Below are positions 1 to 64,000 of a stretch of DNA of 64,000 nucleotides, in pieces. The DNA is taken from NCBI GenBank assembly GCA_017432025.1, contig JAFRJX010000005.1:1-64000 (forward strand), read 5' to 3'. How positions within the stretch are numbered: position 1 is the first letter of the stretch; every line of letters begins with the position of its first letter. Source of the stretch: Candidatus Saccharimonadota bacterium (GTDB lineage: Bacteria; Patescibacteriota; Saccharimonadia; Saccharimonadales; Saccharimonadaceae). Position numbers and translations under genes: made by a program. Below the pieces are notes generated by a model, which saw nothing but the letters and a program-made list of their open reading frames with translations, did not search any database and was not told where the DNA came from.

Positions 1-262
1 ATTTCGCTCGCCACTACTTTCGGAATCATTATTTATTCTTTTTTCCTGGGCCTACTAAGATGATTCAGTTCGGTCCGTTCCCGTTTTCTACCCTATGTGT
101 TCAGGTAGCAACAATACGACATGACTCGTATTAGGTTACCCCATTCGGCAATCCCCGGATCAATTCTCGTTGTCAGATCCCCGAGGCTTATCGCAGACTC
201 CTACGGCCTTCTTCGGTATTGATTGTCAAGGCATCCACTATCAGTGCCCTTATTTACCTTTT
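1..262 (-). rRNA. rrl: 23S ribosomal RNA, 5' end (cut by window edge)
   Basis: Read on the minus strand this matches the conserved 5' part of bacterial 23S rRNA: GTGGATGCCTTG near the start, TCTGCGATAAGC, CCGAATGGGGTAACC, and AGTAGTGGCGAGCGAAA at the window edge. The mature 5' end is placed near 262 by comparison with the E. coli domain I layout, give or take some 10 bases. The rest of the gene lies to the left of the window. No 16S rRNA or tRNA is found in the 350 bases upstream, so the gene is not in a standard 16S-23S operon here. Confidence 0.95.
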
Positions 263-453
263 TATGCATTGACTTAACTAGCAATCGAAGTTCGACTGCT
301 TGCCGTCAATTAAAATCTTTTCATCGTTAATCCAAATTGTTAATAGAAAGTTTGTAAGAATATTTGAAGTGCATTTTAGGCGGCCTCAAGTATACCTCGC
401 TTTTCATATCTTTTTGTAGAGGTCGGAAATGCCGACTTGCTTAAACTTTCTCC

Positions 454-482
454 ATTATATCGCATATAGAAATATATGTCAA
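454..482 (-). promoter_or_regulatory. Consensus sigma-70 promoter of 23S rRNA
   Basis: On the minus strand TTGACA (482-477) and TATAAT (459-454) are separated by exactly 17 bases, a full match to the sigma-70 consensus. Initiation is expected near 447, giving a leader of about 185 bases before the 23S 5' end. The leader (263-446) holds no gene that I can see. Confidence 0.85.
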
Positions 483-503
483 CACTTTTTTTTGGGATTT
501 TTT

Positions 504-571
504 GAAACTATTTTGAAGAAGAGTAAGACTCGGGCTAGCGCCCCGGAGCGCTCTTCTGAAAAATATGTTTC
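504..571. repeat. Imperfect inverted repeat with GC-rich core
   Basis: The left arm (GAAAC, TATTTT, AGAAGAG) and right arm (CTCTTCT, AAAATA, GTTTC) pair with a few mismatches. They enclose a GC-rich core containing a GGGC/GCCC hairpin and the 9-mer CCGGAGCGC. It lies between the terminator at 578 and the 23S promoter. The same 9-mer lies in the large palindromic element at 40129-40240. The function is unknown. Confidence 0.5.
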
Positions 572-577
572 AAAAAA

Positions 578-595
578 GACCACCGAGTGGTGGCC
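578..595 (-). terminator. Rho-independent terminator of the DUF916-like gene
   Basis: On the minus strand GGCCACC pairs with GGTGGTC (one G-U) around a four-base loop and is followed by six T. It lies just after the stop codon at 615 and insulates the surface-protein genes from the 23S promoter. Confidence 0.75.
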
Positions 596-614
596 TTTTT
601 CTATATATTATATA

Positions 615-1556
615 TTAGCGTTTGCGTGCCTTAATGCGAAGTCCGATATAGATAATCGCGGCGATAATCGCAAAGAGAATCGAGAAGAGCATCCAGATTG
701 GACACTTAATCACCATTTTCTTAACTTCGGTCTTGGTACCTTCAAATTCTACCGTATATACTACATTGTAAATACCAAATGACGGAGTATTTTTGAAAGC
801 CGTCTCGTAGTAAAGAGTACGATCTGGGAGAATCGTTTGTTCATCTGGCTTTTCCTCGTTCGTAAAGATTTCCTCGCTCGAGAATAGCGGGAAGACCTGG
901 AGCTTGTAAACTGCCTTGCCGTGCACGTTACCAGTGTTCTTTACCTTTGAAGAAGCGGTAAGATCACCTGAGAAGATAAAGCTTGGTACTGACACTTCGG
1001 TCACTTCACCCTTTTTCACGGTTTCGCCAGCGATTTCGGCGAAAATGGTGTGGGCAATCGCAATTTGCTCACGAATACCAGTACTACCTTCGCTCGTCTC
1101 ATCGGTATTATTAGATGAAACCGTAATAGCAGCGTACTGGCCACCAGCCGGTGCGTCCTCTGGAACATTAATGATAAACTCAATCTCGTTTGATTCGTTC
1201 GGGGCAATCCTTCCCTCGGTTGGGCTTACAATCGTCACCCACTTTGAAATCATCGTCCTGTCCGAATCTTCATCGAAGACTGCTGTATATTCTTCGTCAT
1301 CTTTCACATAGAAAGGCGATACAGTCACCAAATAAGAAAAATCATTCTCTGAAGATGCCGGGTTCGACACCGTAAAGGTACCGCGATACGAGTCGCCAGG
1401 GTTTAATACGATGTTTTGTTTCATCGGCGAAACGGAGAAGCCAATCTCGCCAGCCGCCTTTGCCACCCTGTCGCCTACCAACGCACACGCACCAGCAAAC
1501 ATCAAGACGAGTGCCGCTATTAGGACTTTCTTAAATTTAGTAAACTGTTTTTTCAT
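615..1556 (-). CDS. DUF916-like membrane-anchored surface protein
   Basis: 313 aa. The layout is a signal peptide (about residues 8-34, lysine-rich then hydrophobic), an extracellular beta-rich region, and a C-terminal membrane helix (about 283-305) followed by KARKR, so the bulk faces outward with the C-terminus inside. Residues 38-150 show the pattern of DUF916/WxL-interacting proteins: an initial FSVSP segment, NPGDSYRGTFTVSNP, and a late IAPNESNEIEF...VPEDAPAGGQYAAI stretch. A strong Shine-Dalgarno (AAGGAGG) lies 4 bases before the ATG. In Firmicutes, DUF916 proteins partner small WxL proteins in cell-wall operons. Here five small secreted proteins lie just upstream on the same strand, so a similar partnership is plausible. 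The family match was made by eye and could also be a generic COG1470-type adhesin. Confidence 0.65.
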   Translation of the reverse strand: MKKQFTKFKKVLIAALVLMFAGACALVGDRVAKAAGEIGFSVSPMKQNIVLNPGDSYRGTFTVSNPASSENDFSYLVTVSPFYVKDDEEYTAVFDEDSDRTMISKWVTIVSPTEGRIAPNESNEIEFIINVPEDAPAGGQYAAITVSSNNTDETSEGSTGIREQIAIAHTIFAEIAGETVKKGEVTEVSVPSFIFSGDLTASSKVKNTGNVHGKAVYKLQVFPLFSSEEIFTNEEKPDEQTILPDRTLYYETAFKNTPSFGIYNVVYTVEFEGTKTEVKKMVIKCPIWMLFSILFAIIAAIIYIGLRIKARKR

Positions 1557-1589
1557 TAACCTCCTTATTATTTATTTATTTTACCACAA

Positions 1590-2165
1590 TTAATCCTTAA
1601 CTTCGCAAGTAAATCCGGCATTGCGATAGGTCTGACGCACTTTATCAAGCGTAAAGTTGCCCTCCAAATCTTCTAATAGGAAATACTTCGCACCACTATC
1701 ACCAATCTGATCAGCGTAAGCTGTCATCGAAGTCGAAAGCAACATATTCTCTGTATCAGATACTAATTGTTTGTAAATTGCACCAAATGCATCCGGTTGA
1801 AGCCCAGACTTCGAGAAACTAATATTCATCGCCGCATGGTTATACGCTTCACTATGTACGATTTCTTCCTTCGAATTATAGTAAAGATCGTAGATGAACG
1901 AAATCACATGAAGTTTGTCATCGTTAAAAGTTGCCCGCATCGTCGTTTCCTTCTTTTTCGAGCCGTCCACGGTAAAGAATTTATACTCATAATCCTTCGA
2001 TGTACAGCTGAGTGACTTCGTCGTTTCCGGATCCGGGAAACCGCCACTCGTCGTCGTATTCCCCATCATCTTTAAAATACAAATTGTAACCACAATAGTG
2101 ACCACCAGCACAATTGCCACAATCGGCGCATACTTTTTCAGCTTATGGGTCTCTTTTATCTCCAT
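1590..2165 (-). CDS. Hypothetical membrane-anchored protein
   Basis: 191 aa. There is a short cytoplasmic N-terminus, one membrane helix (about residues 13-33), and an extracytoplasmic remainder of about 155 residues with two cysteines that could form a disulphide. I do not recognise the family. The promoter is an extended -10 (TGGTATAAT, 2190-2185) with a short leader carrying AAAGGAGG in front of the ATG. It is followed after 33 bases by the DUF916-like gene with no terminator between, so the two are probably co-transcribed. Its place between the secreted paralogue array and the DUF916-like protein suggests a surface-assembly role, by inference only. Confidence 0.7.
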   Translation of the reverse strand: MEIKETHKLKKYAPIVAIVLVVTIVVTICILKMMGNTTTSGGFPDPETTKSLSCTSKDYEYKFFTVDGSKKKETTMRATFNDDKLHVISFIYDLYYNSKEEIVHSEAYNHAAMNISFSKSGLQPDAFGAIYKQLVSDTENMLLSTSMTAYADQIGDSGAKYFLLEDLEGNFTLDKVRQTYRNAGFTCEVKD

Positions 2166-2216
2166 TTTCCTCCTTTATATCAAGATTATACCATAAGCAA
2201 AGGCAAATCACCAAAA

Positions 2217-2238
2217 ATCCCCCCATTTCTGGGGGGAT
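2217..2238 (-). terminator. Terminator after secreted paralogue 1
   Basis: A perfect 8-bp stem (ATCCCCCC/GGGGGGAT) has a six-base loop and is followed on the minus strand by a T run. It separates the array from the genes downstream. Confidence 0.85.
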
Positions 2239-2258
2239 CGGTCGATAATCTTCGCTAA

Positions 2259-2789
2259 TTAAGCACCAGTCTTTTGGACGAGGGTGTAGGTAGCAGTACC
2301 AGTGTAGGTACCAGAAGCCTGATCATCGTGGGTGCTTACCGTGTAGTTAACGGTATAACTCGTACCACCGGCTGGGTCTTGCGTACCTTTCGTGCCAAGC
2401 TTGCCTTGGGTAGCAGCAATATTCGAACCAGAAACAGTAGCAGTCCAAGTACCAGAGCCAGCCGTTGGAGTAGTTGCAGAGTAGGCGATAGCAGTACCGT
2501 TACCAGCCGTGTGAGCAAGGCTCGTAAAGACAGCGTTAATATCGTAACCCAAACCATTGTTACAGGCAGACTTGAAGACACTTTCACCGAAGGCTGTATC
2601 AAGAGCACCAGCAGCCATCGACTTGGTGAATGAACCGCTGTTACCAGTATCGTGTTCAAAAGTACAAGATTCGTTCACAGTCACCGTAAGTGTATCAACC
2701 ACGGCAGCTGGGTTTGCTGCAAATACACCGACTACAGGCATAGCTGCAAGAACTAAAGATGCTGCACCAGCAACGATTGATTTTTTCAT
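2259..2789 (-). CDS. Secreted two-cysteine beta-sandwich-like protein, array member 1
   Basis: 176 aa. A signal peptide (about residues 1-24, cut after GVFA) is followed by a mature domain of about 150 residues. The features shared by the whole array are DTLTVTV, CTF near the N-terminus, a second cysteine in a CNxGxGY motif, ATTPTAGSGTWTA in the middle, and GTYTGTATYTL at the C-terminus. The two conserved cysteines probably form a disulphide. The pattern recalls spore-coat-U/pilin-type domains, and the C-terminal strand recalls WxL domains, but neither assignment is secure. There is no C-terminal anchor, so it is either released or held by partner proteins. It has its own promoter (2930-2903), a leader of about 110 bases and a Shine-Dalgarno (GGAAGGAG). 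Confidence 0.8.
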   Translation of the reverse strand: MKKSIVAGAASLVLAAMPVVGVFAANPAAVVDTLTVTVNESCTFEHDTGNSGSFTKSMAAGALDTAFGESVFKSACNNGLGYDINAVFTSLAHTAGNGTAIAYSATTPTAGSGTWTATVSGSNIAATQGKLGTKGTQDPAGGTSYTVNYTVSTHDDQASGTYTGTATYTLVQKTGA

Positions 2790-2902
2790 TTTTGTTTTCT
2801 CCTTCCATCAAAATGGAAATTATTTTTGTTGTTTATATTTATTGTTATTTTTATATTGTTTTGAATTTTTTGTATTGGTGTATGAAACCTTTTACAAATC
2901 TA

Positions 2903-2930
2903 ATTATACATGAGCTTTATGAAATGTCAA
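2903..2930 (-). promoter_or_regulatory. Promoter of array member 1
   Basis: TTGACA (2930-2925), a 16-base spacer, and TATAAT (2908-2903) preceded by TG. The transcript start region carries a TTTCATACACC motif that recurs in the leaders of array members 3 and 5. Confidence 0.8.
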
Positions 2931-2984
2931 TAACATTTTTTAATAATTTTTTAAGCTGACTTTTCCACAAGCCTAACAGATAAA

Positions 2985-3015
2985 AAAGGACCCCCTTAGA
3001 GCCAGGAGATCCTTT
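2985..3015 (-). terminator. Terminator after array member 2
   Basis: On the minus strand an 11-bp stem (AAAGGATCTCC with GGGGGTCCTTT, two G-U pairs) is followed by a T run. It closes the transcript of array members 3 and 2. Confidence 0.8.
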
Positions 3016-3038
3016 CAAAAAGTTTTATTGGGTGTGTA

Positions 3039-3569
3039 TTATTTTTGCGTCAAAGTGTACGTTGCAGTACCGGTATAAGTACCTTGTGCAATGTCATTTT
3101 GCGTCGATACTTTGTAGGTTACTTGCTGAGAAGTACCAGACGAAGTATCTGGGCCAGACTTATCGATTAACTTAGCGTTAGAAGCCGCAAGGTTTTGAGT
3201 TGAAGACGATCCACCCTTTGCTGCCGTCCAAGTACCGGAACCAGCCGTTGGAGTCGTTGCAGAATAGGTGATGCTTCCAGAAACGCTACCCGCGAGCGCC
3301 GTGAAGGCTGCTGCTACCGAATAACCACTACCGGCGTTACAAACCGCCTTAAAGGTATTCGTACCGAAGTTTGAGTTAAGCGCTCCAGCAGTCATAGAAT
3401 TGGAGATAGTTGCGCCACTACCGCCAGAATTACGCGTAAAGGTACAGATCTCATCAACCGTCACCGTAAGTGTATCTTGGACAGCAGATGGATTAGCAGC
3501 AAACACGCCAAATACTGGTGCAGCTGCGAATACGAGCGATGATGCTCCGATAATCAATGATTTTTTCAT
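3039..3569 (-). CDS. Secreted two-cysteine beta-sandwich-like protein, array member 2
   Basis: 176 aa. The same plan as its neighbours: signal peptide with GVFA cleavage region, CTF and CNAGSGY cysteine motifs, ATTPTAGSGTWTA, and a terminal GTYTGTATYTLTQK. It starts 24 bases after the stop of member 3 with its own Shine-Dalgarno (CGGAG) and no promoter between, so the two form one transcript. It is closest by eye to member 4 (4289-4819), with which it shares the DGPDTS-GT and AQGTYTG/SAGTYTG segments, so duplication order does not follow gene order. Confidence 0.8.
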   Translation of the reverse strand: MKKSLIIGASSLVFAAAPVFGVFAANPSAVQDTLTVTVDEICTFTRNSGGSGATISNSMTAGALNSNFGTNTFKAVCNAGSGYSVAAAFTALAGSVSGSITYSATTPTAGSGTWTAAKGGSSSTQNLAASNAKLIDKSGPDTSSGTSQQVTYKVSTQNDIAQGTYTGTATYTLTQK

Positions 3570-3593
3570 AATGTTTTTGTCTCCGTTTTTTTA

Positions 3594-4115
3594 TTAGCTA
3601 GCCATTGCAAGTTGATATGATGCAGTACCAGTGTAAGTACCCTTTGGTTGGTTATTTAATAGACCAACTTTGTAATTAATCGTATAGGTACGACCTGCTG
3701 AAGGGTCTTGGCTTGACTGAGTTGCAAGCGCTGTACCACTCGTAAGGTTCGACGTTGCAGTACCAAGCGTTGCCGTCCAAGTACCGGAACCGGCCGTTGG
3801 CGTAGTCGTACTATAGGTGATCGGGCTAGTAGCACCAGAGAACGTCAAGTTCGTAAAAGTTGGCGTAATGGTATAACCAGTACCATTGTTGCACTTCGAG
3901 GTGAACGTACTAGAACCAAACTCTGTATCAAGTTGGTTTGCCGTCATCGTCTTGCTATACGTACCTTCACCGGTAGTACGCGTAAAAGTACACGATACAG
4001 CGACGGTAACCGTCAAAGTATCGGTGAGCGCTGCCGGGTTGGTAGCGAACACGCCAAAAACTGGCGTGGCGGCGAATGCGAGTGATGCCGCACCTGCGAT
4101 TAGTGTTTTTTTCAT
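3594..4115 (-). CDS. Secreted two-cysteine beta-sandwich-like protein, array member 3
   Basis: 173 aa from the start at 4115, chosen because GGGAGGGAG sits just upstream and a signal peptide (MKKTLIAGAASL...) begins there. An in-frame ATG at 4148 would add 11 unlikely residues. Motifs as in the array: CTFTRT, CNNGTGY, TTTPTAGSGTWTA and GTYTGTASYQL, so the usual TYTL ending is changed in this copy. It is the first gene of a two-gene transcript with member 2, driven by the promoter at 4241-4213. Confidence 0.8.
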   Translation of the reverse strand: MKKTLIAGAASLAFAATPVFGVFATNPAALTDTLTVTVAVSCTFTRTTGEGTYSKTMTANQLDTEFGSSTFTSKCNNGTGYTITPTFTNLTFSGATSPITYSTTTPTAGSGTWTATLGTATSNLTSGTALATQSSQDPSAGRTYTINYKVGLLNNQPKGTYTGTASYQLAMAS

Positions 4116-4212
4116 AAAATTTTTGTCTCCCTCCCATTTCCTCAACAAGAAACGGAAAATTTTATTTTATTTTATTTTCGTTAATTGTGTATGAACCCTA
4201 TTAACACTTCTT

Positions 4213-4241
4213 ATTTTACATACGCGCAAATTCATTGTCAA
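4213..4241 (-). promoter_or_regulatory. Promoter of array members 3 and 2
   Basis: TTGACA (4241-4236), a 17-base spacer, and TAAAAT (4218-4213). The early leader contains AGGGTTCATACAC, the motif shared with members 1 and 5. Confidence 0.75.
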
Positions 4242-4288
4242 GCATAATTTTTATGTTTATTTTAAGCAAGTTTTCCACAGGTTCTAAT

Positions 4289-4819
4289 CTATTTCTGTGT
4301 CAAAGTATAAGTCGCAGTGCCAGTATAAGTACCGGCCGAAAGGCCATTCCCAGTTGAAACTTTGTAGCTCACTTCTTGCACAGTGCCCTCTGACGTATCC
4401 GGACCATCCGTATCCATCAATTTTGCACCGCTAGTTGCCATATAATCCGTACTGGAACTCGGACCAAGCACGGCCGTCCATCTCTTTGTGCTAGTCGTAG
4501 GTTTACCTTTGTAATAAGGAATGCTACCATTCACACTACCGGTGAGTGCCGTAAACGCTGCTACCACTTGATAGCCACTAGGTGAGTTACAAACCGCCGT
4601 AAATTCACTGGTGCCAAGCGTCATATTGGTCTTATTTGGTTGCATTGACGCCGTGTAAGTACCAGCACCAGCAGTACGCGTAAAAGTACAAACCTCGTCC
4701 ACAGTCACCGTGAGAGTATCTACCACCGCTGCTGGATCTGAAGCCGCAAAAGAACTGTTAGCCCAAAATAAACCGACTAACATTAAAACAGCAACAACTC
4801 CAAAAAACTTCGTTTTCAA
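4289..4819 (-). CDS. Secreted two-cysteine beta-sandwich-like protein, array member 4 (TTG start)
   Basis: 176 aa. The start is TTG, placed by AAGGAGG immediately upstream and by the signal peptide (MKTKFFGVVAVLML...SFAA) that begins there. The signal peptide differs from the near-identical ones of the other four members. The mature part keeps the CTF and CNSPSGY cysteine motifs and the GTYTGTATYTLTQK end, but the middle block is altered (KPTTSTKRWTA instead of TPTAGSGTWTA). An extended -10 promoter (TGCTATAAT) lies about 30 bases upstream, without the TTGACA box and leader motif of its neighbours, so regulation may differ. Confidence 0.75.
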   Translation of the reverse strand: MKTKFFGVVAVLMLVGLFWANSSFAASDPAAVVDTLTVTVDEVCTFTRTAGAGTYTASMQPNKTNMTLGTSEFTAVCNSPSGYQVVAAFTALTGSVNGSIPYYKGKPTTSTKRWTAVLGPSSSTDYMATSGAKLMDTDGPDTSEGTVQEVSYKVSTGNGLSAGTYTGTATYTLTQK

Positions 4820-4893
4820 AACACCTCCTTACGACACTTTCTAACTCTAATTATAGCAAACCATAAACAAAATACAAGCCCCCACAAAAAAAA

Positions 4894-4913
4894 GAACTCC
4901 CTATCGGGAGTTC
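4894..4913 (-). terminator. Terminator after array member 5
   Basis: A perfect 8-bp stem (GAACTCCC/GGGAGTTC) with a TATC loop and a run of T on the minus strand. It could work in both directions. Confidence 0.85.
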
Positions 4914-4931
4914 TCTTTTGCAGTATCTTGA

Positions 4932-5456
4932 TTAGCTCTTCTGGGTTAGAGTATAGGTAGCAGTACCACGGTATGTACCTTGAGCCTGATCGTCGTTCAA
5001 GCTAACCTTGTAGATAACGGTCACAGACGTACCTTCAGAAGGGTCTTGGGTTGACGTGTTGAGAAGGACACCGTTCGTTGCAGCGATGTTAGCGCCACCG
5101 TCGATTTGTGCAGTCCAAGTACCGGAACCGGCCGTTGGAGTTGTTGCAGAGTAGGTGATAGCATCGCCAGCATTATCGAGGTGCTCGAGGCTGGTGAACA
5201 CTGCGCTTACGGTGTAACCTAAACCGTTGTTACACATAGCTTTGAATGAGCTAGTTGCGAATGCCGTGTCAAGTGCACCTGGTTCCATCGCTTTGGTGTA
5301 AGCACCACCCGTGCCATCATGGTCGAACGTACAAGATTCGTTCACGGTGACAGTAAGTGTATCCACCACATCGGCTGGATCGGTTGCAAAAGCACCGACT
5401 ACTGGCATAGCAGCAAGAGCCAAAGATGCTGCGCCCGCAATTATTTGTTTTTTCAT
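4932..5456 (-). CDS. Secreted two-cysteine beta-sandwich-like protein, array member 5
   Basis: 174 aa. The signal peptide (MKKQIIAGAASLALAAMPVVGAFA) is nearly the same as in member 1, and the mature domains are also closest to each other (NESCTF, CNNGLGY, FTSLEH). It ends GTYRGTATYTLTQKS. It has its own TTGACA/TATAAT promoter (5559-5532), a leader of about 70 bases and a GGAAGGAG Shine-Dalgarno. Members 1 and 5 at the two ends of the array being most alike points to duplication with later rearrangement. Confidence 0.8.
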   Translation of the reverse strand: MKKQIIAGAASLALAAMPVVGAFATDPADVVDTLTVTVNESCTFDHDGTGGAYTKAMEPGALDTAFATSSFKAMCNNGLGYTVSAVFTSLEHLDNAGDAITYSATTPTAGSGTWTAQIDGGANIAATNGVLLNTSTQDPSEGTSVTVIYKVSLNDDQAQGTYRGTATYTLTQKS

Positions 5457-5531
5457 TTTGTAACTCCTTCCACTCTCCGTGGATTTTTTATTTTTTTGTT
5501 TGTTTTAGGTGTATAACCCTTAACAATTCTA

Positions 5532-5559
5532 ATTATACATAAGCTTTAAAAAATGTCAA
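5532..5559 (-). promoter_or_regulatory. Promoter of array member 5
   Basis: TTGACA (5559-5554), a 16-base spacer, and TGTATAAT. The -35 box starts 7 bases after the stop codon of the upstream gene. The early leader has TTAAGGGTTATACACC, matching the leaders of members 1 and 3. Confidence 0.8.
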
Positions 5560-5566
5560 GACTTTT

Positions 5567-6073
5567 TTAAGACTTTTTTAAACTATTGAGAGAAATATGC
5601 TGATTTACCCAGTCAATGAAGCTACCATACTGGTTAAATGCGCCCGCATCTTCATCTGAATCAGCTCTAAGAAACGCTCTCACATTCCCTTTTCTAATCA
5701 CCACAATTGATGGATAATACTTTACTTTTTCATGTAATGTGGTTTCCTTTAGGTCTTCGAACATCATTCTATAGACCTTAACACCACTTTCCGGGAAATA
5801 ATCATTCGAAAACTTCCTTAGCCGATCCGCACCGTCGCAACCATTCTGATCCACAAAAATCACAAATGATTTCTTTTTCTTGATTAGGTCTTCGTATTCG
5901 TCTTTACCAAGCTCCGTAAAATCACCCTCGCAGGTGCCTTCGCAATAGTACTCGGCATCCAGCTCGGTTTCCGCTGGGTCGAACGCCCCACTAACTGCCA
6001 GCGCAAAGAGTATGCTACCAGTGACAATCATTAGTAGTCCAAGAATTAAATATAAAATACGTTTCTTCGGCAT
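5567..6073 (-). CDS. Membrane-anchored thioredoxin-fold-like protein
   Basis: 168 aa. One N-terminal membrane helix (about residues 6-30) and an extracytoplasmic domain. Residues 65-150 follow a thioredoxin-like pattern: a strand SFVIFVDQNGC in place of the redox loop, and KYYPSIVVIRKG with the usual cis-proline. The redox site has only one cysteine where CxxC is expected, so it may form mixed disulphides or act as a structural adaptor. Two further cysteines (YYCEGTCEG) lie just after the helix. Its ATG overlaps the stop of the rhodanese-like gene (TAATG), so translation is coupled and the two membrane-anchored proteins probably work together. Confidence 0.65.
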   Translation of the reverse strand: MPKKRILYLILGLLMIVTGSILFALAVSGAFDPAETELDAEYYCEGTCEGDFTELGKDEYEDLIKKKKSFVIFVDQNGCDGADRLRKFSNDYFPESGVKVYRMMFEDLKETTLHEKVKYYPSIVVIRKGNVRAFLRADSDEDAGAFNQYGSFIDWVNQHISLNSLKKS

Positions 6074-6756
6074 TATTTCTCCGTTAGTGAACTAAAATCA
6101 ATATTATGATAAGGAACCTTGTAAAAGTCGTAAACAGCTTTTCCTTCTGAATTTAATCTCTTTACTTCGATATTATTCTTGCCTTCGTAATACCAGTAAC
6201 CACCGACGTTGTAGATTCTGTCTTCGTCCCAACCGAGCGCCACAAGGAGTGCTTTCGTCATCCCCGCGTAGCCACCGCCACCGCACATCAGGAAGATAAT
6301 CTTATCTTTCGGGAAAAGTGCCTCGAGGATCTCCATTGATTCTTTATAATTCACTTTATACTCATTGGCTTTCATCGTAAAGAGAGTCTTACCAGTATAA
6401 GTTTCGCCGACTTCTTCCGGAAGGCCACTCACGTTTACAATATATGGTAGTGGCACCACTTCAAAGCCTTTTACAAAACCAGATAGATTTGAATCACCGC
6501 CAATCGCCTCATAATTTCCAGGATCCTTCAACATGCGCATATCACGGTAAACCGCATCCGGTCGGTTCAAATAATCATCGATGTTCTCTTCGTTGATGTT
6601 CTTATCAATGCCAAGTTCACCTCTTTGGCCTTCCGACTTCTCTGGCTTCGGCAAAGGTGCTAGGCCCGTATTTGGAAAAGCAAATCTTCCTAATAAAAAT
6701 GCGCCCATCACTAAAAGCGCCACCCCGGTCACAATTCCCCAGATAAATCTTTTCAT
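6073..6756 (-). CDS. Membrane-anchored rhodanese-domain protein
   Basis: 227 aa. One N-terminal membrane helix (about residues 5-26), then a rhodanese-type domain outside the membrane. YRDMRMLKDPGNYEAIGG and GFVKGFEVVPLPYI match the first half, and IIFLMCGGGGYAGMTKALLVALGW carries the active-site cysteine of the second half, followed by YNVGGYWYYEG. The domain could transfer sulphur or sense oxidation at the cell surface; the substrate is unknown. It starts with GGAGG before the ATG. Its probable -10 box (6787-6782) contains the stop codon of the upstream HNH gene. The downstream thioredoxin-like gene overlaps by one base. Confidence 0.8.
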   Translation of the reverse strand: MKRFIWGIVTGVALLVMGAFLLGRFAFPNTGLAPLPKPEKSEGQRGELGIDKNINEENIDDYLNRPDAVYRDMRMLKDPGNYEAIGGDSNLSGFVKGFEVVPLPYIVNVSGLPEEVGETYTGKTLFTMKANEYKVNYKESMEILEALFPKDKIIFLMCGGGGYAGMTKALLVALGWDEDRIYNVGGYWYYEGKNNIEVKRLNSEGKAVYDFYKVPYHNIDFSSLTEK

Positions 6757-6781
6757 ATTACCTCCACTATATATTATTTAT

Positions 6782-6787
6782 ATTATA
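6782..6787 (-). promoter_or_regulatory. -10 box of the rhodanese gene, containing the HNH stop codon
   Basis: TGTATAAT on the minus strand; bases 6785-6783 (TAA) are also the stop codon of the HNH gene. Confidence 0.55.
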
Positions 6788-7496
6788 CACCAATTGCCGG
6801 CTCACTCGGGCAGTTTTTTAAAACTCCCTTGATGGCGTTTTTCTCCGCCTCCGTCACCCAGAGGCTGTATTTGTATTTCACCGACACCTGTCTCGCCACG
6901 TATTCACAGCGGAACTTCTTGTTTGGTGGGAGCCACGTCGCCGCATCACCATCCGATTTATTTTCATTCGCCGGACCGTCCACCGCTAAAAGATTGAGCG
7001 GATCCGTCGCAATCTTGTATCGTGTTTCGTAAGATAAGTACTGTGCGCCCTTTTGCCACGCATCTGAGAGCGCCACCACGTGGTCAATCTGAATCGCATT
7101 CGAAATCTGCGACTTATCTGTAAACACCATGTGCTTACCGGCATACGGCTCGTCAAATTCACCTGCGATTACATTGCAGCCCTTTAGTTTTGCCGTATCA
7201 CCGAGCTCACGCTTAATAATCCTTTGCCTTAGCGAGCATCCGTCCACCAGTGGCCAGCCATCATAGAATTGCTCTCTAGCGTAGCCGGTCTTTGGCGCCC
7301 GACCTTTTACTTCTAATTTTTCCAGAATTTCACTCGCCAGTGGCGCCCCGTCACTTCTTGGCACCGCCACCACATCATTATTGTCTTCGACCTTGGTAAA
7401 GAATTGTTCATAACTTTCCGGATTCAAAATCAGCCACGCCCCCACTCCTATAAACGCTAGAACCGTCAGTAGAATTCTCCGGTGTTTTATCTTCAT
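6783..7496 (-). CDS. Membrane-anchored or secreted HNH nuclease (GmrSD-C/DUF1524-like)
   Basis: 237 aa. One N-terminal hydrophobic segment (about residues 6-24) directs the rest outside. The C-terminal half has the HNH nuclease signature of the GmrSD C-terminal/DUF1524 group: IDHVVALSDAWQKGA (about residue 135), then ATDPLNLLAVDGPANENKSDGDAATWLP with the conserved N...K..D..A and P residues, and an aromatic Y..R...VK.KY tail. Such secreted nucleases degrade external DNA, useful for an epibiont that must import nucleotides. The substrate claim is inference. It is leaderless: TGATATGAT lies 6 bases before the ATG. It is divergent from the 641-aa gene. Confidence 0.85.
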   Translation of the reverse strand: MKIKHRRILLTVLAFIGVGAWLILNPESYEQFFTKVEDNNDVVAVPRSDGAPLASEILEKLEVKGRAPKTGYAREQFYDGWPLVDGCSLRQRIIKRELGDTAKLKGCNVIAGEFDEPYAGKHMVFTDKSQISNAIQIDHVVALSDAWQKGAQYLSYETRYKIATDPLNLLAVDGPANENKSDGDAATWLPPNKKFRCEYVARQVSVKYKYSLWVTEAEKNAIKGVLKNCPSEPAIGV

Positions 7497-7502
7497 GTAA
7501 AT

Positions 7503-7508
7503 ATCATA
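7503..7508 (-). promoter_or_regulatory. -10 box of the HNH gene (leaderless)
   Basis: Extended -10 TGATATGAT on the minus strand, ending 6 bases before the ATG at 7496. Confidence 0.6.
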
Positions 7509-7563
7509 TCACGGGTGGTCAAAATAAAAACCGCTTACGCTGGACTATTACAGAGAAAAATCA

Positions 7564-7569
7564 TATAAT
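7564..7569 (+). promoter_or_regulatory. -10 box of the 641-aa gene (near-leaderless)
   Basis: TATAAT ending 9 bases before the ATG at 7579. There is no Shine-Dalgarno in between. Confidence 0.6.
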
Positions 7570-7578
7570 TATATATGT

Positions 7579-9504
7579 ATGGAAGGTCAAAAACTCACAG
7601 AGACAATTTTTAATAAAATTCTTAAAAAATCCGTCATTTATGCCGAGATTTCCGATCGTAACGCCATGGGGCAACCCGGCATCGCCAGGATTTACACTAT
7701 TACCGGTAGTAAGCTAAATCTGTATTATTTAGACATCGCCGATGCCAAAAATCGAGCCGACATCGAACTCTTTAATAAGGTTTATGATGCCCTTATTTCC
7801 CTTTCTAAGGATTATACCCTTATTTACGATAATGCCGGCTATGGCACTCACGCTTGGAAAAAAGTCGGTACTCATTTTAAACGTTGCGATGAGGATAACA
7901 GCTTCATCTATAAAATCGGTAAAAAATCTTTCAAAATCGAGTCTCTAAATGCCGGTCTTTATCAGAATGTCGCTACTCGTTTTGCCGACCGCGACCTTGA
8001 TTATTCCATCCTTCAAGATTTCATTAAGAAAAACCACGGCAAATTTAAAACTGCCGACGACCTTGCACTAATAAATATGTATACTGAGGTAATCAAGGAG
8101 GCTGACGCCGATCTTCCTCAGTATAAGATGGATGTTGATGATTACTGGGTCACCATTAATTATCTACGCTGGAAAAATTACGAAGACTTTAATATTGCGA
8201 ATAATGATCGCATTGATGGCATCGAGAATGTCGCAAGATACCGTCTATTCTTTATGGTTAATCAAATCGGCTGGCGTAAAGTCGACGAAATTTTCGTCCA
8301 TCTCATTAAAGACAACAACGCTGAAATCATCAAAGAATTCGATAAATATCTCTTCGAGCCAATCGAAAACTTCTTTAAAGAAGTCGGCTACACCGACACC
8401 AAGATTACTGACCCTTTTGGTACCGGCCCTGGCTCCATTATGCACTATAGTAGGTATCCTCTCCTGATAAATATTGACCCGAAAGTCCAACTCGATATTA
8501 TAAGCCAAATTGCCAAGATGAACAGCGCTGAGCTAGAAGAAAATGCTCTTCCAATTGAGTTCTTCCTTGCCAATTTCGTCCTCGGCGAACAGCGCATCCC
8601 TTACACGATTATTCTTCCAGCCGCTTTTCATATCGTTGAGACTATGCCTTTTTTGGGCGACGAAGAAAAACGCCTCGATTATCTCTTTTGGCTGGCCTGT
8701 GAAGTTATTGATAAAGCCTGGCGCTACCTCGAAGAAAAAGACGAGGCCCAAACCAAATTTAAAGACCAAATCTATAAATCCTTCTGGCCAAGGTTTGGTT
8801 CGATCTGGCCAATCAAGAATTATACTCACTTCAAATTTGAATCTAAAACCGAGCAAAATATCTACAATGAATTACTTAGCTGGATTATGTGCCTAAACGA
8901 CATTGATGCCAGAAATCACGAAATCCGCGACTACTTTACGGATATTCTCAAAAATAACATCGAAGTTCCGACTTGCGTCTTTAATCGTGCCGTTACTATC
9001 ACCTTTAGGGATTACTCACCAAAAGAAAAATTCGAAAAACTCCTAAACCTCTATAATCCAGATTATTACCCCCGCGTTTTCTCCTATCCAGAGAACATCG
9101 AAGAAGCCAAAGTACTTCTAGAGGAATTATTCAATCCAAATGGACGTATCATCGGCATTAACCGCATCGCCACCTTCGAACAACTCTTTATTAATCCAAA
9201 CTCTATCGGTGTTGGCGAATACCTCTTAACCTATATCAAAGACCATTTTGATAAATTCATCGAGGTCATGGCCACCGACTCTGTCAACGCAAAAGAAGAC
9301 ACTAAAGATGTTGTTACCAGCATCGTCACCGCGATTGCTAAGGGTATTTCCGAAGAAAACGAGCTCTCGCCTTATAAATCTATCTGTAAGAAAGCGCTCG
9401 ATTTTGGCGTTGACGGCAAAATCCTCGAAGCCGCCTCGGCACATGCCAAAAGTCGTCGTAAGGATTATCTCTTCCAACGCTCTGCTCTCCAGAAGTTTTT
9501 CTAA
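7579..9504 (+). CDS. Large cytoplasmic protein of unknown function
   Basis: 641 aa. No signal peptide, membrane helix, Walker motif or catalytic signature that I recognise. The first 110 residues look like an alternating alpha/beta domain (VIYAEISDRNAMGQPGIARIYTITGSKLNLYYLDI...). The rest is mostly helical and rich in charged and aromatic residues, like an armadillo- or TPR-type scaffold. Translation is by a near-leaderless ATG. It is the only gene on its strand between the HNH gene and the terminator at 9509, so it is a single-gene unit. It is not a shadow frame: codon positions are regular throughout and nothing else reads through the region. Confidence 0.75.
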   Translation: MEGQKLTETIFNKILKKSVIYAEISDRNAMGQPGIARIYTITGSKLNLYYLDIADAKNRADIELFNKVYDALISLSKDYTLIYDNAGYGTHAWKKVGTHFKRCDEDNSFIYKIGKKSFKIESLNAGLYQNVATRFADRDLDYSILQDFIKKNHGKFKTADDLALINMYTEVIKEADADLPQYKMDVDDYWVTINYLRWKNYEDFNIANNDRIDGIENVARYRLFFMVNQIGWRKVDEIFVHLIKDNNAEIIKEFDKYLFEPIENFFKEVGYTDTKITDPFGTGPGSIMHYSRYPLLINIDPKVQLDIISQIAKMNSAELEENALPIEFFLANFVLGEQRIPYTIILPAAFHIVETMPFLGDEEKRLDYLFWLACEVIDKAWRYLEEKDEAQTKFKDQIYKSFWPRFGSIWPIKNYTHFKFESKTEQNIYNELLSWIMCLNDIDARNHEIRDYFTDILKNNIEVPTCVFNRAVTITFRDYSPKEKFEKLLNLYNPDYYPRVFSYPENIEEAKVLLEELFNPNGRIIGINRIATFEQLFINPNSIGVGEYLLTYIKDHFDKFIEVMATDSVNAKEDTKDVVTSIVTAIAKGISEENELSPYKSICKKALDFGVDGKILEAASAHAKSRRKDYLFQRSALQKFF

Positions 9505-9508
9505 AAAA

Positions 9509-9527
9509 ATCCCCCATTTCGGGGGAT
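9509..9527 (-). terminator. Terminator between convergent genes
   Basis: ATCCCCC/GGGGGAT stem with a five-base loop. The T run (seven T) is on the minus side, so it mainly ends the small gene at 9540-9905. The plus side lacks a T run. Confidence 0.8.
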
Positions 9528-9539
9528 TAAGGTGCTAGA

Positions 9540-9905
9540 TTAGAGATGACAACTCACGGCGTTTTTGACGCCACGATAAAGTTTGACGGGAATTTTCGGA
9601 TCAAATGCCCACTTTAAAGTGGAAATCTCAATTCCGTTTCTTCCGACGCCAACCTTGTCGACTACGGCAATGTCGTAGAGCGTACGGTCGAGTTCTTTCA
9701 ACTGCTCCACAGCATCTTCGTCTACCACATAGTGGTAAACAACCTTCGGGTTCTTCCCGTTATAGGGAATTATCGGAATAGCTTCCGCACTCGGAGGAAA
9801 GTTGAAAATCGTGCCATTCAGTTCGTCATACATGCTAATCTGCTTGCCAGTCAGGTTGATTACGCTGTCAGTCAATCTTACATGACTTAAATCACGCATT
9901 CCCAT
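9540..9905 (-). CDS. Small orphan protein, stand-alone cassette
   Basis: 121 aa from the ATG at 9905, chosen for the GGGGGG stretch 7-12 bases upstream. The longer frame from 9932 would read through this site. No signal peptide or membrane helix. The segment VINLTGKQISMYDELNGTIFNFPPS resembles the NLTPH...G....PPSG opening of a family of short proteins common in phages and actinobacteria, but the match is weak. It is a single-gene unit with a TTGACT/TATAAT promoter, strong Shine-Dalgarno and terminator. The promoter is nearly the same as that of the unrelated small gene at 63646. Confidence 0.65.
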   Translation of the reverse strand: MGMRDLSHVRLTDSVINLTGKQISMYDELNGTIFNFPPSAEAIPIIPYNGKNPKVVYHYVVDEDAVEQLKELDRTLYDIAVVDKVGVGRNGIEISTLKWAFDPKIPVKLYRGVKNAVSCHL

Positions 9906-9939
9906 TTTTACACCCCCCAAAAAATATGGCAATACTTAT

Positions 9940-9968
9940 ATTATAGCACACTTTGCTAAAATAGTCAA
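9940..9968 (-). promoter_or_regulatory. Promoter of the 121-aa gene
   Basis: TTGACT (9968-9963), a 17-base spacer ending TGTGC, and TATAAT (9945-9940). It starts 2 bases after the stop codon of the upstream membrane-protein gene. Confidence 0.8.
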
Positions 9969-9970
9969 GG

Positions 9971-10870
9971 TTATTCTGCAACTTTTTTCACTTCTACCAT
10001 GTTCATATCTTTAGCGAACCAGTAGTTAAAACAGTACTCATTATCCGTATCATCTGAAAGGCAGAAGTTATACCTTTCTCCCTTAAAGCCACGAATTTTA
10101 TAGTTGAATTCGTTTTCGCCCATTTTGATCACTTCGACATTACCAGTCATACCTGTTGTCGCCCATGACGAAACATACGGTTCTCCTACAAAAGTAATAC
10201 CGTTCTCTGTCACAAAATCGTTTCGATAGACCTCGTACTCCTCTTTTCCGACATTTGTTATTAGTAGAGCAACCAGCATTGCCAGAGAAGCTAGCGCCGT
10301 TATTATCCTCGGCACCTTGTCCTTAAATATCGTGAAAATAAACACCGGAATAATTCCAAAACAATAAATCGTGCTTAAAAGATGATTTGGAAAGCTAGCC
10401 AGGCATTGCTTGGCATAACCTACGCCAAGCGACACGAGGAGTACTGTCGCAACCGACAGAATCACCCCAGAATACCACTTGTCTTTTTTTATAAACCAAG
10501 CTACATATGCTCCTGGGAAAGTCGCTAGCGTAACCATGAACCAATATTTGTAATAGCCAAATAGGCCCCAGCCCATCGAATTAAATGGTACCTGTATTAG
10601 ATAAACTAAAGGTTGCGAGATTAAGAAGAAAACAAAAGTCTTGAGTGCAGCATCAAGTGGAGTTTTACAGTTTACGATGATTAGAATCGCTAGTAAAACC
10701 CAAGCCTCCGGTAAAACGGCAATATCGTGAAATGAATTGCCATCCGGGACTAGCATTGCCATTAATGCTGTATAAACGCCAGCGATGATGGCGAAAATGA
10801 TTACCTGCTTCCAGGTTATTTCGATTCCGCCAAAAATCTTCTTTAGAAACTTCCTCGCTTTGAATTTCAT
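9971..10870 (-). CDS. Polytopic membrane protein of unknown function
   Basis: 299 aa. About seven membrane helices between residues 20 and 207 (for example QVIIFAIIAGVYTALMAML, WVLLAILIIVNC, IITALASLAMLVALLI), then a C-terminal extracytoplasmic domain of about 90 residues with a cysteine pair (FCLSDDTDNEYCF). I do not recognise a transporter or enzyme signature. It starts with GGAGG before the ATG, 18 bases after the stop of the yfiH-like gene, so the two probably share a transcript, although a TATAAT also lies in the gap. Confidence 0.7.
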   Translation of the reverse strand: MKFKARKFLKKIFGGIEITWKQVIIFAIIAGVYTALMAMLVPDGNSFHDIAVLPEAWVLLAILIIVNCKTPLDAALKTFVFFLISQPLVYLIQVPFNSMGWGLFGYYKYWFMVTLATFPGAYVAWFIKKDKWYSGVILSVATVLLVSLGVGYAKQCLASFPNHLLSTIYCFGIIPVFIFTIFKDKVPRIITALASLAMLVALLITNVGKEEYEVYRNDFVTENGITFVGEPYVSSWATTGMTGNVEVIKMGENEFNYKIRGFKGERYNFCLSDDTDNEYCFNYWFAKDMNMVEVKKVAE

Positions 10871-10888
10871 AATACCTCCATTATATCT

Positions 10889-11566
10889 CTACATTTGCTT
10901 TACGACAATTGCAAAACGCTTATCTAAATCACCGCTGGAATTTGACGGATAATTATCATCCTTCGCAACATCAATCTGCTCATCGATGATATTCTCTGGG
11001 AGAATTCCAGCTTTTTTGAACTGTTCCATGGCCGCCTCTTCCATCGTCATATTCAGTGCTGTAATATGATAACTCATTGCGTACGGTGAACAGTAAATCT
11101 TTAAATCTTCCGGTCTAGAACCATAGTTCTCTTTTAAAAACTGAATGTATTTATATGGTCCGTTCTGCTCGATATTATGTCGACCAGCATGGAGAATCCC
11201 AATAATCTTCTGCTTTTCATCAAATACCACCGCACCAAGGCAATCCGCCAGTGGGAGCAGAATCCCCACATTCTTACATTTCGTCACCAAACCATCCGTC
11301 ACCGGGATATCTTTCTCTGAATTTAAGATACTGTATTCTTTGAGATTTTCTTCGGTGATTTCTCTGTAATCCGTATATTCGCTTCTCGTATCGTAAGTCG
11401 TCCGGACTCTCGCAACTGCTTCCCCGTTTAGTTCAATCAATTCACCGAGTTTAGTTTGGTTTGTGATAATTTCCTGCTCATCACCACCAAAGAATCGCAT
11501 CTTGCCGTCATTGACATCCGACACGCCAAAACTAACCTGGTCTTCAAATAAAAGCTGTTTCTTCAT
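10889..11566 (-). CDS. YfiH/laccase-domain (Pgef) family protein
   Basis: 225 aa. The core matches the YfiH (DUF152) fold: PVTDGLVT, then ILLPLADCLGAVVFD with the conserved ADC, and IIGILHAGRHN with the zinc-site histidine. GDLDKRFAIVV is at the end. Family members act on purine nucleosides (phosphorolysis/deamination of adenosine and inosine) and are also linked to peptidoglycan fidelity in E. coli. The protein is near the usual length, with a diverged HAGR in place of HAGWRG. It is leaderless: TATAAT lies 6 bases upstream of the ATG. Purine salvage would suit an organism likely unable to make nucleotides. Confidence 0.8.
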   Translation of the reverse strand: MKKQLLFEDQVSFGVSDVNDGKMRFFGGDEQEIITNQTKLGELIELNGEAVARVRTTYDTRSEYTDYREITEENLKEYSILNSEKDIPVTDGLVTKCKNVGILLPLADCLGAVVFDEKQKIIGILHAGRHNIEQNGPYKYIQFLKENYGSRPEDLKIYCSPYAMSYHITALNMTMEEAAMEQFKKAGILPENIIDEQIDVAKDDNYPSNSSGDLDKRFAIVVKQM

Positions 11567-11572
11567 TCTATT

Positions 11573-11578
11573 ATTATA
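11573..11578 (-). promoter_or_regulatory. -10 box of the yfiH-like gene (leaderless)
   Basis: TATAAT on the minus strand, ending 6 bases before the ATG at 11566. It faces away from the plus-strand TATAAT at 11594. Confidence 0.65.
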
Positions 11579-11593
11579 CTATCTTCCTCGTGT

Positions 11594-11599
11594 TATAAT
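11594..11599 (+). promoter_or_regulatory. -10 box of the 408-aa gene
   Basis: Extended -10 TGTTATAAT. The start codon lies 35 bases downstream without a clear Shine-Dalgarno. Confidence 0.55.
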
Positions 11600-11634
11600 A
11601 AGCGTAAGAATAATAAGAAATATCAGCAAACAAA

Positions 11635-12861
11635 ATGAATAACGACAACGCCTTCAATAATAATCCAGAAACCTTTCCTAATTCTAATCCTGATCAAAAT
11701 TCCAATCCAAATCCAAGCTATAATCCAAATCTCAACCAGAATTACCCCAGGAACCCCTACCAACGAAACAACCCATATATAGCAAACCAACCCGTTTCAC
11801 AGTATCCTCAATCAAATCTTTCAATGCCATTTGGCTATTATGCAGAACCTGCGCCAACCATGGGAAAACCCAAAAGCCACGGACTTGCTATCGTCATCGT
11901 AGCGTTAGCGATAATCGTAACTGCTGGAATTAGTATTGCAATCTGGTTTATGCGCCCAACCAGCGATCCTGGCGGTAGTCAGGGCCAGAACGAGGGTGGC
12001 AGTTCAAATAATAATACTGGCATCACCAAATTTGAAGATTTAACCAAAGAAGAAGCCATTGCATATTTAAAGACCCCAATAGTTGGTAAAGGTAGAACGC
12101 CAAAAGATTACGTCCCAAAAGAACTCACCGACGCGATCATCACTGAACCCAATCCTCTTTCAATACATATAATTAGCGATCTAGAACTAGTCTATTCATA
12201 CGATACGCTAGATGATTTAAAATCAATCGCCGACGATGAATATCGACCTTACAGCTGGAGTAAATCAGACGAATCGGAAATACCGACCTATACTATTAAA
12301 GAATACGGCTACTATGCAATCGTAACACCAGATCGCATTAAAGAAGACTCCACCCAGTGCGACCATGGCTATAACAGAGATTGTGATTCCCTACTTTCTT
12401 TTAAGCGTGATTATCTAGATTACCATCAAGAAGTCACCAATAATGACTTTGGTGGCAAATCATATAACGACGTAGTTCTTATGAAAACCACCGACAAAGA
12501 AACCATTAGTCAAATTCTCCGAATCTATACACTTTTTTCCAGCGTTGGTCTTTCCACCGGTCCAGGGACCGTCTATAGTTATGATTTCGAAGAAAACGAC
12601 GACCAATATATTCTCACCGTCAATAATATCGGCGTAGGATACAATAGTGAAATGATGAAAAATCCCGAAGCTTACTCACAATACACAGATGAAGAAGATT
12701 GGCTTGCACTCAATCTATACCGAAGGTATTTTGTCGCCGAAAAAGAAACGGGCAAAGTCCACGTCAAAAAGAATGATTCTGACGGCGTCATGTTTAACTA
12801 TAAATCTATCCAATTAACTAAAGAAGAATATCTAAGTTTAATGTATGGGGATGAAGACTAG
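11635..12861 (+). CDS. Membrane-anchored protein with disordered Asn/Pro-rich N-terminus
   Basis: 408 aa. Residues 1-80 are low complexity (N, P, Q, Y), probably disordered and cytoplasmic. One membrane helix lies at about 85-107, then a G/N/S linker, then an extracytoplasmic domain (about 135-408). The domain contains DLTKEEAIAYLKTP, LVYSYDTLDDLKSI and VYSYDFEENDDQYILTVNNIGVGY. The same three blocks occur in order in the protein at 13225-14163, so the two are paralogues of a family I cannot name. The stop codon lies in a CTAG palindrome shared with the convergent zinc-ribbon gene. Confidence 0.75.
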   Translation: MNNDNAFNNNPETFPNSNPDQNSNPNPSYNPNLNQNYPRNPYQRNNPYIANQPVSQYPQSNLSMPFGYYAEPAPTMGKPKSHGLAIVIVALAIIVTAGISIAIWFMRPTSDPGGSQGQNEGGSSNNNTGITKFEDLTKEEAIAYLKTPIVGKGRTPKDYVPKELTDAIITEPNPLSIHIISDLELVYSYDTLDDLKSIADDEYRPYSWSKSDESEIPTYTIKEYGYYAIVTPDRIKEDSTQCDHGYNRDCDSLLSFKRDYLDYHQEVTNNDFGGKSYNDVVLMKTTDKETISQILRIYTLFSSVGLSTGPGTVYSYDFEENDDQYILTVNNIGVGYNSEMMKNPEAYSQYTDEEDWLALNLYRRYFVAEKETGKVHVKKNDSDGVMFNYKSIQLTKEEYLSLMYGDED

Positions 12862-13148
12862 TCCTGTTTAGTTCCACATTCGCTACAGAATTTAGCGTCC
12901 GCATCAATCTCTTTTTTGCAAGCTGGGCAAATCTTCTTTTCGTTCTCTAGGCCTTCTTTAATGCCACTAGCCGCTGCTTCGTAATGAACTTTCGTCCCAG
13001 CCGCACTGAGCTCTTCCTTCTTCTTGTTTAGTCGTTCGATCTGCTCACCTCTTTCGTTATAAAGCTCTTCTTGCATATCGAGCATTCTCTTTTGCATTTC
13101 TTTTGCTCTTTCAATATTTTCTTCCATCATTCTATCCATTAAAGACAT
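12858..13148 (-). CDS. Coiled-coil protein with C-terminal zinc ribbon
   Basis: 96 aa from the ATG at 13148, chosen because GGAGG lies 4 bases upstream. Residues 1-60 are a charged coiled coil (EENIERAKEMQKRMLDMQEELYNERGEQIERLNKKKEEL). The end is a four-cysteine zinc ribbon: CPACKKEIDADAKFCSEC. This is the general double-zinc-ribbon style found in small bacterial regulators and adaptors; no specific function can be read. It sits between two related membrane proteins in convergent and tandem arrangement. Confidence 0.75.
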   Translation of the reverse strand: MSLMDRMMEENIERAKEMQKRMLDMQEELYNERGEQIERLNKKKEELSAAGTKVHYEAAASGIKEGLENEKKICPACKKEIDADAKFCSECGTKQD

Positions 13149-13224
13149 TTTGCCTCCAGTCATTAGTGTTCTTATTTAAAATTATAGCAAAGATGTATAA
13201 TAACAGATACATCCGAATCGACAA

Positions 13225-14163
13225 CTATTTATACCGTGTATTTTCTAATAATGAGCTCACCTCGCTGTCACTCAATGGAATGTTCCTATCAACTTTTGCG
13301 CCAAACACGCAATTCTCACAGTCACGTACCCAATCGGCCTTCTTCGTTGAGGCATCATATCTATATTTTTGGGTAATAAACTGCAAAGTTTGAGACAAAG
13401 TACCAGCTTTTTTCTGCTGCTCATATGCCTCTAAATCGCTATAGTCAGTATCATATCCTAAACCAATAGAATGTATATTTAGGGTAATATTGTCCTCTTC
13501 TTCCTCAAAGTCATAACTATATACCATATCAAGTCGAGCAATCTCACCGCTAGAAGTAGCAAGAACCGGCAATGCAACTTTTATAAAATCTGTAGAGGTA
13601 TTAACAAAAACACCCGATAAAAAGTCTTCTTCCGAATAATCATAGTATTTCGCATTAAAAGAAAACATCCTCATACACCCTGAAGCAACTCCGTCTTCAG
13701 CCCATGCCGCACTATAATCAAACGGAACAGAAAAAGCTACGGCATAATAATCTTTGACAAACTCAGCTTTTTGGAATTCCCGTATATTAGCAATCTGGTC
13801 ATTTTCGTATATTTCCTTTATTTCATCCTCCTTTTCATAAGAGTAGATTAACCCATTCAAAGGAACGCATCCATCTGATGGAATTACAGCCTTATCAATA
13901 TATCCGCTCGGTATATAGTTTGGTTTCTGCATCTCCCTAAACGCAGCCATCGCCTCTTCTTTTGTAAGATCCATATAATTCTTTTTTTGTACAACTATAT
14001 CATCGTTTGAAACAACGGTTTCATTATTATCCTTATTATTCGAGGGTTCTCGCGGTTTTAACCATAAATAAACATCTGCTACACCAAGAACGACTATTAA
14101 AACCGTCAAAATGCCAAGCACGATATAGTATAAACGAGTATTTTTATCTCGACTATTATCCAT
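13225..14163 (-). CDS. Membrane-anchored protein, paralogue of the 408-aa protein
   Basis: 312 aa from the ATG at 14163; a GTG two codons upstream is possible, but the -10 spacing favours the ATG. One membrane helix lies at about residues 11-33, then an acidic linker and an extracytoplasmic domain with MDLTKEEAMAAFREMQKPNYIPSGYIDKAVI, LIYSYEKEDEIKEIY and VYSYDFEEEEDNITLNIHSIGLGY, which align with the 408-aa protein. It lacks that protein's Asn/Pro-rich N-terminus and has its own cysteine pairs (for example RDCENCVFG). It is leaderless, with TATAAT 6 bases before the ATG, and divergent from ychF. Confidence 0.75.
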   Translation of the reverse strand: MDNSRDKNTRLYYIVLGILTVLIVVLGVADVYLWLKPREPSNNKDNNETVVSNDDIVVQKKNYMDLTKEEAMAAFREMQKPNYIPSGYIDKAVIPSDGCVPLNGLIYSYEKEDEIKEIYENDQIANIREFQKAEFVKDYYAVAFSVPFDYSAAWAEDGVASGCMRMFSFNAKYYDYSEEDFLSGVFVNTSTDFIKVALPVLATSSGEIARLDMVYSYDFEEEEDNITLNIHSIGLGYDTDYSDLEAYEQQKKAGTLSQTLQFITQKYRYDASTKKADWVRDCENCVFGAKVDRNIPLSDSEVSSLLENTRYK

Positions 14164-14169
14164 AAGCAC

Positions 14170-14175
14170 ATTATA
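14170..14175 (-). promoter_or_regulatory. -10 box of the 312-aa gene (leaderless)
   Basis: Extended -10 TGATATAAT on the minus strand, ending 6 bases before the ATG at 14163. Confidence 0.65.
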
Positions 14176-14217
14176 TCACGATTATTTTTACAGAATTAAC
14201 ATCCCCGAAAAATATGT

Positions 14218-14223
14218 TATAAT
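14218..14223 (+). promoter_or_regulatory. -10 box of ychF (leaderless)
   Basis: Extended -10 TGTTATAAT, ending 7 bases before the ATG at 14231. No Shine-Dalgarno. Confidence 0.7.
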
Positions 14224-14230
14224 AACAGAT

Positions 14231-15220
14231 ATGAATTTAAAGATTGGAATTGTCGGATTACCGAATGTTGGTAAATCCACTTTGTTTAATGCCCTGACCA
14301 ACGCTGGCGCACTCGCTGCCAACTATCCTTTTGCAACAATCGAGCCAAATGTTGGCATTGTCCCTGTCCCAGATGAACGCCTAGACGTGCTTGCAAAGAT
14401 GTATGACACTTTAAAAGTTGTCCCGGCTACCGTTGAATTCGTTGATATTGCTGGCCTTGTTGCTGGCGCCTCAAAAGGCGAAGGTCTTGGCAACAAATTC
14501 CTAGCTCACATCCGTGAATGCCAAGCTGTCTGTCATGTCGTCCGCGCCTTCGTCAATAACGATATCGTCCGCGCCGACAATAAAATCGAGTCCGACATCG
14601 TCGCCCAAGCCAAAGAAGATATTGATATTATCAATCTTGAGCTCCAGCTCGCCGATGAAGAAACCAAGGCCAAAATCGCCGCTAAGCGCAAGAAAGACCC
14701 AACCGACGAAAACGTTCCTTATCTTACCGACAAACCAGTTATTTATATGTTTAATGTCGACGAATCCGGCCTTACTGATAAAGATCTTCAGGAAAAGCTA
14801 AAAGCACTTGTCGCTCCAGCCGAAGCCATCTTTGTAAACGCCAAACTCGAAGAAGAAATGTCCGGCATGGACCGTAACGAACGTAAAGAATTCTTAGAGA
14901 GCTACGGCGTCAAAGAAGACGCCCTCGGCGAGCTCATTAAAGCCGCCTACAAGACACTTGGGCTTCAATCCTTCCTGACCGCCGGCAAGAAAGAATGCCG
15001 TGCCTGGACTATCAAAAAAGGCGCCACTGCCCCAGAAGCCGCCGGCACCATCCACACCGATTTCGAGCGTGGCTTCATCGCCGCTCAAATCTGTAATTAT
15101 AACGATTTGAAAGAGCTCGGCTCCGAACAAGCCGTCAAAGCCGCCGGCAAACTCCGCACCGAAGGCAAAACCTACGTCATGCAAGACGGAGATGTAGTAG
15201 AATTTAGATTTAATGTATAA
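14231..15220 (+). CDS. ychF: Ribosome-binding ATPase YchF (Obg family)
   Basis: 329 aa. The G domain has GLPNVGKST (P-loop), [20 protein letters not shown], and NVDE in the place of NKxD, the YchF change that favours ATP over GTP. The C-terminal TGS domain is complete ([34 protein letters not shown]...VEFRFNV). The usual length is about 363 aa. The missing 30 or so residues are in the helical insertion (about residues 125-165 here), which is shortened to one hairpin. YchF acts on the ribosome in stress and translation quality control. It is leaderless. Its 3' end overlaps the convergent rnhB-yraN gene by 11 bases. Confidence 0.97.
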
Positions 15221-16160
15221 CAAACCAGTCTTTAACTACGTAGTTTTCTTGGACATCCGACACGGCAAGGAGCGGTTGCAATCCCTTGAATTTTGGATAG
15301 TACTTTAAATATATCTCCGCGCCAATCCTCATCTTCTCTAGCTTCGCCGGCGTAATCGCCGCAAGTCCTCCTCCAAAATCCGCATTCTTTCGGTATTTCA
15401 CTTCCGTAAAATAAATCTTGTCATCTTTAACTGAGATTACATCAATCTCGGCATATTTCGTCTTGAAGTTTCGCCCCACAATTCGGTGGCCATTGTTTCT
15501 CAAGTATTCCACCACCACCTCCTCGCCACGATTCCCTACGGCTGTCGTATTCTTAGCCATCGTCTCTCTCTTAAACCCAGAAATGCTCTTGCACGGTTCA
15601 AACGAAAGTCGATGCTCTGGTGTGAGCCCAAGTTGGTTAATCGCGTCGATGTGTGCCTTCGTGCCGTAACCCATGTGTTTCTCAAATCCATAGCCTGGAT
15701 ACGTCTCGCCCAGTTCAATCATGTAATTATCTCTCGTCACCTTCGCAATGATCGAAGCGGCTGAGATTTCTTTTATCAGCGCATCACCCTTAATCAGCGT
15801 TGTTGTAATACTCTCTAGTTTCGTCCCTGCAAGGAAATTAATATTCCCATCAATAATAATCTTTGAGCATTTCGTTGATGACCCTTGTATCTCTTCAATC
15901 GCTCGCCTCGTCGCAAGTTTCAAGGCTGCTACCATTCCAAGTTCGTCTAATTCAAATGGTGACACAAACCCTAATCCCGTCGCCACCGCCTCGTTCAAAA
16001 TTACTTCGCTCAGCTTCGCTCGCTTCTTAAAGGTGAGTTTCTTTGAGTCTTTTAGTTCTTCTACCCAATCCGGCAGTTCCTCCGGCAAGATTACCGCACC
16101 AACAACAAGCGGACCCGCTAGGGGTCCGCGTCCAACTTCATCGATACCGAGAATGGCCAT
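15210..16160 (-). CDS. rnhB: Fused ribonuclease HII and YraN (UPF0102) protein
   Basis: 316 aa. Residues 1-200 are RNase HII: GIDEVGRGPLAGP with the catalytic D-E pair, DSKKL, IIIDGN, and SAASIIAKVTRD with the last acidic residue. Residues 203-316 are a UPF0102/YraN nuclease-like domain: GNRGEEVVVEYLRNNGHRIVGRNFKTKYAEIDVIS...IYFTEVKYRK with the E...EID...EVKYR pattern of PD-(D/E)XK enzymes. In many bacteria rnhB and yraN are neighbours after rplS; here they are one reading frame without a stop. RNase HII removes ribonucleotides from DNA; YraN is of uncertain function. The ATG overlaps the rplS stop (TAATG). Confidence 0.93.
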   Translation of the reverse strand: MAILGIDEVGRGPLAGPLVVGAVILPEELPDWVEELKDSKKLTFKKRAKLSEVILNEAVATGLGFVSPFELDELGMVAALKLATRRAIEEIQGSSTKCSKIIIDGNINFLAGTKLESITTTLIKGDALIKEISAASIIAKVTRDNYMIELGETYPGYGFEKHMGYGTKAHIDAINQLGLTPEHRLSFEPCKSISGFKRETMAKNTTAVGNRGEEVVVEYLRNNGHRIVGRNFKTKYAEIDVISVKDDKIYFTEVKYRKNADFGGGLAAITPAKLEKMRIGAEIYLKYYPKFKGLQPLLAVSDVQENYVVKDWFVIH

Positions 16161-16636
16161 TAGGCTTCGGTTTTCTCTTCAGTTTTTTCTTCTGCTTTTT
16201 CAGCAGGTTCTTCGGTCTTAGCTTCTTCTGGAGCTTCTACGACTTCAACTTCTGGAACAGTTACGTCATTCACAGCCGTGCGATCGAAATCCTTAGCTGA
16301 GAGACGTGCTGACTTACCAGAACGTTCACGTAGGTAGCTAAGATTGTTGCGACGAACTTTCGAGCGCTTGGTTACTTCAATCTTCTCTACGAGTGGTGAG
16401 TGGATGAGATAAGACTTCTCCACGCCAACACCAGAGGTAACCTTACGTACGACGATACGAGCCGTGTGGGATTCTTTGCGATCAACGCGAATCACTACAC
16501 CTTCGAACGTCTGAAGACGGAACTTGTTACCTTCCTTAATCTTTTGGGTGACTTTTACGGTATCACCGGAACGAACATCAACAACAGCCTTCTTTTTCTG
16601 GGCGTCACCGATTTGCTTTAGAATAGAAAAACTCAT
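16160..16636 (-). CDS. rplS: 50S ribosomal protein L19 with acidic tail
   Basis: 158 aa. Residues 1-118 are L19: GDTVKVTQKIKEGNKFRLQTFEGVVI, then TARIVVRKVTSGVGVEKSYLIHSPLVEKIEV and RRNNLSYLRERSGKSARL. The last 40 residues are an extra tail of E, K, P, A and T, which ordinary L19 (about 115 aa) lacks. The protein sits at the 30S-50S interface. It is the first gene of the rplS-rnhB-yraN unit, coupled by a TAATG overlap. Upstream, TATAAT directly abuts the ATG and so is unlikely to be its -10; the true promoter is unclear. Confidence 0.96.
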   Translation of the reverse strand: MSFSILKQIGDAQKKKAVVDVRSGDTVKVTQKIKEGNKFRLQTFEGVVIRVDRKESHTARIVVRKVTSGVGVEKSYLIHSPLVEKIEVTKRSKVRRNNLSYLRERSGKSARLSAKDFDRTAVNDVTVPEVEVVEAPEEAKTEEPAEKAEEKTEEKTEA

Positions 16637-16684
16637 ATTATACCTTTATATTAGACAATTACCTGTTATTTTAACACACTTGTT

Positions 16685-17260
16685 TTATTTTTTCAAGGCT
16701 AATTTGATTCTTTCCTCAGTTGGAAGCGACTTGTCTACCTTTTCGAGCGCCAGCGACGCTTCTTTTAATGAAAAACCGAGTGCCATTAACGCATCGAGTG
16801 CCTCATCATTCGCATCCGCCGCCGCCAAATACTTCGTTGCAGTCGCACCATAATGCGATGGAATCCCCACTTTATCTCTTAAATCGACAATTACGCGCTC
16901 CGCCGACTTCTTACCGACACCCGAGGCCTTTGAGATGAATGCCGTGTCGGCATTGGCAATCGCATTTCGGACTTCTTCCGGCTCTGCGAGTGACAAAATC
17001 GCAATTCCGGCCTTCGGTCCCACTCCTTGCACCGAAATCAAAAGCTCAAACAACTTCTTCGCCATCAAACTCGAGAAGCCGTACAGTTCCTCCGCATTTT
17101 CCCTAATCGAATGATAAGTGAAAAATTTCTTTTCCTCATCCAGCATCACCGCATCAAAATCTGGTGTCGGTACGGTAATCTCATAGCCAACCCCCGCCAC
17201 ATCAATAATCAACGAGTTTCCAAATTTTTCTGTAATTTTACCTCTAATATGTGCAATCAT
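16685..17260 (-). CDS. ruvA: Holliday junction complex subunit RuvA
   Basis: 191 aa. An N-terminal OB fold (MIAHIRGKITEKFGNSLIIDVAGVGYEI), tandem helix-hairpin-helix motifs (LISVQGVGPKAGIAILS and ISKASGVGKKSAERVIVDLRDKV), and a C-terminal RuvB-binding domain (about 148-191). RuvA binds four-way junctions and recruits the RuvB motor; ruvB is not in the window. It lies 7 bases after ruvC. It has its own leaderless promoter: TGGTATAAT ends 6 bases before the ATG, and its TAA is the ruvC stop codon. Confidence 0.96.
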   Translation of the reverse strand: MIAHIRGKITEKFGNSLIIDVAGVGYEITVPTPDFDAVMLDEEKKFFTYHSIRENAEELYGFSSLMAKKLFELLISVQGVGPKAGIAILSLAEPEEVRNAIANADTAFISKASGVGKKSAERVIVDLRDKVGIPSHYGATATKYLAAADANDEALDALMALGFSLKEASLALEKVDKSLPTEERIKLALKK

Positions 17261-17266
17261 ATATCT

Positions 17267-17272
17267 ATTATA
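17267..17272 (-). promoter_or_regulatory. -10 box of ruvA, containing the ruvC stop codon
   Basis: TGGTATAAT on the minus strand. Bases 17270-17268 (TAA) are the stop codon of ruvC. The ATG of ruvA follows after 6 bases. Confidence 0.7.
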
Positions 17273-17744
17273 CCATCATGTTCAGAGAGTGCGTAATCGC
17301 CGCCGCTAGCGCATCTGCCGCATCGTCCGGCTTTGGTTTATCCTTCAATCCTAAATGTACCCGCACCATCTCCTGAATCTGGCCTTTCTTCGCCGAACCA
17401 TAGCCTGTCAGAGTCTTCTTAATCTCATTCGGCGTATATTCAAAGATTTGGAGCCCTTTTTGCTCAGCCACGAGTAGTACTAAGCCTCTCGCCTCTGCCA
17501 CCGCAATGCCAGTTGTAATATTCTTCGAAAAGAATAGTTTTTCTACCGACACCACATCCGGCTTCGTCGTATCAAAAACTTCCTGCAAAGATTCATATAG
17601 CTCCTTTAACCTAGATGGGAGTGGCGCTCGCACCTTCGTCGTAATGATACCATAATCCAGCGCCTTCGCACTTGCCCGTGAAGTCGTTTCAATCAATCCA
17701 AACCCACAAATACCGATACCTGGATCAATGCCTAGAATTTTCAT
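17268..17744 (-). CDS. ruvC: Holliday junction resolvase RuvC
   Basis: 158 aa. The RNase H-like fold with its four acidic residues: GIDPG at the start, SVEKLFF (E near 68), and PDDAADALAAAITH at the end with two aspartates. GYGSAKKGQIQEMV is the DNA-binding turn. It cuts Holliday junctions together with RuvAB. The ATG overlaps the radA stop (ATGA), so the two are translationally coupled, and ruvA follows with an additional promoter. Confidence 0.96.
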   Translation of the reverse strand: MKILGIDPGIGICGFGLIETTSRASAKALDYGIITTKVRAPLPSRLKELYESLQEVFDTTKPDVVSVEKLFFSKNITTGIAVAEARGLVLLVAEQKGLQIFEYTPNEIKKTLTGYGSAKKGQIQEMVRVHLGLKDKPKPDDAADALAAAITHSLNMMV

Positions 17745-19090
17745 TTCACATATTTAATTAAGGTTTCACGTAGGTCCTTTGCGGGAATCACAAATTTATC
17801 ATGTACCGTCGCCGGTCCAATCGCATGCAAGAACCCGAGTTTTTTCGCCTCAGCAATTCTCTGGTCCGATCTAAACGCTGAACGAATCTCGCCACCGAGT
17901 CCTACTTCGCCAAATACTACGTATTCTTCACCGAGTTTCCTACCCGCCACTGCCGAAGCAATCGCCATACATACTGCGAGATCAGCTGCCGAATCATTTA
18001 ACTTCATTCCGCCAACCACATTAATAAATATATCTTTGTCGGATAATTTCAATTTCGTGCGTCTTTCAATCACAGCAATTAATAAATTCAAACGATTAAT
18101 ATCAAAACCAGAAGCTGTGCGCTTTGGATAACCAAAATTCGACGGCGTTGCGAGCGCCTGAATCTCAACTAAGATTGGACGATTCCCTTCGAGTGTCGCT
18201 AAGATTATTGAACCATCCGTATTTGTACGTTCCGCGAGCAGCGCCGCTGACGGATTTTGCACTTCCTTTAGCCCCGTCTCGCCCATTTCAAAAATCGCGA
18301 CTTCATTAGTTGAGCCAAAGCGGTTTTTCACCGCTCTAACTGTCTTAAACCCACCATAGCGATCGCCTTCAAAGTTTAGCACTACATCTACTAAGTGCTC
18401 CAAAACTTTCGGCCCGGCCAGTGTTCCTTCCTTTGTCACATGACCAACAATTATTACCGCTGTATCAGTCGCTTTGGCTGCCCGAATAATCAAATTACCA
18501 CAATTTGTAACTTGCGATACCGTTCCTGGCGCCGACGAAATCTCATCCATCGCAAGCGTCTGAATCGAATCCACAATCACTAAATCAAATTCGCCAGATT
18601 CAATCGTTTTGGCGATATCATTACCAGAAGTCGAAGAAGCAAAATTAAGTCTCTCCGAATTTGCACCCAGTCTTTCAGCACGGAGTTTCACTTGCCCTGC
18701 CGATTCCTCGCCGGATATATATAATACATCGTGTTTTTTCGCGACTTCTGCACAAATCTGCATCAAAATTGTCGACTTGCCAATGCCCGGTTGCCCCGCA
18801 AGGAGCGATACCGACCCCATCAAAATGCCACCACCAAGCACGACATTTAAATCTGGAAATTCTGTTAAGAGTCTCGCCTTTTTATCAGACGGCACTATAG
18901 TTTTTAGCTTCACAAATTCCAACTTTTTGCCGGATTGTTTACCTTTTTCAATGGCCGATTTTTTGCCAATTTCCGGTTCAACTACCTGTTCAACCAAAGA
19001 ATTCCAAGCCTGGCAGTTATTACACTGCCCAACCCACTTATTATAAGTCGCACCACATTGCTGGCAGACGAACTGACTCCTCACTTTCAT
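17741..19090 (-). CDS. radA: DNA repair protein RadA
   Basis: 449 aa. An N-terminal four-cysteine zinc finger (CQQCGATYNKWVGQCNNC), Walker A GQPGIGKST at about residue 98, Walker B LVIVDSIQTL, the RadA-specific KNRFG motif, and a C-terminal Lon-protease-like domain (about 290-449, with an AVCMAIASA helix). It is a branch-migration helicase in homologous recombination. The length is usual. It heads a radA-ruvC-ruvA recombination cluster. It is leaderless: TGCTATAAT ends 7 bases before the ATG. Confidence 0.97.
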   Translation of the reverse strand: MKVRSQFVCQQCGATYNKWVGQCNNCQAWNSLVEQVVEPEIGKKSAIEKGKQSGKKLEFVKLKTIVPSDKKARLLTEFPDLNVVLGGGILMGSVSLLAGQPGIGKSTILMQICAEVAKKHDVLYISGEESAGQVKLRAERLGANSERLNFASSTSGNDIAKTIESGEFDLVIVDSIQTLAMDEISSAPGTVSQVTNCGNLIIRAAKATDTAVIIVGHVTKEGTLAGPKVLEHLVDVVLNFEGDRYGGFKTVRAVKNRFGSTNEVAIFEMGETGLKEVQNPSAALLAERTNTDGSIILATLEGNRPILVEIQALATPSNFGYPKRTASGFDINRLNLLIAVIERRTKLKLSDKDIFINVVGGMKLNDSAADLAVCMAIASAVAGRKLGEEYVVFGEVGLGGEIRSAFRSDQRIAEAKKLGFLHAIGPATVHDKFVIPAKDLRETLIKYVK

Positions 19091-19097
19091 ATCTATA

Positions 19098-19103
19098 ATT
19101 ATA
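19098..19103 (-). promoter_or_regulatory. -10 box of radA (leaderless)
   Basis: Extended -10 TGCTATAAT on the minus strand, ending 7 bases before the ATG at 19090 and lying just after the stop of the 1,321-aa gene. Confidence 0.7.
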
Positions 19104-19108
19104 GCACA

Positions 19109-22100
19109 CTAGTATCTTGGAGCAATTTCGTGCTGGTAAACGGCCGTCAGGTTCTTGTGTTCATTGCCCGGATCAGATTTTGCCCGACCCCACAGCACCG
19201 TTGAGACATCATAATTCACAATTTCCGCCGCCACCTTCGAATTCACACCCGTTGCCGCACCATAAGTACGGTTAAAGTATAATTCATTCGCGATAATCGC
19301 GCCTGTCACCGTTAACCGATTAGAATTCGGCTTTGCATTGATATCAGTATACGGACAAGTGTCCATAACATTCTCAGCAATGAGAATTGCTTTAACTACC
19401 GAAACGCCACAAGCAATGTTAATATTATTGCCATAGATAATCACCTTCGGAATATCCGACATATTATTATACTGTCCGCCTTGATAATCAATATTTCCAC
19501 TAATTGTTACATTGCCAGTAGTCTTAATAATATGTGTTTTACCCTTATTTGCCGAGCTAGCACCAAGCGTAATATCACTATTCGAATTATAACGAATCAC
19601 GGTTTTATCACCAGCATTGTTTAGTCCAATTGTAACTGGAGCCGAATAAGTATAAACCTGAGAATCTTCATTTGGGAGCGTTCCAACCAGTGATTGCTTA
19701 TTCGTAATCACCGCCGAAATACCAGACATACCAGTGATACTCTGGTTCGTGCATAAATTAAACGCTTGGCTCGCATAGTTTGCAATACTTAGTGGCACAC
19801 GGTTATTACAATAATTTTCACTAGCACGCTCAAGGGTACCACCACCCGCTACGTTATTTGCCCGACCCGTCGCTGCACCCGATGCAATACCATTTGCCGC
19901 ACCTTGTGCATTCACAATTTGTTCTGCCCACGACGAGAACACCATCACGCCGTTCTCAATGTTGCCGATACCTTTCAAATTATTCTTCATCATTACAGAG
20001 GTCTTAATCGTGCCACCGGAATAAACACCGCCACCCCAGATTTCAAATAATGGTTTCTTCGCGACCGTAAAGCAACGCGACTTTGAAATGCGCCATTTAT
20101 GACTACCTTCCGGATCATTCCAGTTAGTAGCAGCGCCACTATTCGAAGGATAGCTCGCTACCGCCACACAAAGCTGCAAACCAGCTTTAATATCAGGTAC
20201 TTGCATCTTTAGTTGCAAGTTATGCTGATCGCCATTCAAATTACCAGACGGATTCAAAGTCTCAGTTTTTTCATTAGCATAGAAACAAGTTGACTCGCTA
20301 TGGACAACACCAAAGTAATTGCATAGTTCATCCGTTTTGCCGCTACCCCAACCATCACTTGGACCTTTTTCGGCACCTCTATAAATAATCACCTTCGAAA
20401 TCGCATCACGCATTATTGTGGCATACTTTTGCTCATCCGAACCATCCGTTGTTTCTGGATTGGTTTTTGGAATCACGTCGATTTCATATTTAATCTCTTT
20501 TTCTTCACCAGCATAAATCACATCCTGCACAACATCGGCCGGCTTTTCTTCGATCGAGAGTTTCGTATCGTAATTATATGGCACATAAGCATTAGCTTGG
20601 CTTGAGCGATTCGCCGTATAAACATTACCTACGTTATTATTGCTTCCGTCCGCCGTGAACGTAATCTGTCCTGGCGTCGTCTGTGTATTGCTATTTAGAT
20701 TCGTCTCAGCCGTTTCGGAAAGATTTCGTCCCACTTCCGAAGTAACGACGCGGTGTTGGTTTGTCGTTATGCGCTTATCAGTCTTACCATTTGGATAGTT
20801 GAAATTCTGGAAATACGGGCTCGCAAAACTATCAGTATCACTTTTTACAGTAAATGAGTTATTCCAGTTCCCGTAAGCACTGCCCTTATAAGTATTATAT
20901 AAAGTTCCAAGCGTGCTACTAGAATTGACGTAATTCGTCGGATAAATCGTCCCCGAACCGTTCAAACGGAACTTCTGTGAAATCACACTGTAGGCATATT
21001 GGAGCAAAGGATTATAAGTTGCTCGATAGCTCAAAGTTTGTCCTGGTTTTGCATAGACATTCTTTTGATATTTACGATACTTATTTGGACCTTCCGGATT
21101 CTTCACGCGCATATCGAGGAATGCGTCACTATAGCTATCATCATTCATCGTCGCCGGGTCACGCGGATCATCTGGTTGCGCATTACCGAGTGCCGAAGCA
21201 CAAACTTTGATTTGCGCATTCGATGCCACATTTACCACATCATTATTTGGTTTAAATGACAGTATTTCGCAAACCACCTGTCCAGGTACCAATGTGATTG
21301 ACTCACTGTATTCCTGTTTGCCAGTACCATTTGCAATGCCACTAAAGGTCTCCGTTTCGTTCTTTAAAGTCGCGTTTCCAGTTTTCGATGTGTAGTTTGA
21401 CGTTCTTGTAATCGTGTACGGTGTCGACCCGATGCCGGATACTCTCCTCAAATTATGCTCAAACGTCACTGTACATCCGGACAGTTTACAGCCACTTACA
21501 TTCTGTGTATCCGACGCACTCGAATCACGCCAGCCGAGCGTCTTGGCACCGGACGGAGTTGTTACTTTGGCCAAACCTTCAAATTTAGATGGGTTTGCAT
21601 GAGCGCAAGCCTCAACCTTCGCCGTAGTAGTGTTTGAATATGAACCGAGTGGATAAAAATTCACCGAATAACAAACTGTCTGTCCCGGTAACAACGTTTC
21701 TGTAAAGGCGCTTTCATATCTACCATTCCGATATATCTGAATATTCGTTCCACCCATTGCTGGATAATATAATGGATACGTTGATTGTGTAACATTGCTA
21801 CCGCCATTTTGTGAACGATAAACCGTATAAGAAACCGCCGCCGAGCCACGCACTGTTTTTAGCATTAAATCAAAAGTTGCCTTACACCCAGAGTTGAGAC
21901 AATTCATGTTTAATGTCTGTGTATTATTCGATTGAACAAACCCAGTATCTTTATAGGTTGTTCCCGAAGTACTATCACCCTCAAAAACTCGTGCTCGCCC
22001 CGAGAATTCATGCCGTTCATAAACCGCATAAATCACCTCATCGTTATATAAATACTCACCATAAGTCATACCAATATCAGACCACCAAGTATTACTAGAG

Positions 22101-23074
22101 GTGCTCGTTCCCCACCATTTCTTTGTATAGCCAGTGAGCGAACTTGCCGTGAGCGATGCGTATTCGCCATTTATTACGGTCGCAGTCTTATCCGCTACGA
22201 GACGCGACAAAGAATTACCGTCTTGATCAATTGCTTTCATCGTCAAAGTCTTTTGGTCGAGTTTATAAACTGCATAGATTGTTAAATCTTCATCTAGCAC
22301 TCTACCGTAAGTTAAATCGGTATCATCCCACCAATAACCAGACCATGTACTCCAACCCCATTTTACCTTCCTATAACCATAAGAAATCAAATTAGAAGCT
22401 GTGAGTGATGCGTAAGTCCCCGACTTTACCGTTACTGTTTTGTCCGGCATTAAATAAGACAAGGAAGCGCCATTCGTATCGATTGCTTTCATCCTTAGCG
22501 TTCTATTAGCTTCGCGCATCACAAGCGTAACGTCGGACTCCTGCCAAGCACAGCTAGTTCGATCTTCCGCATTGCAACGATGAATGTTTACATTGCGAGT
22601 ATAGTGCTTTTCACTACCATAAGTAGTAGGAGTGAGGCCACTAATAAACTGACTCACGTTAATTGTCGTACTAGAACTACGCGGATACCCCCAACTACCA
22701 CGTGGTGCATAATCAGTCCCAGCAATCGAACCGTTGTCCCCTTCAACATAAACATTAACCGCAGCAGTATCATGATCACCAGTACACATACCCCAATAAG
22801 TCGCATAAGCAGTAGCCTGCCCCTCATCAACATAAACCGTAGTATCTGTGCCAGTAGAAGAGCCAATCCAAAGACAGCAGGCATAATTCACCGCCACCTC
22901 GCACGCCCATTGCACCGAAGAAATGTGACCTCTTCCACCGCTAGAATTAATACAGTTATAATATGCCTGACCAGTATAAGCGCTAACTTGTTGACCACAA
23001 CAAGTTAGCGAGAACATAAAACCAAACGCCATGATTATGCCAAGCAACCACTTGTTTTTCAATAAATGTCTCAT
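19109..23074 (-). CDS. Giant secreted surface protein with InlB-like repeats
   Basis: 1,321 aa. A signal peptide (about residues 1-33) ends in VSA. Two tandem InlB/Listeria-Bacteroides-type beta-grasp repeats lie at about 190-355 (each TLTMKAID..G.SLS..V.DKT.TV..G.YASLTAS). They are followed by cysteine-bearing beta domains, one with GLAKVTTPSGAKTLGW and CKLSGCTVTFEHNL. The last 250 residues (IRYNSNSDITLGAS...KTTGNVTISGNIDYQGG...VIIYGNNINIACGV) look like a right-handed beta-solenoid. There is no C-terminal anchor. It is coupled to the upstream 214-aa membrane protein (2-base gap, GGAGG inside that gene's end). Adhesion to a host cell is likely but inferred. Confidence 0.75.
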   Translation of the reverse strand: MRHLLKNKWLLGIIMAFGFMFSLTCCGQQVSAYTGQAYYNCINSSGGRGHISSVQWACEVAVNYACCLWIGSSTGTDTTVYVDEGQATAYATYWGMCTGDHDTAAVNVYVEGDNGSIAGTDYAPRGSWGYPRSSSTTINVSQFISGLTPTTYGSEKHYTRNVNIHRCNAEDRTSCAWQESDVTLVMREANRTLRMKAIDTNGASLSYLMPDKTVTVKSGTYASLTASNLISYGYRKVKWGWSTWSGYWWDDTDLTYGRVLDEDLTIYAVYKLDQKTLTMKAIDQDGNSLSRLVADKTATVINGEYASLTASSLTGYTKKWWGTSTSSNTWWSDIGMTYGEYLYNDEVIYAVYERHEFSGRARVFEGDSTSGTTYKDTGFVQSNNTQTLNMNCLNSGCKATFDLMLKTVRGSAAVSYTVYRSQNGGSNVTQSTYPLYYPAMGGTNIQIYRNGRYESAFTETLLPGQTVCYSVNFYPLGSYSNTTTAKVEACAHANPSKFEGLAKVTTPSGAKTLGWRDSSASDTQNVSGCKLSGCTVTFEHNLRRVSGIGSTPYTITRTSNYTSKTGNATLKNETETFSGIANGTGKQEYSESITLVPGQVVCEILSFKPNNDVVNVASNAQIKVCASALGNAQPDDPRDPATMNDDSYSDAFLDMRVKNPEGPNKYRKYQKNVYAKPGQTLSYRATYNPLLQYAYSVISQKFRLNGSGTIYPTNYVNSSSTLGTLYNTYKGSAYGNWNNSFTVKSDTDSFASPYFQNFNYPNGKTDKRITTNQHRVVTSEVGRNLSETAETNLNSNTQTTPGQITFTADGSNNNVGNVYTANRSSQANAYVPYNYDTKLSIEEKPADVVQDVIYAGEEKEIKYEIDVIPKTNPETTDGSDEQKYATIMRDAISKVIIYRGAEKGPSDGWGSGKTDELCNYFGVVHSESTCFYANEKTETLNPSGNLNGDQHNLQLKMQVPDIKAGLQLCVAVASYPSNSGAATNWNDPEGSHKWRISKSRCFTVAKKPLFEIWGGGVYSGGTIKTSVMMKNNLKGIGNIENGVMVFSSWAEQIVNAQGAANGIASGAATGRANNVAGGGTLERASENYCNNRVPLSIANYASQAFNLCTNQSITGMSGISAVITNKQSLVGTLPNEDSQVYTYSAPVTIGLNNAGDKTVIRYNSNSDITLGASSANKGKTHIIKTTGNVTISGNIDYQGGQYNNMSDIPKVIIYGNNINIACGVSVVKAILIAENVMDTCPYTDINAKPNSNRLTVTGAIIANELYFNRTYGAATGVNSKVAAEIVNYDVSTVLWGRAKSDPGNEHKNLTAVYQHEIAPRY

Positions 23075-23076
23075 TT

Positions 23077-23721
23077 CTAACCCTGACCTCCCTCTGAATC
23101 AATACCAAGTTCGAATTCGCGTTCTTTCTTAATCTTCAAATATTGTTCTGCAAGTTCTGTTTTTCCAATCGAATAAGCCATTACAATTACTTCGTCAGCC
23201 GATGCCGGCGTCTTCAAAACTTCATCCGCTTTTATCGTATCCGCCAAAATATCTTCCATGTGTTCAGAGCTCTTTTCTAATTTCAGAAGCATCTGGTTTC
23301 TGACAAATATTAACGCAGCTGCCGAAGCATCGTCATTGACAGCCAAAGTGAAAGAGTCAAAAATCTTCACAATATAATCATATTTATCAACCGGTTGATC
23401 GGCCTCAATCCTCTTCGTGATTGCCTTTGCATATTCATTACAGACACCAGTACAATCACCCATACCGGCTTTTTCATTCTCAGCCGAATATTCATAACTC
23501 TCTCTTACACATTGAGCAATCTCGGTAATTTCGCTGTAATCAGAACACAAAAATGAGGTCGACTCACCGCCAGGATTCTCCCCACCTTTCCCAACAACTC
23601 GAACCACAATAATAGCAACCGTTAACCCGAATACTAAAGCACAAAGCATGCAAAAAACCACACCCAGAATTTTTGTGCTATCTATTTTTTTGGTAGGATT
23701 TGTATTTGCACCTTCCACCAT
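23077..23721 (-). CDS. Membrane-anchored protein of unknown function
   Basis: 214 aa. One membrane helix (about residues 18-42), a Gly/Glu/Ser linker, then an extracytoplasmic domain of about 160 residues. The domain starts with four cysteines (FLCSDYSEITEIAQCV...GDCTGVCNEY) and is then helical, in the manner of TPR-like repeats (SADEVIVMAYSIGKTELAEQYLKIKKERE). It is leaderless, with TGTTATAAT ending 6 bases before the ATG. The giant surface-protein gene follows after 2 bases, so this is probably its membrane partner or export helper. Confidence 0.7.
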   Translation of the reverse strand: MVEGANTNPTKKIDSTKILGVVFCMLCALVFGLTVAIIVVRVVGKGGENPGGESTSFLCSDYSEITEIAQCVRESYEYSAENEKAGMGDCTGVCNEYAKAITKRIEADQPVDKYDYIVKIFDSFTLAVNDDASAAALIFVRNQMLLKLEKSSEHMEDILADTIKADEVLKTPASADEVIVMAYSIGKTELAEQYLKIKKEREFELGIDSEGGQG

Positions 23722-23727
23722 GCCTAA

Positions 23728-23733
23728 ATTATA
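23728..23733 (-). promoter_or_regulatory. -10 box of the 214-aa gene (leaderless)
   Basis: Extended -10 TGTTATAAT on the minus strand, ending 6 bases before the ATG at 23721. Confidence 0.7.
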
Positions 23734-23742
23734 ACATAAGCA

Positions 23743-24963
23743 CTATAATGTCGCAACGTTTTTTCGAAGCCAACCGTCTGCCGGACCAGCCGTCATTAAG
23801 AGAATTAAATACCCTTCATCGCGAGATTTTACGAGTTTTCTAAATAGCTCGTCATCAAGCTCGGCCGATTCCGCAACTTCCTTGTTTGACAAAATATTAA
23901 TCAAATCTTCTGGCGTTAAAACCTCTAAATTCGGATCCTCGCGTGTCAGATAAGTCGGAATCCAATAAATCTTTTCGACGCCTCTAAACGCATCCTTATA
24001 CAAATCCTTCACCTCGTGCTGTCTCGTGTTTTGGTGTGGTTGGTAAACTACCACTACACCTTTTTTGTCGCGGAGTCTCGCCTCATCTTTTGCTACATCG
24101 ATCGTCGCTTCAATCTCTTCCGGGTGATGCGCATAGTCCGTATAAAATCCGTCCGCTAATCTTTCAAATCTACGACCGACACCAGGGAATTCATCGAGTA
24201 CTGCCTTCACTTCTTCTGGTTTCAAATCCGGTTTCATGTTCAGAAGTGCCGTCATCGCAAGTTCGGCATCACGTCTTCTCGCTACCCCAGCCAGCTTAAA
24301 GTCAACATCACCATTGATTTCGTCAATTACGTTTTGGCACTGCGTCTTAAACTGCGAAAACGCTTCTTCATAGTCTTCCCTCGTCGGATAAATATCCGGA
24401 TGATCATACGTTACACTTGGAAACACCGCGAGCCACGGATGGAACATCAAAAAATTACGGTCGTACTCATCTGCCTCGTAAATAAAGAATTCATCGCCTG
24501 GTTTATAACTACCACTCGGCGCAAATCCGAGCGTCGTACCAACAATGTAGGCTGCTTTAATCCCAAGTTTTAATGCACCAAAAGTAATCATAGAAGTCGT
24601 TGTCGTTTTGCCGTGCGTACCAGCCACTGCGACCATTTTCAGCCCCAGTTTTTCAATCAAATATTCCGTGAGTTCATCGCGTTTTGAAACTTTAATCCCG
24701 GCTTCTTTAGCTAATACTAGTTCCGGATGCTCCTTTGGTAATGCTGAAGTATGTACAAACCAATCGACGCCTTCATTAATCTTTTGTTTTAGGAATTCCC
24801 CGTCTTGTTCGCCGATTTTGACTTCAATTCCGGCTTTTTCAAGTTCCGGTAGAATCATGCCCGGATTCTTATCCGAACCATAAACTGTCATACCGGCCGC
24901 TTTCGCCATTAATGCTAGCGGTCCCATCCCTGTTCCAGAGATACCAGAAATATAGATTTTCAT
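23743..24963 (-). CDS. murC: UDP-N-acetylmuramate-L-alanine ligase MurC
   Basis: 406 aa from the ATG at 24963. An in-frame ATG at 24978 would lie upstream of the expected transcript start. N-terminal Rossmann-like ISGISGTGMGPLA, ATP-binding GTHGKTTTT at about 117, FIYEADEYDRNFL, and the C-terminal DYAHHPEEI and YQPHQNTR motifs are as in MurC/Mpl. It adds L-alanine to UDP-MurNAc, so the cell makes or remodels peptidoglycan. It is somewhat shorter than usual (450-480 aa), with a reduced central domain. A pure Mpl (tripeptide ligase) role cannot be excluded. It is leaderless, sharing a palindromic -10 with tsaE. Confidence 0.9.
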   Translation of the reverse strand: MKIYISGISGTGMGPLALMAKAAGMTVYGSDKNPGMILPELEKAGIEVKIGEQDGEFLKQKINEGVDWFVHTSALPKEHPELVLAKEAGIKVSKRDELTEYLIEKLGLKMVAVAGTHGKTTTTSMITFGALKLGIKAAYIVGTTLGFAPSGSYKPGDEFFIYEADEYDRNFLMFHPWLAVFPSVTYDHPDIYPTREDYEEAFSQFKTQCQNVIDEINGDVDFKLAGVARRRDAELAMTALLNMKPDLKPEEVKAVLDEFPGVGRRFERLADGFYTDYAHHPEEIEATIDVAKDEARLRDKKGVVVVYQPHQNTRQHEVKDLYKDAFRGVEKIYWIPTYLTREDPNLEVLTPEDLINILSNKEVAESAELDDELFRKLVKSRDEGYLILLMTAGPADGWLRKNVATL

Positions 24964-24965
24964 GT

Positions 24966-24975
24966 TATAATTATA
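24966..24975. promoter_or_regulatory. Bidirectional palindromic -10 for murC and tsaE
   Basis: The perfect palindrome TATAATTATA holds two overlapping TATAAT boxes, plus strand 24966-24971 and minus strand 24975-24970. The tsaE ATG begins at 24978 and the murC ATG at 24963, each separated from the palindrome by 2 bases. Both transcripts would be leaderless, and only one polymerase can use the site at a time. Confidence 0.8.
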
Positions 24976-24977
24976 CA

Positions 24978-25382
24978 ATGAAAATCACATCAGAACAAGA
25001 AATGCTCGACTTCGGCAAAGCCTTCGCCGAAAAAATTTCTGTTCCTCAAGTGATTGAACTCGTTGGCGATGTCGGCACCGGCAAGACCACTTTTACGCGT
25101 GGTTTAGCGGCAGGTTTAGGAGTAAATGAACCAGTTACGAGCCCAAGTTTCACAATTTCAAAAACCTATGCCTTTAAGAATGGCGAACTCATTCATTATG
25201 ATTTTTACCGCTTGAAAGACCCTGGACTAATGGCTGAAGATCTAGATGAAAACCTAAATAACGATCATGCCGTCGTGGTAGTCGAATGGGCTGAAAGCGT
25301 CGAAAACTTCTTACCGGAAAACCGCACTAAAATTGAGATTAAACTAAACGATGATGGTACGCGTGAGGTCACTGTATTATGA
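24978..25382 (+). CDS. tsaE: tRNA threonylcarbamoyladenosine synthesis ATPase TsaE
   Basis: 134 aa. Start at 24978, 6 bases after a TATAAT; a frame reading from 24912 crosses the promoter and is rejected. GDVGTGKTTFTRGLAAGLG is the P-loop, VTSPSFTISKTY and HYDFYRL are the TsaE signatures, and VVVEWAE the late motif. TsaE works with TsaB and TsaD in making the t6A base in tRNAs that read ANN codons. tsaB follows with a 4-base overlap. Confidence 0.95.
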   Translation: MKITSEQEMLDFGKAFAEKISVPQVIELVGDVGTGKTTFTRGLAAGLGVNEPVTSPSFTISKTYAFKNGELIHYDFYRLKDPGLMAEDLDENLNNDHAVVVVEWAESVENFLPENRTKIEIKLNDDGTREVTVL

Positions 25383-25711
25383 AAATGTATCTAGATACAT
25401 CCACCCCAACGACAATTCTAAAACTCGACGACCACGAGTATAAATGGGAATCCGGTCGTGATTTGGCCGAGAATTTATTAGTATTTATTCATGACAAATT
25501 AGTAGAGAACGGCAAGGATTTTAATGACCTAGAAGAAATCACCTTCATGTCTGGCCCAGGTTCTTTCACCGGACTTCGCATTGGCGCCGCTGTCGTGAAC
25601 ACACTGGCAAACGAATTAAACATTCCATTAAAAAATCACCACGGCGAAATCGTTAAAATCATTTTACCCGATTACGGCCGTGGTGCTAATATCTCAAAAC
25701 CAGTTAAATAA
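25379..25711 (+). CDS. tsaB: Short TsaB-like protein (N-terminal domain only)
   Basis: 110 aa. MYLDTSTPTTILKL and MSGPGSFTGLRIGAAVVNTLA match the N-terminal ASKHA subdomain of TsaB. The second subdomain (another 100-120 residues in usual TsaB) is absent: the frame ends in a stop that directly abuts the clpP stop. The dimerising surface of TsaB lies in the N-terminal part, so the short form may still bridge TsaD and TsaE. It overlaps tsaE by 4 bases (ATGA). The call as a functional gene rather than a remnant rests on the intact frame and coupling. Confidence 0.8.
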   Translation: MKMYLDTSTPTTILKLDDHEYKWESGRDLAENLLVFIHDKLVENGKDFNDLEEITFMSGPGSFTGLRIGAAVVNTLANELNIPLKNHHGEIVKIILPDYGRGANISKPVK

Positions 25712-26302
25712 TTATTTAATGATTTCGTCGATGATGCCATAAGCTTTGGCTTCTTCGGCACTCATCCAGTTATCGCGGTCCATGTCTTTTTCAACTTGCG
25801 CAAGCGACTTGCCAGTATTTTTCGCAAAGATTTCCGCCAAGCGTTTCTTTAAGAAAATACCTTCCTTTAGCATGATTTCCTGGTCGGTGATTTTTCCTTC
25901 CGTACCAGACGATGGTTGATGAATCATGATGCGGGAATTTGGTAGGCAGAATCTTTTACCTTTCGCGCCACACGACAAAAGCATTGCACCCATCGAAGCC
26001 TGCAAACCAATACCAATCGTTTCGACATCCGGCTCAATGTAATTCATCGTATCGATAATTGCAAAACCATCATACACGGAACCGCCTGGGGAATTAATAT
26101 AAAGTTTAATTGGCTTCTTTGGATCTTCGTGCGCAAGATAGAGTAGTTGTGCCACGACGAGATTGGCTGTGTGCGAATTTACATCTTCACCGAGGAAAAT
26201 AATTCTATCATTTAAAAGTCTCGAATAAATATCGTAGGCTCTTTCGCCACGATTAGTTTCTTCAATAATCGTCGGCACTAAATAATCATTTGGTTTTTTC
26301 AT
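25712..26302 (-). CDS. clpP: ATP-dependent Clp protease subunit ClpP
   Basis: 196 aa. Catalytic triad visible: Ser in [11 protein letters not shown], His in [10 protein letters not shown], Asp in [28 protein letters not shown] is the oxyanion/handle segment. The length is usual. It forms the barrel protease fed by ClpC, encoded just upstream with a 1-base gap and AAAGGAG in the clpC end, so CIRCE-controlled expression should extend to it. The stop codon directly meets the tsaB stop (TAATTA) with no terminator between. Confidence 0.97.
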
Positions 26303-26303
26303 A

Positions 26304-28772
26304 TTACTCCTTTACTAGTTTTAACTTATTCTTTTCGAGCTTTAATACCGGAATATCGCCCTTCTTCAATTTTTCGGAAATTATTTCTTCCGAAAGGAGC
26401 GACTCGACTTCATCTTCAATTTTGCGACGAAGTGGCCTTGCGCCATTCTTTGGATCATAACCTTCTTTAATCAACCATTCTTTAGCCTTCTCATCAACTT
26501 TAAGTCCAATGCCTTTAGTTGCAAGACGCTTTCTTAAATCATTAATGAGATTATCAAAGATTTTCTCGACATCCTTCTTCGTGAGCGCATGGAATACTAA
26601 GATATTCTCCAGACGGTTAATGAGTTCTGGGCGCATCACTTTTTTGAGCGCCTTCATCGCGTAAGCCTTGTTTTCTTCAAATTCTTGCTCCAAAGCCTTC
26701 TTGTCTTTTGCGGTCTTTGCTGTAAAGCCAAGTTCGCTTTCGCGATACATATCCGCCGAGCCAAGGTTCGAAGTTAGAATCACAATCGTATTATTAAACT
26801 TAATTTTATTTCCCTGGCCATCCGTCAAAATTCCGTCTTCCAAAATCTGAAGTAGGAGATTAAACACATCCGGATGTGCCTTCTCGATTTCGTCAAAGAG
26901 AATCACGGAATATGGTTTTCTACGCACGGCTTCGGTGAGTTTACCACCATCATCATATCCAATATAGCCAGCCGGCGCACCAACGAGTCTCGACACATTG
27001 TGTTTTTCGCCAAATTCGGACATGTCGATTTTTACAAGTGCGTTTTCACCGCCAAACACTTCGCGTGCAATCACACGTGCGAGTTCCGTTTTACCAACGC
27101 CAGTCGGACCCATGAATAAGAACGAGCCAATCGGACGTCTGGAATCTGCAATACCGGAACGACCACGACGAATTGCCTTTGCAACCGACTTTATCGCTTC
27201 ATCCTGCCCGATAATTGATTCTTTGAGATGATCTTCAAGTTCCATCAACATCTTCATTTCCGAACCATGCACTTTTGAAACTGGAATACCGGTTTTAAGC
27301 GAAACGGCAGTTGCCAAATTCTCTTCCGTAAGAGTTGGATTCTCCGTATCTTTCACGCCGGATTTCTCAAGCTTCTTAATTTCCTGTTCAAGTTTTGCCA
27401 GCTCCGTCTTATAATTCGCGGCCTTTTCGTAGTCTTCTTTTTCGGCCGACTCGTTAATCTTGTTCTCGAGCGTGGCTTTTTCGATTTTCATCTTCTTGTA
27501 TTTGCCACCGCCTTTTTTATCGGCTGCCACTTTACAAATTGCTGAAGCTTCATCGATAATATCAATCACTTTATCCGGCATGAATCGATCATTAATATAG
27601 CGTTGGCTCATCGTAGTTGCCGTCTCCAAAATCTCATCCGGAATCACTACGCCATGATGTTTCTCGTAATGTTTCTTAATGCCTTTTAGAATTCTCAACG
27701 TCACCGTTGCTGATGGTTCCTCTACCATTACGGTCTGGAAACGACGAGACAATGCTTTGTCTTTTTCAATCGATTTGCGATATTCGTCGAGTGTCGTCGC
27801 GCCAATCAAATTAATTGAATTACGTGCGAGCGCCGGTTTCAAAATATTCGCTGCGTCCATCGAACCTTCAGACGAGCCTGCGCCGGAAAGCAAATGAATC
27901 TCATCGATAAATAGCAGAATTGAATCATCACCAGTAGCTTCGTCAATAATGCCTTTAATTCTTTCCTCAAATTCACCACGGAATTTTGTACCCGCAACCA
28001 CCGACGACAGATCCACTTGATAAATATGCTTACCAATCAAATTGCCCGGCACTTCATTATTTACAATCCGAGCGGCCAAACCTTCCACAATCGCCGTCTT
28101 ACCAACGCCAGCCTCACCAATTAAAACTGGGTTCGATTTAGTCCGGCGAGAGAGAATTGTAATTACTCTTTCAATCTCGCTCTCACGACCAATCACGGTG
28201 TCGAGTTTGCCAGCTCTGGCTTCTTCAGTCAAATCCTTGCCATAACGGTTCAGGAATTTTAGCGGGGAATTCTTTAAATATTTGGCCTTCTCCGCTTTTA
28301 GTTTTTCATCCTTCGTCTGCTCTTCTACTAAATCCTCAATCTCATCCATGATTTTATCAGTATTCACTTTAAGCTGGACTAAAATCAGGGAAGCTCTCGA
28401 ATTCGGCTGGCTTAGAAGCGCATAAAGTAGATGTTCCGTACCAATCACCGTAAGGCCTTGTTCCTGCGTATAATTCTGTGCCATTCTGAGAGTCAGAATC
28501 ACCGCCTCAGATAATGACATCATCGCCATATCGGCACCCGGCACTTCAACTGCTACCTTATTTAAGGACTTCTCAATCTCTTCAAGCGTGGCGCCATTTT
28601 CACGAATCATCTTTGCACCAGTCGAAGTATCAATCGCCATTATTCCAAGTAGCAAGTGTTCCGTGCTCATGTAGCCATTATTGTATCTCTTACTATAAAA
28701 ATCGGCCTTTTGTAGCGCAAACCTTGCGTTTTCGCTGAGCCGATTCATAATTTCACTAAATTCTTCTTGCAT
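26304..28772 (-). CDS. clpC: Clp protease ATPase ClpC
   Basis: 822 aa. Two N-terminal Clp repeats (about 1-145), the first AAA+ module (GEAGVGKT), a middle coiled-coil with the UVR-like [23 protein letters not shown] segment, and the second AAA+ module (GPTGVGKT near 555, [12 protein letters not shown]). SELGFTA contains the LGF-type loop that docks on ClpP, which sets it apart from the disaggregase ClpB. It unfolds proteins for ClpP and handles stress-damaged proteins. It is leaderless: TATAAT ends 6 bases before the ATG, with a CIRCE operator right upstream. Confidence 0.96.
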
Positions 28773-28778
28773 ACCCCT

Positions 28779-28784
28779 ATTATA
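28779..28784 (-). promoter_or_regulatory. -10 box of clpC (leaderless)
   Basis: TATAAT on the minus strand, 6 bases before the ATG at 28772 and 5 bases downstream of the CIRCE element. Confidence 0.75.
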
Positions 28785-28789
28785 CTAAA

Positions 28790-28816
28790 TTAGCACTCAT
28801 AATGCAAGAGTGCTAA
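28790..28816 (-). promoter_or_regulatory. CIRCE operator (HrcA site) of clpC-clpP
   Basis: TTAGCACTC, nine bases, GAGTGCTAA: a perfect CIRCE inverted repeat. It covers the -35 region of the clpC promoter, so HrcA binding would block initiation. This implies heat-shock control of clpC and clpP by HrcA. hrcA itself is not in the window. Confidence 0.95.
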
Positions 28817-28841
28817 TTTAGATTTTTTAATCTGTTTTAAG

Positions 28842-29672
28842 CTAGGAGCCGCAGACTACATTGTTGGCATGGAGCCAGCCTTCAACTGAGCCACCATCGA
28901 GGTATTCACCAGTGGTAGGAGCCACACGCATAACACCACCTTCTTTGATGAACTCATCAATTGGGTCGGTTACCATGTATTCTTGATCCTTTGGACCAAA
29001 GTCGTGTTCATCTACATATTTACAAATCTTCTTCAAAAGCTCTGGAGCCATGATATACTTCGAAACGTTGATGAGATTTGATGGCGCTTCTTCTGGTTCT
29101 GGCTTTTCTACTACGCCAACGAGTCTGCCATCTTTTTCAGAAAGCACACCATATTTCTTTACCTTTTCGCGCGGGATTTCGACACCAAGAATCGCCGATT
29201 CTTCCTTAGAACCAGAAGCCTTGATGAGAGCCTCTGCTGCCGATTCCCCGCCTGGGTTCCAAATAAAGTCGTCGCCCATAAATACGAGCACTGGCTCATC
29301 AATCTTGTATTCCTTCACTACGAGCGCAATTGGCACAGCTGTACCATATTTACTGGCTGGATCCTGCACCGTGTAGTGAATCGTCACATCGTCCGGTAAA
29401 GTCTTAGCAAGTTTTAACCTATCTTCCTTACCACGCTCAATCAAATACTGATTAAGCGCCAAATTGTCTTTGTAGAATTCTTGTACTTGGCACGGCTCGG
29501 TATTTGAAATCACCATGTAGATGTCTTTCACACCGGCTTTGATAAGCTCTTGCACGGAATAATCCACGAGTGGACGATTTCCCACAGGAAGCATTGATTT
29601 TTCGATAATCTTAGTAATAGGAAGACGCCTAGTCCCCCATCCCGCAACCGGGATAATTGCTTTCGTAATCAT
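28842..29672 (-). CDS. galU: UTP-glucose-1-phosphate uridylyltransferase GalU
   Basis: 276 aa from the ATG at 29672. The nucleotide-binding start is KAIIPVAGWGTRRLPITKIIEKSMLPVGNRPL, followed by VFMGDDFIW and VVEKPEPEEAPSNLINVSKYI; the protein is of usual length. It makes UDP-glucose for glycans or glycolipids. It lies 10 bases after gpmI. Its promoter, TGTTATAAT ending 9 bases before the ATG, contains the gpmI stop codon, so galU can be made as a near-leaderless mRNA as well as by read-through. Confidence 0.95.
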   Translation of the reverse strand: MITKAIIPVAGWGTRRLPITKIIEKSMLPVGNRPLVDYSVQELIKAGVKDIYMVISNTEPCQVQEFYKDNLALNQYLIERGKEDRLKLAKTLPDDVTIHYTVQDPASKYGTAVPIALVVKEYKIDEPVLVFMGDDFIWNPGGESAAEALIKASGSKEESAILGVEIPREKVKKYGVLSEKDGRLVGVVEKPEPEEAPSNLINVSKYIMAPELLKKICKYVDEHDFGPKDQEYMVTDPIDEFIKEGGVMRVAPTTGEYLDGGSVEGWLHANNVVCGS

Positions 29673-29681
29673 AATATATAT

Positions 29682-29687
29682 ATTATA
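29682..29687 (-). promoter_or_regulatory. -10 box of galU, containing the gpmI stop codon
   Basis: TGTTATAAT on the minus strand. Bases 29685-29683 (TAA) are the gpmI stop codon. Confidence 0.65.
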
Positions 29688-31272
29688 ACACAATTAGCGG
29701 CTTATCCCAAGTGGAAGGATAGTCGTTCTGCCCCAGCATCAGAGCAATCGTCGAGGCAATATTCGAAAGCCCCGGCTCGTAAATCGGCACCAATTTATAT
29801 TTGTCACGATTGTCGGTATTATCATAAATGATGCATGGAATCTTATTCAGCGTATGTGAAGTCTTCTTGTTGCCGTCTTTGTCTAGCAATTCTTCCGCAT
29901 TACCATGGTCAGCGCAAATGATTAACACACCACCGAGTTCGTCGACTCTTTTTGCAATTCTGGCGAGTGATAAGTCAATTGACTCCATCGCCACAATCGT
30001 CGCTTCCATATCAGCCGTGTGACCAACCATATCACCACCAGGGAAATTCACACGTACGAAATCATACTTATCCAAATTCTCGACGACTTCATCCGTAATC
30101 TCTGCACACTTCATCCACGGGCGCGTCTCAAACGGTTCCGTGTAGGATTCAATTTCTTTAAACACTTCGCCATCGGCCGGATCATAACTATTACCATTGA
30201 AATAATAGGTGATGTGCCCAAACTTCACCGTTTCCGAAATTGCAAATTGTTTCAATTTCCTTCTCGACAGGAACTCATTCAAAGTATTATCAATATAGGT
30301 CGGCTCAAACAAACGATGCTCTGGCACATGTGTATCGGAATTATATTCTGTAAGGCCAGCGAAATAAACGTCGCTCGGCTTATAATCGCCACGATTATAA
30401 TACGGGAAATCCCAATAGGTAAATGCCATTGCAATTTCAATTGCGCGGTCAGCTCGAAAATCGAAATAAACAAACGCATCACCCGGTTTAACTTTTCCTA
30501 TCGGTTGGTCATTTTCATCCACAATCACAAATGGTGGTAAATTCTGATCCTGCACTTCTGGATTTAATCTTCTGAGTACCTGGATTGCTTCGTCGGCGGA
30601 TTTGAAATAATAATCCGCTTCACCATTCACCATTGCATCCCAACCACGAGCCACGACCTGCCAATCATTTTCATAACGATCGGCGACAAACACCATTCTG
30701 CCACCACCAGTCGCAATGCGAATATCAGCGTCCGTAAATCTTTTCGCAAAATCTTCCAGTTTATCAATATAAACCGGCTCTGATTGTGGAGCAACATCTC
30801 TACCATCAAACACTGCATGAATACGCATCTTTCTCACACCATCACGATAAGCTTGTTCGATCATTCTTTCAAGATGGCCAATGTGACTATGTACACCACC
30901 ATCCGAGAAAATACCCGAAAAATGTAACGTATGGTCGCCTTCCTTCTTAACTTGTTCGATCAATCCTTTCCAAGTTTCTGAATCGAAGACTTCACCATTA
31001 TTAATTGCTTCGTTCGCTCTAGCAATTCCATGCTTAATTGCGCGACCTGCGCCAATCGTGTTGTGCCCAACTTCAGAGTTTCCCATTTGACCGGGCGTAA
31101 GGCCCACAGCTTCACCAGATGCATTTAGTGCAATATGATAGTATTCCCTTGCGGCTTTTCCGAGAAAAGTCGTCCTAGCTTTTGACACGGCATTACCGGG
31201 ACCATCTGGTGCAAGTCCCACACCATCTAATATTGCGAGCACTACAGGCCCATCATACTGCAGTTTATCCAT
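29683..31272 (-). CDS. gpmI: 2,3-bisphosphoglycerate-independent phosphoglycerate mutase
   Basis: 529 aa from the ATG at 31272. Metal and nucleophile sites: LAILDGVGL, GQMGNSEVGHNTIGAGR with the phosphoserine, HAVFDGRDVAPQSE, YFDFRADRA, NFPGGDMVGHTAD, and ICADHGNAEEL. It interconverts 3- and 2-phosphoglycerate in glycolysis. It is leaderless: TGCTATAAT ends 6 bases before the ATG. It follows the terminator of the agmatine operon, so it starts a new unit. Confidence 0.97.
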   Translation of the reverse strand: MDKLQYDGPVVLAILDGVGLAPDGPGNAVSKARTTFLGKAAREYYHIALNASGEAVGLTPGQMGNSEVGHNTIGAGRAIKHGIARANEAINNGEVFDSETWKGLIEQVKKEGDHTLHFSGIFSDGGVHSHIGHLERMIEQAYRDGVRKMRIHAVFDGRDVAPQSEPVYIDKLEDFAKRFTDADIRIATGGGRMVFVADRYENDWQVVARGWDAMVNGEADYYFKSADEAIQVLRRLNPEVQDQNLPPFVIVDENDQPIGKVKPGDAFVYFDFRADRAIEIAMAFTYWDFPYYNRGDYKPSDVYFAGLTEYNSDTHVPEHRLFEPTYIDNTLNEFLSRRKLKQFAISETVKFGHITYYFNGNSYDPADGEVFKEIESYTEPFETRPWMKCAEITDEVVENLDKYDFVRVNFPGGDMVGHTADMEATIVAMESIDLSLARIAKRVDELGGVLIICADHGNAEELLDKDGNKKTSHTLNKIPCIIYDNTDNRDKYKLVPIYEPGLSNIASTIALMLGQNDYPSTWDKPLIVL

Positions 31273-31278
31273 AAGCTT

Positions 31279-31284
31279 ATTATA
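31279..31284 (-). promoter_or_regulatory. -10 box of gpmI (leaderless)
   Basis: Extended -10 TGCTATAAT on the minus strand, ending 6 bases before the ATG at 31272. Confidence 0.7.
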
Positions 31285-31288
31285 GCAC

Positions 31289-31319
31289 AAAAAATCCGGC
31301 TCTTAAAACCGGATTTTTT
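31289..31319 (-). terminator. Terminator of the agmatine deiminase operon
   Basis: AAAAATCCGG/CCGGATTTTT arms with a nine-base loop give A and T runs on both sides, so it may act in both directions. It lies 9 bases after the aguA stop. Confidence 0.85.
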
Positions 31320-31327
31320 ATTAAGCA

Positions 31328-32422
31328 TTACGCCTTTGGTACTTGCTGTGTGATACAGTGAATATCGCCACCACCTAATAAGATTTCGCGTGCGTAAACC
31401 GTTTCGATTACGCGATCTGGGAACAAACCTTGCAAAGTCCTAATTGCCTCTTCATCATGTGGGTCATTAAAGATTGGCAAGATAATTGCACCGTTACAGT
31501 TGTAATAATTAATATATGAAGCCGGTAAACGATCGCCTGGCACTCTTGGAAAAGTTCCATCCACCGAATCAATCCAAGCCGCTTCTTCTTCTGTAATATA
31601 AATCGGATTTGGCACGTGGATTTTAATTACTTCAAGTTGACGTCCCTTTGCATCCGTCACAGATTGTAAATATTCCAAATCTTTCACTGAGCGCTCATGC
31701 TGTGGATCGTCTGGATTATCTTCCCATGCTAAGACCACTTTACCTGGTGCTACGAATTGGCACACATTGTCGACGTGTCCTTCAGTGTCCTCATCACGAT
31801 AAACACCATATGGTAGCCACAAAACTTTTTCACATCCAGTATATTCGCAAAGCGTTCTTTCAATTTCTTCACGCTTTAGATCTGGGTTGCGGTCTTCAGA
31901 AAGCAGCGTTTCTTCGGTTACGATTAGTGTCCCCTCACCATCAGTATGAATCGCGCCACCTTCCAAAATAAAGTTTTCTGGCACGTAACGATCAACATGT
32001 TCAATGTCAGCCATCTTTGCTGCTACATAATCATCAAAATCCCAAGGGAAATAAATGCCATCAACTGTCCCACCATATGCATTAAAGCCCCAGTCGACTG
32101 CCCGAATTCCGCCTTGACCATTAATCACCATCGTTGCACCTGAATCGCGAATCCAAGAGTCGTTATTCGACATTTCGACAATCGACACATTTGGCATATT
32201 CATGCCAAGTAAATGCAGATATTGTGATTGATTTGTGCCTACTACTACTGGTTCGTGCTTAGCGATTTTTTCAATCACTTCACGAAATGCTTTTTGGGCT
32301 GGTTTTGCACCCATGCGCCAGTTGTCTGGTCTTTCTGGCCAAAGAATATATGTACACTTGTGTGGTGCCAGCTCAGACGGCATAAAGTATCCGTCTTGTT
32401 TTGGGGTTGACTGTAATTTCAT
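31328..32422 (-). CDS. aguA: Agmatine deiminase
   Basis: 364 aa. The signature residues of the guanidino-group-modifying fold are present: NNDSWIRDSGAT, LEGGAIHTDGEGT, DTEGHVDN, and the catalytic cysteine in GGGDIHCITQQVP near the end. It turns agmatine into N-carbamoylputrescine and ammonia. It is the last gene of an operon with putrescine carbamoyltransferase and an antiporter. A 13-bp hairpin lies between the antiporter gene and this one. The Shine-Dalgarno is AAAGGAAAGG. Confidence 0.97.
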   Translation of the reverse strand: MKLQSTPKQDGYFMPSELAPHKCTYILWPERPDNWRMGAKPAQKAFREVIEKIAKHEPVVVGTNQSQYLHLLGMNMPNVSIVEMSNNDSWIRDSGATMVINGQGGIRAVDWGFNAYGGTVDGIYFPWDFDDYVAAKMADIEHVDRYVPENFILEGGAIHTDGEGTLIVTEETLLSEDRNPDLKREEIERTLCEYTGCEKVLWLPYGVYRDEDTEGHVDNVCQFVAPGKVVLAWEDNPDDPQHERSVKDLEYLQSVTDAKGRQLEVIKIHVPNPIYITEEEAAWIDSVDGTFPRVPGDRLPASYINYYNCNGAIILPIFNDPHDEEAIRTLQGLFPDRVIETVYAREILLGGGDIHCITQQVPKA

Positions 32423-32449
32423 TTAATTCCTTTCCTTTATATTAATAAT

Positions 32450-32488
32450 GGCAACTTAGTAGCTGGTTAACAGACCTACTAAGTTGCC
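32450..32488 (-). other. Strong intercistronic hairpin between antiporter and aguA
   Basis: GGCAACTTAGTAG and CTACTAAGTTGCC form a perfect 13-bp stem around a 13-base loop. On the minus strand no T run follows directly, so it is a poor terminator for this operon. It more likely sets relative mRNA amounts or is a processing site. Confidence 0.6.
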
Positions 32489-32505
32489 ACCCTATTTTTT
32501 GTTTT

Positions 32506-33972
32506 TTAGCGTTTTGCGACGGCTTTTTTTCTGCCAGAAGATAGTTTCTTATTTCTATCGTTAATTGACATTCTCGCTACCAAGATTTCACCGATTACAA
32601 TACAGACAGCCGAGCTACCAATTAGCATCATATTGTCTTGAATTGCTTCGAGGCTGAATTCTGGAATGAATGTAAAGAACAATGAGATGAAGAGCAAAAC
32701 TAATGGCACGATGCCCATAATCCAGCGAAGGACTGGACCAATCGAAAGCCAGTAGCCATTCTGAACCTGCTTACCGTTCTTGTGTAGTTTGATAAATGCC
32801 GCAAACATTGGAATGTATGACAAAAGTAGACATACGAGCGACACGTCGAAGAATGCCCAGAACATGTTCTGACCATCTTCCCATTCTGGGAAGCAGTACG
32901 CGAGAATGATACCAGCGACTGCTAGGACGATAGACACTAAACCAGTCCAAATGCCTACTACATAAGGCACACCGTCTTTGTTACGCTTTGTCCAAGACTT
33001 CGGGAACATACCATCTTCTGCAGCGAAGGAAATCACTGAGTAAACGCCAAAGTTCCATGAAGAAATGTTTGAAATCAAAGTTAAAATGAAGAGGCCACCG
33101 ACCACAATCGTAATCGATTGAATCGCAGCTTCCGCAAAGCCTGCGTTAGCAAGCAATACTTGATAAGAATCTAGGAAACCAGTGTTGGTTTGAAGATCTT
33201 CGTATGGAATTGCTACACCCATACCAAAGGATGGCAAGATGTAGAAAATTGCAATGAGGATACCACCAAGAATGATTGCCTTTGGAATCTGTTTCTTTGG
33301 TTTATCCATATCATCATAGAATGTACCGACCACTTCAAAGCCAAGCATGTTGAAGATGATGAGTGCCACAAATGAGAGGCCAAACCAATCAACTCCACCT
33401 TCAGCTGAGGCTAGTGGAACTACATCGTGCCATGATTCAATTGGGTTCGCTGTACCTTTAGTAAAGAGTACATAGAAACCAAGCACACCAATTGCACCAA
33501 GTAGTACAATCTTAATGAGTGCACCGATATTTGATACGACATCGGATTGAGAAATGCGAAGCATACCAAGAATCGTTACGAGCACGATATAGAATACTTG
33601 AATCGCCAGCACCATCCACATCTCCATCTCGATGCCAAACATTTGCATTAGCATCGTAGTGATGAGGTCGGCGAGGGAAGCAATCCATAGTGGATAGTTA
33701 ACCCAGTAGAACCATGCTACTCTTGAGGCCCACTTTTTACCAAAGGCCTTTTTAATCCAGGTATACATACCGCCTTCAGACGGGTATTGTGTACCGAGTT
33801 CTGCACTGATAAGTGCGTATGGCACGAAGAAACCGATCAGCATAATTGCCCACCAGATGTACATCGAATTACCGATGGCCGCGGTTGGCGCTACAGCATC
33901 TCCCACCAAGATTATACAGACTGTCGCGAGCACTGCCGAGAACAGCCTGAATTTATATTTCTTCTTTGGCAT
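32506..33972 (-). CDS. aguD: APC-family amino acid antiporter, probably agmatine/putrescine
   Basis: 488 aa. About twelve membrane helices with the APC-superfamily pattern: the first helix LFSAVLATVCIILVGDAVAPTAAIGNS, and EGGMYTWIKKAFGKKWA in the second-third helix region. The gene lies between putrescine carbamoyltransferase and agmatine deiminase, the same order as in Firmicute agmatine operons, where this member exchanges agmatine for putrescine. The substrate is inferred from position. The ATG overlaps the upstream stop (TAATG) with GGAGG before it. Confidence 0.88.
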   Translation of the reverse strand: MPKKKYKFRLFSAVLATVCIILVGDAVAPTAAIGNSMYIWWAIMLIGFFVPYALISAELGTQYPSEGGMYTWIKKAFGKKWASRVAWFYWVNYPLWIASLADLITTMLMQMFGIEMEMWMVLAIQVFYIVLVTILGMLRISQSDVVSNIGALIKIVLLGAIGVLGFYVLFTKGTANPIESWHDVVPLASAEGGVDWFGLSFVALIIFNMLGFEVVGTFYDDMDKPKKQIPKAIILGGILIAIFYILPSFGMGVAIPYEDLQTNTGFLDSYQVLLANAGFAEAAIQSITIVVGGLFILTLISNISSWNFGVYSVISFAAEDGMFPKSWTKRNKDGVPYVVGIWTGLVSIVLAVAGIILAYCFPEWEDGQNMFWAFFDVSLVCLLLSYIPMFAAFIKLHKNGKQVQNGYWLSIGPVLRWIMGIVPLVLLFISLFFTFIPEFSLEAIQDNMMLIGSSAVCIVIGEILVARMSINDRNKKLSSGRKKAVAKR

Positions 33973-34988
33973 TAATTAGCCTCCTTTTGTTGTTTTATAT
34001 AATCGAGTGTAGCTTGTGCTACTCCGGAAAAATACAATAGTAACCCCCTCTGCGCGGTCAGACGATTCTCTGCTTCATCCCAAGCTAGAGAATTTGGACC
34101 ATCGAGAACTGAATCGGTAACTTCTTCATTACGACTAGCCGGCAAACAATGTAGGAATTTGCAATTTGGATTTCCAGTTGCTGCCATCATTTCGTCATTC
34201 ACTTGATACTTCGGATAAAAGTCGGCCATATAAACTTCTTTTGGCGTTTCTTTATCATAAAGACCATACCAAACGTCAGTATAAATAAAGTCGGCACCCT
34301 TCAAACATTCTGGGTCATCAGACCAAGTCGCCGAACCACCATATTGCTCAGCATTTTTCTTGCCGATACCTAACCATTCATCGTCGATTTTGTGATTGTC
34401 TGGACCATAGTGGACAAAATTCATACCCATTTTAGTCGCCATATCACAAAGCGTATTACATACTTGTGTCGCATCGCCCACGAACACGACTTTGATATCT
34501 TTCATTTCCTTACCTTCCGGTAAATTGTCAAAAATCGTAATCATGTCGCCGATACCTTGAGTCGGATGACACCTATCGCTCATACCATTAATCACTGGTA
34601 CGGTCGAAAATTCACCTAGCGCTTTAATCGTCTCGTGACGATCCACGCGCGACATAATAATGTCACACATTCTCGCCAAAACTTTGGCAGTATCATTAAT
34701 TGTTTCGTGTTTGCCAAGCTGAATTGCACCCGGAGCGAGGTTTAAGGCATGTCCACCGAGTTGCTCCATCGCAACTTCAAATGAAACTCTAGTTCTCGTT
34801 GATTTCTGTTCGAAAATCATACCGAGAGATTTATGGTAAAGCGAATGTAGCCACCCACCACCTTTAATATAATCTCTCACAATGCGCGACACATTGATAA
34901 TATCCTTAATTTCGGACTGATCAAAATCAGCCGTGTCGATAAAATCTTTGCGCGTAGGAGAAATATGCTTTAGCGTATAACCATCCAT
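33972..34988 (-). CDS. ptcA: Putrescine carbamoyltransferase
   Basis: 338 aa. It shares the carbamoyl-phosphate site of the OTC family (KSTRTRVSFE, HPTQ, HCLP). The second-substrate region, though, is that of putrescine carbamoyltransferase: LAPGAIQLGKHETI, VFVGDATQVCNTL, TDVWYGLYDKE, FYPKYQVN, and the extended C-terminal helix after ENRLTAQRGLLLYF. It lacks the SMG loop of true OTC, which ArcB at 38094 keeps. It splits carbamoylputrescine with phosphate into putrescine and carbamoyl phosphate. It is leaderless, with TATAAT ending 7 bases before the ATG, and heads the operon ptcA-aguD-aguA. Confidence 0.95.
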   Translation of the reverse strand: MDGYTLKHISPTRKDFIDTADFDQSEIKDIINVSRIVRDYIKGGGWLHSLYHKSLGMIFEQKSTRTRVSFEVAMEQLGGHALNLAPGAIQLGKHETINDTAKVLARMCDIIMSRVDRHETIKALGEFSTVPVINGMSDRCHPTQGIGDMITIFDNLPEGKEMKDIKVVFVGDATQVCNTLCDMATKMGMNFVHYGPDNHKIDDEWLGIGKKNAEQYGGSATWSDDPECLKGADFIYTDVWYGLYDKETPKEVYMADFYPKYQVNDEMMAATGNPNCKFLHCLPASRNEEVTDSVLDGPNSLAWDEAENRLTAQRGLLLYFSGVAQATLDYIKQQKEAN

Positions 34989-34995
34989 GCTATAA

Positions 34996-35031
34996 ATTAT
35001 AATTTAAGTTTATTTTAAGCGCAAGCATTTT
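34996..35031 (-). promoter_or_regulatory. Promoter of the agmatine operon with shared 18-base element
   Basis: TATAAT (35001-34996) ends 7 bases before the ATG. A TTGCGC at the -35 position is 17 bases upstream. The element TTTAAGCGCAAGCATTTT (35014-35031, plus-strand reading) differs at only two positions from one at 39139-39156 upstream of arcB, and both lie at the same distance from their -10 boxes. Confidence 0.7.
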
Positions 35032-35038
35032 GATAAAA

Positions 35039-35066
35039 AATTCGCCCCGGATTAACAGGGCGAATT
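35039..35066 (-). terminator. Terminator of the arcBAD operon
   Basis: AATTCGCCC/GGGCGAATT stem with a ten-base loop, followed on the minus strand by a T run. It separates arcD from the agmatine operon promoter. Confidence 0.9.
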
Positions 35067-35083
35067 TATTTTTTGTTTTATTT

Positions 35084-36793
35084 TTAACCGAGTGAGAATA
35101 GACAGAGAACAATAATGTTTACTACTGCAATACAGCCTACCACTCTGATGCCCCACTTGAACCAAGTTGCATAATCTACCTTAGCAAGTGCGAGGCCACC
35201 CATGATCGCACCACAGGTAGGAGTGATGAGATTCACGAGACCATTTGCTGCGACAATCGTCATTGCTGCAACGTCTGTACTGTACCCAAGGTTTTGTGCC
35301 ACCGGCGCAATAATTGGTGTAGAAAGCGTTGCAAGACCAGATGATGATGGTACTAAGACCGAGAGCACCACATGGAGCAAATAGTTTAGAGGTACGAATG
35401 CCATTTCTGGAAGTGTTGCCAAGAAATTCGAAGCATTATAAACAATGTAATTATCGAGGCTGGTTTGTGCCATCAGCACCGATGCGCCACGAGCGACTGC
35501 AATCACGAGGACTACACCAATCATGTCATCTGCACCATCGATAAAGGTATCAACATAACCATGCTCACCTTGACGGTTGATGAGTGAGATTACGATTGAC
35601 ATGAGGAAGAACCACAATGCCGCTTCGTAGAACCACCAATCACCAAGTGCCGCACCTGTTAAGCCGCCTGCAAAGAAGCCGCCTAGTGCATCATGGAATT
35701 GTGCGAATATATTATTCTCAAAGAATTCACCCCATGGGATGAAGCTAATAATCATCACCACGAATGTAAATGCAAAGACGATAAGGGAAGCAATCTGTGT
35801 GCCAGTTAGCTTCAAAGCATCGTCTTTTGCCTCCAAGAATTTACTATATTTCTTCTCAGCGGCCGCTTGCTCACGTAGACTTAAGAACGTTGAGCCTTTA
35901 TCGCGTTGCACCTTCTTTGCATATTTCACTACAAAGAATGCAGCAATTGCGAGAGTAGTTAGCCAAAGTACCACACCAATTAGAATCACAGTACCGTTAT
36001 TAAATTCGATACCAGCATCCTTCATTGCGGATACTGCTACACCGGTTGCAAATGGGTTAATGGTTGAACCAAGCACACCAGAACCAGCACCGAGGAGAAT
36101 CGTTGCGACACCTACGAGTGGATCCATGCCAGCAGCATACATCGTTGCGGCGATGAGCACATAGAAGCCCACGCTTTCTTCAAGGAAGCCATAGGTTGTA
36201 CCAAGTACCGAGAAGATGAGCATGAGAAGGAGAATGAGTAGATACTCTTTTCCATGAAGCTTCTTCACGAGAATCTTGATTCCAGTCTCGAGCGCTTTAG
36301 TCTTTGCCATCACGGCAAGGAAGCCACCAAGCACCATCACGAAGATACAAACATCAATTGCGTCTTCAAAACCGAGAATTGGTGCAATTAGAATTTGATA
36401 AAGTTTTGCGCCTACTACACCAGAGCCATCAACGATTGCACAAGCACCTTCACCAAGGGCTTCTTCACAAGCCTCGAGGGAATCATACGTTGTTTCCTCT
36501 TCAGTAGTAGTTGCTGCTTCAGCACCATCAAGAGTGGTTTCCGTACCAGCATCTAGTGGAGTTACTGAATCATTGTTAGCGATGAGTTGACCTTCAGCAC
36601 CTACGGCCGCTTCAAGTTCAAGAGTAGCATCATCTTCAACTTGGACCGTCTCATCTTCAACAGGTGCCTCGTGATACTTTGCCTTAGGCAACACGTGAGA
36701 CAAAATACCAAGAAGCACAATCAAAATCATGATAATCGAGTATGCCGACAGCATCGCTCGACTAGTCTTCTTACGATTTTTCTTCTTAAACAT
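35084..36793 (-). CDS. arcD: YfcC-family arginine/ornithine antiporter ArcD
   Basis: 569 aa. About twelve or more membrane helices of the YfcC/ion-transporter superfamily: GTTYGFLEESVGFYVLI, GAGSGVLGSTINPFATGVA, and SSSGLATLSTPIIAPVA with NLITPTCGAIMGGLA as paired re-entrant segments. Streptococcal arginine-deiminase operons use this same family as ArcD. Between helix 1 and helix 2 (about residues 40-128) lies an acidic Glu/Asp/Thr/Ala-rich outside loop with two cysteines, not typical of YfcC proteins (about 500 aa). It follows arcA with a 61-base gap and an AAAGGA Shine-Dalgarno. Arginine-in/ornithine-out exchange is inferred from the operon. Confidence 0.88.
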   Translation of the reverse strand: MFKKKNRKKTSRAMLSAYSIIMILIVLLGILSHVLPKAKYHEAPVEDETVQVEDDATLELEAAVGAEGQLIANNDSVTPLDAGTETTLDGAEAATTTEEETTYDSLEACEEALGEGACAIVDGSGVVGAKLYQILIAPILGFEDAIDVCIFVMVLGGFLAVMAKTKALETGIKILVKKLHGKEYLLILLLMLIFSVLGTTYGFLEESVGFYVLIAATMYAAGMDPLVGVATILLGAGSGVLGSTINPFATGVAVSAMKDAGIEFNNGTVILIGVVLWLTTLAIAAFFVVKYAKKVQRDKGSTFLSLREQAAAEKKYSKFLEAKDDALKLTGTQIASLIVFAFTFVVMIISFIPWGEFFENNIFAQFHDALGGFFAGGLTGAALGDWWFYEAALWFFLMSIVISLINRQGEHGYVDTFIDGADDMIGVVLVIAVARGASVLMAQTSLDNYIVYNASNFLATLPEMAFVPLNYLLHVVLSVLVPSSSGLATLSTPIIAPVAQNLGYSTDVAAMTIVAANGLVNLITPTCGAIMGGLALAKVDYATWFKWGIRVVGCIAVVNIIVLCLFSLG

Positions 36794-36854
36794 TTTTTAT
36801 CCTTTTAAGTTAATATTTCCCCCACCCCCTGTGCCTAAAAACTCGTCCTCTCCG

Positions 36855-38084
36855 CTAATCCTCCTCTCTCACTAATGCCATGCTCATACAGTGCGAACCA
36901 CCGCGGCCACGCGATAATTCGGAACTCGGGATTTCAATCACTTTAATGCCATGACGGCGCAACGTCTGATTTGTGACAAAGTTACGATCATAAGCAATCA
37001 CTACGCCTGGACGAATGCAAAGTAGGTTTACACCATCGCTCCATTGCTCACGCTCAGCATCAATTCGTTTACCATTACCACATTTGATAAGTTCAACCTT
37101 ATTCAGATGGAGATATTTCTCTAATACCTTCTGCAAGCTCTGGTGGATTTCTACGATTTCAATTTCCCCGCCCCGTCCAGCAGATATTTCGTAGATTGTC
37201 GAAATATCCATAATTGCATCCTGTACGGCAAACTTATCGACATCAACCTGCGTCATCACCGTATCAAGGTGCATAAAGCTTCTTTCGTCTGGAATATCAA
37301 TTGCAAGTACATACTTAAAGGAATTGTTTTTGTCTTTAAACAAATTCCTGGCAAAGTTCGCAATTGCATCTGGTTCGGTACGTTGTGAAATGCCAATCGC
37401 TACCACTTCTTTTGAAAGTACTTGAATATCGCCACCTTCAATTGAATATGGTTCGGTGCGATCATAATATAGTTTCACATCATCATAGAATGGATGATAT
37501 TTGAAGACATATTCTGCGAAAATCGATTCGCGCGTACGTGTTACCGCCCACATTTTGTGAAGCGTCGCTGCATGACCAATCGTGGCCATCGGATCACGTT
37601 GGAAGAGAATATTCGGGATTGGATCGATAATCATTTTGCCAGTATCACGCGTCGCGTAAAAACCTGATACCTTGCCAAGCTTCTTTAACTCAGAAATATC
37701 AATACCAGCAATACACTTTCTTACCAAATCTCTTGTATTCTTGATGCTGTTTAGAAAATCAAAACAGTGCTTTTCAATTTTTGGCGACGTCACACCAGCT
37801 TCACGAATAAATTGGCGGATGAATTCTTTACGCACCTTTGCACCACCGGCCTCAATCGCCTCAGCTGCTAGATCGGTAATGTAAACAACTTCAACTCCCT
37901 CCGCGCGAAGTGCATTTGCGTATGCATCGTGCTCTTCCTGAGCAACCTTTAAATATGGAATATCGTCGAAGAGAAGTCTCTCGAGCGTATTTGGTGTGAG
38001 ATTTAGGAATTCATCACCCGGGCGATGAACTAGCACCTTTTTAAGTGGCGCAATCTCACTAAAGTTGCTAATTGAGTTTTTCAC
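36855..38084 (-). CDS. arcA: Arginine deiminase (GTG start)
   Basis: 409 aa. Start is GTG, fixed by AAGGAGG just upstream and 9 bases after arcB. Catalytic features: IPNILFQRDPMATIG, YSIEGGDIQVL, FMHLDTVMTQVD, and the nucleophilic cysteine in RGRGGSHCMSMAL near the C-terminus. It converts arginine to citrulline and ammonia, which also raises pH. It is part of the operon arcB-arcA-arcD. Confidence 0.98.
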   Translation of the reverse strand: MKNSISNFSEIAPLKKVLVHRPGDEFLNLTPNTLERLLFDDIPYLKVAQEEHDAYANALRAEGVEVVYITDLAAEAIEAGGAKVRKEFIRQFIREAGVTSPKIEKHCFDFLNSIKNTRDLVRKCIAGIDISELKKLGKVSGFYATRDTGKMIIDPIPNILFQRDPMATIGHAATLHKMWAVTRTRESIFAEYVFKYHPFYDDVKLYYDRTEPYSIEGGDIQVLSKEVVAIGISQRTEPDAIANFARNLFKDKNNSFKYVLAIDIPDERSFMHLDTVMTQVDVDKFAVQDAIMDISTIYEISAGRGGEIEIVEIHQSLQKVLEKYLHLNKVELIKCGNGKRIDAEREQWSDGVNLLCIRPGVVIAYDRNFVTNQTLRRHGIKVIEIPSSELSRGRGGSHCMSMALVREED

Positions 38085-38093
38085 TTTCCTCCT

Positions 38094-39095
38094 TTATTGA
38101 TTATATTCATCAGTTAACGTTAAATACATCACTGCCTTAATCGTATGCAAACGATTCTCAGCTTCGTCAAACACTGCTGAGTGCTCAGACTCAAACACCT
38201 CGTTTGCAACTTCCATTTCTTCAATGCCAAATTTTTCGTGTACATCACGTGCCACGGAAGTATTTAAATCGTGGAATGATGGCAAGCAGTGAAGGAAAAT
38301 ACAACCTGGCTTGGCTTTATTAATCATTTCCATCGTCACACGATAACTTTGCAATTGGTCAATTCTTTCGCCCCATTTTTCTTTGTCTTCACCCATTGAT
38401 AGCCAAATGTCAGTATAAATTGCATCCGCCGTATCATTGAGCGCATTAATATCGTCCGTAATGGTAATGGTCGCTCCGTTTTTCTCAGCAATCGGACGAC
38501 AGGCATTCACGATGTCTTCAGAAGGGTGAAGCTCGTTTGGTCCACACGCAATAAAGTTCATGCCCATTTTGGCAGCCATTGCCATCAGGGAATTAGCCAC
38601 ATTGTTACGCGTATCGCCGACAAAGGCTAAAGTCTTACCGCTAAATCCACCAAGTTTTTCTTCAATCGTCATAAAATCTGCAAGCGCTTGAGTTGGATGG
38701 CAATAATCAGTTAAACCATTCCAGACCGGCACATCCGCATATTTAGCCAAATCATCCACAGTTTCCTGTTTAAAACCGCGGAATTCAATTCCGTCATAAA
38801 AACGTGCGAGCACTCTTGCCGTATCCGCTACGGATTCCTTGTGCCCCATTTGCGAACCCGTCGGGTCAAGATAAGTCACATTCATTCCGAGATCATATCC
38901 GGCCACCTCAAAAGCACATCGAGTTCTCGTCGACGTCTTCTCGAATAGCACCGCAATATTTTTCCCAGGGAAATATTTGTGATTCTCGCCGGCGTGTTTC
39001 ATTTCCTTAAATCTTTTGGCGGCATCTAGCATAAAGCGAAGTTCTTCTTCACTAAAATCTAGAATTCGCAGAAAATCTCTTCCTTTGAAATTCAT
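38094..39095 (-). CDS. arcB: Ornithine carbamoyltransferase, catabolic
   Basis: 333 aa. The carbamoyl-phosphate site STRTRCAFE, HPTQALADF, the ornithine loop DIWLSMGE, and FLHCLPSFHD are all present. In this operon it runs in the catabolic direction, splitting citrulline into ornithine and carbamoyl phosphate. It is the first gene of arcBAD, with a leader of about 19 bases and a GAAGGGA Shine-Dalgarno. The promoter is the TATAAT at 39126-39121 with an upstream element shared with the agmatine operon. It is clearly distinct from the putrescine enzyme at 33972. Confidence 0.97.
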   Translation of the reverse strand: MNFKGRDFLRILDFSEEELRFMLDAAKRFKEMKHAGENHKYFPGKNIAVLFEKTSTRTRCAFEVAGYDLGMNVTYLDPTGSQMGHKESVADTARVLARFYDGIEFRGFKQETVDDLAKYADVPVWNGLTDYCHPTQALADFMTIEEKLGGFSGKTLAFVGDTRNNVANSLMAMAAKMGMNFIACGPNELHPSEDIVNACRPIAEKNGATITITDDINALNDTADAIYTDIWLSMGEDKEKWGERIDQLQSYRVTMEMINKAKPGCIFLHCLPSFHDLNTSVARDVHEKFGIEEMEVANEVFESEHSAVFDEAENRLHTIKAVMYLTLTDEYNQ

Positions 39096-39120
39096 TTTTA
39101 TCCCTTCTTACCTACCATAT

Positions 39121-39156
39121 ATTATATAGTAAATCGGATTTAAACACAAGCATTTT
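39121..39156 (-). promoter_or_regulatory. arcB promoter with shared 18-base element and 13-bp palindrome
   Basis: TATAAT at 39126-39121. A perfect palindrome TAAATC-G-GATTTA lies at 39130-39142. TTTAAACACAAGCATTTT (39139-39156) matches the agmatine promoter element at 16 of 18 positions. TTGTGT sits 17 bases from the -10. The element lies between the divergent arcB and arcC promoters and could control both. Confidence 0.7.
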
Positions 39157-39177
39157 AAGGTTTAATTCAGCTTATGC

Positions 39178-39183
39178 TATAAT
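39178..39183 (+). promoter_or_regulatory. -10 box of arcC (leaderless)
   Basis: Extended -10 TGCTATAAT, ending 6 bases before the ATG at 39190. Confidence 0.7.
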
Positions 39184-39189
39184 GAAATT

Positions 39190-40131
39190 ATGAAAAAGCG
39201 AGTAGTTTTAGCGTTAGGCGGTAACGCGTTACAAAAAAATGGCGAAGCATCTGCTGAAGCCCAGAAAAAAATCGCCGAATCCGTCGGTGAAGCTATTTCC
39301 GACTTAGCCGACAAATATGAAATTATTGTTGCGCACGGCAACGGTCCACAAGTTGGCAACATCTTGATTCACGAAGAGGCCGCCTCGACCGAAAAAGCTC
39401 CGGCCATGCCACTCGAAACTGCAGTCGCCATGAGCCAAGGTCAAATCGGCTACTGGCTAACTCAAGCCATCAATAATGCTTTTATCAAAAAAGGCAAACC
39501 AAGCAAGAAGATTGCAACCGTGATTTCGCAAGTCGTTGTCGATCGTAACGATCCAGCCTTTAAGAACCCAACCAAACCAATCGGCCAATTCTATTCCGAA
39601 AAAGAAGCTAAGGCCCTCGCAAAAGAGAAGGGCTGGACGGTCAAGGAAGATGCCGGCCGCGGTTGGCGCCGTGTCGTGGCTTCACCAAAGCCAATTGATA
39701 TCGTTGAAAAGAAAACCATTTCCGAACTCGTTTCCGATGGCGTGATTGTAATTGCTGCCGGTGGTGGTGGCATTCCAGTCGTTCGCACCAAAGTCCTGAA
39801 ACGTTTGAAGGGAATTGATGCCGTGATTGATAAAGATTACGCCGCCGAAAAACTCGCCGAACTCGTCAAAGCCGACGTCTTCATTTCTTGTACCGCCGTA
39901 CCAAATGTCTATATTAATTATGGCTTACCGGAACAACAAAAGCTCGACCAGATTTCTGTCAAAGAAATCCAAGACCTCAAGAAATACGGCTACTTCAAAG
40001 CCGGCTCGATGCTTCCAAAAGTTGAAGCCGCTTCTGCCTTCGCAAAGCACGGTGGCACCGGCATCATCACCGACATCGACAACCTCCGCGATGCTTTAAA
40101 CGGCAAAGCGGGAACTATTATTACGAATTAA
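39190..40131 (+). CDS. arcC: Carbamate kinase
   Basis: 313 aa. LALGGNALQKNG, VAHGNGPQVGNILI, RGWRRVVASPKPIDIVE, VIAAGGGGIPV and VIDKDYAAEKLAELVKADVFI are the carbamate kinase motifs. It makes ATP from carbamoyl phosphate and ADP, the energy-yielding step common to both the arginine and agmatine routes. It is the only carbamate kinase gene in the window and stands alone on the plus strand, divergent from arcB, with a leaderless promoter. Its TAA stop is the first base-paired triplet of the palindromic element that follows. Confidence 0.97.
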   Translation: MKKRVVLALGGNALQKNGEASAEAQKKIAESVGEAISDLADKYEIIVAHGNGPQVGNILIHEEAASTEKAPAMPLETAVAMSQGQIGYWLTQAINNAFIKKGKPSKKIATVISQVVVDRNDPAFKNPTKPIGQFYSEKEAKALAKEKGWTVKEDAGRGWRRVVASPKPIDIVEKKTISELVSDGVIVIAAGGGGIPVVRTKVLKRLKGIDAVIDKDYAAEKLAELVKADVFISCTAVPNVYINYGLPEQQKLDQISVKEIQDLKKYGYFKAGSMLPKVEAASAFAKHGGTGIITDIDNLRDALNGKAGTIITN

Positions 40132-40240
40132 AAAAATAGAAGTTTTCAAGGAATCCGGAGCGCGGCAGCGCGAGGACGAGCGCCGGTCACCCGTGGCGAC
40201 GGGCTGACCGGACGCGGCCTTGAAAACTTTTATTTTTTTA
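40129..40240. other. Large palindromic GC-core element filling the arcC-pgi gap
   Basis: An outer stem of 23 pairs (40129-40151 with 40218-40240, one G-U) starts exactly at the arcC stop codon on one side and the pgi stop codon on the other. Inside are CCG/CGG (40155-40157 with 40215-40217), a GCGC-GGCA-GCGC hairpin (40160-40171), and a 12-bp hairpin (CCGGTCA-CCCGT, loop GGCG, one bulge; 40183-40211). The A- and T-rich ends allow termination in both directions. The multibranched GC-rich core, unlike the simple terminators nearby, suggests an added RNA function or a mobile palindromic unit. Confidence 0.75.
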
Positions 40241-41368
40241 GTTTGCGAGTAATTGTTTCAACTCTGTCTTATACGCTTCGACACCCGGTTGGTCAAATGG
40301 ATTAACACCAAACATTTTCGCCGAAATCGCACACGCAAGTTCAAAGAAATACACTAATTCCCCAAATCCTTTTTCGTCAAAACTTGGTACCGTAATTGCA
40401 AGCACCGGGATATTGCCGGCCGTATGTGCCTTCATCACCGCCGCCACAACCTTTTGATTCATCTCATCAGTTGGAAAATTAATCACCGTTTCAAACAAAT
40501 TTCTACGTCCATCTTGCATAAACTGACCCAGGGAATGCAGATCGGTCGAATAAACCACCGAGGCAGGGAAAATTCCTTGCTTGTTTTTTCCTTCGGATTC
40601 GCCAAATAATTGCTTCAGCCACTCATTAAAATAAAGTGTCGAAGGCTCAAAACTCGCAAACACTTCCGTGTCATATCCCCTGCTACCGAGTGTATAACGC
40701 ATTGATGCATATTCTGATGCCGGCCCCGCCACCGTATCAAAGGCTTCCGAAGCGCCCTCAAGTAGCTTCTCAACATCCACGCCAGCTACCGCAAGTGGAA
40801 GCAACCCAACCGCCGTTAGTACTGAATATCTTCCGCCAATATTATCTGGCACCACAAATCTTGTATAACCATTTGCGACCGCTTCATCATGCAAAGTTCC
40901 CTTGTTCGCATCCGTCGTCGCATAGATTCTAGTTTTTGCATCCTCGGCACCGTATTTCTCTACTAGTTTCTTCTTGAACTCTTCAAATGCAATCGCCGGC
41001 TCCAAGGTCGTCCCTGATTTTGAAATCACATTTATCGAAAAATCGTGATCTCCTACCTTTTCTAGCGCCCGGTCGAGCTCGCGACGTGACAAAGAATTTC
41101 CGGCATAAATAATCTTTGTTTCACCCTTTGGACGAAGAGCTTCAATAATCGCGCGGTGCCCAAGATACGAGCCACCAATCCCAATACAAACTAAATATTC
41201 CGACTCATCATTGATCTTTTTGGCAGCTTCCTTAATCCGCACCAGTTCAGCCATATCCACACGTTTTGGCAAATCCAACCAGCCACCCATCGCATCGCTA
41301 CGAATCTCAGCCAAAATCTGCGACAGCCTCGCTTCATCCACCTTAGAACTAAAATTAACAGTAATCAT
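40238..41368 (-). CDS. pgi: Glucose-6-phosphate isomerase, short form
   Basis: 376 aa. Both SIS halves are present: YLVCIGIGGSYLGHRAIIEAL, INVISKSGTTLEPAIAFEEF, GGRYSVLTAVGLLPLAVAG, FMQDGRRNLFETVI, and the end NPFDQPGVEAYK. It is shorter than usual (440-550 aa), mainly from a trimmed N-terminus and loops; no key motif is missing. It interconverts glucose-6-phosphate and fructose-6-phosphate. Extended -10 TGATATAAT, leader about 15 bases, GGAGG Shine-Dalgarno. It converges on arcC. Confidence 0.96.
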   Translation of the reverse strand: MITVNFSSKVDEARLSQILAEIRSDAMGGWLDLPKRVDMAELVRIKEAAKKINDESEYLVCIGIGGSYLGHRAIIEALRPKGETKIIYAGNSLSRRELDRALEKVGDHDFSINVISKSGTTLEPAIAFEEFKKKLVEKYGAEDAKTRIYATTDANKGTLHDEAVANGYTRFVVPDNIGGRYSVLTAVGLLPLAVAGVDVEKLLEGASEAFDTVAGPASEYASMRYTLGSRGYDTEVFASFEPSTLYFNEWLKQLFGESEGKNKQGIFPASVVYSTDLHSLGQFMQDGRRNLFETVINFPTDEMNQKVVAAVMKAHTAGNIPVLAITVPSFDEKGFGELVYFFELACAISAKMFGVNPFDQPGVEAYKTELKQLLAN

Positions 41369-41416
41369 TTATGCCTCCGTTTCCTCTATTATATCAGATT
41401 TTAAGCGTTAAAGGTA

Positions 41417-41445
41417 TTGCATTTTTTGCAAAAGTATGATATAAT
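41417..41445 (+). promoter_or_regulatory. Promoter of the 99-aa gene
   Basis: TTGCAT, a 17-base spacer ending TATGA, and TATAAT (41440-41445). The bases after the -10 (ATAAGTA) match those after the -10 boxes at 9940 and 63597. Confidence 0.7.
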
Positions 41446-41453
41446 ATAAGTAG

Positions 41454-41474
41454 ATGCTGTTCCTAAGGGAGTAA
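41454..41474 (+). CDS. Possible six-codon leader peptide
   Basis: ATG CTG TTC CTA AGG GAG TAA. The ATG is 8 bases after the -10 box, where the transcript should start, so it could be read as a leaderless mini-frame. It ends 24 bases before the start of the 99-aa gene. It may be chance; no repeated rare codons suggest attenuation. Confidence 0.3.
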   Translation: MLFLRE

Positions 41475-41498
41475 ATACTAAAATAGGGGGATTAACTA

Positions 41499-41798
41499 AT
41501 GAATTACCAGGTTAGCGTCGCACTTAAAATCGAGGGTTCCAACAGACTTCGCAGTCTGATCAGAAAAAACGGCTTCAAACTCCATCTAAGAGACACCGTT
41601 CTCGCCAAGTTCAGCCCCATCGAGATGCTCGATGAGAAAGATTTGAGTAAGGAAGGCACCAGATGGTATGTTTACGGAGTGTACAACTCCGCCGTTTCGT
41701 TCCCTCCTCAGGAGGTTTTAAAAGAGCTCATGAGCTCCGAATGCCTTATGGACATCAAACTCCGTCACTTCGACGAAGTCGCCATTCTACCCTCCTAA
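41499..41798 (+). CDS. Small orphan protein (99 aa), stand-alone cassette
   Basis: 99 aa. No signal peptide, membrane helix or recognised motif. Mixed alpha/beta character: an N-terminal strand NYQVSVALKIEG, a basic helix SNRLRSLIRKNG, and a C-terminal LRHFDEVAIL strand. GGGGGG lies 7 bases before the ATG. The gene is a single unit with a promoter, a 50-base leader and a terminator, between pgi and tRNA-Leu. I do not recognise the family. Confidence 0.65.
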   Translation: MNYQVSVALKIEGSNRLRSLIRKNGFKLHLRDTVLAKFSPIEMLDEKDLSKEGTRWYVYGVYNSAVSFPPQEVLKELMSSECLMDIKLRHFDEVAILPS

Positions 41799-41804
41799 AC
41801 CCAC

Positions 41805-41831
41805 GCCCCGACTTTCAGCCGGGGCAATTTT
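41805..41831 (+). terminator. Terminator of the 99-aa gene
   Basis: GCCCCG/CGGGGC stem, nine-base loop, then AATTTTAT. Confidence 0.75.
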
Positions 41832-41835
41832 ATGC

Positions 41836-41841
41836 TATAAT
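41836..41841 (+). promoter_or_regulatory. -10 box of tRNA-Leu
   Basis: Extended -10 TGCTATAAT, ending 10 bases before the first tRNA base. Confidence 0.7.
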
Positions 41842-41851
41842 TACAAAAGTT

Positions 41852-41938
41852 GCCCCTGTGGCGGAATTGGCAGACGCGCTAGCTTCAGGTGCTAGTGGCC
41901 GTAAGGCTGTGCAGGTTCAACCCCTGTCGGGGGCACCA
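41852..41938 (+). tRNA. tRNA-Leu (anticodon CAG)
   Basis: A class II tRNA with a 7-bp acceptor stem (GCCCCTG/CGGGGGC), an anticodon stem CTAGC/GCTAG around loop TTCAGGT, a variable arm (TGGCCGTAAGGCTG region), GGTTCAA in the T arm, discriminator A, and an encoded CCA. It reads CTG codons. The terminator follows at 41942. Confidence 0.95.
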
Positions 41939-41941
41939 ATT

Positions 41942-41963
41942 ACGAGCGAAAGCTCGTTTTTTA
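41942..41963 (+). terminator. Terminator of tRNA-Leu
   Basis: ACGAGC-GAAA-GCTCGT with a GNRA tetraloop, then six T. The T run overlaps the stop codon of the convergent FISUMP gene. Confidence 0.9.
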
Positions 41964-44900
41964 TTGTCTCAAAATACATCTAACCGCTGCACCATTGCTC
42001 CTTGCCGCACTCGAAGCGCCAGCGTTATTTACACCATAACTAAAGATATAACCGTCCGTATCGTTTGCGGTATTGTACCAATAACCACCGCTAACACCAA
42101 ACGCACTCTGATTTAATTCCCCGTTCAAAATCCCGCTTGAACGCATGTAATAAAGTGGTGAAGCAATCAACCCACTATCGCTATTCGAAGCTCCGTAATT
42201 ATAAAATGTATTAATCGTATCGAATTCGTCATTGCTATAATCCGGGAGTCTCCAACCGGCCGGACAAATCGAATTTGCCACCGCTAAGTAGCTGCTATCA
42301 CTCGAACCATACCCGGAATCCGCGTCCATCGCCGTAGCCGCTGCAAAGCTATAGTAATTGCCATAATTCCCATACCCGCCTTCTGAACCGATATTAAATG
42401 AACTTACATCATTTACACCACTACCCCAGCCTATCACCGTATTGCCACTTAGGCTCGTATATCCAACCGATGCATTCGTCGGCGTGAAGGTCGTAGATGA
42501 GCCTGGTTCATAACCAAGATCCGTATTATCATGTGTATAGAAATCCGCTGTCGTCACAATATCATGATCGAGATTCTCCACCATCCACACATTTCCGTCC
42601 GCGAGTTTCGCCACCGAATAGACCTTTTCATCACGGCTATCTTTAATCTCGTAAATCTCGCCTGTCGTCATCAAATCGATTACGTCTTGCTTTTCCTGGT
42701 TCGTTAAATTAACGAAATCTTGCATATATTCAAGGTCGCCAATCGAAGTATCATCCGTTACCTCACCAAGCACACAACGGACCGACAAGCCAATCGCCTT
42801 AATCGCCGCATTCTCGACCGATAAACTGCCGCTTGATGTAAAGCCTAAGTTAAAGGCCGAACCGGAGTTATTTACTGTGCTGGTCCAGTATGCGCCCGCC
42901 TCACCACGAAGCGTTGCGGAATTATTATCATAGTTACCGGAATACACAAAGTTATTTGGGAATGAACGGAATTTACTACCACTAGCGAGGCTACTTGCCG
43001 TCGCTTCCATTGAGTCTGCAAGATAATAGTAAGAACCAGACTTATTGTAAATCGCCCCGTTTGGCAAATGCCAACCCGAAGGACAAATCGAAGTAAAGCT
43101 CGAAATATGTTCATTGTAATTCACGTGATTTGTTGTATCCGCAATCGCTGCCGACCAAGTGTAATAAGTACCATATGAATATAAATTCGTGTTCGTCGCA
43201 TAAATGCCGGCAAGATTCGTCACGTTATTGCTGTTCTGGCGCGGAATCCTGTACCAAGTATTTTCACTACCCACGCCCCAGCTCGTGTACTTACCATTAC
43301 CAGACGTCGCCGAAGAGCTAAACTCTACATTCTCACTTGCAGCTAGACCGGTAAAGACACCGCCAAATCCTTGTGACTTTGTACTATCATCCGATCCAGT
43401 TACGCCAAGACGTAGATTCTCAATCATCCAACAGTTGCCATCCGCCAGTCTCGCCACGGCATAAACCTGACTATCACGCGTATCCATCAGCGCCGTAATG
43501 CTAGAGCTTCCAGCCGTCACCACACCGTTAATCGAATCATAGCTTGCCGCCGTGAGACTGTTGCATCCACCCCAATCCTGAAGTGTACCAGATGGACTTA
43601 ACCACACCGCATAAAGTTTCAGACCATTCGTCGAAATATCGTTTGGTGCCGTAATCGTTTGGTTCGGACCATAATATGTACCCGTACCATCCACTTCCGT
43701 ATTCCAGCCCGCAAACCCATAACCATTTCTACGATAATTCGAAGCAAGCAAAGTCACATCCTCTCCGTCCGATGCACTTTGATAACCAATGTTGCTCATC
43801 GTATCCAAATTATAATTACCATCATTCATCGTTCCGGCTACATCGTCATAAGCCGAACCGTAACAAATGTAGCCACCCGGACAATCAATCTCCACCATCT
43901 CGGCTCGCCAAATCGCATACAAATTCACCGTCGACGGCTCAGACATACCAATCACCATCACACCATCACCGTCATACGAAGTTCCGGTACCATCATCGCT
44001 CGTATTCCATTCCACGAAACTATAATGCTCCTTGTCAAATGGATTCTCGAGTTTTATCGCATCACCATTTTTTGCCACAATTGGATTTTTCGAACCACTC
44101 GTTGCGCCATTGCCGTTGAAATTCACCGTTACTGCGCCGCCGGCTCTTGCCACACAACGCACCGGTAGGCCATACGCTTTAATAATGTATTGTGCTACAC
44201 CAAAACCAGTCGGATCAATTGTGTTCATAAAGACATTGCCAGAATTATATATAGTATTAGTTGAGAGTAATACGTCGTAAGATGTGTAAACTTCGTATCC
44301 ATTCACAGCACCACTCGTCGCAAGATAAGTCGGTGCCAACTTCAAATTATCAAAACCATCCGTCTCATAGTTTAGCACACCCATTTGGTTTGAATAATCT
44401 GCCACCAAATTCTGAAGCACCAACATATTATTTAATTCATCATAAATGTATTCCGACGGACCATCCGGTAGTCTCCAACCGGCTGGGCAAACCGAATCCG
44501 ACATCTTTGCATATTGATTATCGGCGCCCGTAATGTGTTCGGCTGACCTTGCCGCAAAGTTATAATAATTCCCTGCGTGATAATGTTTACAAGTTGATGC
44601 ATTATTACAAGTCGTCGACACATCATCATTTGGTGCCGGATTCGCCACCGGATAATAATACTTCTCGCCCGCATCATACGACCTTGCCGTACCCCCGTCT
44701 GAAGACCAATCGCTAATAGTATCCGTTGTGTTGCGACTTGGTTGCCAAGTGCTACTTAGATTATTCGTCGTATAGCCAAGGTCAGTATTGTTGTGAGTAT
44801 AAACTTTGCTAGAATTTAAATCAAAATCTAGATTCTGTGTCATCCAGACTTTACCATCGTTCAGTTTTGAAACGAAATAAGATTTACCATCGCGAAAATC

Positions 44901-45962
44901 AATTAACGAATACTGCGTTCCGACCGTCATCGAATTAATCACGGTTTCATTCATATCCTGCATACACACCGCATCCGTGCTTGTTACACCTCGACCAATC
45001 GTCTTAGCCGCCTTATTACAGGCATAATTCGAATGCCACATCGCATAAAGATTAATCGTGCTAGTATCCCTGGTGTAGTCTATTGTGTATTCCATCCCAG
45101 CATCATATTGTCTACTTTTACAACCATCCCCACCCGGCTCATCATGCGGCATAATCGTACACCAACCGATAAACGTATAGTGCTCACGTTCCGGAATCGT
45201 ATCCGGTAATGAAATCGTCTCCGCCGAAACTGCCTCACCCGAAAACGACTGCGGGAGCCCCGTCACAATATCATCCGCCGTGCCAGAAAGGAAGTTCACT
45301 ACATATGGCGCTGGGTTTGCAACATACTCGAGCACAAATGTTTCGTTCAAATACTCACCCGCCGGAAGTGAAGCATCTACTCTTAAGCCAAAGCCAATTT
45401 TATATTCCTTGATTGAAATATTAGCTGCCGTAGTCTGATCGAGCACCACCGACGCTGTCGAAGGAGCTTGAAATTCCGTATTATCAGACGAGTTATACTT
45501 GCTTGGCTTATATCCCCAACGGTTGTTCAACGTCGTGTTACTAGAAGCACCAAAATCCGCTGCCGATATCGCATTCGTAATTGCCAGAATGTTGCCACCC
45601 CGGTTTCCGTACATCGCCGAGTCAGTAGTCTTTGCCATCAAGGTATACCCGGTGTAGTTATCGGTGGCGATACCAAAACTAATATCTTCCGCCGAAGTAC
45701 TCGACACAAAATTGCCATTTGGACTGGTCGGCGTTACCTCAAGAGTCACCGAATCCTGAATCGAATAAAAGTTCAGACTACTAGCCCCCCAAGTCGAACC
45801 AGCCGCCATCGTAACATTCGTTGAATTTGTGATTGGACTAACCGTCAGAATGAAAACTATAAATAAAATAACAGACGCAAAAACTGGAGCAATTCCGAGT
45901 AATCTCTGTTTTTTAATAAACGAGAGCTCCAAACCTTTGATTTTATATCTGTTTTTTAGCAT
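41961..45962 (-). CDS. Giant surface protein with three FISUMP domains
   Basis: 1,333 aa. An N-terminal membrane anchor or long signal (about residues 22-45), then a beta domain (about 50-215) ending LPAGEYLNETFVLEYV, similar in plan to the small secreted paralogues. InlB-type repeats follow (for example NFLSGTADDIVTG...FIGWCTI and GYGFAGWNTEVDGTGTYYGPNQTI). There are three FISUMP domains, marked by DFRDGKSYFVSKLNDGKVWMTQNLD, DTRDSQVYAVARLADGNCWMIENL and DSRDEKVYSVAKLADGNVWMVENLD, each followed by CPAGWRLP or CPSGWHLP. FISUMP domains are extracellular lectin-like modules. No C-terminal anchor. A role in attachment to a partner cell is inferred. Confidence 0.85.
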   Translation of the reverse strand: MLKNRYKIKGLELSFIKKQRLLGIAPVFASVILFIVFILTVSPITNSTNVTMAAGSTWGASSLNFYSIQDSVTLEVTPTSPNGNFVSSTSAEDISFGIATDNYTGYTLMAKTTDSAMYGNRGGNILAITNAISAADFGASSNTTLNNRWGYKPSKYNSSDNTEFQAPSTASVVLDQTTAANISIKEYKIGFGLRVDASLPAGEYLNETFVLEYVANPAPYVVNFLSGTADDIVTGLPQSFSGEAVSAETISLPDTIPEREHYTFIGWCTIMPHDEPGGDGCKSRQYDAGMEYTIDYTRDTSTINLYAMWHSNYACNKAAKTIGRGVTSTDAVCMQDMNETVINSMTVGTQYSLIDFRDGKSYFVSKLNDGKVWMTQNLDFDLNSSKVYTHNNTDLGYTTNNLSSTWQPSRNTTDTISDWSSDGGTARSYDAGEKYYYPVANPAPNDDVSTTCNNASTCKHYHAGNYYNFAARSAEHITGADNQYAKMSDSVCPAGWRLPDGPSEYIYDELNNMLVLQNLVADYSNQMGVLNYETDGFDNLKLAPTYLATSGAVNGYEVYTSYDVLLSTNTIYNSGNVFMNTIDPTGFGVAQYIIKAYGLPVRCVARAGGAVTVNFNGNGATSGSKNPIVAKNGDAIKLENPFDKEHYSFVEWNTSDDGTGTSYDGDGVMVIGMSEPSTVNLYAIWRAEMVEIDCPGGYICYGSAYDDVAGTMNDGNYNLDTMSNIGYQSASDGEDVTLLASNYRRNGYGFAGWNTEVDGTGTYYGPNQTITAPNDISTNGLKLYAVWLSPSGTLQDWGGCNSLTAASYDSINGVVTAGSSSITALMDTRDSQVYAVARLADGNCWMIENLRLGVTGSDDSTKSQGFGGVFTGLAASENVEFSSSATSGNGKYTSWGVGSENTWYRIPRQNSNNVTNLAGIYATNTNLYSYGTYYTWSAAIADTTNHVNYNEHISSFTSICPSGWHLPNGAIYNKSGSYYYLADSMEATASSLASGSKFRSFPNNFVYSGNYDNNSATLRGEAGAYWTSTVNNSGSAFNLGFTSSGSLSVENAAIKAIGLSVRCVLGEVTDDTSIGDLEYMQDFVNLTNQEKQDVIDLMTTGEIYEIKDSRDEKVYSVAKLADGNVWMVENLDHDIVTTADFYTHDNTDLGYEPGSSTTFTPTNASVGYTSLSGNTVIGWGSGVNDVSSFNIGSEGGYGNYGNYYSFAAATAMDADSGYGSSDSSYLAVANSICPAGWRLPDYSNDEFDTINTFYNYGASNSDSGLIASPLYYMRSSGILNGELNQSAFGVSGGYWYNTANDTDGYIFSYGVNNAGASSAARSNGAAVRCILRQ

Positions 45963-45987
45963 TTTGTTTTTGTTTTATTTTGTTATT

Positions 45988-46085
45988 GCAAAATAGCTAC
46001 TCCGAAAAAACTATCTTGCTCAAAGATTTAGCCATTAACATGGCCACACTACTTTTAGTGTATTATATTTATGCTTTTTTGTCAA
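45988..46085 (-). promoter_or_regulatory. Promoter and structured leader of the giant FISUMP gene
   Basis: On the minus strand TATAAT (46067-46062) is followed at once by the inverted repeat ACACTA-AAAG-TAGTGT, which spans the expected start. Then come a GCCAT-GTTA-ATGGC hairpin (46044-46031) and a 9-bp hairpin GCAAGATAG/CTATTTTGC (46019-45988). TTGACA (46085-46080) is too close to the -10 (12 bases) to be its -35. The repeat may be an operator and the hairpins a leader regulator. There is no Shine-Dalgarno. Confidence 0.5.
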
Positions 46086-46090
46086 CCAAA

Positions 46091-48460
46091 TTAACCGAGG
46101 ATTTTAAAGACTTCTTCTCTGTCTTTTTCAATTAATGCGAGTCTCGCCAAAATCTCGTTCTTACCTATTATGATTGCACGCGCAAGCGCCGGATCGTTCT
46201 CTTTTGGCTCAAAGAATTTACAGTACTTTTCAAACTCTTCTTTCGTACGAATCGAAGCCGCCGTATATCTTGGATAATCATCGAGTGATTTATCACCCGA
46301 AATCTTGCGGACATAATCCCAGTTCTCTTCCATCCAATTAAAGACCTTCGCTTTTACTCTTGGATTACGGAATAGATACAGGAACAAATGGAAATGATCC
46401 TGCGGTTTCACCACTTCCGGCTTCTTCAGATAATCCATCATCTTCTCGAGCGTCTTTTCATCACGTGCAAGCGTCGTTGCAAATAACAAATCGAATTTGA
46501 TTTCCGGATTTGCGATTTTTTGATAGTCCGCAACAAACTTCTCCGCCATTTCTGGCTTTAGCCAAATCGTCGCGTCTAAAATGTCGTTTCTAATTTCTGC
46601 ATCAAGCTTCGCATAGTCTTCATCAAACATTTCAGCAAGTTTCTTGATGTTTTCTTCGTCATCCGCATAGTAATCAAGTGCCATCAAAATCGAGCGAAGT
46701 CGAAGCACATTTTCGTCATCGCCTTTTCGTGTGACTAAACCAACCTCGTTTAGTTTATCCTTTACTAAATCGAGGATAAACGCTTTGTATTTTTTCTCTT
46801 CTTTTGAATCGAAATCGAAGAAAATCTTCAAATTGCTCACAATCGAAAGAATAATTGTCCACACCGCCGCTGAGTTTTCGTGCTTAAACTTCAAGACCAA
46901 TGGAACTAATGATGCCGAAGATGCGAGTTCTGTTTTTGAAATCAAATCGCGGTCGATTAAGAGTCGGAGTTTTTCTTCCAAATTTAAATCGTCAAATCTT
47001 TCGAGTCTTTCATTAAACTCTTTTTCAGACAAATTCAAAATATAATGCCCGGACATGTCTTCACTCACCACCGGAATTGGCCAATCAGACTTCTTCAATT
47101 CCCCGTTCAATAGAAATCTTTTTTGCATATAGCCATTCGCCGTTTTTGTGAGTACCGGATAGCCTGGCTTATCGATAAATGCGTGCATCATTTCGCCTAC
47201 ATCAAACTTTGCATGCGGATTAAGCGCCGCCCACAAATCATCACCGACCGTGTTACCATACTTATATTTCGCAAAGTATTCCCGAATGCCAGCACAGAAT
47301 TTATCCCAACCCATCGCGCGAATCACCATCAGCATTAATCTTGCACCTTTGGCATAGACAATCGACGGATCAAATAGTGTCGCAATTTCTTCCGGATTAT
47401 TTACATCTTGATGCACCGACTGTACACCGTCATACGCATCGCGCCTTAAAGCCGCAAGCGCATCATTCGTAAAGAATACTTCAAAAATCTTGTATTCTGG
47501 ATGGATATGGTCAACTGCATAGTATTCCATCACAGAAGCAAACGATTCATTGAGCCATAAATCGTCCCACCATTCCATCGTCACCAAATCGCCGAACCAT
47601 TGGTGTGACAGCTCGTGCGCAATCGTAAGTGCTACGCCTTTTTTCGTACCAATCGTCGCATTCTTATCTGCAATTAAAGCTGATTCGCGATAAGTCACTA
47701 GTCCCCAGTTTTCCATCGCACCAGCTTCAAAATCTGGCAATGCCACCTGATCGCATTTTGCCAACGGATATGGAATACCAAAATTATCGTCATAAAATTC
47801 CAAACTCTTTGCCGCGATTTCATTCGCAAAATCAACTGAATCAATGTCTTGGTTTAATGCCACATAAGTCGTAATTTCCACACCATGTGCATTCTTAATT
47901 GTCTTGCCGTGGAAATGTCCAATCACCCACGCAAGTAGATATGTACTCATGCGTGGTGTCGATTCAAATACATATTTATCACCGATTTTTTCTTTCACCG
48001 GCGTGTTCGCAAGCACTAAATCATCCGCACCTTTTGGCAGTTCAATGCTTAAATCAAATACAGCCTTCGCCGCCGGTTCATCAATACAAGGAAACGCTTC
48101 GCGTGCATAATGACTTTCAAACTGAGTCGCGACAATCGTCTCAGTCTTACCTTTAAATTGGTAAGTCGAAAGATACGCGCCCTGCATATTTTCATTCAAC
48201 TTACCATCGTAATTAATGACGATTTCGTGCTTACCTTTTCCAACTTCAATTTCAAGTTCATCGTTAACTGTTGTAAACTTTACAACACTCCCATCAGCTT
48301 TGACATCTTTAACATTCAATCTAACGGCATGGAATTTGATCTTGTCGGCTTTTGCTTCACCAACAATCGTCACAACACCACCAATTATTTTCTTATTCTT
48401 ATCAATTTTGAGATCCAGTGTGTACTTTTCTGGCTCAAAATATTTCAATAATCTATCCAT
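46091..48460 (-). CDS. pepN: M1-family aminopeptidase (PepN-like)
   Basis: 789 aa. FEAGAMENWGLVTYRE (about 248) is the substrate-binding GAMEN motif, and HELSHQWFGDLVTMEWWDDLWLNESFAS (about 280) is the zinc site HExxH-18-E. A C-terminal helical ERAP1-like domain follows (about 530-789). It removes N-terminal amino acids from peptides and could feed arginine and other amino acids from host peptides. It lies 21 bases after ftsH with a GGAGG Shine-Dalgarno, so the two are probably co-transcribed. Confidence 0.95.
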   Translation of the reverse strand: MDRLLKYFEPEKYTLDLKIDKNKKIIGGVVTIVGEAKADKIKFHAVRLNVKDVKADGSVVKFTTVNDELEIEVGKGKHEIVINYDGKLNENMQGAYLSTYQFKGKTETIVATQFESHYAREAFPCIDEPAAKAVFDLSIELPKGADDLVLANTPVKEKIGDKYVFESTPRMSTYLLAWVIGHFHGKTIKNAHGVEITTYVALNQDIDSVDFANEIAAKSLEFYDDNFGIPYPLAKCDQVALPDFEAGAMENWGLVTYRESALIADKNATIGTKKGVALTIAHELSHQWFGDLVTMEWWDDLWLNESFASVMEYYAVDHIHPEYKIFEVFFTNDALAALRRDAYDGVQSVHQDVNNPEEIATLFDPSIVYAKGARLMLMVIRAMGWDKFCAGIREYFAKYKYGNTVGDDLWAALNPHAKFDVGEMMHAFIDKPGYPVLTKTANGYMQKRFLLNGELKKSDWPIPVVSEDMSGHYILNLSEKEFNERLERFDDLNLEEKLRLLIDRDLISKTELASSASLVPLVLKFKHENSAAVWTIILSIVSNLKIFFDFDSKEEKKYKAFILDLVKDKLNEVGLVTRKGDDENVLRLRSILMALDYYADDEENIKKLAEMFDEDYAKLDAEIRNDILDATIWLKPEMAEKFVADYQKIANPEIKFDLLFATTLARDEKTLEKMMDYLKKPEVVKPQDHFHLFLYLFRNPRVKAKVFNWMEENWDYVRKISGDKSLDDYPRYTAASIRTKEEFEKYCKFFEPKENDPALARAIIIGKNEILARLALIEKDREEVFKILG

Positions 48461-48481
48461 CTTACCTCCACACTGTTAAAT

Positions 48482-50404
48482 TTATTTGTGTAATTTTGCT
48501 ACTTCTGGCAGTTTCGCATCTTTCAGAATCGGAGCGAGTTCAGCTTCCTCAAGCGTTTCATGCGCCAAGAGCTCAGCAGCTAGTTTATCGAGCACTTTCT
48601 TATTTGCTTTCAAAACGGCTTCCGCTCTCACAGCTGCTTCATCGGAAAGCTTCTTCACTTCAAGGTCAATTAATTCCGCCGTCTTTTCAGAATACGGCTT
48701 CTCGGTCGTAATTGTGTAGTATCCAGTGGCTTCGGATGGGAAGACGAGGTTACGTGTTGCGTCACCCATACCTTCTTCAATAATCATCGACTTTGAAAGC
48801 TCCGCCACATTCTTTAGATCTGACGATGCACCAGTCGTAATAGCATCCGCACCGAAGATTAATTTCTCCGCTACACGGCCGCCCATTGCACGGGCTAAGA
48901 TATCCTTTAACTCATAAATGTTCTTGTAGCTACGGTCTTCTGGTGGCAAGAACCAAGTCACACCACCGGTTTGTCCACGCGGGATAATTGTAACTTTGTG
49001 TACTGGATCAGAATCTGGCAGTACATGACCAACCACCGCATGGCCAGCTTCGTGATAAGCCGTGATTTTGCGTTCTTTTTCATTCATTACTTTACTCTTG
49101 CGTTCCGGACCAATTGCCACGCGTTCAAACGCTTCGGTCAAATCCTTATTTGAAATGGCTTTGTGACCTTCACGCGCTGCCGTAATTGCCGCTTCATTTG
49201 CAATGTTTGCAAGATCCGCACCAGACGAACCAGCCGTTTTTTTCGCAAGTGATTCAAGATCAACATCCGCTTCAATTGGTTTACCCTTGAAGTGTACCTT
49301 CAAGATTTCAAGACGATCCTTTCGTTCTGGCAAAGTCACATTCACGTGACGGTCAAAACGACCTGGACGGAGTAATGCCTTGTCAAGCATGTCCACGCGG
49401 TTTGTGGCAGCAATCACAATCACGCCAGAGTCATTATCAAAACCATCCATCTCGACGAGAATCTGGTTTAAAGTCTGCTCATCTTCGCGACCGGCACCAC
49501 CTCTTGCATCACGTTTGTGCGCCACTGCATCGATTTCATCAATAAAGATAATTGATGGCGCATTTTTCTTGGCCTTACCAAACAAATCACGTACTCTTGA
49601 TGCACCCACACCCACGAACATTTCCGCAAATTCTGAACCGGAAATCGAGAAGAATGGTACGCTTGCTTCACCAGCCACTGCTCTTGCCATCAAGGTTTTA
49701 CCTGTACCAGGATCACCGGCGAGGAGTACGCCACGTGGAATCTTCGCACCGAGTTTTTCATACTTCTTTGGGCTCTTTAAGAAATCTACAATTTCTGCCA
49801 AATCTTGTTTCGCGGCTTCATTACCTGCCACATCTTTAAAGGTAACTTTCTTTTTGTCTGGACCATAAAGTTGGGCTCTGGCTTTACCAAAGCTCATTGA
49901 TTGACTATTGGCGGCGGAAGCTTGGCGCATCATGTACGAAAGGAACATTACGATGATTAAAATCGGCACGACCGTCATCGCAATATCAAGGATTATTCCC
50001 ATTACATTGATGTCTTCTTTGTATTCAATCACTGGATAAGTTTCGTTGCACTTTACCAGTTCTTCACCTTCTAGTTTGTCGCAATAATTAATCAAACCCT
50101 GATCATAAAGCGTCCCCGACCCGTCCTTTCTGGAAGTCTCAGTTGGCACATCTTTATCCTTCAAAGTGATATCAAGATTGTTGCCAATTACTGTAATCCT
50201 AGCAATGTTTCCGTTTGGATCATTTGCTCTCTTAATGACATCAGAAATTGGGACTTCAGTTTTCTGAACTTGTCCACCTCTCTGGTTAGTAATTAAAAAC
50301 ATTGCAAAGCAAATAATTAGAATTGTAAAGACAATGCTTCTAATAGCATTAGACCGATTAGGCATCGGACGACCCATATTCTTTTTTGGGGTATTTTCCG
50401 CCAC
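48482..50404 (-). CDS. ftsH: ATP-dependent membrane zinc protease FtsH (GTG start)
   Basis: 640 aa. Start GTG, with AAGGAG before it. Two N-terminal membrane helices (about 22-41 and 130-150) with an outside loop. AAA+ ATPase with GDPGTGKT (about 230), FIDEIDAV and the second region of homology. Zinc site [10 protein letters not shown] (about 450). It degrades misfolded membrane and short-lived cytosolic proteins. Usual length. The promoter is probably TATGGTAGAAT just upstream. It heads the ftsH-pepN unit. Confidence 0.97.
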
Positions 50405-50466
50405 TTTTTTATCTCCTTAACTCTTTTATTCTACCATAAAATTCCCCCGTTTTAGATAAAATGTGC

Positions 50467-50472
50467 TATAAT
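50467..50472 (+). promoter_or_regulatory. -10 box of tRNA-Pro(TGG)
   Basis: Extended -10 TGCTATAAT, 11 bases before the tRNA. Confidence 0.7.
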
Positions 50473-50483
50473 AAAAGTGCCGT

Positions 50484-50559
50484 CTGGGTGTAGCACAGTT
50501 GGTAGCGCGCGACTTTTGGGAAGTCGAGGTCGCAGGTTCAAGTCCTGTCACCCAGACCA
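50484..50559 (+). tRNA. tRNA-Pro (anticodon TGG)
   Basis: Acceptor stem CTGGGTG/CACCCAG, anticodon stem CGACT/AGTCG with loop TTTGGGA, GGTTCAA in the T arm, discriminator A, and an encoded CCA. It reads CCN codons. The 3' end takes part in a trailer hairpin (50555-50618). Confidence 0.95.
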
Positions 50560-50649
50560 TTAGGACATGAGTAAAAAGAAAATGCTTGCATTTTCTTTTT
50601 TGAATGTCCGTAATGGTCTTTTGCTTTTGCGAAGCAAAAGCAAGACCAT
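50555..50649 (+). other. Two overlapping trailer hairpins after tRNA-Pro(TGG)
   Basis: GACCATTAGGACAT (50555-50568, starting inside the tRNA 3' end) pairs with ATGTCC-G-TAATGGTC (50604-50618) around an inner 13-bp stem of AAAAAGAAAATGC type. TAATGGTC can instead pair downstream: ATGGTCTT...GCTTTTGC (50613-50630) with GCAAAAGCAAGACCAT (50634-50649). The two stems exclude each other. A role in tRNA 3' processing or termination is possible. Confidence 0.55.
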
Positions 50650-50682
50650 ATCTCTATAATGTGTTATAATATACTTACACTT

Positions 50683-50758
50683 CAGGGTGTGGCGCAGTTG
50701 GTAGCGCGCAGCGTTCGGGACGCTGAGGCCGTCGGTTCAAGTCCGATCACCCTGACCA
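50683..50758 (+). tRNA. tRNA-Pro (anticodon CGG)
   Basis: Acceptor stem CAGGGTG/CACCCTG, anticodon stem CAGCG/CGCTG with loop TTCGGGA, GGTTCAA in the T arm, discriminator A, and an encoded CCA. It reads CCG codons. A TATAAT (50665-50670) lies 12 bases upstream, a second at 50655. It is in tandem with the TGG isoacceptor. Confidence 0.95.
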
Positions 50759-50759
50759 T

Positions 50760-50779
50760 ACGGCTTAGGCCGTTTTTTT
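50760..50779 (+). terminator. Terminator of tRNA-Pro(CGG)
   Basis: ACGGC-TTAG-GCCGT followed by T runs. It reaches the stop codon of the convergent 107-aa gene. Confidence 0.75.
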
Positions 50780-51101
50780 ATATTCCAAGCGCTTCGTCAG
50801 ATAAAGCCGAGCTACCAAATGGCTTCTCGTATTCTTCGATATTCTGCATTACTTCGCCAAATTTCGCCGTATATTCTTTCAATACTTCTTCGGTAAATTC
50901 ACCCGACTTATCAAAAGTGTATTCTTCAATCGGATCATCATCATCTTTTTCATCTTCATCCGGCAAAAAACCTGGCCTCGAACGGTCCAGATAAATGTCG
51001 CCAGAATTATGGTAAATCGCTAGTGAAATACCCGTCGTCGCGAGCGCAATTAATGCCGATGTGATACCTAGGATTATCAATTTTCTTCCACCCTTCGACA
51101 T
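50778..51101 (-). CDS. Small membrane-anchored protein
   Basis: 107 aa. One N-terminal membrane helix (about residues 9-29), then an acidic extracytoplasmic part (LPDEDEKDDDDPIEEYTFDKSGEFTEEVLKEY). Family not recognised. The ATG overlaps the stop of the 164-aa gene (TAATG), so the two are coupled. It is probably the last gene of the cluster headed by the VPDTG surface protein. Confidence 0.6.
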   Translation of the reverse strand: MSKGGRKLIILGITSALIALATTGISLAIYHNSGDIYLDRSRPGFLPDEDEKDDDDPIEEYTFDKSGEFTEEVLKEYTAKFGEVMQNIEEYEKPFGSSALSDEALGI

Positions 51102-51595
51102 TATAGTTTCTCCCCAATTGTTTTCACTAAATCAAGATGGTCATTTGCTAACTTATAAATGCTCTTCGTATCAGATTCCACGATTTTTCTGAGTTCCCTT
51201 GTCTTCACCAAAACATCATAAAATTCCGCCGGACGATTCTTACAATCCGTCGCAATTAGTCTTTCAAGCATCTTCTGGTATTCAATAAAATCAATCATGA
51301 AATTCTCACGACCCTTATTGAAGTCATTTTGATTATTCACAAAACTATCATTCGATAGAGTATTTTCACTTAGTCTCACATTAAAAGGCGTAATAAACCT
51401 AAGCTGAATCACTTCGTAATATTTTCCAAGATAAACCCTCGTCTTCGAATCTTCGTGCTGTAATTCCTTCAAATTCTCAATAATCGTACTGCAATTCTTC
51501 GAAATTGATTCTTTCTTGGCATCAGAAACCGCTCCCACCGAAACCGGTGCCAAAGCCATCAACATCGAAACTAGCACTAAAGCAGTTCTCTTCAT
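51101..51595 (-). CDS. Secreted helical protein of unknown function
   Basis: 164 aa. A signal peptide (about residues 1-22, ending VGAVS) is followed by a helical mature part with two cysteines (NCSTIIENL, TDCKNRP). Not recognised. It is leaderless: TGCTATAAT ends 6 bases before the ATG, inside the gap after the 287-aa gene, so it can be expressed apart from the surface-protein genes upstream. Confidence 0.65.
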   Translation of the reverse strand: MKRTALVLVSMLMALAPVSVGAVSDAKKESISKNCSTIIENLKELQHEDSKTRVYLGKYYEVIQLRFITPFNVRLSENTLSNDSFVNNQNDFNKGRENFMIDFIEYQKMLERLIATDCKNRPAEFYDVLVKTRELRKIVESDTKSIYKLANDHLDLVKTIGEKL

Positions 51596-51601
51596 ATCTA
51601 A

Positions 51602-51607
51602 ATTATA
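51602..51607 (-). promoter_or_regulatory. -10 box of the 164-aa gene (leaderless)
   Basis: Extended -10 TGCTATAAT on the minus strand, ending 6 bases before the ATG at 51595. Confidence 0.7.
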
Positions 51608-51615
51608 GCACGAAC

Positions 51616-52479
51616 TTAACTCTTGCTGATGTTATCTAAGACCAAATGCCCGTCAAAGTATGAAAACTTCATTTTATAAACAGGCACTTCATCGGTGAAC
51701 TTTTCAATCAAAACCTTCACATTGTATTCATCCATTGATTCGGCAATTCCACTTCCAGACACCTCGATACAGTATTGTTCTTCTTTGTCTTCTTCTTCCT
51801 TGCTATCAGCCGCCGCTTCACATGTCGGCAACACGTCGTGATAGACTTCAACTACTAAACCATCATCCGTATAATCCGCCTTCTTGACCACCGTAAACAT
51901 GCCCGAGCCCGCACCACCACCGTTGAATGGCTTCACTATATATTCATTACTACTTTCCGTATATTCAAAAGTATCACCGTGTGAAACCGCATAGTTTTGC
52001 TTTGGCACGCTCGTGCTAAGCTTAAACAATCTCTTGTAAGCCTCATCTAATCCGGAATAAGCCACCTTATAGCTAATTACACCTTGAGCCTCCGTGGTTG
52101 TAATACTGGTCGGACGTACATTCTGATATGCAATTTCAATCTTCGCTTCATCTGTCAAACCGTATTCAAACACCGTGTTTAAATAATTAAATGTCCCGAT
52201 ATACGGCTTAATAATTGAGCGTGCTACTTCCTTTGAAATTGTTTTAACTTCCTTCGTTTCCGTACAGCCGGTACCTTTAGCTTCTTCAACTGCCTTCGCG
52301 CATTCGGCTTTCGCCTCCTCAACTTCACTATTTCTCGCCATCATCTCGTAAACGCCAAAGATTACACCGGCAATTGCCGCGATGAATAACATTATTCCCA
52401 TCGCAATTACTAAACCGAATTTATTCCCCTCTTTCTTCGGCCCACTATATCCGCGCATCATTATCTCTTCAGGTTGCAT
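51616..52479 (-). CDS. Membrane-anchored protein of unknown function
   Basis: 287 aa. One membrane helix (about residues 22-46), then an extracytoplasmic alpha/beta domain with cysteines (KAECAKAVEEAKGTGC, LPTCEAAADS, QYCIEV) and a late YKMKFSYFDGHLVLDNI strand pair. Not recognised. It starts 8 bases after the VPDTG surface-protein gene with AAGGAGG inside that gene's last codons, so it is its operon partner. Confidence 0.65.
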   Translation of the reverse strand: MQPEEIMMRGYSGPKKEGNKFGLVIAMGIMLFIAAIAGVIFGVYEMMARNSEVEEAKAECAKAVEEAKGTGCTETKEVKTISKEVARSIIKPYIGTFNYLNTVFEYGLTDEAKIEIAYQNVRPTSITTTEAQGVISYKVAYSGLDEAYKRLFKLSTSVPKQNYAVSHGDTFEYTESSNEYIVKPFNGGGAGSGMFTVVKKADYTDDGLVVEVYHDVLPTCEAAADSKEEEDKEEQYCIEVSGSGIAESMDEYNVKVLIEKFTDEVPVYKMKFSYFDGHLVLDNISKS

Positions 52480-52487
52480 ATCCCTCC

Positions 52488-55400
52488 TTAAAACCTTTCC
52501 TTAAAATAATTCTTACGTCTTCCAAAATAGATAATTATTCCAATCACACTAACGGCACCAGTTAATGAACTTGTCACTAGAACTACGCTTCCACCATCAT
52601 TCGTGTAGCTACCCGTATCCGGTACAGCAATATCTTCTTCATCGTCATCATCACCTGGCTGTGGATCTGGATCGACTGGAGGGTTCGGGTCGACTGGAGG
52701 ATCTGGATCTACTGGAGGGTTCGGGTCGACTGGAGGATCTGGATCTACTGGAGGGTCCGGGTCGACTGGTGCATCCGTAATTGTAAAGTTCGTTTCTACT
52801 GCAACACCATTATTATAATTCGCTCTTAAAGTATGTCCACCCGTCGAAAGATTCTTCAAATATGCATTCTTTAGCGAAATTATCGTGCTTCCAGTCGTTA
52901 CAGTATAGTTGCTGGCGTTCAACGCACTTCCATCCACTAATACTTGTGTCAGTTCAAAGCGAGGGAAATTAATTCTCACCGTAATCACACCAGTCTCATC
53001 TTTTCTAAACGAATTCGAAGTCTGCCAATTCACCGCTCCATCTCTAAAGATTGGATAAAGCATTACCTCTGTTTCGCCCACCGTGAATGTGAAAGTACTA
53101 CCCGGCATCGACGACGCAATCTCGGAACCTTCTTCTCTTGTATACCCAAAGAAATAGCTACCACTCTCGGTCGGCGCAACTGCTGGGATCGTCACCGAAC
53201 AAGCAGTGCTTGCGCTAGTCGATTCGCAAATTTGAACTGGTTTAATATCGTTATAAAATCTTAGTGTATAAGTCTGGAGATATGATTCCTCCACCACGAA
53301 TGTGTCACTCTTACTGTGTCCACCAGTAAACTCAAGTGTCAAAGTATGGTTGCCGTTTTCAAGTCCACGCACATAATCACTATTAATCGTGACCACAACC
53401 TGATTCGGAGCAATCGTATATTGTGAACTCGTTAGTTGGTTGCCATCAATCAATACTCTCTGGAAAATGCTCCGGTCAAAATGCATGGTTACTACTAAAC
53501 TGCTAGCCTCGCTTTTGTCAAAATGATTGCCATAAGTCCAGCTCATTGTATTGTCAATAAAGATTGGGTAAAGCGTCACATTAACTACATCAACCTCAAA
53601 ATCGAATGTATCCCCCGGTTGATAATCCGCTACGTTCGAGTCAGGAACTTCGGCATAACCAAAGAAATCGTGACCAGACTTAGTCGGTGCCGTTGACGGA
53701 ATCGTCACCGAACAGGCTTCATTTTCATCGATGGATTGGCAGGTTTGCGTCGCTGCCACGCTTTCATCAAAGCTTAGTGTGTAAACTTGTATGTACGAAT
53801 CAACAATCGTGAACGTCCCGCTTTTGCTGTGATTATCCGCAAATACAAGCGTCAAAGTATGTTCGCCATCACTCAGTGATTCTAGAAAATCATTATCAAG
53901 CGTCACAATTACATCTTCATCATCAATTAAGTATTCGGAAGCTGAAAGCTCAACATTATCTACCAATACTCTTTCAAATGTATCTCGATCAAAGTTCATG
54001 CTTACAGTTAAATTATCGCCGGACTCTCTTGTATATATATTATCTTCATCCCAAGTCATCGTATTATCAATGAAAATTGCGTATAGCATTTTACTTACCG
54101 TCTGAGTTGAAAATGCATATTCATCGCCCGGTTGGTAAGCTGCTACAGTCGAACCGGATTCTTCAGCATAACCAAAGAAATCGTAACCCGCTTTGGTTGG
54201 CGCCGTCGCCGGAATCATCACCGTACAAGCCTCGTATTGATTGACTGGCTGGCAAGTCTGTCTTGTAACCTCATCGCCACCATAAGTTTCAAAACCAAGA
54301 TAATAAGTCGGAAGTACCATCACGGTATATTCAATACTTTGGCCATCCATATAATACGTTACCGTGGTCGAACCATAACCGACCGCCCTAATCGCACCAC
54401 TACGATATTTTACGATGGTTTCGTCATCGATTGAAACATTCGTATCGGCCGACGTCAGCGTACCGCTTCTTTCTTCGCCGGAACGATAATGTAATACATA
54501 TCCTAAATCAAGCGCATCATTAATACCGGCCACCAGACTAGTTTTACTAGAAGTAATGCTCGTCACATAATCCATCGAGTAAAAATACTTCCACCAGTTT
54601 TTAAGATAACCGTCACTCGTATAACCACTATCGTGTGGCATCATATAAGACCAAAAGCGCGTATAAAATCTATCTTCCTTACCACTCACATTAAACCCAT
54701 CCACTGCATACGGCTCATTCATCCAAATCAAATAGTTCTCAGAAGTAGACTCGCCAGTCTGATCTTCGACACCATGGTCACGCCAATCCGTATAAGTCGT
54801 CTGTACCGCATTTGGATTACTATAATTGTACCCACTCGTCGCATTATAAGGATGATGAATCGTACCGATGCCATTTAATGTACCCGAGTTAGCATAATCA
54901 TTTAATACAAATCTTTCCCACGGGTTCAAATTCAAATAATCGTCTGTCGTTGAAATACTGATTGAGTTTTCTGCGTATGGATCATAACCCTGTCCATAAA
55001 CATTTTTCATAATGTTTTCTTGTGAATGCATCAAAGCATGGAATTGTGCATCGCGACGCGACATACTCACCGAAACAATCATGAAATTATCACAGTCTTT
55101 CGTAATAGGTGTGCCGTTAATCCAGTAAGCATTTCTACCCACCATCATCGTTTCAAAGGTCTTCGTTGGATCAGCTGCTACGACCCAAACTTGGTCAAAG
55201 TTACCACTGTTTTTTCGATTCACCAAATCAGTCGTTTCGATCAACCATTCGTAGTCAAAAGTATAATCTTGAATTGTAGTGCCATCAAACCAACCGCCAT
55301 AATACATATTCCACCAAGAATAATTTCCGTTACCATCATCCGCTGCCGCCAAAAAGTTTTCCTCGTCGAATTGATTCGAAACGGTTCCGTCCGGTCTCTC

Positions 55401-55787
55401 AAAATTCACAGTATAGTGTGGGAAATCATCAACATAAAGCCAAGTCGTACTAATCTGGTTAATGTAGCCATGCGAAGATTCCATAATATCATTTGCCTGT
55501 TCTTCAACTACTGTCTCCTGAATTCCTTCACCAAAGAACAATTCCATCGCTTTTGGCGAACCAGTCACTGAATTTAGATGCGGATTAATCTCCACCACCA
55601 AAACTCTCATATTCTGATTTGCCTGGTAAGCCGGGTTAATCACACCGTTCACCGCATTCACATCAGTATTGCTACTAAATCGATCAACTGCGAACCAACC
55701 AAAAAACACCAGCACCAGAGCGCTCATCGTCAAAAAGACATACTTTTTGAAATGATTCACACGAAAGCCTTTAAAATATCTTTTCAT
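52488..55787 (-). CDS. Wall-anchored repeat protein with VPDTG sorting-like signal
   Basis: 1,099 aa. An N-terminal signal or anchor (about 14-34); a unique domain (about 40-410) with HALMHSQENIM and repeated aromatic blocks, possibly enzymatic but not recognised; a BIG2-like Ig domain (about 415-495); then three tandem repeats of about 165 residues. Each repeat combines an InlB-like module (FFGYAE...YQPGD...LYPIF) with an X2-like module (VLVDG..L..S.Y...G.HTL). A PVDPDP/PVDPNP stretch follows, then VPDTG, a membrane helix and RRK, which is the layout of a sortase signal with V for L. No sortase gene is in the window. Two small membrane-protein genes follow in the same operon. Confidence 0.8.
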   Translation of the reverse strand: MKRYFKGFRVNHFKKYVFLTMSALVLVFFGWFAVDRFSSNTDVNAVNGVINPAYQANQNMRVLVVEINPHLNSVTGSPKAMELFFGEGIQETVVEEQANDIMESSHGYINQISTTWLYVDDFPHYTVNFERPDGTVSNQFDEENFLAAADDGNGNYSWWNMYYGGWFDGTTIQDYTFDYEWLIETTDLVNRKNSGNFDQVWVVAADPTKTFETMMVGRNAYWINGTPITKDCDNFMIVSVSMSRRDAQFHALMHSQENIMKNVYGQGYDPYAENSISISTTDDYLNLNPWERFVLNDYANSGTLNGIGTIHHPYNATSGYNYSNPNAVQTTYTDWRDHGVEDQTGESTSENYLIWMNEPYAVDGFNVSGKEDRFYTRFWSYMMPHDSGYTSDGYLKNWWKYFYSMDYVTSITSSKTSLVAGINDALDLGYVLHYRSGEERSGTLTSADTNVSIDDETIVKYRSGAIRAVGYGSTTVTYYMDGQSIEYTVMVLPTYYLGFETYGGDEVTRQTCQPVNQYEACTVMIPATAPTKAGYDFFGYAEESGSTVAAYQPGDEYAFSTQTVSKMLYAIFIDNTMTWDEDNIYTRESGDNLTVSMNFDRDTFERVLVDNVELSASEYLIDDEDVIVTLDNDFLESLSDGEHTLTLVFADNHSKSGTFTIVDSYIQVYTLSFDESVAATQTCQSIDENEACSVTIPSTAPTKSGHDFFGYAEVPDSNVADYQPGDTFDFEVDVVNVTLYPIFIDNTMSWTYGNHFDKSEASSLVVTMHFDRSIFQRVLIDGNQLTSSQYTIAPNQVVVTINSDYVRGLENGNHTLTLEFTGGHSKSDTFVVEESYLQTYTLRFYNDIKPVQICESTSASTACSVTIPAVAPTESGSYFFGYTREEGSEIASSMPGSTFTFTVGETEVMLYPIFRDGAVNWQTSNSFRKDETGVITVRINFPRFELTQVLVDGSALNASNYTVTTGSTIISLKNAYLKNLSTGGHTLRANYNNGVAVETNFTITDAPVDPDPPVDPDPPVDPNPPVDPDPPVDPNPPVDPDPQPGDDDDEEDIAVPDTGSYTNDGGSVVLVTSSLTGAVSVIGIIIYFGRRKNYFKERF
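52663..52770 (-). repeat. Three 36-bp coding repeats (Pro-rich spacer)
   Basis: Three copies of a 36-bp unit encode the PVDPDP/PVDPNP wall-spanning stretch of the VPDTG protein. It is a coding repeat, likely to vary in copy number. Confidence 0.9.
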
Positions 55788-55843
55788 GTTTGTATTTATG
55801 ACCTTTATGCTTAAATCATAAACTACAAAAATGAAAATGTCAA

Positions 55844-57067
55844 CTAATTTCGTTTCAACATTACAGTAAATGCTTCGGATGGGATATCAATTTTCCCAAA
55901 ACGTTTCATTCTGGCCTTACCACGTTTCTGTTTTTCGAGGAGTTTAGCCTTACGATCACGGTCACCCGTGTGAATTTTTACCGTCACATCCTTGCGATAT
56001 GCGCCAATCGTTTCGCGCGCAATGATTCTTGCACCAATCGCCGCCTGAAGCGCCACCTCAAAGTTCTGTCTTGGAATCACTTCCTTTAATTTTTTCGTTA
56101 CTTCTCTACCAATTCCGTCCGCTTCACTTCGGTGCGCCATCACAGACAATGCATCCATTTTATTTCCAGCCACTAGAAAGTCTACGCGCACCAAATCTTC
56201 CGGACGATAACCATTGAGTTCATAATTAAATGAAGCATAGCCACTTGTCGCCGACTTTAACTGATCATAAAAATCTGTAAGCAGATTCGCCATCGGCGCT
56301 TCAAAATCAATCACGGCGCGTTCTTCAATATAAGACAAATTCGTTTGATGTCCGCGTTTTTCATTAATAAGATTGAGAACATTTCCAATCATATTTGCCG
56401 GCACAATGATTTCGCCCTTCACCCACGGCTCACGGATTTCTTTAATTTCCGATTGGTCCGGCAAATCTGCTGCCGACTTGATTTCAATGAGTTCACCACT
56501 ATTTAGCACTACTTCATAATTCGTTGACGGATTCGTCACAATTAAATCAAGATTAAACTCGCGCTCTAACCTTTCTTTAATAATATCCATATGAAGGAGT
56601 CCTAGGAAACCAATGCGAAGGCCAAATCCTAAAACTGGCGAATTCTCCGGCTCATACCTTAAAGCCGAATCCGAAAGTGACAATTTTTCAATTGCTTCTT
56701 TCAAATCTTTATACTGGTCATTTGAAACCGGGAAGAATCCCGCATATACAAATGGCAAAACATTTTTATAACCAGGTAACGGTTTAGTTGCTGGCACCTT
56801 AGCTAATGTTACCGTATCACCCACTTTTGCCTCACGCGTGGTTTTGAGGTTCGTCACGATATAGCCAATTTCGCCATTTGATAATTTCTCGCGCGGGGTC
56901 ATTTTTGGCGTCAAAATCCCAACTTCCAGTGCCAAGCCTTTCGTGCCCGCTGCCATCATCAAGATTTCCGCATTTTTCGGAATTTCGCCTTCAAAAATTC
57001 GGACATATAACACTACGCCACGATAATCGTCAAAGTAAGAGTCAAAAATGAGTGCTCTTGTTTCCAT
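55844..57067 (-). CDS. lepA: LepA/EF4 C-terminal fragment (domains II to C-terminal), separate gene
   Basis: 407 aa. It starts METRALIFDSYFDDYRGVVLYVRIFEGEI, which is the first strand of LepA domain II, and continues through VLGFGLRIGFLGLLHMDI, the domain IV/V region, and the LepA-only C-terminal domain (RETIGAYRKDVTVKIHTGDRDRKAKLLEKQKRGKARMK), ending IPSEAFTVMLKRN as in full LepA. Only the GTPase domain is missing; it is encoded at 57780-58328. It has its own leaderless promoter (TGTTATAAT ending 7 bases before the ATG). LepA acts on stalled or initiating ribosomes. The two parts may associate as a two-chain protein. Confidence 0.95.
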   Translation of the reverse strand: METRALIFDSYFDDYRGVVLYVRIFEGEIPKNAEILMMAAGTKGLALEVGILTPKMTPREKLSNGEIGYIVTNLKTTREAKVGDTVTLAKVPATKPLPGYKNVLPFVYAGFFPVSNDQYKDLKEAIEKLSLSDSALRYEPENSPVLGFGLRIGFLGLLHMDIIKERLEREFNLDLIVTNPSTNYEVVLNSGELIEIKSAADLPDQSEIKEIREPWVKGEIIVPANMIGNVLNLINEKRGHQTNLSYIEERAVIDFEAPMANLLTDFYDQLKSATSGYASFNYELNGYRPEDLVRVDFLVAGNKMDALSVMAHRSEADGIGREVTKKLKEVIPRQNFEVALQAAIGARIIARETIGAYRKDVTVKIHTGDRDRKAKLLEKQKRGKARMKRFGKIDIPSEAFTVMLKRN

Positions 57068-57074
57068 AAAAAAT

Positions 57075-57080
57075 ATTATA
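57075..57080 (-). promoter_or_regulatory. -10 box of lepA C-terminal gene (leaderless)
   Basis: Extended -10 TGTTATAAT on the minus strand, ending 7 bases before the ATG at 57067. It lies just after the T run of the histidine-phosphatase terminator. Confidence 0.7.
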
Positions 57081-57085
57081 ACACA

Positions 57086-57114
57086 AAAATGGGCCTAGCG
57101 CTATGGCTCGGCCC
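57086..57114 (-). terminator. Terminator of the histidine phosphatase gene
   Basis: GGGCC/GGCCC outer stem with AGC/GCT inside, followed by ATTTTTG on the minus strand. Confidence 0.75.
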
Positions 57115-57128
57115 TTCTGTTTAGAGGA

Positions 57129-57698
57129 TCAAATAATTGTTTCGTATACTTCGCAGTTTTTCAGTAGATGCAGATCGTCGTGATAGCTGCCGGACTTTGG
57201 ACGTCCTTTCAGCACCACATAAAAGGCCATGCCGAAGCATCCGTGCGAAAAGATTAGCACGTTTTCGCCATCATGTTTTTCCTTCAGCGTGTCGATAAAA
57301 TCTTTGGCTCGCTCTTCAAGCGCCGGGAGTGTTTCCACTCCATCTTCTTCCGAACGGCCAGAATCATACCGGAAAAGTTCTCGGTAATGTTCATCCGAAG
57401 CAGTCTTGCCGATTAGGCCGTCGAACTTACGTTCTTCAATCCGTTTATCAATGATTACGGATTTCTCGTCGATGCCCATTTGTTCAAGCACCAGACGGCA
57501 AGTCTCCCTTGCTCTTTCGTAAGTCGAACAGTAAATCGCGTCGAACTTAATTCCGGACTCTTTCAGTTTTCTTCCAGCCTCTCTGGCTTGTTCACAACCA
57601 AGCGGAGTCAGCGGAGCATCCTCGTCATTATAAAAATAATTCTGGAGGTTAGCCACCGACTGACCGTGCCGCATAAAAAACACTTTTACAGACATCAT
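57129..57698 (-). CDS. Histidine phosphatase (phosphoglycerate-mutase-like) inserted in lepA
   Basis: 189 aa from the ATG at 57698, chosen for AGGAGG 5 bases upstream. FFMRHGQSVANLQNYF has the catalytic RHG histidine. CSTYERARETC, IEERKFDGLIG (acid residue) and VLIFSHGCFGMAF (second histidine) complete the branch-1 histidine phosphatase site. The substrate is unknown; candidates are sugar phosphates, alpha-ribazole-like or nucleotide phosphates. It is not GpmA, being too short and with gpmI present elsewhere. It lies between the two lepA pieces as a complete unit with a consensus promoter and terminator, which suggests insertion. Confidence 0.88.
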   Translation of the reverse strand: MMSVKVFFMRHGQSVANLQNYFYNDEDAPLTPLGCEQAREAGRKLKESGIKFDAIYCSTYERARETCRLVLEQMGIDEKSVIIDKRIEERKFDGLIGKTASDEHYRELFRYDSGRSEEDGVETLPALEERAKDFIDTLKEKHDGENVLIFSHGCFGMAFYVVLKGRPKSGSYHDDLHLLKNCEVYETII

Positions 57699-57749
57699 TC
57701 GTCCTCCTCTCAAAAAGAACTTTCTATCGCCCCCAAACAGAATAATAAT

Positions 57750-57778
57750 ATTATAATACTATTATCTATATCTGTCAA
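57750..57778 (-). promoter_or_regulatory. Consensus promoter of the histidine phosphatase gene
   Basis: TTGACA (57778-57773), exactly 17 bases, TATAAT (57755-57750). The -35 starts 2 bases after the stop codon of the lepA N-terminal gene. It is as perfect as the 23S promoter. The leader is about 45 bases. Confidence 0.85.
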
Positions 57779-57779
57779 A

Positions 57780-58328
57780 TTAGGCTACAGTTCTTGGCGC
57801 TGGACCTTTTTCGATAATCTCGTCTAAGACCTTCTCAACGTTCATACCAGTCTTAGCCGAAACGCCAATGATATCTTCGCGTTTACAACCCAGTAAATTC
57901 ATGATTTGAGCGGCAGTTTTTTCAACTTCGGCTGCTGGCAAATCTACTTTATTAATCACTGGAATAATCGTAAGGTCTTGTTCAATCGCAAGATAGACAT
58001 TCGCAAGTGTCTGGGCTTGAATTCCCTGCGTCGCATCTACGACCAGGATTGCCGATTCCACTGCCTGCAAACTTCTCGAAACTTCATACGAAAAATCCAC
58101 ATGTCCTGGAGTATCAATGAGATTTAAAGTGTATCCTTTCCATTTCATCGTAACCGGCGTGAGTTTAATCGTAATCCCCTTTTCACGTTCAAGCTCCATC
58201 GAATCGAGTAGCTGCGATTTCATCTCGCGCTTCTCGACCGTTCCGGTTAGCTCCATCATGCGATCGGCCAAGGTCGATTTACCATGGTCGATGTGTGCAA
58301 TGATGCAGAAATTCCGTATTTTATCCAT
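57780..58328 (-). CDS. lepA: LepA/EF4 N-terminal fragment (GTPase domain), separate gene
   Basis: 182 aa. All GTPase motifs are intact: AHIDHGKST (G1), [14 protein letters not shown] (G2), DTPGHVDF (G3), NKVDLP (G4), and GVSAKTG (G5). The frame ends [10 protein letters not shown] and stop, precisely in the linker that joins domain I to domain II in full LepA (about 600 aa). The remainder is encoded 713 bases downstream in another frame. The ATG overlaps the pnp stop (TAATG), so this part is translated with pnp, while the other part has its own promoter. Confidence 0.95.
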
Positions 58329-60502
58329 TAGAGACCAATCATCGTGAGGCTGAGTCTACCCTTATCATCGATGGCAATCAAACGAACCTTGATGACATCA
58401 CCTTCGTGCAGGACCTCAGTCACTTTGTTTAGACGCTTCTTATCCGTAATTTGTGAAATGTGGAGCATACCATCAATGCCTGGCATGATGTTTACAAATG
58501 CACCAAAGTCCTTAATTGAAACGACTGTACCTTCATAAATCTTACCAACTTCTGGCTCTTCGGTTAATCCACGAATCCAATCCAAAGCCTTCTTGATTTT
58601 TTCTGGATCCGTACCAGAAACCGTGACAAGACCAGAATCTTCAATATTCACCTCAGCACCGGTTTCGGCAGTAATCTTATTGATGGTTTCGCCACCCTTA
58701 CCAATCACAGCACCGATTTTGTCTGGATTAATCATGAGCTTCTCGATACGCGGTGCATACTTCGAGATTTCTTTTCTTGGTTCTGGAATCACTTCAAGAA
58801 TGTGCTTCAAGATGAACATTCTACCTTCATGCGATTGCTTGATAGCTTTCTCCATGATTTCAACTGGAAGACCATGAACTTTCATGTCCATCTGAAGAGC
58901 CGTAATACCTTCAGTTGTACCAGTCACCTTGAAATCCATATCACCAGCAAAGTCTTCCGCATCCATAAGATCGGTTAAGACATAGGCCTTGTCGATATCG
59001 GAAGCTTCAATCGGTTGGCCTTTTGGTACATCTACCATGAGACCCATCGCCACGCCAGAAACTGGGCGTTTGAGTGGCACGCCAGCATCCATGAGGGCCA
59101 TACATGAAGAACAAGTTGCAGCCATTGAAGTCGAACCGTTTTGGGACATGATTTCAGTCACGGAACGAATGGCGTATGGGAAATCTTCTTCGGAAGGAAG
59201 TACTGGAAGCAATGCTCTCTCAGCAAGATAACCGTGGCCAATCTCACGACGTCCTGGCGAACCGATTCTACCTGGCTCACCCACCGTATAAGAAGGCGCA
59301 TTATAATGATGCATGTAGCGACGCTTACCTTCCGTCACTTCCATCGTATCAACATCTTGCGCATACGAAAGTGGCGCGAGTGTCACGATGTTCATCGCCT
59401 GTGTCACACCACGCGTAAAGAGTGATGAGCCATGCGTGCGCGGCAAAATGCCAACTTGTGACGAAAGTGGACGGACTTCGTTTAGTTTACGACCATCCGG
59501 ACGGACACCTTCTTCTACAATGCTACGGCGAACTTCCTTATGCACTGCCAGTTCAAATGCTTGATCATAAACATCGCGTAGATTTTCGTCGTACCATTCG
59601 ACTTTCTCATTGTCGGTTTCACCCTGGCCTTTCGAAAGTGCGAATTCATCATGCATTGCATACTTGATGTCATCAAGAATTTGAGTGCGCTCCATCACGT
59701 TGCCACGAACTTTGCTACCGAATTTACCCTTGGTCCAGTCCTCAACTTCTTTTAGAATCGCTTCATCTGGAAGCACTAATTCGTATTCTTGTTCTTTGGC
59801 TGCCACTTTTTCAGCGAGTTCACGCTGAAGGTCAAGTGCTGGTTGAACATTCTTTACTGCCCAGTGCATCGCCTCGATAATAGTATCTTCTGGAACTTCC
59901 TTCGCACCGGCTTCCACCATCATCACCTTGCCATCTTTACAAGCCACGACGAGATCAAGTGGAGATTGCTCACGTTCTTCGGCGCTTAAGAAGCCCTTAA
60001 ATTCACCACCAATTCTACCGATACGAATACCAGCCACTGGACCGTCAAATGGCACGCCAGCGTTCATAAGCGCCGCGGAAGCCGCAACCATTGCAACACA
60101 GTCCGGGCGGAATGCTGGGTCCATTGAAAGCACCGTACAAACTACTTGCACTTCCTGACGATAGCCCTTCGGGAAGAGTGGACGAATCGGGCGATCAATT
60201 AAACGACCAACGAGAATTGCTTCATCGGCTGGTTTACCTTCACGCTTAATAAACTTTGAACCGGAGATTTTACCGGCGGCATAAAATTTCTCTTCGTAAT
60301 CAATTGATAACGGGAAGAAATCTTGTATTACTGGTTTAGTACCGACTACTACCGAGCCGAGCACCACGGTATCACCATAGGTCACGAGCACTGAAGAAGT
60401 CGTGCGAAAGCCGACGCGGTTTACTTCAAGCGTCAATTTTCGGCCCAACCAATCAGTGGAAACCTGCATGGTTTTCTTACCATTAGGATTTATAATATCC
60501 AT
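58328..60502 (-). CDS. pnp: Polyribonucleotide nucleotidyltransferase (PNPase)
   Basis: 724 aa. Two RNase PH domains (about 10-230 and 310-540; [22 protein letters not shown]-like start here as [14 protein letters not shown], and GVAMGLMVD...[13 protein letters not shown] with the catalytic aspartates), a KH domain ([20 protein letters not shown]) and an S1 domain ([33 protein letters not shown]). It degrades and tails RNA. Usual length. It has a leader of about 94 bases with a nested hairpin, and is coupled to the lepA GTPase part. rpsO, its usual neighbour, lies 3.4 kb away. Confidence 0.97.
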
Positions 60503-60520
60503 GAAAAAATTTTCCTTTCT

Positions 60521-60608
60521 GGGAAAACATCAGATATTGGACAAGAACTGTCAGTTCTATATGCAGTATCTGCCGTCTTCCCATTTTTAATATTCTATAT
60601 ATATTATA
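60521..60608 (-). promoter_or_regulatory. pnp promoter and leader hairpin
   Basis: Extended -10 TGTTATAAT (60608-60603) sits 8 bases after the stop of the upstream FISUMP gene. The leader folds into a nested structure: GGGAAGAC/GTTTTCCC (60582-60575 with 60528-60521), CAGATA/TATCTG (60572-60567 with 60536-60531), and GAACT/AGTTC at the tip (60545-60557). In other bacteria a pnp leader hairpin is the target of RNase III and PNPase autocontrol. Confidence 0.7.
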
Positions 60609-60615
60609 ACACAAA

Positions 60616-63462
60616 TTAGAAGCCAGTTCTATCGATTTCCCACTGCGGTCTCGCGAGACACCGAACCGACATGCCCGTACCACGTCCGTAACTAAACTCC
60701 GGGCCACCCTGTGCATAGTTACCCCACCAATACCAGTCGTACACAGCCGTATCCATATAACCAGAAATAATATAAGAAGTCGCGCTCCAGTAGCCTGAAC
60801 CCAACGTACCAGCGGATTCTAGCACTCCATAATCATAGGTCGTATAAGTGTTCGGATCCGTGTACTTGCCAATCTGACCTGCTCTTGGGAAGTAAAACGG
60901 TGCACCCGTAAGATACATATCTACATCACTATTAGTTCCGTCTGGTTGGTTGCCGTGTCCATAGTATTCGTCCCAAATTGACTGTACAGCCTGATCAAGC
61001 TCCGTGTAATCCGATGAGCCACTCGGACTTAGAGATGCATTATATTTCGGAAGTCGCCATCCGGCCGGACAAATCGAATTCGGTGCATTCTGAAGATGAC
61101 TATACTGAGACGCATTGTTTGTTGCAACTGCCGCCGCCCAGCTATAATAATTACCAACATGTCCATGCGTTCCATTCGAAGCATAAGGCGACATATTAAA
61201 CATACCACCAGTCTGCCCCTTCAAATAGTTATAGCCATCGTAATTCCCCGAGCTCCACTGCCCAGAATCCCAATACCAGTTCGTCGATGCCGAAGTCCCT
61301 GGGTTTAGCGATATCGGATAATTACTATTATTAAAATTCCATGCCGTAATATAATTACCAGAATAATTGTAAACATTCGAGGTCGCATATTGTGGATACC
61401 ATGATGTACTCGAATCTTCATAACCGATATCCGTATCAGCGTGATAATAATACTTTCTAGCAATATCAAGATCGAGATTTTGACTCATCCAAATGTTGCC
61501 ATCACCAAGCTTCGTCACCCAATATGTCTTATTATCACGGGAGTCTTTGAGCTGGAATTGTGCCCATTCTCTCATCGAGTTCCAAACCCCAGCATAATCT
61601 ACATCATTTAGCGTCGCAAAATCTTGCATATAAGTTAAGTCAGTAATCTGTTTAGCTGCAGGGCGTAAACATCTAATCGTGTAACCGCCCTGAGAAGTCA
61701 TCGTCGTACCAGTCGTAATGGTACGATCATTTATATTGCCATTATACATGAGAAATTCATATGCCCACATACCGCCACTTCCAGTACTATTTGCTGTGTT
61801 AGATGAATACATACCGGTATTACCCCGACCAATATAGGCACCATAAATGTACCCACCATAAACGAAGTTATTCGGGAAGCTCATTAATCGATTCACTACT
61901 GCTACATTATCAATGTAACCATAACCGCCACCGTATTGTTTCGAAAGGTAACCAATCGTATCAAATTCATCACCCGTATCATAAGGAAGATCCCAACCTT
62001 TTGGACAAATCGAACCATCCGCCACTGCATTATTGGTGTAATAATGCGATATTCTACCCGCCGTCGCACCATACCAGTTGTAATAATTACCATACGCAAT
62101 CACATTCCCAGATGTACTATATGTCGACGCAGTTTTACCCATCACCGTGTTGTCCGTATTGAATAACAAACGTTCCGTACAAGATTGTGTACCATCAGTA
62201 CACCACTGAGCCGGTGTCGTCGAAGTTGAATACGAAGAAGTCGTCATTTGTATACTCGTACCAGGGTAATAATACGTCATTGGCACAGCCGGATTATTAG
62301 TGTAATTTTCATCAAGTGTCACATTATTGCCACCAAAACGGAAGTTCTCAATAATCCAACAATTATCATCCGCTAATCTCGCCACCGCATAAGTTTGGTT
62401 GTCACGGATATCCGTGAGCGCCGTCACACTAGCAAGTGTAGCGACAATTGCACCAGTTCCAGAATTATAGGAAACCGGCGTCAAGTTACCACAACCTTGC
62501 CAGTTATGGAAATACCCAGCCGAGGCCACCCAAGTCGCATAAAGCGTCAAACCCTCAGACGAATTTGTTGGTACCGTAATTGCCTGGTTCGGCCCGTAAA
62601 GCGTACCCGTGCCATCGGCTGCCGTATTCCAGCCAGCAAAACCATAACCTTGCAAATAGTAGTTTGGTGCCTGAAGCACCACCGTGCTACCACCCGTTGC
62701 CACCTGATACCCCTTATTGCTGCTCGTATCATTTGTATAAGTTCCTGGATTCATCGTCCCGACCACATTGGCATTCACTGGATCATAGCAAATGTACCCC
62801 GGTAAACAATCTGGGAGCGGTTCCGCCGCCACAATTGAATACTTCACCTTACCAATGTAAGAATCCGGTAATTGTGAGCTCGAAATCCTAGCTGCGTAAG
62901 TCGTAAAAATTGAAGCACCAACCGTCGTGTCGGTGTTTGTACCATAAGTTGCAATGAGAGTCGTCGAGCCTGGTACTACATGGTAGCTGCCAAAGCTGTT
63001 CTCAATCGTCATTTGGGCAGGAAGATACGAAGACGTATCCTTCGAAATCTGCATCGACCAGTTCGAAACGTCACCCGTCCCGGTACCGGTGTTAATGTTC
63101 CCACCACCATTCTGCCCAATCAGTCTCGTATTGCCGGTCGAATTATTCGAATAACCAACTGCATAAATCTCAAAACTCGGCGCATCGGCACACTTGGTTG
63201 TTAGTCTCGTCTGACCAATACCGGTGCTGTAAGAGCTATTCGTCACTGTCTTCGAGTGGGTTTGTGTCACTGTCGAAGTAAATGTACAAGCATTATCTCC
63301 ATAAATATCTAAAGAATCGTCGTGAATTGCTTTTACTGCTCTGTATTCATAAGAACCGAGTGCAACAAATGCCACCGCTGTTAAAGCAACCAAAAACATT
63401 GCAACATGTGCACAAATGTACCTAGCAATTTTCATTACTTTTTTATCGCTTTGTTTTAACAC
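60616..63462 (-). CDS. Large surface protein with two FISUMP domains (GTG start)
   Basis: 948 aa. Start GTG with AAAGGT before it. An N-terminal membrane anchor or signal (about 15-38). A two-cysteine domain (about 50-215, ACTFTSTV, TKCADAPSFEIYAVGY, and GKVKYSIV at its end) follows the same plan as the small secreted paralogues at 2259-5456. An InlB-type repeat (GYGFAGWNTAADGTGTLYGPNQAI) is nearly the same as one in the 1,333-aa protein. Two FISUMP domains are marked by DIRDNQTYAVARLADDNCWIIENF and DSRDNKTYWVTKLGDGNIWMSQNLD with CPKGWDLP and CPAGWRLP. It is a paralogue of the 41961-45962 protein, rich in Tyr, Asn, Gly and Ser. Confidence 0.85.
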   Translation of the reverse strand: MLKQSDKKVMKIARYICAHVAMFLVALTAVAFVALGSYEYRAVKAIHDDSLDIYGDNACTFTSTVTQTHSKTVTNSSYSTGIGQTRLTTKCADAPSFEIYAVGYSNNSTGNTRLIGQNGGGNINTGTGTGDVSNWSMQISKDTSSYLPAQMTIENSFGSYHVVPGSTTLIATYGTNTDTTVGASIFTTYAARISSSQLPDSYIGKVKYSIVAAEPLPDCLPGYICYDPVNANVVGTMNPGTYTNDTSSNKGYQVATGGSTVVLQAPNYYLQGYGFAGWNTAADGTGTLYGPNQAITVPTNSSEGLTLYATWVASAGYFHNWQGCGNLTPVSYNSGTGAIVATLASVTALTDIRDNQTYAVARLADDNCWIIENFRFGGNNVTLDENYTNNPAVPMTYYYPGTSIQMTTSSYSTSTTPAQWCTDGTQSCTERLLFNTDNTVMGKTASTYSTSGNVIAYGNYYNWYGATAGRISHYYTNNAVADGSICPKGWDLPYDTGDEFDTIGYLSKQYGGGYGYIDNVAVVNRLMSFPNNFVYGGYIYGAYIGRGNTGMYSSNTANSTGSGGMWAYEFLMYNGNINDRTITTGTTMTSQGGYTIRCLRPAAKQITDLTYMQDFATLNDVDYAGVWNSMREWAQFQLKDSRDNKTYWVTKLGDGNIWMSQNLDLDIARKYYYHADTDIGYEDSSTSWYPQYATSNVYNYSGNYITAWNFNNSNYPISLNPGTSASTNWYWDSGQWSSGNYDGYNYLKGQTGGMFNMSPYASNGTHGHVGNYYSWAAAVATNNASQYSHLQNAPNSICPAGWRLPKYNASLSPSGSSDYTELDQAVQSIWDEYYGHGNQPDGTNSDVDMYLTGAPFYFPRAGQIGKYTDPNTYTTYDYGVLESAGTLGSGYWSATSYIISGYMDTAVYDWYWWGNYAQGGPEFSYGRGTGMSVRCLARPQWEIDRTGF

Positions 63463-63573
63463 TTTTTACCTTTATTGCACACCTAAAAAGTATACATTAC
63501 CATTATAAAACGCTTATCTTATTTTGTCCATGTTTTTGAAGCATTTTTTATGCTTGCTTTAACCATATTCATA

Positions 63574-63602
63574 TTGACTTTTTTAGCATTTTGTGCTATA
63601 AT
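63574..63602 (+). promoter_or_regulatory. Promoter of the 75-aa gene
   Basis: TTGACT, 17 bases ending TGTGC, TATAAT (63597-63602), then AGAAGTAT. Nearly the same as the promoter at 9968-9940. Confidence 0.85.
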
Positions 63603-63645
63603 AGAAGTATCTGTTATTCCAATCGAGTTTAGGAGGTATAAAAAC

Positions 63646-63873
63646 ATGATGGATAACATGAGTTGGGGTGAAAACCCCGAATATGGCCCTCAGGCCATGG
63701 TCGCACATTTCGATCGAGACGACAATATCAGCCTGGATTTCCAGTACGAAGCCAGAAGGATCGGCAAAAAAGTCATTGTTAAACAATGCGCCGGCCGCTC
63801 TGGTCTCACAATTGTTGTCCCAAATGTTAGCTTTAAGGAGATGAATAGACTCATCGACCTCACCGAAAGGTAA
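63646..63873 (+). CDS. Small orphan protein (75 aa), stand-alone cassette
   Basis: 75 aa from the ATG at 63646 (a second ATG follows directly). AGGAGG lies 9 bases upstream, and a frame from 63550 is rejected because it crosses the promoter. The protein is acidic at the start (MSWGENPEYGPQAMVAHFDRDDN), then mixed beta/alpha (ARRIGKKVIVKQCAGRSGLTIVVPNVSFKEMNRLIDLTER). Not recognised. It is a single-gene unit with a strong promoter and terminator, placed between rpsO and a FISUMP gene. Confidence 0.65.
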   Translation: MMDNMSWGENPEYGPQAMVAHFDRDDNISLDFQYEARRIGKKVIVKQCAGRSGLTIVVPNVSFKEMNRLIDLTER

Positions 63874-63892
63874 GCTAATCATTCTATCAAAA

Positions 63893-63926
63893 AACCCGCC
63901 TGCTTCTAGCAGACGGGTTGATTTTT
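63893..63926. terminator. Bidirectional terminator between the 75-aa gene and rpsO
   Basis: AACCCG-C-CTGC and GCAG-A-CGGGTT pair around TTCTA with one mismatch. T runs follow on the plus strand, and A-rich sequence precedes, which gives T on the minus strand. Confidence 0.85.
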
Positions 63927-63929
63927 TTA

Positions 63930-64000
63930 CTATTTCCTGAGGCCGAGCTTCTTCACAGTCTTCTTGTATAGCTCAAAATCGGTCGTCTCAAGGTACTTTA
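63930..64000 (-). CDS. rpsO: 30S ribosomal protein S15, C-terminal end (cut by window edge)
   Basis: The last 23 codons before a TAG stop encode a KYLETTDFELYKK...LGLRK ending, matching the conserved S15 C-terminus (YL...D.ERY..L...LGLRK). The rest lies right of the window. In most bacteria rpsO is directly followed by pnp; here the 75-aa gene and a FISUMP gene separate them. Confidence 0.85.
   Translation of the reverse strand, partial: KYLETTDFELYKKTVKKLGLRK

Follow-up and report, generated by a model that had tools for sequence, protein, structure and literature searches.

Saccharibacteria are tiny bacteria known to live on other bacteria, and the members whose biology has been worked out must attach to a bacterial host. 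Fimbria-type systems normally require an outer-membrane usher. In chaperone-usher pili (archaic Csu, type 1 Fim, Caf1) a pilin fold with a cysteine pair on its first two strands is combined with an alternating-hydrophobic N-terminal extension and a PapD-like two-domain partner. In the WxL clusters of Firmicutes, one domain recurs in small and in large proteins, and these are accompanied by WxLIP (DUF916-DUF3324-TM), in which two beta domains precede a C-terminal transmembrane (TM) helix. NCBIfam names a further system, the Pam pilus (NF058578 PamR, NF058579 PamT, NF058581 pilin C domain), in other families of the same order of Saccharibacteria as the bacterium studied here; its pilins are mostly two-domain proteins of 350-400 aa, and a DUF916-like TM protein is encoded beside them. 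Among the papers searched, none used the name 'Pam pilus' and none dealt with Saccharibacteria, WxL and surface protein together. Type IV pili are the only attachment filaments so far described in Saccharibacteria (PMC12206443), and the TasA/TapA filaments of Bacillus subtilis show that a monoderm can build donor-strand filaments without an usher (PMC10151520, PMC9674648).

The window (the whole stretch of 64,000 nucleotides analysed, from a Candidatus Saccharimonadota bacterium) carries a minus-strand array of five open reading frames at 2259-5456, each encoding a secreted protein with two cysteines. An earlier note on this DNA had placed five tandem paralogues at these positions, with a DUF916-like anchored protein downstream, and this description was borne out. 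Window copies matched copy D in sequence searches with E-values of 1e-43 to 1e-51 and copy E is 44-71% identical to the other window copies, indicating that the proteins are paralogues and that their resemblance is not due to chance. Copy A (4932-5456, 174 aa) has a signal peptide, the N-terminal extension DTLTVTV and the pair Cys42/Cys75. Copy B (4289-4819, 176 aa) begins with TTG after AGGAGG and is the most divergent of the five; here CNSPSGY and KPTTSTKRWTA replace the sequence blocks that had been quoted as common to all copies. The mechanically called frame of copy C (3594-4115, 173 aa) reaches 4148, the ATG at 4115 being the likelier start; copy D (3039-3569, 176 aa) follows it directly and lacks a separate promoter-like site, and copy E (2259-2789, 176 aa) completes the array. 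As read from the sequence, the subunits have Sec-type signal peptides ending in A-x-A, and all five C-termini stop right after the last strand, with no LPXTG-type sorting signal, hydrophobic tail or positive tail. Pfam assigned no family to these proteins. The features of type IV pilins (a retained N-terminal hydrophobic helix with a prepilin peptidase site) are absent, and the copy A model is all-beta.

Structure prediction of one member, among the checks suggested in the earlier note, was performed with copy A (pLDDT 87) and gave a pilin-like fold. The top 15 Foldseek matches were all chaperone-usher pilins (Csu, FimF, FimA, FimG, FimI; probability 0.94-1.00), with modest E-values from 1.2e-3, and VIA comparison with chaperone-usher pilins gave Z-scores of 8.0-8.8. 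The best VIA match (Z 10.4), however, was an Ig-like domain from a glycosidase, and a beta sandwich by itself is therefore not diagnostic. Overall, the predicted fold of this copy appears closest to that of chaperone-usher pilins (Csu, Fim, Caf1), and one family member matched the fimbrial protein YehD (E 1.2e-6). The model places Cys42 and Cys75 on the A and B strands, the first two of the fold. Residues 25-41 of copy A form no strand in the model, and this N-terminal extension is donor-strand-like: large hydrophobic residues occupy positions 34, 36 and 38 in 100, 98 and 100% of members, respectively, and Asp32, Cys42 and Cys75 are invariant (n = 52). A search for VKOR was negative.

Between the array and the DUF916-like gene lies a gene overlooked in the earlier note (1590-2165, minus strand), which belongs to the module. 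Its product is a membrane-anchored protein of 191 aa with an N-terminal hydrophobic segment and two invariant cysteines; it matched no Pfam family and no solved structure by sequence. The DUF916-like, WxLIP-like protein (615-1556, minus strand, 313 aa) carries two beta domains between its signal peptide and a transmembrane helix at the C-terminus. Its similarity to DUF916 is weak by single sequence but clear by profile and predicted fold. In a single-sequence Pfam search PF06030 was matched weakly and under the cut-off (E 0.089), while the best of 50 family members reached E 3.1e-5 and the best solved structure by profile was EfmWxLIP1 (E 0.009). Foldseek with the predicted model (pLDDT 88.6) returned WxLIP of Enterococcus first (E 4e-12), followed by the pilus chaperones CfaA, CsuC, DraB, PapD and FimC (E 7e-10 to 2e-7); VIA gave Z 13.7 for WxLIP and 12.1 for CsuC, with Z 10-12 across CsuC, FimC and CfaA.

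Related loci were gathered using the DUF916-like alignment as query. Across 53 Saccharibacteria loci, a pilin-like gene lies just upstream of 65 of the 78 DUF916-like genes, and the middle gene is also present in 48 of those 65 arrangements, giving a conserved order of pilin-like, ~190-aa anchored and DUF916-like genes. The pilin-like domain is also found at the N-terminus of very large FISUMP adhesin-like proteins. The window encodes one of these (60616-63462, minus strand, 948 aa), in which the domain spans residues ~20-214 and InlB-type and FISUMP repeats come after it; it is likely an adhesin client of the pilin-like/DUF916-like system. Whether the giant FISUMP proteins lack the N-terminal donor pattern, as tip adhesins might, was examined with an ambiguous outcome: most large FISUMP proteins retain the pattern, and the giant ones of this genome carry a Gly-containing variant. 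A three-part architecture is present, comprising a small domain-only protein, a large domain-plus-adhesin protein and a WxLIP-like protein.

How does this module compare with the described systems? The Pam pilin domain is homologous to the pilin-like copies (hhalign probability 94.8, E 5e-8), and the DUF916-like TM protein of Pam loci is homologous over its length to the one described here (E 2e-29). The suggestion that such a system had not been described in this lineage does not entirely hold, since NCBIfam already names a related pilus in the same order. Unlike Pam pilins, the proteins here are single-domain, two-cysteine and ~175 aa long, and the locus differs by the extra 190-aa anchored gene and by tandem expansion. 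By sequence the relationship to the NF058581 domain is one of remote homology only: no window copy reached the 55-bit cut-off (copy A, 14.8 bits, E 0.023), and 10 of 52 pilin-like members matched at E <= 0.01 (best 4.8e-8). PamR was found in none of 60 genus genomes and PamT, over its cut-off, in none of 40; both are missing from this bacterium's own genome.

Like WxLIP, the 615-1556 protein joins two beta domains to a TM helix at its C-terminus, and small and large proteins again have one domain in common. Here, however, that domain is two-cysteine and pilin-like and is N-terminal in the large proteins, whereas the WxL domain is C-terminal. The WxL domain itself (PF13731) was detected in none of 40 genus genomes, nor in the bacterium's own, so this is not a WxL system. 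The earlier note's interpretation is partly supported overall, and its proposal of a WxL-type or pilin-type surface system has good grounds: the WxLIP fold, the chaperone-usher-pilin-like fold and linkage in dozens of genomes favour it. With chaperone-usher pili the locus shares the predicted pilin-like fold, the position of the cysteine pair and the alternating-hydrophobic extension; its two-domain partner resembles PapD-type chaperones but matches WxLIP better and is membrane-anchored, and sequence similarity is low. No outer-membrane usher (PF00577) was found in 20 genomes, with a positive E. coli control, and an outer membrane is probably absent in this bacterium. Neither WxL nor TasA entries are among the fold matches listed for the pilin model; this absence carries no evidential weight and leaves room for a relation to TasA.

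We consider it fairly probable that the locus encodes a divergent relative of the Pam system, a surface fibre or adhesin display that needs no usher and relies on strand complementation. Each two-cysteine protein would be secreted by Sec and adopt an incomplete Ig-like pilin fold closed by a disulfide between Cys42 and Cys75, while the alternating residues of its N-terminal extension (Leu34-Val36-Val38 type) would let this segment serve as donor strand for a neighbouring subunit. We propose that the 615-1556 protein is an anchored chaperone or anchor, its two PapD/WxLIP-like beta domains capping the subunits or holding them at the cell surface, much as pilins are handled by pilus chaperones and WxL, supposedly, by WxLIP. 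The anchored protein of 191 aa would be a regular accessory, perhaps a base, and the large FISUMP proteins may be built into or displayed by the system as adhesins. In this model we infer polymerisation, chaperone action, disulfide formation and an adhesive role. Points against it are the modest Foldseek E-values of the pilin model, the missing PamR and PamT, the negative VKOR search and the presence of sortases, by which surface proteins could be attached instead. Tentatively, and with less confidence, one may go further: chaperone-usher-type pilin assembly could proceed without an usher in a single-membrane, presumably epibiotic bacterium, with pilins polymerising on the external side of the membrane from an anchored PapD/WxLIP-type chaperone; this would unite WxL, Pam and chaperone-usher systems in one strand-complementing superfamily that here displays a large adhesin repertoire.

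The same architecture could also be read as WxL-like display without polymerisation, in which the DUF916-like protein keeps the two-cysteine domain, alone or at the N-terminus of a large FISUMP adhesin, on the surface as a monomer and completes it with one of its own strands; the small copies would form a platform and the large FISUMP proteins would do the binding, mirroring small WxL, large WxL and WxLIP. The three-part set is present, WxLIP is the top fold match of the DUF916-like model, and the WxL sandwich is predicted to be completed by a hairpin of WxLIP (PMC10599100). Nevertheless, the conserved alternating extension has no obvious use unless the proteins polymerise, the Pam-locus homologues bear the name pilin and the WxL domain was found in none of the 40 genus genomes, leaving this reading rather unlikely. 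That the copies are unrelated Ig-like secreted proteins (e.g. of a matrix or lectin-like kind) that multiplied to give antigenic variety and are linked to the DUF916-like gene by chance is very improbable given a gene order kept in dozens of genomes and the kinship of both proteins with neighbours in Pam pilus loci, even though Ig-like folds are common and dN/dS is higher in the pilin-like copies (~0.12-0.27) than in neighbour genes (0.04-0.09). The least probable account treats the array as ordinary secreted proteins, assembled or wall-linked by the genome's sortases. All 20 genomes examined have sortases, this one five, and some pilin-like relatives carry a C-terminal hydrophobic anchor (L022), but the five copies have bare C-termini, the conserved module contains no sortase gene and its conserved partner is the DUF916-like protein.

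The module may serve attachment to surfaces or hosts, and another abundant system of fibres or displayed adhesins, besides type IV pili, would supply new candidates for host recognition. A shared mechanism would tie together Gram-positive WxL, the Pam pilus of CPR bacteria and chaperone-usher pili, and the question of usher-free assembly would become directly testable with small soluble proteins.

The relation between the copies was also considered. dN/dS is <0.3 everywhere and the pilin-like copies lie only ~2-4x above neighbour genes, so selection appears relaxed or variable and not proven diversifying, and positive selection was unsupported. Switching or recombination among copies, which the earlier note had raised, and phase variation were rejected for lack of evidence: the array contains no inverted repeats, and two other species (L087 and L106) have five copies in the same order that group largely copy by copy, as stable orthologues (copy D of L106 has a long branch and its placement is unsure). 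A single operon was likewise rejected, because several promoter- and terminator-like sites split the array into units. Strong promoter-like sites on the minus strand lie upstream of copy A (5532-5559, 12/12 consensus), of copies C and D (4213-4241, 11/12) and of copy E (2903-2930, 12/12), and the region around the last of these (2886-2939) is 81% identical to the corresponding region of copy A.

Searching the source genome (0.86 Mb, 97% complete) with copy D recovered all five two-cysteine paralogues of the minus-strand array at E values of 1e-43 or better (copy A, 4932-5456; B, 4289-4819; C, 3594-4115; D, 3039-3569; E, 2259-2789), so that the tandem set of secreted proteins proposed in the earlier note is real and not a chance resemblance. 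Two further small copies (contigs C4 and C1) and one longer, fused copy were also retrieved. The five reading frames encode 173-176 residues and share a signal peptide with an A-x-A end and the core blocks DTLTVTV..xCTF, CNxGxGY, WTA and GTYTGTATYTL; copy B is the most divergent.

An AlphaFold2 model of copy A, built with 51 relatives, is an all-beta domain (pLDDT 87). The top fifteen Foldseek matches were all chaperone-usher pilus subunits, with the archaic Csu pilus at the top (E 1.2e-3, prob 1.00), and VIA returned CfaE, FimG and CsuA/B at Z 8.0-8.8. The fold of copy A alone is not proof of a pilin, since a glycosidase Ig-like domain scored above the pilins in VIA (Z 10.4). Residues 25-41 of the model lie outside any strand; within this stretch, positions 34, 36 and 38 carry large hydrophobic residues in 100, 98 and 100% of pilin-like members, with polar residues between them. 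Asp32, Cys42 and Cys75 are invariant, the first strand beginning at Cys42 and the second ending at Cys75. Chaperone-usher pilins have a disulfide at the same place. A single family member also matches the fimbrial protein YehD (E 1.2e-6). The alternating hydrophobic pattern, the strand-free segment, the invariant residues and the YehD match are hints that agree in pointing to a pilin fold.

The DUF916-like gene (615-1556, minus strand) does lie downstream of the array, as the earlier note had stated, but a gene for a 191-residue protein (1590-2165, minus strand), which that note left out, sits between it and copy E. This arrangement recurs across the genus. In a 60-genome sample, 58 genomes carry DUF916-like genes, usually two to six apiece, and of 38 pilin-like genes chosen from the search list, 32 have one no more than 3 kb away, which in nearly every case shares the strand and follows the pilin-like gene. 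The gap, usually about 690-780 bp, contains a homologue of the 191-residue protein. Among 53 loci retrieved from a second collection via their DUF916-like gene, a same-strand pilin-like gene stands just upstream of 65 of 78 DUF916-like genes, and 48 of the 78 have both it and the middle gene; since the two collections share genomes, these counts do not stand independently of each other. A hydrophobic segment lies at the N-terminus of the middle protein, whose residues Cys54 and Cys187 are invariant among 34 members; sequence comparison with known families and solved structures placed it in no known family.

Variants of the module were also seen. Head-to-head pilin-like pairs occur in 11 relatives (L088, L090, L093, L095, L096, L098, L112, L113, L115, L119 and L136), mostly as parts of two divergent modules 0.1-2.7 kb apart. 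Five loci (L121, L123, L126, L134 and L138) have a tandem DUF916-like pair and no middle gene; upstream of most of these pairs stands a pilin-like gene of weak similarity. A second DUF916-like paralogue (L054:1094-1954; L057:666-1526), present both in the source genome and in genome G050, adjoins what look like the genes for anaerobic ribonucleotide reductase and its activase, with a small pilin-like gene a few kilobases off.

Single-sequence Pfam matches of the DUF916-like protein were weak. A profile of 50 relatives gave the Enterococcus WxL-interacting protein EfmWxLIP1 as top solved structure (E 0.009), and the model (pLDDT 88.6) comprises a signal helix, two beta-strand domains and a C-terminal transmembrane helix. 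Its best match was again WxLIP (Foldseek E 4e-12; VIA Z 13.7), followed by the pilus chaperones CfaA, CsuC, EcpB, FimC, Caf1M and PapD (VIA Z 10-12; Foldseek, for those listed, E 7e-10 to 1e-6). The WxL sandwich is predicted to be completed by a hairpin strand of WxLIP (PMC10599100), the same principle as chaperone-pilin complementation. A strand-complementation system is judged likely, and two products of it were weighed.

A WxL-like complex displaying monomers would suit the WxLIP match and the gene content: the small-plus-large layout of WxL clusters is matched here by the small copies and larger proteins with the same domain. The pilin-like domain lies near the N-terminus of several own-genome proteins (roughly 500 to 3,700 residues as open frames), among them a 948-residue secreted protein (60616-63462, minus strand) with FISUMP (E 9.8e-18) and InlB repeats behind it, and a 2465-residue protein with six FISUMP stretches. 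Some relatives within the genus have as many as 29 occurrences of the domain, the majority in proteins of 450-1,100 residues; outside the genus, matches are weaker, at one or two per genome. No WxL domain was found in 40 genomes, and we regard monomer display as rather improbable. A pilus-like fibre is the product we favour, with some reserve; the larger proteins would be probable clients of such a system too. No usher was found in 20 genomes; a Gram-positive precedent for donor-strand filaments made without an usher is TasA/TapA (PMC10151520). Sortases exist in the genome, and none of the five copies bears a sorting signal. Type IV pilins were rejected because the copies have a Sec-type signal and an all-beta fold.

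The system is a divergent relative of the Pam pilus of other Saccharibacteria families and not a member by the curated definitions. The Pam pilin model NF058581 matches the window copies only weakly (14.8 bits); it exceeds its cut-off in 15 of 60 sampled relatives, every one from other families of the order, and PamR (NF058578) and PamT (NF058579) are absent from the genus sample. By profile-profile comparison, the two-cysteine proteins are related to Pam pilins (prob 94.8, E 5e-8), and the DUF916-like proteins match those of Pam loci over their length (E 2e-29). Each of three Pam loci examined has pilins and a DUF916-like transmembrane protein, flanked in two by F-type ATPase genes and an mnmA-resembling gene; HMM matches confirmed both PamT and PamR in L050.

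Perfect TTGACA-16-TATAAT sites precede copies A and E, whose upstream regions are 81% alike across 54 nt, and the C-D unit has an 11/12 site. Judged from these promoter-like sites and the A/E likeness, the copies may be expressed strongly and separately, as structural subunits would be. The A and E sites equal in quality the one at 482-454, which is likewise a perfect promoter-like site of sigma-70 type and follows immediately on the DUF916-like gene, before the 23S rRNA gene. The 23S gene (minus strand, 5' end at 263) lies directly downstream of the module, and the interval between that end and the DUF916-like gene contains no 16S gene.

Relatives with named records are Candidatus Saccharibacteria, many of ruminant-gut origin; the DUF916-like protein of one (L106, roe deer omasum) is 96% identical to the window's. 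L106 and a second relative, L087, have five copies in the same order. In the tree, B copies and C copies each form starred orthologue groups, copy A and its orthologues cluster together with a fourth relative, and copies E and D fall beside their namesakes at unresolved forks, with copy D of L106 on a long branch. Pilin-like genes show dN/dS of 0.12-0.27 against 0.04-0.09 for neighbours. Given the kept order, tree grouping and dN/dS, the copies are old, have been maintained separately and evolve faster than the genes around them; order and copy-wise grouping gave no sign of the switching between copies that had been suggested. Upstream, the neighbours of the array at 5567-7496 are likewise conserved in L087 and L106: a weakly matched thioredoxin-like gene (5567-6073), an unassigned secreted protein of 227 residues and a GmrSD_C/HNH-like secreted protein (6783-7496).
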